Assembly: GCA_030248195.1 (NCBI GenBank)
Contig: JASAND010028244.1
Coordinates: 1 to 64,000, forward strand
DNA length: 64,000 nucleotides
Source: Trissonchulus latispiculum
Lineage: Eukaryota > Nematoda > Enoplea > Enoplida > Ironidae
Reading direction: 5' to 3'
Of the stretch, positions 1 to 64,000 are shown piece after piece. Made by a program: the position numbers and the translations under genes. The notes under the pieces were generated by a model, which had not been told where the DNA came from, did no database searches, and saw nothing but the letters and a program-made list of their open reading frames with translations. The number at the start of each line of letters is the position of its first letter. Position 1 is the first letter of the stretch.

Positions 1-2714
1 CACTTTGAATTAATGTACAGGACTTATTATTCACTATTCCAGCCTGGCGAACATGTCGGAATTATGCTCGTAGTGCGCTGATTACGGATATGCAAAATAT
101 GCTTGTAATAAACGCTTTTTTTTCGTCACACAAGCCCTACTTTATTCCAACTCCTTAATTCCTACATCGAAAAAAGTGTGTTTCAAAGTAGGACAGCTTA
201 TTTGTGTTCTGTTCATGATAGGCATACAAAATTTATCATTTCTTAATGCTAAAACTCTGAATTTTTCAATGAAATAGTTCCCTTTTTGTTTTGTTGAACC
301 AGTTTACATTTATTCCTCCTGCCACAATTACCCCCGCTCCCACATGACTTTTGGGGTAACTTCGGCACGAAGTTCTGGGGAGATTCTGCTACCAAAACGG
401 TTGAGTTTAAAGTCAATTTCATGCATTCTGGTAGTGCAGCCACAGAGTTCCATTGGCCCATAAATCCCGATGGAGGATGGTTTCCACCAGTGGAAATTTT
501 TGGAAAACTGAAGGATCCAGCAATTCCGGCAACCTCCCGCCTGTTTAAAATATCGGATGACTCAATGGATGAGATCGGGGACCAGTTTCTTGACGTGCGA
601 AATAAAATTTTTGCTTAACAACCCTTCCTCTACGACCTTTGCATTTTTTTGAACATTCCAATTCCCGCTGCCAAACATAAATCCCACTGCCTCTTTAAAA
701 TCACTTTATTTCGTATTTTTGTTTACTTTTTGAACTGTATACTTGCTCTTGTTTTTTACTAGTCAGTTGAGGAGTACCGCTTCATTTAATACGCCTTTTT
801 TCTTGTCAGTACTGGTTCCTTCTTGTAGTTTACAGAAAACCTTGTTTTCGTGCTTCAGAAGCCTTGTTTTTGTTGTATACTTTTGTTGGATGAATCAGCA
901 ATTTTTTAAAAACTTTCAAACATGCCAATGTTGCCCCTAGGGGAGGTTAAATCGATAAAACAAGCTAATTTATGGCTGGTGCCGAAATCACCCCACCCGG
1001 GGGTAACTTCGGCACCTGGCCATTTTTAAAAAAAATTAATATTGCACTCCGAAATGTCAACGTATGACAGCGGAGCGCGATAGAGGACGTCGAAAGCGTC
1101 AAATTAATACCAAAACTGGCTTGGTAGGGCTAATAATACAAAAGTTGCACTGCTTCAAATTTTGAAAACCTGCCGAAGTTACCCCATTTTACCGTACGTA
1201 TATAACTCATGTTATATTGGGAGGGAACCTGGAAAGTATTTTGGGTAAAAATACGCTTTTAATTAATTTAATTAAAATTCAATACAGATTGCATATGGAA
1301 TTTTTACAGAGCATTCGTTGAAATTACAATAATATTTAAGGCGCACTGCGTGTTCGTGCACCCAAATTATGCGGAAGGTTGTCGAAGTACTCCAAATAGG
1401 GTAATTGGTACTCATTTATAGTGCGAAACACGCATTATAATTTCATAAGACACTTAAAATTTTTTGAAAAATGGGCGTTTTTCACATGGCAGGAAAAAAT
1501 TCCTGGGGGGGCTACACAATTTCGGGGGGGGGACTTCATTTCCCCCCCCCCCTGGCTACGCGCCTGCCTATGGGTGGGTGGTGGTGAACATAGTTTCCCT
1601 GGAACTTTGGGTCTGGGAGGAGGTAAATTTTGGAAGATTGGTGGTCGACCCAAGAAATGTGATGGGGGGTACCCAGAATTCGGACCCCCCTTACCAATTA
1701 CCCCCCCCCCCAGAATTCGGACCTCAGAAATTTCGAAAAATGACCAAAAAATGCAAAATTTTCTGTAATTTAGCCCATTTTTCTTCAAAATAAGGCCTCT
1801 TTTTCACGTTTTAGGCGTTTTTGTACCGTTTTAAAGTCGCGATTTTAAGTCAAAATTTTAGTAAATTTTTCAAAAAATGACCATTTTTCGGCCAAATTTA
1901 GCTAACTTTTTGGGTCCAAAAATCTGTGGAGGGGGGGTAGCCGAAAGTTGGGGGAGGGTATGCCAAAAATTCTGGGGGGGGGGGGGGGGGGGTAAAATTG
2001 GTCACCAAATTTTGGGGGAGATACCCCCCCCCCCCAAAGGAAAGTATGCCCGACATACGATATTGTACATATAAGGTGTTGCTGGCGAAAAATAGTGGGG
2101 TTTGGGGTTCGAAAACAAAAAAAAATTGCTAAAATTCGCTTAGGCTTAATTATATACCTGAAAAATCGCTCAAAATAGCTAAAAATTGAGAAAATTTTTC
2201 AGATTTTTAACGAAAAATTGTTTGCCGACCATTCCTCGAAAATTTTTCTATCCACTCCCCAAATCGAATTTTTTCAGAGCCCCTCCCCGTGTTTGCCAGT
2301 CCCCCTCCCTACTTTTTTCAAACCTACACCCTATTCTCTACCCCCACTTTTGCACCAGCCACACCTATGCCCCCAACTCCCGCGCCGGGGCCCCATCCGA
2401 AAAGTTTGAGAGATGGTTTGGAAAAATGGCTGGGCCCCCCAGAAAGACCTCCCACCATCATTATATACACCTACAACCGTAGTTTCCACTGAAATTTTGG
2501 AAAATTGGTGTTCGTCCCCCAAAAAATATGATGGGGGTCCGTACCCCCAGCCCCAAACAACCTACCCCAGGATTTGGGACCTCACAAATTTCGAAAAATG
2601 GCCAAAAACGCACAATGTTCTGTAATTTTTAAACCTCCCAACCCCGAGATCATACGGTAAAACGGGGTAACTTCGGATTCAAGAGGTAACAACATTGGCA
2701 TACCTGTGACAAAC
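1..2714. repeat. Tandem repeat unit 1 of 3 (long variant)
   Basis: First of three head-to-tail copies. The same start (CACTTTGAATTAATGTACAGG minus its last base) recurs at 2715 and 4979. This copy is longer than unit 2 (2,264 bp), mostly because of an extra segment at about 1197-1592 and longer poly-G/poly-C runs around 1504-1552, 1682-1711 and 1975-2034. It contains a short plus-strand frame (421-618) that is also open in units 2 and 3. The left edge may be cut by the window start. Confidence 0.9.
1197..1592. other. Extra segment present only in tandem unit 1
   Basis: About 396 bp between the element terminus (ending at 1196) and the shared sequence TAGTTTCCCTGG. Units 2 and 3 pass directly from one to the other. 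It could be an insertion into unit 1 or a deletion in the ancestor of units 2 and 3. It has G and C runs but no recognisable gene. Confidence 0.6.
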
Positions 2715-3902
2715 CACTTTGAATTAATGTACAGGACTTATTATTCACTATTCCAGCCTGGCGAACATGTCGGAATTACCCTCGTAGTGCGCTGATTACG
2801 AATATGCAAAATATGCTTGTAATAAACGCTTTTTTCGTCACACAAGCCCTACTTTATTCCAACTCCTTAATTTATCGAAAAAAGTGTGTTTCAAAGTAGG
2901 ACAGCTTATTTGTGTTCTGTTCATGATAGGCATACAAAATTTATCATTTCTTAATGCTAAAACTCTGAATTTTTCAATGAAATAGTTCCTTTTGTTGTGT
3001 TGAACCAGTTTACATTTATTCCTCCTGCCACAATTACCCCCGCTCCCACATGACTTTTGGGGTAACTTCGGCACGAATTTCTGGGGGAGATTCTGCTACC
3101 AAAATGGTTGAGTTTAAAGTCAATTTCATGCATTCTGGTAGTGCAGCCACAGAGTTCCATTGGCCCATAAATCCCGATGGAGGATGGTTTCCACCGGTGG
3201 AAATTTTTGGAAAACTGAAGGATCCACCAATTCCGGCAACCTCCCGCCTGTTTAAAATATCGGATGACGCAATGGATGAGATCGGGGACCAGTTTCTTGA
3301 CGTGCGAGATAAAATTTTTGCTTAACAACCCTTCCTCTACGACCTTTGCATTTTTTTGAACACTCCAATTCCCGCTGCCAAACATAAATCCCACTGCATC
3401 TTTGAAATCACTTTATTTCGTATTTTTGTGTACTTTTTGAACTGTATACTTGCTCTTGTTTTTTACTAGTCAGTTGAGGAGTACCGCTTCATTTAATACG
3501 CCTTTTTTCTTGTCAGTACTGGTTCTTTCTTGTAGTTTACAGAAAACCTTGTTTTCATGCTTCTAAGCCTTGTTTTTGTTGTATACTGTTGTTGGATGAA
3601 TCAGCAATTTTTTAAAAACTTTCAAACATGCCAATGTTGCCCCTAGGGGAGGTTAAATCGATAAAACAAGCTAATTTATGGCTGGTGCCTAAATCACCCC
3701 ACCCGGGGGTAACTTCGGCACCTGGCCATTTTTTAAAAAAATTAATATTGCACTCCGAAATGTCAACGTATGACAGCGGAGCGCGATAGAGGACGTCGAA
3801 AGCGTCAAATTAATACCAAAACTGGCTTGGTAGGGCTAATAATACAAAAGTTGCACTGCTTCAAATTTTGAAAACCTGCCGAAGTTACCCCATTTTACCG
3901 TA
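2653..3902. mobile_element. TA-flanked inverted-repeat element in unit 2
   Basis: A 24-base terminal sequence beginning TACGGTAAAACGGGG at 2653-2676 has its reverse complement, with one mismatch, at 3879-3902 (ending CCCCATTTTACCGTA). Both ends are flanked by TA, as expected for a TA-targeting DNA transposon or MITE of about 1.25 kb. The only open frame is a 73-codon one at about 3107-3325 that I do not recognise. Assignment to a superfamily is not possible from the termini alone. Confidence 0.6.
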
Positions 3903-4978
3903 GTTTCCCTGGAACTTTGGGTCTGGGGGGGGTAAATCTTGGGTGGTTGGTGGTCGACCCAAGAAATGTGATGGGGGGTGCCCCCCCAACCCCCCCCAGA
4001 ATTCGGACCTCAGAAATTTCGAAAAATGGCCTAAAAACGCAAAATTTTCTGTATTTTAACGCTTTTTTCGTCAAAACAAGGCCTGTTTTTATCGTTTTTG
4101 GCGTTTTTGCACCGTTTTAAAGCGATTTTAAGTCAAAATTTTAGAAAAATTTTTCAAAAAATGACCATTTTTCGGCCAAATTTAGCTAACTTTTTGGGCC
4201 CGAAAATAGCTGGAGGGTTCGGGGGGGTGGGTATCCGAAAGTTGGGGGAGTGCAAGTCAAAAATTCTGGGGGGGGTAAAATTGGTCCAAAATTTTGGGGG
4301 GATACCCCCCCAAAGGAAACTATGCCCGACATACGATATTGTACATATAAGGTGTTGCTGGCGAAAATAGTGGGGTTTGGGGTTCGAAAACAAAATTGCT
4401 AAAATTCGCTTAGGCTTAATTATATACCTGAAAAATCGCTCAAAATAGCTAAAAATTGAGAAAATTTTTCAGATTTTTAACGAAAAATTGTTTGCCGACC
4501 ATTCCTCGAAAATTTTTCTATCCACTCCCCCAAATCGAATTTTTCAGAGCCCCTCCCCGTGTTTGCCAGTCCCCCTTCCTACTTTTTTCAAACCTACACC
4601 CCATTCTCTACCCCCACTTTTTGCACCAGCCACACCTATGCCCCCAACTCCCGGGCCGGGGGCCCATCCGAAAAGTTTGAGAGATGGTTTGGAAAAATGG
4701 CTGGGCCCCCCGAGACCTCCCCATCATTATATACACCTACAACCGTAGTTTCCCTGGAAATTTTGGAAAATTGGTGTTCGTCCCCCAAAATATGATGGGG
4801 GTCCGTACCCCCAGCCCCAAACAACCTACCCCAGGATTTGGGACCTCACAAATTTCGAAAAATGGCCAAAAACGCACAATGTTCTGTAATTTTTAAACCT
4901 CCCAACCCCGAGATCATACGGTAAAACGGGGTAACTTCGGATTCAAGAGGTAACAACATTGGCATACCTGTGACAAAC
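2715..4978. repeat. Tandem repeat unit 2 of 3
   Basis: Second copy, 2,264 bp, close to identical to unit 3 over its whole length. Differences are mainly single bases and changes in homopolymer length. The units sit directly end to end, which points to local tandem duplication rather than independent insertions. Two thirds of the unit is AT-rich and the remainder alternates long G and C runs. Confidence 0.9.
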
Positions 4979-6168
4979 CACTTTGAATTAATGTACAGGA
5001 CTTATTATTCACTATTCCAGCCTGGCGAACATGTCGGAATTACCCTCGTAGTGCGCTGATTACGAATATGCAAAATATGCTTGTAATAAACGCTTTTTTC
5101 GTCACACAAGCCCTACTTTATTCCAACTCCTTAATTTATCGAAAAAAGTGTGTTTCAAAGTAGGACAGCTTATTTGTGTTCTGTTCATGATAGGCATACA
5201 AAATTTATCATTTCTTAATGCTAAAACTCTGAATTTTTCAATGAAATAGTTCCTTTTGTTGTGTTGAACCAGTTTACATTTATTCCTCCTGCCACAATTA
5301 CCCCCGCTCCCACATGACTTTTGGGGTAACTTCGGCACGAATTTCTGGGGAGATTCTGCTACCAAAATGGTTGAGTTTAAAGTCAATTTCATGCATTCTG
5401 GTAGTGCAGCCACAGAGTTCCATTGGCCCATAAATCCCGATGGAGGATGGTTTCCACCGGTGGAAATTTTTGGAAAACTGAAGGATCCACCAATTCCGGC
5501 AACCTCCCGCCTGTTTAAAATATCGGATGACGCAATGGATGAGATCGGGGACCAGTTTCTTGACGTGCGAGATAAAATTTTTGCTTAACAACCCTTCCTC
5601 TACGACCTTTGCATTTTTTGAACACTCCAATTCCCGCTGCCAAACATAAATCCCACTGCATCTTTGAAATCACTTTATTTCGTATTTTTGTGTACTTTTT
5701 GAACTGTATACTTGCTCTTGTTTTTTACTAGTCAGTTGAGGAGTACCGCTTCATTTAATACGCCTTTTTTCTTGTCAGTACTGGTTCTTTCTTGTAGTTT
5801 ACAGAAAACCTTGTTTTCATGCTTCTAAGCCTTGTTTTTGTTGTATATATACTGTTGTTGGATGAATCAGCAATTTTTTAAAAACTTTCAAACATGCCAA
5901 TGTTGCCCCTAGGGGAGGTTAAATCGATAAAACAAGCTAATTTATGGCTGGTGCCTAAATCACCCCACCCGGGGGTAACTTCGGCACCTGGCCATTTTTT
6001 AAAAAAATTAATATTGCACTCCGAAATGTCAACGTATGACAGCGGAGCGCGATAGAGGACGTCGAAAGCGTCAAATTAATACCAAAACTGGCTTGGTAGG
6101 GCTAATAATACAAAAGTTGCACTGCTTCAAATTTTGAAAACCTGCCGAAGTTACCCCATTTTACCGTA
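4917..6168. mobile_element. TA-flanked inverted-repeat element in unit 3
   Basis: The same element as at 2653-3902, with termini at 4917-4940 and 6145-6168. A third copy, cut by the window start, ends at 1196. The element lies at the same place in each tandem unit, so it was already present when the units duplicated. Confidence 0.6.
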
Positions 6169-7146
6169 GTTTCCCTGGAACTTTGGGTCTGGGGGGGGGT
6201 AAATCTTGGGTGGTTGGTGGTCGACCCAAGAAATGTGATGGGGGGTGCCCCCCCAACCCCCCCCCCCAGAATTCGGACCTCAGAAATTTCGAAAAATGGC
6301 CTAAAAACGCAAAATTTTCTGTATTTTAACGCTTTTTTCGTCAAAACAAGGCCTGTTTTTATCGTTTTTGGCGTTTTTGCACCGTTTTAAAGCGATTTTA
6401 AGTCAAAATTTTTCAAAAAATGACCATTTTTCGGCCAAATTTAGCTAACTTTTTGGGCCCGAAAATCGCTGGAGGGTTCGGGGGGAGGTAGCCGAAAGTT
6501 GGGAGAGTGCAAGTCAAAAATTCTGGGGGGGGGGGTAAAATTGGTCCAAAATTTTGGGGGGATACCCCCCCAAAGGAAACTATGCCCGACATACGATATT
6601 GTACATATAAGGTGTTGCTGGCGAAAATAGTGGGGTTTGGGGTTCGAAAACAAAATTGGTAAAATTCGCTTAGGCTTAATTATATACCTGAAAAATCGCT
6701 CAAAATAGCTAAAAATTGAGAAAATTTTTCAGATTTTTAACGAAAAATTGTTTGCCGACCATTCCTCGAAAATTTTTCTATCCACTCCCCCAAATCGAAT
6801 TTTTCAGAGCCCCTCCCCGTGTTTGCCAGTCCCCCTCCCTACTTTTTTCAAACCTACACCCCATTCTCTACCCCCACTTTTTGCACCAGCCACACCTATG
6901 CCCCCAACTCCCGGGCCGGGGGCCCATCCGAAAAGTTTGAGAGATGGTTTGGAAAAATGGCTGGGCCCCCCGAGACCTCCCCATCATTATATACACCTAC
7001 AACCGTAGTTTCCCTGGAAATTTTGGAAAATTGGTGTTCGTCCCCCAAAATATGATGGGGGTCCGTACCCCCAGCCCCAAACAACCTACCCCAGGATTTG
7101 GGACCTCACAAATTTCGAAAAATGGCCAAAAACGCACAATGTTCTG
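4979..7146. repeat. Tandem repeat unit 3 of 3 (3' end diverges)
   Basis: Third copy. It follows unit 2 until about 7150, just after GTTCTGTAATTT, then runs into unrelated sequence. The closing segment found in units 1 and 2 (the one containing ACGGTAAAACGGGG) is therefore absent, so the array ends inside a unit. Confidence 0.88.
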
Positions 7147-7487
7147 TAATTTAGCTCTTTTCTCTTTTTGGGTAGGAGGAATTTTTCTGTAAAAATGAGC
7201 CAAAAATGGTATTTTTTGCGTATGTTACAGGTAGAACGCAAAACGTCCTTAAAAATGCCATAATTTAAGCTAAAAATAGCCATCCCAGCGAAGCCGGTAA
7301 AGTTTTGAGAATTTGTCTATTTTTAGCAAAAATTTGGGCCCTCAAAAAAGGGGGGAAGCAAAAATCTCAAGAAGGGGCGATTTCGGGAGGGGATGGCAAA
7401 ATTCACCGCTGTTGGGGAAAAATGGCCCGAACACAGCAAAAATTTTTTTCTGAAGTAATATGGAACTTTCAATGCATTTAGAACACT
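7147..7487. other. AT-rich spacer, nothing recognised
   Basis: Unique AT-rich sequence between the tandem array and the LINE target-site duplication. No coding potential or repeat structure could be supported. Confidence 0.5.
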
Positions 7488-7505
7488 TAAAAAGCATCAA
7501 CTAAG
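7488..7505. repeat. LINE target-site duplication, low-coordinate copy
   Basis: TAAAAAGCATCAACTAAG, 18 bp, identical to 15065-15082. The pair brackets the minus-strand LINE and marks its 3' end. Perfect identity argues for a fairly recent insertion. Confidence 0.88.
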
Positions 7506-8400
7506 TTCTTTGTTTACTTTCTCATGCATATATCGCAAACGGTACAATCAAAAATAGTAACATACAGTCCATAATAGTATATCATAACAAATACAGAACA
7601 GCAAAATTTTAAATTCGCATTAATTCACGACAAAACCACAGTTTAAAGACAAAATTATACATTTCCAGCAGTGCATATAATGTTGACAATTTTAACAGTT
7701 GACAACTTTATCACACAAAAATTTTTCGAAGTTTATTCAGAAATTAATTTTATTTTCTTGGTTTTCTTCTGATATAATCCATGACCTGAAATTAGTACAA
7801 TTTATTAGAATCACATTTTATCTTGCAAATGTAAGTTACTGCGTATTCTAAAAAACAAACTACCGCAGAATTAACAACTGTAACAAATTATTTCAAACTA
7901 CAAGACACAATAAAATTAAGCAAATAAATTAAAAAAACCGAGAAAAAGAGAAAAAGTTCTGGTTTCACCACTGATCCGATCCCATGCCTTCTGATCCGAA
8001 GGCCACGGCTGAGCTCTGCTATAAAGGTATACTTAAAAAGCTGCACAAATTATTTATGATTAATTAATTTCAAGAAAAGCTTATGTTTAACACAGATGCT
8101 AAGTTGCTATAGAGTTTGCTGTTTTCTAATTTGAATTAATTTTTAGTCTTTAACACAACAGTTTTTGCGAAACTCATCCTTTTTCTCTTTTTCTTGGCTC
8201 CAGCATATTCCTGAAACAGATACAAAAACAAGCAGAATTATTAACAGAGGACGATTACTGAAATGACTACAAAGATTATTACATAATTTGTCCAAAAAAC
8301 CCTTTTTTCCGTTTTCAAAAAGATTGTAAATTCCCGTTATTTTTTAATTTTACGTGTCTAATCCCAGCAGCGGCCAAAAATTTTCTAAAAGAAAAATTTT

Positions 8401-8455
8401 GGCCGCTGGTGGGATCGAATCCACGTCTTTCAATTTGTAGCTGAGCCAAGGCGGC
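8401..8455 (-). other. tRNA-like fragment in the LINE 3'UTR
   Basis: On the minus strand, a GCCGCC end and a GCGGCC end could pair as an acceptor stem. Inside are an A-box-like TTGGCTCAGCTAC and a T-arm/B-box-like GGATTCGATCCC. The A-to-B spacing is far too short for a full tRNA (no anticodon arm), so this is at most a degenerate tRNA-derived (SINE-like) piece. It is not a functional tRNA gene. Confidence 0.3.
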
Positions 8456-8624
8456 TTCCTTTGAAGTCTGTCTGGGAGGCTTGCGTTTCCTGTTTGGCAG
8501 TTTGCAACAAAAGTGTGTCTTAATTTTTGGCTGAGCTAGTCTATTGATTTCTAGACTGCTCAGCAAAGCGGAACAAATAGTGTGCAACAAATTTTAACGT
8601 TCCCAGTATTCAAAAACCTGTTTT

Positions 8625-9162
8625 CAAGTGCAGTCGCTTGACTGCTTGTTTTACTGCGAGAAAGGGTTTTCCTGCATTTTCCCTTTGAAAAATGCAGGAC
8701 TGAAATTTTCTAATTTTGGGTTTTCTGCATTTTTCCTTTTAAAAAATGCAGATTTTTTACTATTTCTAATTAATTTTCTGTGACCATAACATATGCAAAA
8801 TATATTCTTTTTTCTATTTTAGGTGGCCAATTTATAATGCTGGCCTATTTCTGTGGATGTCCGCCGCCCGTTGTTTTAACGGGCGGCATTTATTCAATTT
8901 CTAAACCGGCGCTGGCCGGATTTTAATTTATTTGGAAATCTACCTGGCGGCAAGCCTTTTTGCTGGCTTCGCCGCCAGATGACCTGAAACTTACCTGGCG
9001 GCAGAAATACCACTTCTGCCGCCAGATGACAATTTGTGGTGACCTACCCGGCGGCAAATCTGCCAATTTGCCGCCGGATGACAATCGCTATGGATGACAG
9101 CCCGTGGAAATTGCGGGATTGGGCCCCCTGCATTTGCAAAATGAGACAAGCGACTTAGTCGC
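8625..9162. repeat. Array of perfect stem-loops in the LINE 3'UTR
   Basis: Consecutive inverted repeats with small loops: 8625-8648 (one bulge), 8671-8698 (CCTGCATTTT arms), 8724-8752 (TCTGCATTTT arms), 8863-8887 (GCCGCCCGTT arms, 5-base loop), 8906-8919 (CCGGC arms), 8944-8978 (CTGGCGGC arms plus an inner AAGCC/GGCTT stem), 8995-9025 (CTGGCGGCAGAA arms, 12 bp), 9048-9077 (CCGGCGGCAAAT arms, 12 bp) and 9150-9162 (GCGAC arms). The last three GC-rich units are related, yet each differs on both arms so that pairing is kept. Read on the element strand, they are followed by GGTARGT-like sequence (CCAGGTAAGT, CCGGGTAGGT, CCAGGTAGAT), which resembles a 5' splice site. Confidence 0.85.
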
Positions 9163-9676
9163 AATTTAAAAGTTTCAATTATTATGAAATCTAGGGCCCT
9201 TTTAATATTACATTAAATAGGTAACGAGAAAGTGTTGAGCTTAGGGGGAGGGACCTTCCCTGGGGGCCCGGTTCTGCAAAAATAACTTTGAATTTGGAAA
9301 ATTGAAAAACACAAAATTTGTCAAAAATCTAGCCGATTTTCCCCAAAATTGAAACCTTGAACCTGAAACACAAACAAAATACAAAATTAAGACTAAAATT
9401 AACAAAATCAACAAAGCAAATGCATAGTTTCAAATTAGCACAAGATCCACCTTTTTCAAAGTTCAAAGCCATGGATCAAATCTCAATTTCCTTTTAAGTT
9501 TTTATTTTTAGTCTACAAAGTCAGCCTTCTCAACTATTAATTAGCGAAAAACTAAACCGAAATCTTTCTTTCTTGAGTTTAGAAGGAAAAGTGTTGCGAT
9601 TCTATTCAACATTCTAACTTCCTGAAAATACACAAAAACAAATTATGCAAGATAACGCAAAAGCTCAAAACAATAA

Positions 9677-10454
9677 TTACACTTCTTTCAAAACCAAAAT
9701 ACCATCAACCAAGTCATACAGCCCAAAATTCCCGTTCAAATAGTTAGTTATACCAAATTCTCCTTCTAGGGCGCTCGCATTTGAGCCTATTCGCCCCAAC
9801 GATTTCTTGAAAACATCCCATGGGTCCTTAAGATTTTTTGACTTTTTAAAGATTTCCCGAGTAAACCAAATTGCCAACTGCGCCTCCTGAATGGCCAGAT
9901 TAGCACTAATTTGTAATTTTCGGTTTTTCCGCGCCACAAAACCCAAAATTTTCTCTTGCATAATTAAATTTCTGTATGCCAATTGGCTTAAACCTGCCAC
10001 CCATATGCCCTCCGGGGTAGCTACCTTTTTAAGCAGTTGGCAAACTTTTTGCCACAAATTCGAAACTCGAGGGCAAAGAACAAATACATGGATCACATCT
10101 TCGATTACCTCTATATTATTTTGAAGACAGAAATCACAAAATTCGCTGTTTCTCTTATCGATTTGATTCTTTCTCTTGTTGGTCATTAAAACATTATGCA
10201 CCAATTTTAAATGTACATCTAAAGCAATACTTTGAACAAACTTAGTTTTCATGGCTGACCAGATATATTCCCAATCATTTGGGTTTATAGCTGGAAATTT
10301 TTCAAGCCATTTTTCTTGCATTTTCTCTCGTTTTTTCGAAAATTTTTTGCACACTAAAAAGTCGTAAATTTGCTTCAATTTTGCATCTTTGTGCTTGTAA
10401 GCTTTGTTTCCAAAGCTTACAGAATCAGGATTAAAGTGAGGCTCAAGTTGTATT
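9677..10454 (-). pseudogene. Frameshifted C-terminal part of LINE ORF2
   Basis: The reading frame that continues ORF2 after the G-run slip. It is open from near 10462 down to the stop at 9677, and contains a 233-residue stretch from an internal methionine at 10378. It holds a CDFC....HVF..C zinc-binding pattern followed by WQKV, as in the C-terminal domains of L1/Tx1-type ORF2 proteins. The full protein would be about 1,190 residues, normal for the class. A sequencing error in the homopolymer is an alternative to a true mutation. Confidence 0.8.
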
Positions 10455-13244
10455 TCAGCCTGCCCCCTGCCGTAATTCTTTGTAGAATTTCGGAGCTTGA
10501 GTGCGATTGGCAGCGGCTTGGGATTTACCTTTTACAATTTCGTAGAAATAGTCAAAGGTCAAATGCCAAGTCTGATTGCTGCCCAAACGCCTTCGGATCA
10601 GTATAGCAAACCTTTGTGCTAAAATTTTAAGTTCAATTTTTGGAAGTCCAATTCCTCCTTTAGTTTTTGGAAGAACAGCACAGTCTGTGCTGATTAAATT
10701 TTGAGGAATTGGATGCCAGATATATTTTGAAATTAATTCCATCATTCTATTAATTTTTCCACTTTCTGGTGATACGAACCAGGTCGTATACCAGAGAGTG
10801 GACAGAAAATAAGTCATGAGTCCAGTAACTCTTCCATAGGCTGAAATTTTCTCCGGAGGTACGCTCTCTTTCAAACTTGATATAACTTTGTTAAAAATTT
10901 CTTCGGTTTTCGGGTTTTTCAAACCATTCGAGCTGACAAAAACGCCAAAAACTTTGACTTCTTTTTTGAGGTATTCCTGGTATTCTGCAGGCACGTTGGC
11001 CTCAGAATAGCCATTATACAAAAGAATTTGTGTCTTTTCAACTTTAAGTTTACCTCCTGAAACTTCCTCAAAGGTCCCATACAAAGAGAAAATTTCGTTA
11101 ACTGATTTAAAATCCCTCACAGTGAAATTGGTGTCGTCCGCGTAGGCGAAAACTTTCTCCTCGCGTCCTAAAATCGAAATTCCTCGAATTAAATTTGACT
11201 TTCTGACAAAAGTTAGAAAAGTTTCATTGCACAGAACGTAGAGCAACGGCGATAGAGGGCATCCTTGCCGGATCCCTCGACCCAATTTAAAGGGTACCGA
11301 GAGATACCCATTAACTAAAACCGAACTTTGAACTGAATTTTCTTTGTAAATTATGTCTATCCAAGCTCTAAAGTTTGGCCCAAACCCAAATTGTTTGAGT
11401 GCCAATTTAAGAAATTCCCACTCAACTACGTCAAAGGCTGACATTTGGTCAACCGAGAGAAAAATGCACTGTTTTTCTTTAAATTTCGCATAGTCTAGCA
11501 CCCCAGTTAAACTCAAAATTCCATCCCGAATGTCTCTCCCAGGGACTGCGCAGGTTTGGTTATTTCTAACCAAACAAGCCATTACCTGAGAGAGCCTATT
11601 TGTCAAAATTTTAGCTAAAATTTTGTAATCTACATTTAACATACTCAAAGGGCGCCAGTTTTTCCGGTCCGCCCTGTCACCTTTTCCTTTATATAGGAGC
11701 GAAATGATGCCCATATACATATCTTTTGGAAGTTTTCCGTTTCTAAAACTTTGATTATAAACTCTGGCCAAAAATGGGGCGCAAATTTCCAAATGAGACA
11801 GATAAAACTCTATTGCAAGCCCATCTTTTCCGGGCACTTTGCCAGTAGCAAACTGCTTAATTGCAGTTTCTACCTCCTCAACCGAAATTTCTCTTTCTAA
11901 AGCTGAAATCGAAATACTCGGAACTTTTGCCTCCGTTGCTTCCAGAAACTTTTTCGCTTTATCCGAATCTATGCCGACACTTGAAAATAGTTTCTCATAT
12001 TGGGTTCTCATTTCACCCAAAATTTTATTATTTCCTGTCAAAATTTCACCGTTTTCAGCCTTTAGAGTGTAAAAATAACGCTTTTCTCCTTCCACCTTTT
12101 CAATTTTCTTCGCACTCACAATTGAAAAGTTGTCGTAAAGCTCATCTTTTTTATGAGCTCGACCCAAAATTTTCTCAATTTCCTGAAGTTCAATTTTTCG
12201 CATTTTATTTTCAAGAATTGCCTTTCGCTCCTCGTTTCCGGATTGCTGAGCCAAAGACAATTCTTGCTGCAAGATTGAATTTTCTTCTTTCTTTCTTTGT
12301 GCAATTAATTTTCCATGAAATTTGAACAGATTTCTCATAACTTCTTTATGGTTCTCCCATTCAAATAGAATTTCTGAATTTGGCGAATTTTCAACTTTTT
12401 GTTGTGCTTCAAAATTTTGTTCCATAAAATCAAACATGAATGAATTTTCTAGAAAACAATCTCTGGGCATTTTCCAGTAGCCACGCCCTCTTGGCTGGCA
12501 GAAAAGTGAATCTGAAATAAGACATTCTATACCTTTATGATCCGAAAAAGTGGTATGAAAATAGTTAATTTGCATAAAACTTGCCGAATGCCTATTTAAG
12601 GTGTAGATTCGGTCAAGTCTGCTGGCACAATCATGGTTTCGGCTGTAGTGGCTAAATTCTTTCTTTGTGCCAAATTTCTGTCTGAAAACATCAACAAAAG
12701 CAAAATTCTGTTCAATTTCCAAAAACTGAAGTTTACCAGCAGTCGTGTGATGAAGTGCCGAAGCAGAAGTGGCACTGGATTGCCTGTCTAGAATAGGATC
12801 TGAAACAAAATTAAAATCTCCACCTAAAATCATGGAATGATGGCCTTTGCTTCTGTGACCAATAATTTCATTCAAATTTTTAAAGAAATCAGGTCGTTTT
12901 TGAGTGTCAGTTGGTGCATAAACGTTGATTAATAGAATTTTGTGATTTCCAACTTTTAAGCTCACAATTACCAAACGTCCACTCTGTTCGAAAATTAATG
13001 AACAAATTCCAGCAATTCTATGACTAACTAAAATGCAGGCTCCACCTCCTTGACCGGTATAATACGAATGATAGGTCTTGAATTTGTGTTCAAAAATTTG
13101 TTCAAAATAGGAATTTTTGTAGTTAAAATTTGTTTCCTGGACAAATACTATGTCATTTGTCCTGGTCAGTTGAAATAAACTTTCAATTTTAGAGTTTCTT
13201 TTCAACCCATCCGCATTAATACAGACCAAGGAGAGTGGAGCCAT
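10455..13244 (-). CDS. LINE ORF2: endonuclease/reverse transcriptase, C-terminus lost to a frameshift
   Basis: A 929-residue frame, 35 bp after ORF1 and in a different frame. An exonuclease-endonuclease-phosphatase domain occupies residues 1-240, with N10, E37, the VYAPT block, GGDFN (D143, N145), SRLDRIY and SDH (D235, H236) all kept. A charged, helix-rich linker follows (about 300-400). The reverse transcriptase spans about 455-745, with DQMSAFD (D599, D605), GIRQGCPLSP and YADD (701-704). It nicks target DNA and copies the element RNA by target-primed reverse transcription in the nucleus. The frame ends in a stop at 10455-10457, only because of an extra G in a five-G run (plus-strand C run 10463-10467). 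The coding sequence continues in the next frame. Confidence 0.93.
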   Translation of the reverse strand: MAPLSLVCINADGLKRNSKIESLFQLTRTNDIVFVQETNFNYKNSYFEQIFEHKFKTYHSYYTGQGGGACILVSHRIAGICSLIFEQSGRLVIVSLKVGNHKILLINVYAPTDTQKRPDFFKNLNEIIGHRSKGHHSMILGGDFNFVSDPILDRQSSATSASALHHTTAGKLQFLEIEQNFAFVDVFRQKFGTKKEFSHYSRNHDCASRLDRIYTLNRHSASFMQINYFHTTFSDHKGIECLISDSLFCQPRGRGYWKMPRDCFLENSFMFDFMEQNFEAQQKVENSPNSEILFEWENHKEVMRNLFKFHGKLIAQRKKEENSILQQELSLAQQSGNEERKAILENKMRKIELQEIEKILGRAHKKDELYDNFSIVSAKKIEKVEGEKRYFYTLKAENGEILTGNNKILGEMRTQYEKLFSSVGIDSDKAKKFLEATEAKVPSISISALEREISVEEVETAIKQFATGKVPGKDGLAIEFYLSHLEICAPFLARVYNQSFRNGKLPKDMYMGIISLLYKGKGDRADRKNWRPLSMLNVDYKILAKILTNRLSQVMACLVRNNQTCAVPGRDIRDGILSLTGVLDYAKFKEKQCIFLSVDQMSAFDVVEWEFLKLALKQFGFGPNFRAWIDIIYKENSVQSSVLVNGYLSVPFKLGRGIRQGCPLSPLLYVLCNETFLTFVRKSNLIRGISILGREEKVFAYADDTNFTVRDFKSVNEIFSLYGTFEEVSGGKLKVEKTQILLYNGYSEANVPAEYQEYLKKEVKVFGVFVSSNGLKNPKTEEIFNKVISSLKESVPPEKISAYGRVTGLMTYFLSTLWYTTWFVSPESGKINRMMELISKYIWHPIPQNLISTDCAVLPKTKGGIGLPKIELKILAQRFAILIRRRLGSNQTWHLTFDYFYEIVKGKSQAAANRTQAPKFYKELRQGAG

Positions 13245-13279
13245 TTTTCATGACACCACACATAATAGGAGGGGGAGAT

Positions 13280-14935
13280 CTACTTGACCCTTTTTTCTCC
13301 AGATCCATTCGGCGTGGTCTCCAGAGGGCGCTTTTGTGATCCGCTCTTCCTGAAGACCTCCAACTCCGCCGCGATCTCCGGCACCCTCAGCATCTTGACG
13401 CGCAGCATTGTGAGCATATCGCCCAGAACGTTGCGCCCTCTCCACATCGTCGTGTCGTAGACTCGGGGGTCATTCACCCCGAACCCGCAGCTCCACACCA
13501 TGTCGGACGGGTTTGCCTCCACAAGGCGCTGCCCGTCCGTCATCAGAAGGGCCGTCCGAACATCCGCATTTTGGCTAAACTTAGCCACCAGGCCATCCCA
13601 CATCGCCGAAAATTTGTCCTCCTCCTCCCAGGATTTTTCCTGTTCCGGGGAGCCGTGGATCTGGTCCCCCATCCTTTTCACCTCGCCCGGGTTCTCCTTT
13701 TCCAAGAGTTTCTTCGCCTCCTCCTCCGTCTGCCCCATGTGCTTCGCCTTTCTCCAATAATAAAAATGTTCATTGGTCCGGTAGGTTTCGCCGCCGAGAT
13801 GGAAGGGGGCCTCGTAGTGATTGGAATAGGGGTACTTACGGGTGAAGAAAGATACCATCTTTCTCCCGTAAGCCTTCTGATAGAACCGGCTCTTGTGTTC
13901 CAAGAGGACAGGCCAGGTCAGGGCCTGATTGGCCGACAGCGACAGGTTGGACTGGGAGGTCGACCAATCCGCCTGACCGAATTCCGGGGCTTCCTCCTCG
14001 TCCGCCGTAGAGTAGCCCTCCGCCGATTCAGAGGGCACCCGCTTTGTCGCCTCCGCCGTTCCCAGGGAAACCAGTCCCTCCGTCTCCATTAGGACCACAT
14101 CACCTTGGGCACCTGAGCCACCCGCTTCCGTTGGACCAGTTTTCACCGTCTCCCACCGCCTGGGGGGAAGGGGATCCCGTGTCCTGGGCTGGGGCCGCCG
14201 AATCACCTCATCGTTGGGGCATTCCCGTCGGTAGTGCCCCGAACCGAAGCACCGGTTACACCAAGTGCCCCAGTTCGGGTACCACAATTGGACCCGATGT
14301 TGAAAGTCCATGCCCTGGGGGGTGTAGGCCGCGTAGCCAGGGATCACATGATCCTTCCGCACCTTAACCACCACAGACCGGCCGCCGTCCTTCATCGTGG
14401 TCCGCCGCCCATTGGAACCCTTGTAGAAGGTCCACTTGAAGGTAGAGGCCACCTCATACCCCAAGCTTCCCAACCACCGGGCCACATAGTCCTCCGTATC
14501 CGTAATGGGGATATTGTACAGATAGATGGTGCGGAGGTTGAGGTAGAGCCTCTCCTCCTCCTTGGGCATTTCCAACCCCACCAAAATGTTCCCCAGCTTT
14601 ACACCATCCTTCAGGATCCGGTCCCGCAGGGCCTTCCCCCCATAGACCAATTTCAAGTGGAACCTCCCCGCCCGGCGTACGAACTCCGGCAGGGTGTCCC
14701 CCTCGTTTCCCTCATCTAACAATTCCACCAACCTTTGGGTCGTTTCCTCCTGAAATTCCTCCGGGATGGCCAAGTAACCTGTCCGTTGGATCAGATCGTT
14801 CCTGGTGTTTTCACTGGCATCCGCGGATGGAGTGAATTGGCCGGTCTGCTGCTGATCATCTTCCGTTTCATCGCTTCTTCCGGGGGGCGGAATAGCCCCA
14901 TTTAAATCAGCCTGAGGGTGGGTCATAAAGCCCAC
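13280..14935 (-). CDS. LINE ORF1: RRM-like region, CCHC zinc knuckle and NADAR domain
   Basis: Intact 551-residue frame starting 129 bp inside the element's 5' end. Residues 133-195 resemble an RNA-binding (RRM-like) fold (weak call). A zinc knuckle C-x2-C-x4-H-x4-C uses C226, C229, H234 and C239. An acidic, S/T-rich linker follows (about 260-340). Residues 362-516 match the NADAR (YbiA-like) family in order: YPYSNHY, a glutamate in TNEHFYYWRKAKH (E389), KRMGDQI, WEEEDKF..AKFSQN, a LVEANPSDMVWSCGF block (E473, D478, W481), then WRGRNVLGDML with R512. All the motifs I expect are present. Known NADAR proteins cleave N-glycosidic bonds, including removal of ADP-ribose from guanine. Packaging of the element RNA is the usual ORF1 role. 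What NADAR does here is inference: it may protect element nucleic acid from ADP-ribosylation. The gene is clearly richer in G+C than ORF2. Confidence 0.88.
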   Translation of the reverse strand: MGFMTHPQADLNGAIPPPGRSDETEDDQQQTGQFTPSADASENTRNDLIQRTGYLAIPEEFQEETTQRLVELLDEGNEGDTLPEFVRRAGRFHLKLVYGGKALRDRILKDGVKLGNILVGLEMPKEEERLYLNLRTIYLYNIPITDTEDYVARWLGSLGYEVASTFKWTFYKGSNGRRTTMKDGGRSVVVKVRKDHVIPGYAAYTPQGMDFQHRVQLWYPNWGTWCNRCFGSGHYRRECPNDEVIRRPQPRTRDPLPPRRWETVKTGPTEAGGSGAQGDVVLMETEGLVSLGTAEATKRVPSESAEGYSTADEEEAPEFGQADWSTSQSNLSLSANQALTWPVLLEHKSRFYQKAYGRKMVSFFTRKYPYSNHYEAPFHLGGETYRTNEHFYYWRKAKHMGQTEEEAKKLLEKENPGEVKRMGDQIHGSPEQEKSWEEEDKFSAMWDGLVAKFSQNADVRTALLMTDGQRLVEANPSDMVWSCGFGVNDPRVYDTTMWRGRNVLGDMLTMLRVKMLRVPEIAAELEVFRKSGSQKRPLETTPNGSGEKRVK

Positions 14936-15064
14936 TCACCCCAGTAATAGGCAGAAATAGAATAATAGGCAGCAGCAATCAGAATAAGAATAATAGTAAA
15001 GAAACACTTACAGAATGACAATGATGAAATCACACGATCATAGCCATTTACGGCGATGAAGCGA

Positions 15065-15082
15065 TAAAAAGCATCAACTAAG
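15065..15082. repeat. LINE target-site duplication, high-coordinate copy
   Basis: Second copy of TAAAAAGCATCAACTAAG, marking the 5' end of the minus-strand LINE. It lies 129 bp upstream of the ORF1 start, so the element looks full length at its 5' end. Confidence 0.88.
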
Positions 15083-15306
15083 CCGTAAAACTTTTTTTAA
15101 TTAGTTGACTACGTATATTTGTTATATAATATTTTTCAAAAATGGCCATTTTGGTTTTGATTTGGAACCTGATTGGTTGATGCTGCACGATTTTTGAACT
15201 ATTCAAGTCGATAAAAATTGTTTCTAATTCATCATATCTGGCTTTTAGCTAAATACACTAAATTTGATGCGCTTTTTCACCTGGAAGCATCAAATCTACT
15301 CCAGCG

Positions 15307-16021
15307 CTGTGTTTTTTTTTTCGTCGAAACTTTTTGCGAACTTTTACGCAGTCCTCCAAAATTTTTTGCGGAATTTCGCAAAAAATTGCGAAATACTAAT
15401 TTTTTAGTATTTTAAAGATAACTAATGAATTTTAGTAATTTGGCTGTGTTTAAACACATTTTTAATATATATTTAACGTATGGTATTAACCAAGTTATAA
15501 CTATTTTTCGAAAGTCGAAGCATGTATAAGCGTGTTTTACAAGTATACTTAATAGTGAAGAGACGCGGGGGTCTGGGGGCGGAGCCCCCAGAAGCTGAGA
15601 AAATTTTGTAAAGCCGAGGAAAATCCTTAGTGTGGAAATACTCAAAAGTTTAGTTTCGACTGTCAGTAAAATCCTAAGATATAAGCAAACTGCTAATAGG
15701 TTAATAATTGTTTAAAATTATGGTATGTTATGGTTTCAAGGCTAAAAGAATTTCATTGAATAGCTGTCACTAGGCATTCTAACTCAGCCAAGATTGAAAG
15801 GTGTCTACGCATATAGAAATACGCGCCGAAGGCGCGAAATTTTTTGAAATTTTTCTTCAAAAAGTATCAGAAACACGTTTATTTCTCATCTGAGACAACT
15901 GAAAATGTCTACTCAGAGACAAAATTTTTTGCGGAACTTTACGCAGAGCTCCGAAAAAAGTTGCGGAATTTTCAAAAAAAGTGCGGAATTTCGCAGTTTT
16001 TTTCGCAAAAAAAAAACACAG
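15307..16021. mobile_element. hAT-like nonautonomous element with 8-bp duplication
   Basis: Termini CTGTGTTTTTTTTTT and AAAAAAAAAACACAG form an inverted repeat and are bracketed by CTCCAGCG at 15299-15306 and 16022-16029. The 8-bp duplication fits hAT. Inside are repeated GCGGAATTTCGCA-type words and hairpins GGGGGCGGAGCCCCC (around 15577) and CGCGCCGAAGGCGCG (15822-15836). No transposase is present. Confidence 0.75.
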
Positions 16022-16029
16022 CTCCAGCG

Positions 16030-17121
16030 CCATATTTTGGGGTGATTTTTTACCACAGGCCGGTTTTTATTCTGAAATTGAGGAGAACCTGTGGTGCTAC
16101 GGATAATTTTAATCCCTGAATGTTTATAGTGGGTAGTGCTGGGCACTTAACGCTTCCAGATTGGCCAACATTTGCGAAAGCTAGGGGCTTAAGTCGGAAA
16201 TGTTTCCCCGGGTCTGTCTGTACAATAAAGCAAACGAGTTTTTCCTAATTGGTTTGGGTTCATTAGGAGACAATGAACGACCAGATACTTATCATATTAT
16301 CGTATCGTAACTAGATTGAAAAAGCATAACCAATATATAGTTACAAAGTACGGGCGTATATGTAAGTAAGTACGTATATGTGTGGTGGGCATAGGCGTGT
16401 TTGTGGGGTGGGGGAGCCCTCCCCCAAATGGACAATAAAACGTGCGTTTTAGGCCGTTTTTACTTATTTCTGATGTCTTACATTTCGGCGGCCTACGTAC
16501 CATCAAAATTCTAAGATTAATATCCCCAGCCAAAATTATATATATATATTATATATATATATATTAAACGCTATAATTTCTGAATCAGGGGCGCACTCAG
16601 GAGGGGGCGGCCCCTCCGAAACCAGACCTAAGGGAAATTTTTATTAGTACTGACATAAAGCTTCAAAAAATTAGGCTTCTTTGGCGCGAAATTTACTCGA
16701 TTTGAGGTCCGCCCTCCGCGATATTTTTCTTGGATGGGGGGGGTCTTCTTTGGGGGCCCTCCCAAAAGTCCGGGGGGCAAGGAATTGTGGGGAGGGGCGA
16801 AAACGTTATATATATATACTAAAAATGTATTAAAGATAGCGCTATTTTCCTAGCATGCACTGTAAAAGCTCATTTTTATCGCAAAAATAAGCAAACGTAG
16901 TGTTCAAAGGGCAAAAATTGAGTAAAATCTCGGGCGTAGCCGGGAAATTTTTGAAAATGTGGCTTTCTGAGCGTTTGTTTTCAGGGCAAAATTTGGTACC
17001 AACCGGGCCACCCACTTTTTTGGAGGAGACGAATTTTTGGGGAGAAGGTATGTGCCCCCACTAGAGCAAGTCCAGACAGTTTACTGATTACGTATACTGG
17101 ATTTTGTTTAGAAATTGCGCA
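16030..17121. other. AT-rich region upstream of the helicase gene
   Basis: Contains (TA)n tracts near 16538-16564 and 16809-16818, and G-rich patches near 16588-16620 and 16735-16795. No promoter element could be supported. A polypyrimidine-AG stretch (TTTTGTTTAG, ending 17110) lies 11 bases before the helicase start codon and looks like a 3' splice site. That suggests an upstream 5'UTR exon or a trans-splice acceptor. Confidence 0.4.
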
Positions 17122-42068
<24,947 letters not shown>

Positions 42069-42136
42069 TTAATTTTATCGGCGTTTAAGTTATTTATATG
42101 AATATTGTAAATTGAATTTAATTAATTGATTGAATT

Positions 42137-42142
42137 ATTAAA
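42137..42142 (+). terminator. Candidate poly(A) signal for the helicase gene
   Basis: ATTAAA about 70 bases after the stop codon, in AT-rich sequence. It is the nearest plausible signal. No independent support. Confidence 0.35.
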
Positions 42143-42322
42143 ACTGTGGTTTGTGTATGTGTAAGTAGGCAGGTATGGTATCGAACATAGTTTGTCGTTG
42201 GTTCACTAAAAGCAACCTCGTGCAACATTAATTTCTTGATATGATCAATAACCAAGCCAGAGACCTTGAAAGCAGTTTTGTGATTAGCTTAGAAATACAT
42301 CCTTACTGAAATAGAAGAATGC

Positions 42323-42986
42323 AAGAGTGTGACAAGCGTCCCACTCTTAGTTATTAGGCTGCAGACATCATCTGCACAATAACTGCCTACCACCCCCACA
42401 ACTGAGTACCTAGTGACCCCCCCACAACTGAGTACACTCGCTTGTATGTTTACACGTTGAAGCTCAAAAGTGGCCAGCTGCTGATAGAATGTTTTTGGCT
42501 TCAACATGCAAACATACAAGCGAGTGCTGGTACACAATTGTGTACCTGGTACTCAGTTGTGGTGGGGTCACTACTAGATACTCAGTTGTGGGAGTGGTAG
42601 GCCGTTATTGTGCAGATGATGTCTGCAGCCCAATAACTAAAGCCGTGGTTACACTTGACAATCTTGTGTCAACGCGTTGCTACAACGCGTTGTCACAACG
42701 GCCGTTGCTACAGAATTGTCACAACGTTGTTCGTGTAACCAGTAACAAAAAGTTGTGACAACTGGTGACAACGCGTTGGGACCACGCCCGATTTCGTTGT
42801 GACAACGCAATAGTAAACATAGCGTTGGTTCAACAACAAGTGTACGTTGTCACGACCTGTTGTCGCATGTAACCACTAGTTGTCAGGCTTGACAACTATG
42901 GGAGACAACTGCCGTTGTTACAACGCGTTGTCACAAGATTGTTAAGTGTTACCAGGCCTTAAGAGTGGGACGCTTGTCACACTCTT
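42323..42986. mobile_element. Foldback downstream of the helicase, split by a later insertion
   Basis: Left arm from AAGAGTGTGACAAGCGTCCC and right arm ending GGGACGCTTGTCACACTCTT match through GTTATT..CTGCAGACATCATCTGCACA and CACAACTGAGTAC. The right arm is interrupted at 42638-42963 by another element. Nested structure shows the order of insertion. Confidence 0.75.
42638..42963. mobile_element. Palindromic-word element of ACAACGCGTTGT, nested
   Basis: Termini AGCCGTGGTTACACTT and AAGTGTTACCAGGCCT are imperfect inverted repeats, flanked by TAA on both sides. The uninterrupted left arm of the host foldback shows a single TAA at this point, so the 3-bp duplication is confirmed from sequence. 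Interior is CAACGCGTTG-type words. PIF/Harbinger-like. Confidence 0.7.
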
Positions 42987-43204
42987 ATTTATTATGTACT
43001 CTTGGTGCTATCTAGTATTTTATCTAGTCTGTTTGATCCTGTTCAGTAAATTCGCTCATCTTCCCGCCAAAGTCAGGATAAGTTACATAATCTTTTTAGA
43101 ATTCTTGATATCTCTGATTTCTGAGCTTTTAGAAAATACATACATTGTCAGACTTAACTTGAATAAACAAAATTGACTCTTGTTCCAGTTCAAATTTGAT
43201 AGTC

Positions 43205-43444
43205 CGTATAAAGTAGCTTCAAAAAGCAAAAATATAGAGCATAATGAGATATTTAAAGTGAGTTATACATAGCTAAGTATATAACTGCTGGTCAAGTGGT
43301 CAACACAAAAATTGTCCTGAACGCAATGTCCAATTTTTTGAAGCGGAATTACGCGGAGGGTGTTAGAATGCCAAATGAACTTATTTAGGAAAGTTTCATT
43401 TGATTTGAGCCGTCAACCAACGACACGTGCCCTAAAGAAATCAC
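43205..43444. repeat. Dispersed repeat, copy 1
   Basis: Shares AAAAAGCAAAAATAT, TTTTTGAAGCG and AACCAACNANANGTGCCC with 45975-46215 in the same order and spacing. No coding potential. The hAT-like element at 43445 is inserted at its edge. Confidence 0.6.
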
Positions 43445-44636
43445 TAGCCGTGGGCACGGGTCCAAACCTTTGGACCCGGATACCCGGTACTACCTGAAGC
43501 CCTATGTCGGATAATTGCGACACTACCCGGGTACCCGAGAAATTTTTAACCCAATTTTCGGGGTGACCATTTTAAAATGACTGTTTTCAGGGGTCTTTAT
43601 TCAAATTGAGCTTGGATTGCATAGATTTTCAGTCCTATTGTAAGAGCGTTTTAAGGACTTAAAAAGGAATTATTGGGTCTTTCAAATATTTGCCAGGGTA
43701 TCAGAAGCTGATGCTAAGATGACTTTGGTTTTAATTTTATAACCCCGCTTAGTTCATGTATTTTCTGAGAATCTTGCCATCGTTGTGCTGTCCGCTTAAT
43801 CTAACGTTTAAATTTAAACAAATTTCAGAAAGCTTTCAGATTATAAGGGCAAAGCCCATAATAAAATTTGGCTAACTCCATCTGCTTATCTCTGAAAACT
43901 GAAACAGCACAAAAGACAGCAAGCACGAAAAAGCTGCACTAAGTACTACGTTTTATACAGTTCTGTAGTATAACCTTAATTTCTTACTAAAATCACATAA
44001 AATTAAAAAGTTATGGATTAGAAATTAAATTTTGTGACAAGACACTTTAACTCACAACAAACGTAAAATTTTGAAATTCACTCAAGTGCCAGAAAACTAG
44101 ATAGTGCCAGAAAACTAGATTTGGATTTTTATTTTAAGAAATAAATTGACTTCTCTGTTAAAAATTATAACATTTTTCATTTAGATTTTAGAGAACAAAG
44201 CAGAATGTGCGACAAAGGTCACGAATTTTATGCGAGCACATATTTTTGTATTTTTGTAAGTATTTTAGTTTGTATCTTGCGAATTTTAAGTTTTAATTAA
44301 TTCATCGCCTTCCATATAATTTTACTACAACAGGAATTTAGCGAAAGAAAAAATCGTTGGGGAAAAGTAAATTTAATATTGTTTAAAAACATTTCTAAAA
44401 ATAGTTGAAAATGTTTGAAAAATATCAGGACTAATTCTTCTTTATCATATTATTTCGTTTTTCAATTGTAGTATCTTTAGTAAAATTTTATAACCTGAAA
44501 AATTTTTGGCCGTTAAAAATGTTCTGAGCCAACTATTTTCACTTTGCTTGCTCCAGTTTTATCCGGTTTTTTCCGGTTTTAACGGATATCGGGTACCCGA
44601 AGTTTTCGGGTACCCTACTACCCGTGCCCATTCCTA
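43445..44636. mobile_element. hAT-like element, 1.19 kb
   Basis: Termini TAGCCGTGGGCACGGGT and CTACCCGTGCCCATTCCTA, bracketed by GAAATCAC (43437-43444) and AAAATCAC (44637-44644). Subterminal GGTACCCG words. No transposase frame. Confidence 0.72.
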
Positions 44637-45974
44637 AAAATCACCTTGAGCAGAACATAACACACCACCGTACTTGTGTTTGGATTTTGCTATTCACTTA
44701 CTATTTGATGGCAAGCTACTCTTTCATTTAGCTATGCTTCCTTTTTAATATTTTACGATGTAAAAGTTAGCTCTTAGAAATGGTTGCCAGGAATAAGAAT
44801 CTTTGCTTCACTAATCACTACACTGGTTATGGTAAACCTAAGCAGGGCGAGGCATATGTTGCTTTTGTACTAACTGAAGAAAGAACCCTGTTTACTTTGC
44901 GTGCTCCTCACTGTAAATTGCAGATGCGGCCGGGCCGGCATGGTGTATTGTGTGCGGGTGAGATGTTAACACGGCCCCGGCACGGCGCGGGTGCATAAAA
45001 CACGACCCCGGTTCAGGTGCATAAAACGCGGCCCTGACCCCCGGCCCCACATATAAAGCGCGGCCCCATTACGACCCGTACAGAAAACACGGTCCAGAGG
45101 AAACAAAAACAAAATTATGTTTTTGTCAAAGGGAACTTGTTTTCCTATTTGGAATTTCCAAATCTAAAAATTTAATTTAATTGCTTCAATACTCATTCAT
45201 TCAATACTTGTTATTATTCATTATTCATTCAATTATTATATTCATTATTTGTATTACCTATTCATTCATTCATTATTATTATTCCTTCAATACTTGGAGT
45301 TAAGAAGCCATTTTTATATCAAAATGCAGTTTGACATTTTCTCTTTTTAATGGATACCATGAAACTAATGTTGCTTTTCAAAAATATTTTTAACACGTTT
45401 TAGAAGAAACATAATTTTCCAGATTTTTTGCAGACTCAAGTAAATTTTTTGCGAGACATTGGTTATACCATTCGATGCCTCGATCAAATAGCTGGGGACG
45501 ATTTTTTATTTATTGTGAAATTGCTCTTCATTATAGAGAAATAAGCTGAAATGTGTGCGTAACCTGTATTTTGCCTACTTTTTCCGAATTTGTCAAGCGA
45601 TTACTTTAGCTAGAAAGCAATAATCGGGGAAACTAAAAAACGTCCCTGGGTATATTTGTGCAGAACACATCTGTTCAGTGGCAGCCCTCTAGCTTGCATG
45701 GTGAATGCTCCACAATCTTTGGAAAAAATGAGTCGTGTTTTTGCAAAAAACTATATTTTTTATGATAGCAGACTACAGGATAGCTGTTGGAAGACGATCA
45801 TGCGTCGGATGATTTGCCCCTATGAGACCTTCAGATCGACGCCCTTAGTCTGATTTTACGGCTTGCATAGTTCAGGAAATGATGGCTTATTTGATTTCTG
45901 CAAAAATGACAAGTTTTCGACACCAAAACAAGAAAATCGGCTATATCTCACGGTAGTGAAAAGCTAGAACGTTG

Positions 45975-46215
45975 CTTTAAAAAGCAAAAATATGAAGCTC
46001 AACGAGATCTTTCGAATGAATATAGTCATAACTGTATAGCTGCTGCCAAACTTTCAGAAATTGGGAAAAACCGTCCTGACCGGAAATCTCGAATTTTTGA
46101 AGCGGGATTGCTTAGAGGGTGACAGAACGCTAAAAGAACGTATTTCGGAAAGTTTCGTCAAATTTCATCTTGATTTACGCCGCCAACCAACAATATGTGC
46201 CCAAAAGGAATCACC
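45975..46215. repeat. Dispersed repeat, copy 2
   Basis: Diverged partner of 43205-43444 (see that entry). It continues past the point where copy 1 is interrupted by the hAT-like element. Confidence 0.55.
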
Positions 46216-47285
46216 ACCTTAAACTGCTCCTAGACATTCGGTCATATCATATGTAACCATCTCTTAGAACCGTTCTCTTAACTTTCTAAGCACTTTCACG
46301 CTGGGAACTTATGAGGTGTGCTGGAAAAATTAAGTGACTTACAAGTTAAAATAGCTCTATATTATATTCACCTAAAAATATCATAATAAATAGAACATTT
46401 AAATAGATGATTCTTAAATTTAAAGGCAATGATAAAATAAAATTAACTTTTTTGTTATTTTGACAAAAGTAACGACGAAATTCCACATATTTACTAATAT
46501 ATATTTATTATGTATTCAGCAGTTGAAGCTCATAAAATGACTAACAAGCTTTTACAGAACATTTCTGAAGGAATACAATACATTGCACCGTTGTCTTGGC
46601 TAAATATTGCAACAATTAGCACTTGAGAGTGCTTTATGAGCCCGATTTTGGGCTCCTAATTTTAAGAGCAGATTTACGAGGTCTCTTCGTTTAGGAGCTC
46701 TTCGTGAAACACTATTCTCCCAACTTTTCTCATAAGTAGTAAATTTAGGAGCTCTTAGTGCTATGAGCCTTTTGTGAAACGCTCCACTCAGCTTTTTAAT
46801 TTTCGTATGTTGGTAAACCTTATATATATATCTATATATATACTTTCTGTAGAACGTTTCATTGTTTTGTATCTAATTAAACACACTGGCTGAAAATGTG
46901 GATACTGGTTTAAAATAGTAACAATTTAAGCTAAAAATTAAATTTATTTTTATGGAACAAAAAGTTTTCAAATGTAGTTTATGTGGATTTTTCTCACAGT
47001 GAAAACTTGTGCCAAATGATCATTGAAAGGCGTAGGTGCTTTATGAAATTATATACGGTAGAAATGTGCATATATAATATACGTTCTGAATTTGGACGAG
47101 CCTAATAATACAAGATGCAAAAATCAAATAACTGCTTCTACTTAAAATGTAGGTAAAAAATATAAAATGAAATTTGTAGGTTTACAAACATGTGTATACA
47201 AAAATTAATAAGCTGGTGCAAATAAAATATTTTAAATTCTATCTTCGGTTTTTCAACCTCTAAGATTAAGCATTTAAATAATTAA

Positions 47286-48055
47286 ATGTTTGGGTTAGGA
47301 AATGCTGAATTGGTTAACAAGTTCCTTTTGTCAAAGATGGTATCACATTATCAAAATATTGCAAAAATTGGCTTTCAGAAGGTAAACTTAATTTTTTACT
47401 GCTTTTACTCACGTAAAATTGATTTCCTTTTAAAATTATACAAAACTTATATTCGACCTAAACTAGAATACGGTTCCGAGGTTTGGTCACCTCATTATTT
47501 AAAAGACATTGATTTAATCGAACGTGTTCAACGATCATTTACAAAAAGATTACCTGGTATGGGCAGTTTATCATACACTGAACGTTTGAAGAAACTTCGC
47601 TTAACCTCGTTGGAGGAACGTCGTATTATAAAAGATATAATTATGACATAAAATCGTTCATGGTCAAGTTGATCTTAGATTCAATGATTTTTTCGAATAT
47701 AGTCAGCTCTTATCCACAAGAGGGCATGCTTATAAATTGTCTGTTAAAAGAAGTAACACTGATATTAGAAAGTATTTTTTCAGTAATAGAATTGTTAGTA
47801 TCTGGAATGCTCTTGATGAAACTGTTGTCAATGCTTTAAATGTTATAGAATTTAAAAGTCGCCTTGCCACAATTTCTTTTGCATCGTATTTGAGGGGCCG
47901 GGGATTAGAAGTCGGTCAAACGGCCCACCCCGCCCCCTCCCAACCGTAATGTTCTTTTTTACTAATTTATAAGCTTTCCATCATAAGCTTATGTTGATTA
48001 ATGTATTTGGTTGTTTATGTAATTTTCTGTGTTGATTGGTTGGAAAATAAATTAA
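47286..48055 (+). pseudogene. 3' fragment of a CR1-like LINE reverse transcriptase
   Basis: Frame 47286-47651 encodes LYKTYIRPKLEYGSEVWSPH.., ERVQRSFTKRL and LKLRLTSLEERR-like sequence, the conserved post-RT region of CR1/Rex-type LINEs. After a frameshift, 47737-47949 encodes RKYFFSNRIVSIWNALDE and the C-terminal end. It is 5' truncated, with no endonuclease or RT core. A short (ACAT)n tract at 48055-48077 follows, typical of a microsatellite-ended LINE. Confidence 0.8.
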
Positions 48056-48182
48056 CATACATACATACATACATACAAAAACATGATTTTTTGATGGGGC
48101 CGTGTTTTATGTACGGGGCAGTATATAATGTGGACCTGTTTTATGTGGGGCCGGGGGTATTTATATGCACACCATAAATTGC

Positions 48183-48479
48183 AATTATGGATTCTTAAAA
48201 TTTTCTAACCTTCAATAAAGTTCATTGTGAAGTTGTCTCTACCATATGTTATACAACGTGGAAGCATAGAAATAAGCATTTTTGAAAGTAGTTTTCAGCT
48301 AGGTACTTTTTAAAAATGCTCTTTAGACCCAAGAGGCAAGTGCGGGAGAGCGGGGCGGCCGTTACAAAAATATCACCCACGGAGACTGACAACTGAAAAA
48401 AACTAAATGTTCAATCATAAACTGTGGCGTAAAACTGTGGTGTCAAATTGTTGCATAGGTCTAATTCTTCATTTCCAAT
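48183..48479. other. Upstream region of the DEG/ENaC gene
   Basis: About 300 bp between the composite element and the start codon. A splice-acceptor-like TTGTTGCATAG ends about 25 bases before the ATG. No promoter motif supported. Confidence 0.35.
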
Positions 48480-48718
48480 ATGGGAAGATATGACCCTCTG
48501 AAAGACACCACCATTCATGGAATTCCTGATATCTTAGGAAACAGTTTATGTCTCAAAGTTTTCTGGATCGTCACATTTCTACTAGCCTTGGGTGCTAGCG
48601 GATACTATATCTACAACGTCACCGTTACTTTCTTAAGTAAACCCGTGTCCTCCCGCATCTACAGTGAACAAGTGTCATCAATGAAGATTCCTGATATTCT
48701 GGTCTGCCCCTTTTCCAG
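48480..48718 (+). CDS. DEG/ENaC exon 1 (HG motif, first membrane segment)
   Basis: Start MGRYDPLKDTTIHGIPDI. The ATG is the first in frame and sits the usual short distance before HG. Ends DILVCPFSR with donor GTAGGT, two bases into a codon. Confidence 0.85.
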
Positions 48719-51700
48719 GTAGGTATGTTTTCTTGTGTTTTCCATGCAAAGTGTGCATAATAAATCAACTGATTGCAAAAGCTGACTTTAATTTCCTCCC
48801 ACTACGCTCGTCCCTGTCGGTGTTTCGTCCTATTCGAAATTTATTGCAAATTTAGATAGATGCCACTGATCTTGCACTTGTTTTAATACTTGATGACTTT
48901 GGATGCGCTAATCTCTTTCCGTTGCAAGTCTTTTAAATGGATATCCACTTAACGTTTATTACGAAAGCCAAAAAAGTGTGTGATCAGAGCGGTAGCAATT
49001 ATATACTATGTAACAGAGGGGGTAGGAAAGATAAGAAAGCCGTCGACCGTTGACGCCCGTCGATGCTTCCAGTCGTAACATGGTATCAGGACGTGTTGCT
49101 ACATTTGGAGGGCGTCGACTCCTCCAAAAATAGCATGGCAGTGTAGCGCGCTGTCATGTTTCGACGCGCGTCTACGCACGTCGACGTGCGTCTACGAGCG
49201 TCTACTCTCAACTGGGACTACGAAATCGCTGATAAGATATTGGCTTCATATCCAGACCCGTTTCAAAGCTTTATATATAGTACCAGTAGCAAACTGTCAC
49301 AATTGTTGTTGTAGAGTTACTGTTTTGTGTTCCAATAGAAGTAGTAAAACTTATGCTGTGCCCCGTCATAGAGTTCAAGTTGATTACCACATCAGTAGCA
49401 AATTCCTAACTTGTAGGCTCCTGGTAATCCGCAGATAACTTGCTGGTTACAAATGCATGAATGCGTTTTATTATTCGTCTCTTCGTTAAACAATTGAAAG
49501 TGAGCCATGTATTTGTGTGGAAGACTTACCTCACTCGTATACTAAAATGTTCACGCCAGTGTTACAGGTACAATGAAGCAAGACTGAGAGCATTGACTGA
49601 CAACGACGCTTACATAATTTCCTACTTGGATACTTTCTTCACCTACGGAGGTTATCATCATTATATGGGTGGATTTCCACAGATCTCAGTACTATTTGCG
49701 AGCATAACTAAAAGTCGGGCCCAATTTGCTTATCTTATGCGTCAAAAGAAAATGAGCATTGTGGACTTCATTGGAAATGTGTCACTGCGATGTAATGAAG
49801 TAGTTCATGCCTGCGTACACGGACGGCAGACCATTCCTACAGAAGAGTGCTGCATGAAACCCTACATGTTGCCTTATGGGTTTTGCCCAATAGTTAAAGG
49901 TCCATTGCAAAATGCGACGGGATTGGACGCTGGTAAACGTTTATATGCTTCTCCACTCTACATGCGTATATCTGCTATGGAAGCGTTTACTCCTACTTTT
50001 GCGGAAAAATGGAGAAGCATGCAGAATTTTAAATGATAATCTGAGAAACTCCTGAGAGCGGTATTACAACAATTGTTTAAATTCACCAACAATAGCAGTA
50101 AAATATCTTCTCTTCCTTTTTCGTAACTGTATATCTGGTTGTCGAATCAGGACCGATTCATGCTTCAACAGAGATACAAAGAATCTCAAAATTGCGCAAT
50201 GAAAAAACGAAGAAAAATAGAAAGAGGCCAGGCTAAGCTATGATTAACGTTAAATTCTCCTGCGCTTAAATATTTAAGATCACATTATATTTAGCTGAAC
50301 AAAACACATTCATTAATTCAGTGCCGTTTCTCTGTTTCTCCGTTGCTTCACTTTACTGTTGTTCCGTTATTTATCGCAGCCTTTAGCCAACCAGAAGTAC
50401 AGGCAGTAAACTTAGGGCCTTTTCAAGAAAGGGTAGAGTAGCGTAGAGTAGAGTAGAGTAGAGTAGAGTTAAAATTAACTCTTTTCATGAAAGGATGGAG
50501 TTAATTTTAACTCTGCGTGTTTTAACTCTCTCTAACCCTGCAGGGTTAAAAACGGCAGGGTTAAAAAGAGTTAAAAATGCCAGGGTTAAAATTAACTCCA
50601 TGCATTCATGAAAAGAGTTAATTTTAACTCTACTCTACTCTGCCCTGTCTTTCTTAAAGACCTTGTTTTTGGAATCACAAACTTAGAACAATTATTACTC
50701 ATTCATTACTTTGATTTGGAAAAAAATGTCAAAATGTAACTTACGACTTTCTTTTTAATGAATGAGAAAACACAATTTGTCTTTCTAGAATTTGAAAATG
50801 AGTTATGAAAAATGTGGTAAAAATGCGGAAAAATGAAAAACACATTTTAAGGTTTTTGCAGACTAAAGCAAATCTTTTCGAAGCACATTAATTATCACAA
50901 AACTGTTGTTCATTGCAGAGAAGTTAGCTAAAATGTATTCGCAACCTTAACTTTTACTTCCTTTCTCAAGCATTTGATAAGCGATTATGTAACAGTTGGA
51001 AAAGAGCTGTCGCACCAACTGAAAAAGGTGCCATGAAGTACTTATATGGGGAGGGGAGTATAAGTACAATATAAGTATAAATATAAACGGACATCAGATT
51101 TATGTTCCGCAACTTCGAAATATGTAATTTTCATGTAATTTTGCAGAAAACTCTATGATAATTTTTTCTCTCGAACGTAAATTAAAAAACTTTCGGGAAT
51201 AAATAATAAATGTTGATTCCGAGAAATTGTGAATGTTTATTCCGGTCGTTTTATTGAAGGGCAACCATTTGCAAGTTAAAGTTAAAGTTAAGTTGAAGTG
51301 CAGTTTTTGTATCAATCAAATAGAGCAATTTTTGCCTAAAACCCAACGTAAGAATTCTCAGCAAAATTGGAAGTACAAAACATTTTCGGTTCTCTTATGG
51401 TCCTTTCGTGGAAAACTTGAAAAATTAAATATTTAGTATGCTAAAATTTGGTTATCGGTCGACTAGAAATATGTTCGAAAGCATTCATGCAAAAGTTTTA
51501 TCACATTTTCTTTCAGTTTAATTTCATTTTTAAACCCTGATTCCGTTTCCGACTTCTGTTTTTTAGACTGACTCGTCAATTACAAGAATATTTCAGCATG
51601 ATTGAAAACAACCAATCAAAATGAAGCAAGTGTGTGCAGCCAATTAGAATAACTGCAATTTTCTGATTGGTTGACTGACATCATTGCATTTCTAGAGTTT

Positions 51701-52399
51701 ATTTGCTGGCAAAATTGCTTCAAAACGCTGTTTTCATACAACGAAGATGTTTAAATTTACGGTGCATTAATTTATACTACCACCTGAACCGCAACAATCT
51801 TTTTATTGAAGCTGCAGTAGTGAAATTAATTGGATTGAATAAAAATTGCAGCCAATGTTGATATCGAAAATACCTAATAAAATATTGTTTAATTGAATAA
51901 TCAAACATCTGAAGCAAGAGAAACGACTTAACTTGCGAATTTTCATTGGTACTGATTAATTGAACAACCATCTAGATTTTAACTCTGCTTAACCCGCGTG
52001 TTTTGACGGGGGTTAAATTTCAATGGAAAACGCTTTGAGAGAGTTAAACAGAGTTAAATTTAACCCTTTCATGAAAAGGGTAGAGTTAAATTTAACTCTG
52101 CAAATATTTAACCCTTGCAGCGATTCTTGAAAAGGGTAGAGTTAGAGCGAGTTAATTTTAACTCTTTTCAAGAAACAACGCAGAGTTAAAAACTTTAACT
52201 CTCTATAACTCGCAGGGTTAAAATTAACTCGTTTAACCCTTTCTTGAAAAGGATCGAGTTAATTTTAACTCTACTCTACCCTTTCTTGAAAAGGCCCTAA
52301 GCTGACTGAAACGCCGTTTCTTAGTTTCCCAGAGAAGTTTCTCAGCAGGTCACACACAGTCTTAGCAGAAATCAGGGTTTCCTCTACTTAATATGTCTT

Positions 52400-52481
<82 letters not shown>

Positions 52482-54008
52482 ACTTATACCGCTGCAGGAT
52501 TTTCCATGGAGCTGATGTTGCCAATGGAAAGCATGGTGAGGAAGACTTCATTTATTGAATGGAATGATGGCATATTGTATGGTCTTGTGCATCCAACAGC
52601 CAACCTTCTGCAAGAATTTTATCATATTCCACTTGGCTATCACGTTTCAATATCATTAAAGGAAGACCAATTTCAGAGTATCAACCAACCTTCGCGCCCG
52701 TGCAGATACTATGGTGAAGGTAAGCTGAATTTGGATCCTGAGTAAGCTTAAGTAACATTTTATGTTAGAGTCTTTCTTTAACGGGGCTTAACGTATTTGA
52801 TTTTGGCTCGAGTATGCTTCCGGAAATCCTTTAAAATAGCCTTCGATCTTTTACTCTGTCAGCCTTGGGCTGATATAATCTCCTATCAGTTTATACGTTA
52901 TTTACTATTCTTGTTCCCTGTTCGCACTGTTTGCTGAGTGCCTCTGCCAGCCACGACATTCCTTTCGCTTGTTTATCTTTCTTATCGTTTTCTATTTCGC
53001 AATCGTATTTGAAGCAAGATTTTCTATCGATTTTTTAAATCTCCATCCATAAATCCAGTTTTCCTAGCACTTGTTGTTTTTGAGTAATTGTATCAACAAG
53101 AGATTATCTGTAAAATACCCGCGGCCCACTTCCAACTCTGAGTGGACAAACCAGTGCAGCAATTGCAAAGCCGAAGGACGCGCACTTTCTAAGAGCATCA
53201 GCAAAAGTCTAATCTACTTGAAGCTTCAGCATTAGCACAAATTGTATCACAATTTTACAAACCATTTGAGCTATTTTATAATGCTTTGGACCAGTATTGT
53301 TAAATAAAAATATATGGTGGAATAAATTTACGTAACCTAGGTCTTCCCTGTCGTATTTTGCACGTAAAATTATTATCACACTAGTATTTTTCTCTTAGCA
53401 ATTCCTGCCACATGTTTTGTAATTATCGATTATTCTTGCTGCAGTTAATTACCTAATAGCATCTGGTCTGCTGAGGAATCAAAATCTATTCAGAGAAAAT
53501 TAGTATTATTAGTTGTACCTGAACTGGGCTGGTATGGGTTGGTTCAGCACAGAGGGACTTGTGGTGATCTTCAGTACACGTAGCGGCTCTCAGAAATACT
53601 GGTAGATACGTAGTCAGTAGATTGGCATTGACCTTATGTCTATGACGTACAAGGAGGAATTCTATATGGAGTCATACACAGCAATAGCAATGCCAGTATT
53701 TTATAGTCAGAGACTCAGTGAACTTTATTATATGGTTTAGATGATAATCAGCAACTGTGTTTTCTGAAGTGCTACACACTGGAAACCATGGTACACTGTG
53801 ACAAGGATTGTGAACCTGTGGGATTAGTGAATACATCCGCGCACAATCCAGCAAGAGCTACTTGTGATGGCAAAGAGAGCTTCGATTGCAATATTGAACC
53901 AATGATAAGAGACTTGGAAACTGGATCACCCGTTCTTCCTCTTTGCCAGAAGCAATGTGGAATTTCATGCCATCATGCCGGATATACAGTGCTGTCATCT
54001 ATGTCCAA
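48480..54008 (+). CDS. DEG/ENaC-family sodium channel subunit, partial (first four coding exons)
   Basis: Exons 48480-48718, 49568-49932, 52498-52719 and 53741-54008 join in phase to 364 codons. The N-terminus has the family gating motif HG (residues 13-14 in TTIHGIPDI), then a first membrane segment (about 25-45, VFWIVTFLLALGASGYYIY), then an extracellular part rich in cysteines. The ..LCFLKCYTLE..C..C.P motif and CQKQCGISCHHAGYTV match the family's thumb/wrist region before the second membrane segment. That second segment and the C-terminus are not found before the LTR element at 55634. They may lie beyond 64000 or be lost. Such channels conduct sodium and are opened by peptides, protons or mechanical force; the subtype is unresolved. 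Confidence 0.85.
49040..49205. repeat. CGTCGACG palindromic-word patch (DEG/ENaC intron 1)
   Basis: Dense GTCGAC, GACGCGCGTC and CGTCGACGTGCGTC words in both orientations, like the other palindromic-word elements. Clear termini were not found. Confidence 0.4.
49568..49932 (+). CDS. DEG/ENaC exon 2 (extracellular domain)
   Basis: Acceptor CCAGTGTTACAG. Begins YNEARLRAL as after the family's CP[FS]NR-like motif, and includes CNEVVHAC..EECC.., YGFCPIV and GLDAG at the end. Donor GTAAAC lies inside a longer open stretch. Joining to exon 3 restores the family's G..S.EL pattern. Confidence 0.82.
50411..52301. mobile_element. Palindromic-word element of GAGTTAAAATTAACTC (DEG/ENaC intron 2)
   Basis: Inverted termini TTAGGGCCTTTTCAAGAAAG and CTTTCTTGAAAAGGCCCTAA, about 1.9 kb apart. 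Both subterminal regions (50440-50660 and 51975-52290) consist of GAGTTAAAATTAACTC words. The centre is AT-rich and shows no transposase. PIF/Harbinger-like by terminal style; outer TTA/TAA do not match exactly. Confidence 0.6.
52402..52480. repeat. (TA)n microsatellite next to a splice acceptor
   Basis: About 80 bp of nearly pure TA ending some 17 bases before the DEG/ENaC exon 3 acceptor (CCGCTGCAG). Confidence 0.95.
52498..52719 (+). CDS. DEG/ENaC exon 3 (extracellular domain)
   Basis: Encodes FSMELMLPMES, then a conserved IPLGYHVSISLKEDQ block (the family's PG....I.L....) and CRYYGE. The acceptor lies right after a long (TA)n tract. Donor GTAAGC. Confidence 0.85.
53741..54008 (+). CDS. 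DEG/ENaC exon 4 (cysteine-rich, pre-TM2)
   Basis: Encodes LCFLKCYTLETMVHCDKDCEPVG and CQKQCGISCHHAGYTVLSSMSK. Acceptor TATATGGTTTAG, donor GTACGT. Ends two bases into a codon and awaits an exon carrying the second membrane segment. Confidence 0.85.
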
Positions 54009-54559
54009 GTACGTTACTGACCGTATATTATTGACGTCTATGTACTTTGTTTGATGACGAGGTCCTCGACATTGAAACCTTCTGGGAATTTGCATCGATG
54101 CAGAAGTGCAAAAATCAGTCCAATACCCGTTTAGCAGTATCTTTATTTCATAGTTTTCAGTTGATTCAGCATAATCTAAATAAGTACAGTACAATCCCGA
54201 AAAAGAGATTCTGCCAGAAGCAACAATGTACTTTACAGATCTGTTATCTTCTAAGGCCTGTTGTTTGCAAAATAAGCCAACAATCCCGCAGCGGTAAGAA
54301 TGAATAGCAATCCAACCAACAACACTAAAGATGGTCAGTAAATATACTACAGGCAGGGCAAAAAACGAAAGAAGAAAAGAAAAAAGTAAAGTTTACTTCC
54401 GAAAGTATATTGACGACGGACATTCATCAGCCATAAGTACTACAATATGGGTTGAAATAAACGTAGAAAATAAAGTAGTAGAAAAATACAACATCAAATT
54501 AAACAACAAAACTATGGAATTATGAATCAAGAAAATTATCTTTGATGAATATAGCTATA
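54009..54559. other. Intron sequence after DEG/ENaC exon 4
   Basis: Short open frames occur but none has a membrane segment or any channel motif. No gene supported. Confidence 0.5.
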
Positions 54560-55330
54560 AAGACGTAGGTACTTAGACAACAATGTTTTGCAATCGACAA
54601 TCCTCCTTTTAAAAGTTTCCACATCTGAACTACCCACGACAGTACTAGAAAGTCCTTTCAATGGTTCAACTACTTTCTAATTAAAATAAAATTGCGCAAA
54701 TGCAAATTACATTTAGCTTGTCGAACTTTAAATGGATGGCCTCTAGTCTCATACCTGCTGGTCATCATAAACAATCTTATATACGCACCTAAATTAAGAA
54801 TATAACAACAATCACTATAAGATATATCTCCAAATCTAAAATCATATTCACTTCTTGAGGATCACTTCCTCCAATTATTAGTGCAGAAATGTTGCACTTA
54901 TCTGTTATTGTTATTTTGTTGCTTGTTTAATTAAGTTCAATTGAAATTAAATTGAATTGAATTCTCAAAATACAGTAGAATGAAGATAAGAAAACATTTG
55001 AAACAGCAATGAATATACAATATACATCCCTTACTAATAAACCTGAAGTATATCCCTTAATAATGTGCTAGTGAGCACAAAACATCATCTGTAACTTTAC
55101 TATAGACTCAATATCTCTTTTCAGATAAGGCTCCCATGTCTCAGATGCATAGAAAAAAATTGGCAGAACTTAAAATTTATACAGTTCAATTCTGACAGAT
55201 ATAACTCTCGTAAAAAGATTCTGATTAATGAATAAAGTATGACGAGCTTTAGCTATAATTGAAACTACATGCTCAGACATACATAAACTGAAATTACTAT
55301 AAACGTCAAGGTCATTGTAACTGTCTCCAA
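54560..55330 (-). pseudogene. Decayed CR1-like LINE 3' fragment
   Basis: Minus-strand translation in broken frames shows, in order: NFSLCMSEHV..IIAKAR.., LPIFFYASETWEPYLKRDIE, RGHPFKVRQAKCNLHLRNF, and near the end SSDVETFKRRI-like sequence. This is the same post-RT region seen at 47286-48055 but from a different, more decayed copy. Several stops and shifts. Confidence 0.7.
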
Positions 55331-55633
55331 AACTGTACTAGATAAAGTATACCTTAAATCACCATTGTTATGTAACCAAATTAGCGTGCACAAAATTTCC
55401 AGAACTTTACTGGCACAAAACGTGTACCTAAGCTTAAGCTATGTTTGATATAGGAAAGTTTTTCACAGGTGTTAAATCAAACTGCATAGATTTTTTGAAT
55501 CAAATTACTGTAAGAAAATGTAATGAGTTTAAACAATATCACTGATAAAACAGCAATCAAGGAACGGGGAAACCAAATTCAAGATAACCGAGGCCCAATT
55601 TCTGATACCCACGGATACCCGCGATCCGCTTGC

Positions 55634-57474
55634 TGTAACGGGTTACGTTACCTAGTTTATTACGTAGTCTAGCTTTAAAATTTAGCTTATAGATAAATGA
55701 TGATAGATGATTCAAGGTAGCCCATAGTGATTTTGGTTAACCCAAATAATCTTTGTCTCGCTTTTAGTCAAGACAGATATGTCGATTTGCCTGGAATTTC
55801 AGATTAGCCAAAGTTTGAAGTCAAGACGTAAAGACAGTTTAACCAACACCTTTAGTCTTCAGACAAAAGACCCGCTTAAAGTTTGCACCTGCTTTTATAT
55901 CAGAAACCCTAGAGTGCCCTAGAGGAATAAAAACTTGGGTGATGAGAGTGGAAATTGTGTAAATTTTAATAGGTTAAATTTAATGAGCCTCTGATTTTAG
56001 AAGGAGGAGCACTATAGTTGACAGGCCATCAGTCAGCCAGTGAACTGTTAATACATTTATTGGAAAAAGAATGAACTAACAGTTCACCGTACCGCCCGAG
56101 GACCCGTCAAAAATAGTAACTTAGATATTTTAGCATAATTGCATGACATTATTCCATGGCATTTTACGTATTACTGAACTACAGTTTGTATAAATAGGTT
56201 ACAAGTTACAGTGCAATTAAATTACGTACATGACATTTTATTACTGAACTACAGTTTGTATAAATGGGTTACAAGTTACAGTGCAATTAAATTACGTACA
56301 TGACATTTTATTACTGAACTACAGTTTGTATAAATGGGTTACAAATTATAGTGCAATTAAATTACGTACATCAGATAGAACACGATTGACATTTGGTAAT
56401 AATATAGTATTAAAATTAGGTTACAATAGAAATTCTAATCATACATTGTAAAACTTGTTACATTTATTTGAATAGATCGAATAGGTTATATATATATATG
56501 TTTTGGATTTCTAACTTCGGGTGTTTTTGTTCCTTACAATTTCTTCCCTCCTGATTTGAGAAATGGCCTCATTTCTCAGAGCTGTGGTTGGATTGGATCG
56601 TATCCGGAAGGACCAGCTTCTTGATTAGGTGGGAGGGCGGCCTTTCTGCGGTTGAAATAAGCTTGGTCGCGCCGTAGATCGTAAACCACGGAACCCATGA
56701 GGTGCAGGCCTCGTCGAATGTATAGTTTCCCGCCGTCTGGGTAGTTGATCCCCCATAGAATGAGCTTTGCCACTTGGTGTAGGATTTGTTCGTGAGTAAG
56801 CGCCTTGCATTGGCGCATGTTCGTTGGTAGCGGAAGTTTCTAACCTTTCAGATTCTTCCCAGGCCGTTGCTTGTTACATTTGTGGCGATCAATAGAAAAT
56901 TCTGCGGCGTCCTGGTTGCCGTAGCTGTTTGATGTTTGAATCCACAGTTCGAGGCTTTTTTCTTTGAGGGTAACGGGGTGAACTGTGGGAACCTTATTTT
57001 TAGGTAGAACATTAACATGGACGGGTGCCCACGGGTAATGCTGTTAGGGCTAGATAACATTGCCGCAAGGCGCCGGTGGGGAACGTGTGATGGGTGGAGT
57101 ATTCAAAGGAACAGTGCAGGGTGGTTGAGACGGAAATATTTTGGTGGGCTTCGGTTTGAGGGAGGATCTGGATCGCTGGTTACGACTTTCCGATTGGCGG
57201 TTGGCAATAGACTTTCGAGGCAATTTGGGTGAACGACAGTCGTAAGGCTGATGACGGTGATGTTCTCAGCTAGCCTTGTAGCCGTGATGTGGACGTTGAT
57301 TGTAGGGATCGCGATGATTTTCAGACCTAGTAGAGCTTGGCGCGAATCCTGATGCAGCCTGTGGAGGTTGTATCACCGGCGACGGTACAATGACGACAGA
57401 GAGGAGCGGGGGTACCAGTTCAAGTGGATCGGCAGGGTTCGCAAACTGTGGTGGCGTCAGTGATCGGTCCAATA
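55634..57474 (-). repeat. 3' LTR (low-coordinate copy)
   Basis: Begins TGTAACGGGTTACGTTACC and aligns with 62104-64000. From about 56560 to 57474 there are only a few substitutions against the other copy (roughly 1%), while the first 900 bp differ by several indels. The high-coordinate edge is not defined because its partner leaves the window; it may extend toward 57600. Confidence 0.8.
56157..56370. repeat. 70-bp tandem repeat inside the LTR
   Basis: TTACTGAACTACAG at 56171, 56241 and 56311, exactly 70 bp apart (three units). The other LTR has about two units near 62790-62905, so the copy number changed after insertion. Confidence 0.88.
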
Positions 57475-58420
57475 ATGGTTCTTCCGCGTCAGGATCTATC
57501 GGCTCGGTTGAGGGCGACCTGGGAGCATTTGGGTCACTGTCATCGTCGTCATCGAGTAGTTCGATCTGAAATTCGTTGATGCCGTCATGTTCCTAAAAAA
57601 TTAATATATACAGTTGAAATTGTGAGGTGGATTACGCTCATGCATGTTGTATATATAGTATCAGGGAATGCAGTATATTGCTGTGAGTAGGTTGTTAGGC
57701 GTTTATTAATAGATATATAGCCATGAACAGGCGGATTTATGTCAAGGTCTGTGTTTATTGTCTGCGTCTATTCGACATCTATTATATTCAACAGCGTCAA
57801 CGTAAGCAGTGGTTAAGCGGATGAAACTGCTCGTTGAGGGCTTGTTTAAAAAGGGAGTCTAGTGCGGCTTTGACTGATTTGTTTGGAAAGTTGAGGTCGC
57901 CAGAGACAATGCAGAGACGAGGTTGTCTGACAAGGCGCAGTCGGCAAATCGAGTACCCATGGCAGTGTGAGCCGCTAATTTCACAGATCTCGCGGCAACA
58001 CTGACATAATCTAAACCCTACAGCTGACGAATTTCCCACAACTTGGATGCTGCGGAATACCGTACCGCCTTAAATTCGTGGAACTGCCGTGCGTTACCGA
58101 TAAACCCAGATTTACGATAAGCCGAAATGTGATAAACCAAAATTTAGTTTAGCCGAAGTTTAGGTTTGCCGAATTCACCTGTTAACTGGGCGGAAAGTTC
58201 GCAGTTAACTGATATTGGAATTGAAATTGCTGCGTATTTATATTTTTGTGTTGCTGTGAGCTTAGGGGTTCATGGGTTCATGATTGGCACTGCCGTTTGG
58301 ACTGCTGGGATTCCGTTTTTCGAATCTTAGCATCAAGGCTCTGGCAGTTGATCGCCTGCGTTTGTGTGCCCATCTTCGAAAGTGAGACTATGAGCGTGGG
58401 ATATTGAATGTAAGACCATC
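57475..58420. other. Between envelope-like frame and the 3' LTR
   Basis: Should contain the polypurine tract and the true LTR edge. Neither could be placed with confidence. Short open frames here are not recognised. Confidence 0.4.
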
Positions 58421-58786
58421 TCATATGTTATTTGGGCAGCAGTGTAATAACAGGAAGCTGAGGGTTACATAGGTGCACACTAGGAATACCCATAGCTGCC
58501 ATGGACCGACAGCGAATCCATGAAGAAATCCGAAGAAGCCTTTGTTCATTATTCCAGTAACCACTCCTTGGGCCTCTTGTTTTGGTGATCTTCGGGTGGT
58601 GCGATCGCGGAGTACCTGTAGAATCTTCTGTTGATATTGTAACCCTCCAATAATTTTGTTTAGGCTGATTTTCGAGGTAATTTCTGAGAAATTATACCTG
58701 ACGATTTGACTGAAGATTGTAGGTTGAAAGCTCCAGGGTTCGGTAGTATTCCACGAGAATGCTCTGAGCTCCGGAATGTGTAGCAA
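58421..58786 (-). pseudogene. Envelope-like C-terminus with membrane anchor
   Basis: 121 codons with sequons (NTT, NFS), a charged helical stretch, then GFFGFLHGFAVGPWQLWVFLVC and a following hydrophobic run, forming a C-terminal membrane anchor with a very short tail. Topology fits a class of retroelement envelope. It is one frame away from the preceding piece. Confidence 0.55.
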
Positions 58787-58791
58787 CGGCG

Positions 58792-59948
58792 TTAAACGCC
58801 GGTTTCACTCTGGTAAGTGTACATTTTCCCATGCAACTGCACTGGGATTTCTCTGTTCAGTCTACAGTCGACTGGATAAAGATTTTTATGTACAATATGA
58901 GTAATAGGATCGAGATAGGCAGTGTATTCCTGTGAGTTGAGCAAAAATTTGATTGGAATTTCCAGGCTACATGTCTCGTTCATCGGTTGGAAGTGATAAA
59001 ATCCTTGTTCGATTTCTTGACATGGCCACGTAGATATTACGTACCCTCCTGCTCTTGCAATGATGTCGTTCCGGCCAAAGATTGCCCTGACCGCAAGCGT
59101 TGGATTTGCCATCATGTCTGCTTTGAGGACTTCCATGATTGTTGCCATAGATCGACAGACGTCGTTCATTGCCTATCTGAAGGCAAACTTTAGGTTCCTT
59201 TCAAGTTTAAATTCTTGTGCCAGTAGTGACGAAGCCATGAGGTCGGTCGTTACGATTCCGTCATTAATAGCCCACTGTTTAAGTTGAGGCCGTACATTTT
59301 CTGTTTTCTGAAGTCATCAGTTGCCATCGGTTGTTCTGGTGTCGTGAAGTTAAATGTTGATAGTTTAGTTTTGTGGCTTGGCGTGTTGAGTCTCACAGGG
59401 ATGCCCTGATCCGTGAGCTGAATAGTGCGGCCGACACAATCTTTCGCAAACTTTCCGCCTTTGAATGTGAGTGCTAACTGATTGTTGTCTGCTAACCAAT
59501 TAGTTCCCCAAATTTCGCCTGATAGTGTTTACTGTTCGAGGAATTCACATCGCTCGTCCTGATTTGGTTCCCAAAGCAGGTAACTATCGTCTCGAAGTTG
59601 ACTTCAACCAGATCTATAATCACAGTGTTCTACCCATCCAGCTATAGATTCCATACCTTCACTACTGTGACGTTTATAGACGTACGCCTCATACATGAAA
59701 CAATTAGTGGCGGTGTAGCTATGCCAGTGGCAACAATTCATACCCCCTCCAGACCATTCGTAATTCACTTAGTTGTCCGTCTGCCACAGACCGCCACGCA
59801 ATGTAAGAGGTCCAGCATCACATTAATGGAATCTTCTCATAGATTCGCATTCAGTTCCCGTCACTCTCAAATAGTGTTTTTCTTCCTCTTTTAAGTGGTG
59901 GGTTGCGGAAAAGTATGTGAATGTCCGTACAGTTTGTTTCACCATAGT
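58792..59948 (-). pseudogene. Envelope-like middle region, frameshifted
   Basis: Cysteine-rich pieces in several frames between 59948 and 59170, then a clean 125-codon frame (59169-58792) with paired cysteines (WPCQEIEQGFYHF, NETCSLEIP, YPVDCR) and an N-glycosylation sequon (NET). Ectodomain-like. It is broken in at least two places. Confidence 0.5.
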
Positions 59949-60794
59949 TCATTTCCATGCTTTTGACTTATATTTGACGTAGTTGTGTTTGTAGAGGGTT
60001 GACTCTACATCCTCTAGCTCTCTACGAGCAGGAGTTGTTGTGGAGCTGCACTGGAGGCGTCCCGGTAATCGCCACAGAGCTCTACCTTGTTCTGTTTGGC
60101 ACACCATCGGTCCGCTTGCCATTTCATTAATGCTTCGAACTGATGCGACTGGTGATATTAGGCAGATGGCTATAAGCAAGATTGTTAACTTCAGTGAGTA
60201 GCCGTCGAGGGAATTGGACAAAGGCGAATCGGCATTGGCTCGTCGTGGTTCCTGCGGAGTATTTCCAGACTGTGTTTGTGACTTCGTTCGTTGTTTGTGC
60301 GATTTCACTCTCACAGATTTAGTAACCGGAGTGTTCCCAGTTGGCGCTGTAAAGATTGGAGAGCTCTTTGTGTCAGCAGTAGTATAAGGGTCTTTGGAAT
60401 ATTCGCCACAATTGCTTGTGTCATTGCTTTGATTATCGACGGAGGTGGGCCGGACTGTTATGCTGCCCACAAAATCTGAGTATTGACTGTTTAGTAGCTC
60501 CTGGTTCTGTTCTGTAGGCATTTTGATGGTTTCTTGCAATTCGGTAATATCAGTTGTTTTGTCCTCCGTCGATTCGTATTCGTAGCAATAGCGAGGAACG
60601 CTGGTTTGTTTGGTTTCGAGGCACGCAAGTTGGTGGGCTTTTACTATTGTCACCCCGATTCCGCCAGTTTGCTTGATTGGTATGGTTTTGGCGCCAGTTG
60701 TCTGTAGCACTGTTCGATCCTTGTGCCTCTCCGTCACGCTTCCGTTTGCGGCAGTTTTATAACGAAATGTCCTGGCTGTTTGCAGTAATGACAA
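59949..60794 (-). pseudogene. Linker and envelope-like N-terminus
   Basis: 281 codons. The first 200 are polar, T/S/Q-rich and unrecognised. A hydrophobic segment (SLKLTILLIAICLISPVASV) looks like a signal peptide and is followed by a short cysteine-bearing stretch. It directly follows gag, so no room is left for pol. The envelope assignment is inferred from position and topology. Confidence 0.5.
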
Positions 60795-61266
60795 ATAATA
60801 CGACTGTCAGTAGTCCAACCTCGTACATTTCTAGGCTAAAATCGGGCTCGGGAAGTTCTTGAGGCGGTTGACGAGGTGCCTGAAGTGGTTTAGGCCTTTC
60901 CATTAAGCCTAGAACGTATCCACTTTGGCGCTCGTGATCCATTGTGAGTTTCTGCAGTTTGTCGTTGATTTCTTCAAATGTCCTTCCGGTTGCCACGGTA
61001 TCTACCATGGCTTGTGCGGGTGTAGTGCCTGAAGGACTGAGGCCGGCTGTTAAATATTCGCCAGCTTCGATGAGTTTGGAATGTTTCAGCGCATCTTCAA
61101 AATTCTGGGGTTCCTTGGCCATTACTAGTCGACCATAGTGCGGCAGCAGACCGGAAATGAAGAATTCGAGGCAGGGTTGTTCTTGGTGTCCGGCATCAAA
61201 TGCTGGATAAGCGCCCTTTATGAGTTTGTTGATATTTGCGCCGAAATCAGAAACTCTCTCATGCAC
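60757..61266 (-). pseudogene. gag, C-terminal part of the capsid region
   Basis: Continues the capsid (LIKGAYPAFD, ISGLLPHYGRLVMAK, FEDALKHSKLIEAGEY) in a different frame from the preceding fragment. Near 60770-60800 a third frame holds CHYCKQPGHF, the front of a zinc knuckle whose last cysteine is absent. Confidence 0.65.
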
Positions 61267-61661
61267 TTGTTGCGTGCGCCGATGTAATTGACACTCTTAA
61301 ACCGAAAACCGAGCCATTTCGCTGGTTCCAAGGCGCTTTTTAACGCCTTAATTAAACTGCTGTAATTGGCTTTCGTAGCTGCGTCAAGAGCAGCGTAAGT
61401 GTCTCTTGCCTGTCCCTCCAAGCAGACAGGCAGCATCCTGGCTTTTTCATCTGGTGTCCAATTATTGGCGGTCCCGATGATATCGTATGAATCGATAAAT
61501 TCTTTCCAACTTTCGCGAGCCTGTCCAGAATAGCGTAACCCAAGAAGGCTGGTAACGCCACGAAACCCTGACATGGCTTGCTTCAGACTTCCAAGGAGGG
61601 TTTGCAGGGCTGCTTGTAGCTGGCTAAAGTCCGGCAGTTGACCTGGCGGAGGAGTACTCAT
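61218..61661 (-). pseudogene. gag, N-terminal part of the capsid region
   Basis: 147 codons starting MSTPPPGQLPDF. The pattern LRYSGQARESWKEFID...W....ARMLPVCLEGQARDTYAAL is typical of the retrotransposon gag capsid fold. It loses frame near 61220-61266, where the next fragment begins. A leader frame (61905-61624) precedes it in another frame. Confidence 0.7.
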
Positions 61662-62083
61662 CCGGGCAATTTATTCTCTTGGTTTCTTCAATAGCAGGAT
61701 GATTAATTCCGGAAAAGGCAGTTTCTGCAGAGTCTTCGATATCAGAAGTAGAATCTTCAGTCTTCAGTGTGGCTACAATCTGTGGATTTCTTCCCGGGAA
61801 AATTGATGAGGTATACAGTCGTATTTCTCGTAGCCTGTCAGTAGACTCAGCTATTTTAGTGATGAGCTTTTGGATTCTCTCCGTGAATTCGTGAGCACGG
61901 GCCACAAGGTAACCAGTCTGGGTAGACTGTTCCGAAACCTGCTAATCAGTCGTAGGACTTGGAAGTACTTCCGGCAATTTCTTGTCGCGATCTTCTGACT
62001 CTCGCTTGGATCCAGTCACTTGAGTCGTACCCTTCCTTGGTTCTTGTTGAGATGAGTTTCCCGAGTCCACGGCAAGATTGGAG

Positions 62084-62099
62084 CTCGGTGGGACCTCCA
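62084..62099 (-). promoter_or_regulatory. Primer-binding site matching tRNA-Gln
   Basis: Minus strand TGGAGGTCCCACCGAG, four bases from the LTR edge, complementary to the 3' end of animal tRNA-Gln (..CTCGGTGGGACCTCCA). This fixes the element's orientation. Confidence 0.75.
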
Positions 62100-62103
62100 A
62101 AAA

Positions 62104-64000
62104 TGTAACGGGTTACGTTACCTAGTTTATGTAGTCTAGCTTTAGGATTTAGCTAGCTTATCGTTTACCTTGATTATAGATTTGCCAAAAATTAAATGAT
62201 TCAAGGTTTGCCAACAGTGGTTTTGGTTAGCCCAAATTATCTTTTTCTTGCTTTTAGTCAAGACAGATATGTCAATTTGCCTGGAATTTCAAAGTTTAAA
62301 GATTTCAAGATAAAGATTCAAGATCTTTTTCTTGCTTTTAGTCAAGACAGATATGTCAATTTGCCTGGAATTTCAAAGTTTAAGATTTCATTCATAAAGT
62401 TCAAACTTTCAAAGAATGAGCCAATGTTTGAAGTCAAGACATAAAGACAGTTTACCAACACCTTTATTCTTCAGACAAAAGACCCCTCTTAAAGTTTGCA
62501 CCTCCTTTTATTCCATAGAGGAATGAAAAATTGGGTGATATGCGTGGAAATTGTGTAAATTTTAATAGGTTAAAATGTTAAATGTAATGAGCCTCTGATT
62601 CTATATAGAAGGAGGAGTACTATAGTTGACAGGCCATCAGTCAGCCAGTGAACTGTTAATACATTTATTGGAGAAAGAGTGGCCCGTGAAAAATAGTAAC
62701 TTAGATATTTTAACATAATTGACATTATTGCATGGCATTTTACGTATTACTGAATTTGACTGAATTTGACTGAATTATTACAGTTTGTATAAATGGGTTA
62801 TAAGTTACAGTGCAACTAAATTACGTACATGACATTTTATTACTGAACTACAGTTTGTATAAATGGGTTACAAATTATAGTGCAATTAAATTACGTACAT
62901 CAGATAGAACACGATTGACATTTGGTAATAATATAGTATTAAAATTAGGTTACAATAGAAATTCTAATCATACATTGTAAAACTTGTTACATTTATTTGA
63001 ATAGATCGAATAGGTTATATATATATATATATATGTTTTGGATTTCTAACTTCGGGTGTTTTTCCTTACAATTTCTTCCCTCCTGATTTGAGAAATGGCC
63101 TCATTTCTCAGAGCTGTGGTTGGATTGGATCGTATCCGGAAGGACCAGCTTCTTGATTAGGTGGGAGGGCGGCCTTTCTGCGGTTGAAATAAGCTTGGTC
63201 GCGCCGTAGATCGTAAACCACGGAACCCATGAGGTGCAGGCCTCGTCGAATGTATAGTTTCCCGCCGTCTGGATAGTTGATCCCCCATGGAATGAGCTTT
63301 GCCACTTGGTGTAGGATTTGTTCGTGAGTAAGCGTCTTGCATTGGCGCATGTTCGTTGGTAGCGGAAGTTTCTAACCTTTCAGATTCTTCCCAGGCCGTT
63401 GCTTGTTACATTTGTGGCGATCAATAGAAAATTCTGCGGCGTCCTGGTTGCCGTAGCTGTTTGATGTTTGAATCCACAGTTCGAGGCTCTTTTCTTTGAG
63501 GGTAACGGGGTGAACTGTGGGAACCTTATTTTTAGGTAGAACATTAACATGGACGGGTGCCCACGGGTAATGCTGTTAGGGCTAGATAACATTGCCGCAA
63601 GGCGCCGGTGGGGAACGTGTGATGGGTGGAGTATTCAAAGGAACAGTGCAGGGTGGTTGAGACGGAAATATTTTGGTGGGCTTCGGTTTGAGGGAGGATC
63701 TGGATCGCTGGTTACGACTTTCCGATTGGCGGTTGGCAATAGACTTTCGAGGCAATTTGGGTGAACGACGGTCGTAAGGCTGATGACGGTGATGTCCTCA
63801 GCTAGCCTTGTAGCCGTGATGTGGACGTTGATTGTAGGGATCGCGATGATTTTCAGACCTAGTAGAGCTTGGCGCGAATCCTGATGCAGCCTGTGGAGGT
63901 TGTATCACCGGAGACGGTACAATGACGACAGAGAGGAGCGGGGGTACCAGTTCAAGTGGATCGGCAGGGTTCGCAAACTGTGGTGGCGTCAGTGATCGGT
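62104..64000 (-). repeat. 5' LTR (partial, cut by window end)
   Basis: Starts TGTAACGGGTTACGTTACC directly beside the primer site. Has an 83-bp internal tandem duplication (CTTTTAGTCAAGACAGATAT at 62251 and 62334) that is single in the other LTR. Confidence 0.85.

What the first reader, a model, noticed from the sequence alone, without database searches (positions are those of the whole stretch)
13280..14935. A NADAR domain built into a LINE ORF1
Residues 362-516 of an intact retrotransposon ORF1 match the NADAR (YbiA-like) family motif by motif, including E389, E473, D478, W481 and the W-x-G-x-N-x-LG end. The same protein has a CCHC knuckle. Characterised NADAR enzymes cleave N-glycosidic bonds and can remove ADP-ribose from guanine, and they pair with DNA-modifying ADP-ribosyltransferase toxins. 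A mobile element carrying one suggests it could undo host ADP-ribosylation of its RNA or cDNA, or regulate NAD-derived signals. Conservation of the likely active residues in a young element suggests selected function. I do not know of an established description of this fusion, but could not search.
Basis: partly seen in the sequence, partly recalled or inferred. Interest (0 to 1): 0.88.

Follow-up and report, generated by a model that had tools for sequence, protein, structure and literature searches.

The report
Jumping gene carrying an ADP-ribose eraser
An animal jumping gene (a LINE) carries, fused to its ORF1 protein, a NADAR enzyme domain that selection has kept in the copies examined, and the domain likely strips ADP-ribose marks from the element's own RNA or DNA copy; the fusion as such was mentioned in print in 2025 for oyster elements, but the binding pocket of this family is changed at one key site.

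The parts
7506..15064 (-). whole LINE insertion, about 7.56 kb, between target-site duplications
   Evidence: 18-bp TSD; homology to 7 of 13 other loci compared starts between 15072 and 15007; the 3' end rests on the TSD alone
15065..15082 (-). target-site duplication, 5' copy
   Evidence: exact 18-bp match; longest match in 300 shuffles 15, mean 10.6
7488..7505 (-). target-site duplication, 3' copy
15032..15065 (-). 5'-terminal hairpin resembling the 5' end of U2 snRNA (U2 letters recalled)
   Evidence: no Rfam U2 hit (on the window at gathering threshold; on 12 loci)
13280..14926 (-). ORF1 from its first ATG (Met4 of the listed GTG frame 13280-14935)
14321..14539 (-). residues 133-205: low-confidence alpha/beta segment, RRM-like by recall only
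   Evidence: AF2 pLDDT about 25-58; only weak structural rows
14219..14260 (-). CCHC zinc knuckle, residues 226-239
   Evidence: Pfam sub-threshold
13865..14200 (-). linker, residues 246-357, least conserved part
   Evidence: mean pairwise identity 0.458, dN/dS 0.190
13388..13864 (-). NADAR domain, residues 358-516
13748..13771 (-). E389 to K396 (E43 and K50 of 8bau)
13664..13666 (-). D424 in place of the pyrophosphate-binding R79
13493..13519 (-). E473, D478, W481 (E125, D130, W133 of 8bau)
10455..13244 (-). ORF2, endonuclease and reverse transcriptase, L1 group, interrupted
   Evidence: Pfam; human L1 ORF2p E=2.6e-64
9677..10378 (-). C-terminal part of ORF2 in another frame (weak zf-RVT, below cut-off)
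7506..9676 (-). 3' untranslated region
   Evidence: inferred from the ORF2 end and the TSD

Best explanation
This is an L1-group LINE whose ORF1 protein ends in a NADAR domain that selection has conserved in the copies examined, and the domain likely acts as an N-glycosidase that removes ADP-ribose-type adducts from bases of the element's own RNA or cDNA, which would keep the template readable for its reverse transcriptase. Steps. (1) Shown: the fusion, the predicted fold, the invariant catalytic-type residues and purifying selection. (2) Inferred from known LINE biology (recalled): an ORF1p with a zinc knuckle coats the RNA it was translated from, so the enzyme would ride on the RNP. (3) Inferred from published NADARs, which remove ADP-ribose from guanine in DNA and RNA: base adducts would block reverse transcription and their removal would favour insertion. 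(4) Inferred: host or environmental nucleic-acid ADP-ribosyltransferases are the pressure that made several element classes of this genome take up NADARs. (5) Untested: D/E/G at the R79 position, seen only in the LINE clade among the rows examined, would change how the pyrophosphate is held, so the substrate may be a variant adduct.
Against: No activity was measured. R79, which contacts the pyrophosphate in 8bau, is D (7), E (7) or G (2) in 16/16 LINE copies and R93 is K in 16/16, whereas 95 of 104 bacterial and viral rows keep R79; a charge reversal could weaken ADP-ribose binding. No DarT-family writer was found in the genome (0 candidates, six frames without introns); no other writer family was tested with success. 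P0001, an ORF1-like protein (by eye) with a C-terminal NADAR, has N at R79, R at K50 and E at D130. One of 30 loci read (L150) lacks NADAR. Purifying selection shows function, not which function.
Confidence: 0.42

Rival explanations
1. The domain cleaves a small NAD-derived or nucleotide molecule (an alarm signal such as a cyclic ADP-ribose, or a damaged nucleotide) near the RNP and not an adduct on nucleic acid.
For: PMC9503650 (passages) argues that many phage NADARs act on low-molecular-weight ADP-ribose derivatives; the R79 change fits a substrate without a tightly held pyrophosphate.
Against: Fusion to an ORF1 with a zinc knuckle and, in P0001, to another ORF1-like protein (by eye) points to a substrate on the RNP; the same authors favour macromolecular targets for NADARs of eukaryotic RNA viruses.
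Confidence: 0.22
2. The domain has become a non-catalytic binding module (RNA, ADP-ribose or protein) that helps RNP assembly or links the element to host RNA processing.
For: The R79 change in 16/16. In nematodes the NADAR protein SNA-3 is needed for SL1 trans-splicing and its substrate is unknown (PMC9303266, passages); the present host was not identified.
Against: The residues tied to catalysis in published mutants (E, K, E equivalents) plus W, D, W are invariant in 16/16, which a mere scaffold would not need; mutating such residues impairs SNA-3, though its authors do not exclude a folding effect.
Confidence: 0.2
3. The NADAR part is a neutral passenger recently captured by read-through.
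For: None found.
Against: dN/dS 0.070; codon-model lnL -4056.9 free against -4521.5 with omega 1 (kappa held at 2 in the latter); present in members of about 45% ORF1 identity (L164, L165).
Confidence: 0.02
4. The domain reverses ADP-ribosylation of a protein of the RNP or of a host restriction factor.
For: ADP-ribosylation is discussed as part of antiviral defence in animals (PMC9503650 passages).
Against: The NADAR activities in the passages read are on N-glycosidic base or nucleotide substrates; I saw no demonstration of protein de-ADP-ribosylation by a NADAR in them.
Confidence: 0.14

Closest known systems
Tx1 LINE families of Crassostrea gigas with NADAR-like ORF1 (PMC12477816, passage)
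   Same: LINE whose ORF1 protein holds a YbiA-family NADAR domain
   Different: Called divergent hits in one passage, with no selection or pocket analysis in the three passages read; their sequences were not at hand, so kinship with this family is untested
[quoted passage not shown]
   Same: retrotransposon with a YbiA-family NADAR
   Different: LTR element, NADAR in Pol; here LINE ORF1. In the present genome Gypsy-type elements (typed by eye) carry it in a separate ORF after pol
Phytophthora nicotianae NADAR (8bau) and E. coli YbiA (2b3w)
   Different: not part of a retrotransposon protein; R79 and R93 of 8bau are D and K here
NADAR in polyproteins of animal positive-strand RNA viruses (PMC9503650, passages)
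   Same: a genetic parasite with an RNA stage that carries a NADAR with its replication proteins
   Different: viruses, not retrotransposons; proposed to counter macromolecular ADP-ribosylation
P0001 (637 aa, unnamed contig)
   Same: an ORF1-like protein (by eye) with a C-terminal NADAR
   Different: coiled-coil type by eye, Pfam gives only NADAR above cut-off; outside the LINE clade on a long branch; no ORF2 was seen

Membership tests
NADAR superfamily (PF08719) | profile match above the curated cut-off | tested here: met
   110.6 bits against 35.1
NADAR superfamily (PF08719) | YbiA fold | tested here: met
NADAR superfamily (PF08719) | catalytic-type residues E43, K50, E125 (8bau numbering) | tested here: met
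   E389, K396, E473; identical in 16/16 intact copies
NADAR superfamily (PF08719) | R79 at the pyrophosphate (common, not defining: K, Q and S also occur in other members) | tested here: not met
   D424; D/E/G in 16/16; R in 95/104 bacterial and viral rows
YbiA subfamily of NADAR | glutamate (not aspartate or histidine) in the last strand | tested here: met
   E473; criterion from PMC11543638 and PMC11125620
DarT-linked NADAR antitoxin (BC4488 family) | aspartate at the E125 site and a linked DarT | tested here: not met
   E473; no DarT candidate in the genome
NADAR as active ADP-ribosyl-guanine hydrolase | enzymatic activity | not testable with these tools
   needs recombinant protein
L1-group LINE (APE-type non-LTR retrotransposon) | APE-type endonuclease and RT in ORF2 | tested here: met
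   PF03372 4e-11, RVT_1 1.2e-29; human L1 ORF2p E=2.6e-64, R2 3.8e-18
L1-group LINE (APE-type non-LTR retrotransposon) | target-site duplication | tested here: met
   18 bp
Tx1 clade | position in an RT phylogeny with Tx1 references | not tested
   no Tx1 reference sequences at hand; the zinc-knuckle ORF1 fits by recall only

The most novel reading that the evidence does not exclude
This genome is the scene of an arms race over base ADP-ribosylation: an unknown host system marks foreign RNA or DNA with ADP-ribose, and three unrelated classes of mobile element (LINE, Gypsy-type, Maverick-type) have each taken up a NADAR eraser; the LINE lineage has gone further and rebuilt its pocket with an acidic residue to reach an adduct or binding mode that no characterised NADAR uses.
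Probability: 0.22. Interest if true: 0.92.

Novelty: new variant of a known kind. Interest (0 to 1): 0.66.

Why it matters
Nucleic-acid ADP-ribosylation is established as antiphage defence in bacteria; whether animals use it against genome parasites is open. A LINE that keeps an ADP-ribose-eraser domain under strong selection in its ORF1 protein, in a genome where other element classes carry the same domain, makes that question testable: the enzyme can be purified, and the modified base it removes would name the host mark. The change at the pyrophosphate-binding site also offers a natural experiment on NADAR specificity.

Full report
What was checked. The frame at 13280-14935 (minus strand) encodes 551 residues from a GTG, 548 from the first ATG. 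Pfam-A gives NADAR at residues 366-514, E=1.2e-31, 110.6 bits against a cut-off of 35.1, and a sub-threshold zinc knuckle at 226-241; a C-x2-C-x4-H-x4-C pattern is there. PHROGs gives phrog_1017, E=5.8e-35.

The element. ORF2 (10455-13244) has an APE-type endonuclease and a reverse transcriptase; its best solved relative is human L1 ORF2p (E=2.6e-64), with R2 at 3.8e-18. It is interrupted, with its last part in another frame at 9677-10378. An exact 18-base repeat lies at 15082-15065 and 7505-7488; in 300 first-order shuffles of the 5' zone the longest match was 15, mean 10.6. Of 13 other loci compared, 7 align in the 5' zone, starting between 15072 and 15007, which agrees with a 5' end at 15064. 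So this is one full-length insertion of about 7.56 kb with an interrupted ORF2 and an intact ORF1. The 3' end rests on the repeat alone.

The family. The genome (734 Mb, 21,732 contigs) was searched with residues 1-338, which hold no NADAR: 121 matching stretches, the window's own included and some copies giving two or three rows; 325 candidates, 119 scored; identity 100% down to 41%. Thirty of these loci were read (L136, the window copy, to L165); 29 carry NADAR after the N-terminal part, and L150 does not. Sixteen of the 30 have one intact frame of at least 540 aa through NADAR; most others are interrupted somewhere in ORF1. By NG86 over six pairs that share no sequence, dN/dS is 0.070 for NADAR (32.5 nonsynonymous, 108.5 synonymous changes), 0.068 for residues 121-245, 0.133 for 4-120 and 0.190 for the linker. 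Of 14 single pairs, 12 have a usable dS in NADAR and run from 0.00 to 0.12 there. A codon model prefers a free omega over 1 by 465 log units for NADAR, 449 for 121-245, 246 for 4-120 and 110 for the linker; omega itself was not printed and kappa was held at 2 in the constrained fits, so these differences are indicative. Only intact copies entered, which leans towards constraint; time spent as dead copies leans the other way.

The pocket. Numbering of 8bau from PMC11543638 section 12: E43 and E125 hold the distal ribose; [quoted passage not shown] In the window these are E389, E473, K396, D424, W436, K441, W481, D478. In 104 bacterial and viral rows R79 is R 95, K 5, Q 4. In the 28 loci with other NADARs of the same genome it is R, K, Q or S; in the 16 LINE copies it is D 7, E 7, G 2. 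The other eight sites looked at are identical in 16/16, with K at R93. The published mutants that affect activity hit the E43, K50 and E125 equivalents; the section read reports no R79 mutant. A retained catalytic set with a reversed charge at the phosphate grip suggests a live enzyme with a changed substrate or binding mode; this is inference.

The surroundings in the genome. Pfam NADAR gave 2478 first-look candidates in this genome; 150 were scored and 150 exceeded the cut-off. I read 28 loci from that list; none matches the LINE ORF1 before NADAR, or ORF2. They fall into two kinds. One is short NADAR genes: in L001 they sit beside an A32-type packaging ATPase (PF04665 5.2e-9) and a TBP (PF00352 5.7e-37), as in Maverick/adintovirus-like elements; L002-L006 show the same ORFs by eye, and L016, L021, L023 and L028 a similar ATPase by eye. 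The other is proteins of up to 731 residues with C-terminal NADAR that, in L010, L013, L014, L025, L133 and L134, follow a Gypsy-type pol, recognised by eye. In a tree of 62 rows the LINE NADARs form one clade (99/100), the Gypsy-type ones one (100/96), the Maverick-type ones one or two. This fits separate captures; a single early entry with later exchange between elements is not excluded. No DarT was found.

What is known. In the library searched, only PMC12477816 holds both 'NADAR domain' and 'transposable elements'; earlier searches with NADAR were made, of whose other listed papers I opened only those named below. Its passage (three passages read) reports NADAR in a Gypsy lineage of Ectocarpus and divergent hits to ORF1 of several Tx1 LINE families of the Pacific oyster, and suggests processing of the RNA intermediate. 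So a NADAR in a LINE ORF1 is not new as a kind. PMC11833690 (abstract and passages): NADARs are the only hydrolase family found to reverse guanosine-base ADP-ribosylation of RNA. PMC11125620 (passages): the roles of animal NADARs are unclear. PMC9503650 (passages): NADARs in animal RNA viruses are thought to counter macromolecular ADP-ribosylation. PMC9303266 (passages): a nematode trans-splicing protein is impaired by mutations in its NADAR domains.

Verdict. I file it as a new variant of a known kind: a NADAR-bearing LINE family with measured selection, a pocket change in all intact copies examined, and parallel carriage by other element classes.

Noticed in passing
15032-15065 (-); also L139, L140, L141, L147, L150, L154, L157: The element's 5' end is ATCGCTTC-hairpin-GATC, much like the 5' stem-loop of U2 snRNA (letters recalled); of 20 copies scored, 8 (the window included) beat all of their 100 shuffles and 12 do not. 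Stem letters differ between copies while a hairpin folds in most of the 11 tried. Rfam gave no U2.
   Followed up: partly
L001-L006, L016-L018, L021, L023, L024, L028: Maverick/adintovirus-like elements of the same genome carry stand-alone NADAR genes near an A32-type ATPase and TBP (Pfam for L001 only; others by eye); in L017, L018 and L024 the NADAR follows C2H2-like zinc-finger segments by eye.
   Followed up: partly
L007, L008, L010-L013, L133, L134: Gypsy-type elements (by eye) carry a protein of up to 731 aa with C-terminal NADAR after pol; L008 has a protein-kinase ORF downstream (L008:2576-3427, PF00069 4.2e-18).
   Followed up: partly
58499-61278 (-): Remains of an env-bearing Gypsy-type element in the window, 42-50% identical in the env-like part and 34-35% in two gag pieces to the NADAR-carrying element of L134; no second NADAR was found in the window's frames of 40 aa or more.
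   Followed up: partly
15306-16022: A DNA element of about 0.7 kb with 16-bp perfect terminal inverted repeats and a flanking repeat of about 8-9 bp, just upstream of the LINE.
   Followed up: partly
L152, L153 against the window: ORF2 (first 270 residues or so) is 81-82% identical to the window's while ORF1 is only about 55-56%, unlike most other copies: ORF1 and ORF2 may have been exchanged between lineages.
   Followed up: no
L147:2421-2492 and 2894-2966, L157:3701-3761: tRNA-like matches above the Rfam cut-off near two LINE copies.
   Followed up: no
21830-26414 (+): Exons of a host DEAH-box RNA helicase (DHX38/PRP16-like by eye, no family call).
   Followed up: no
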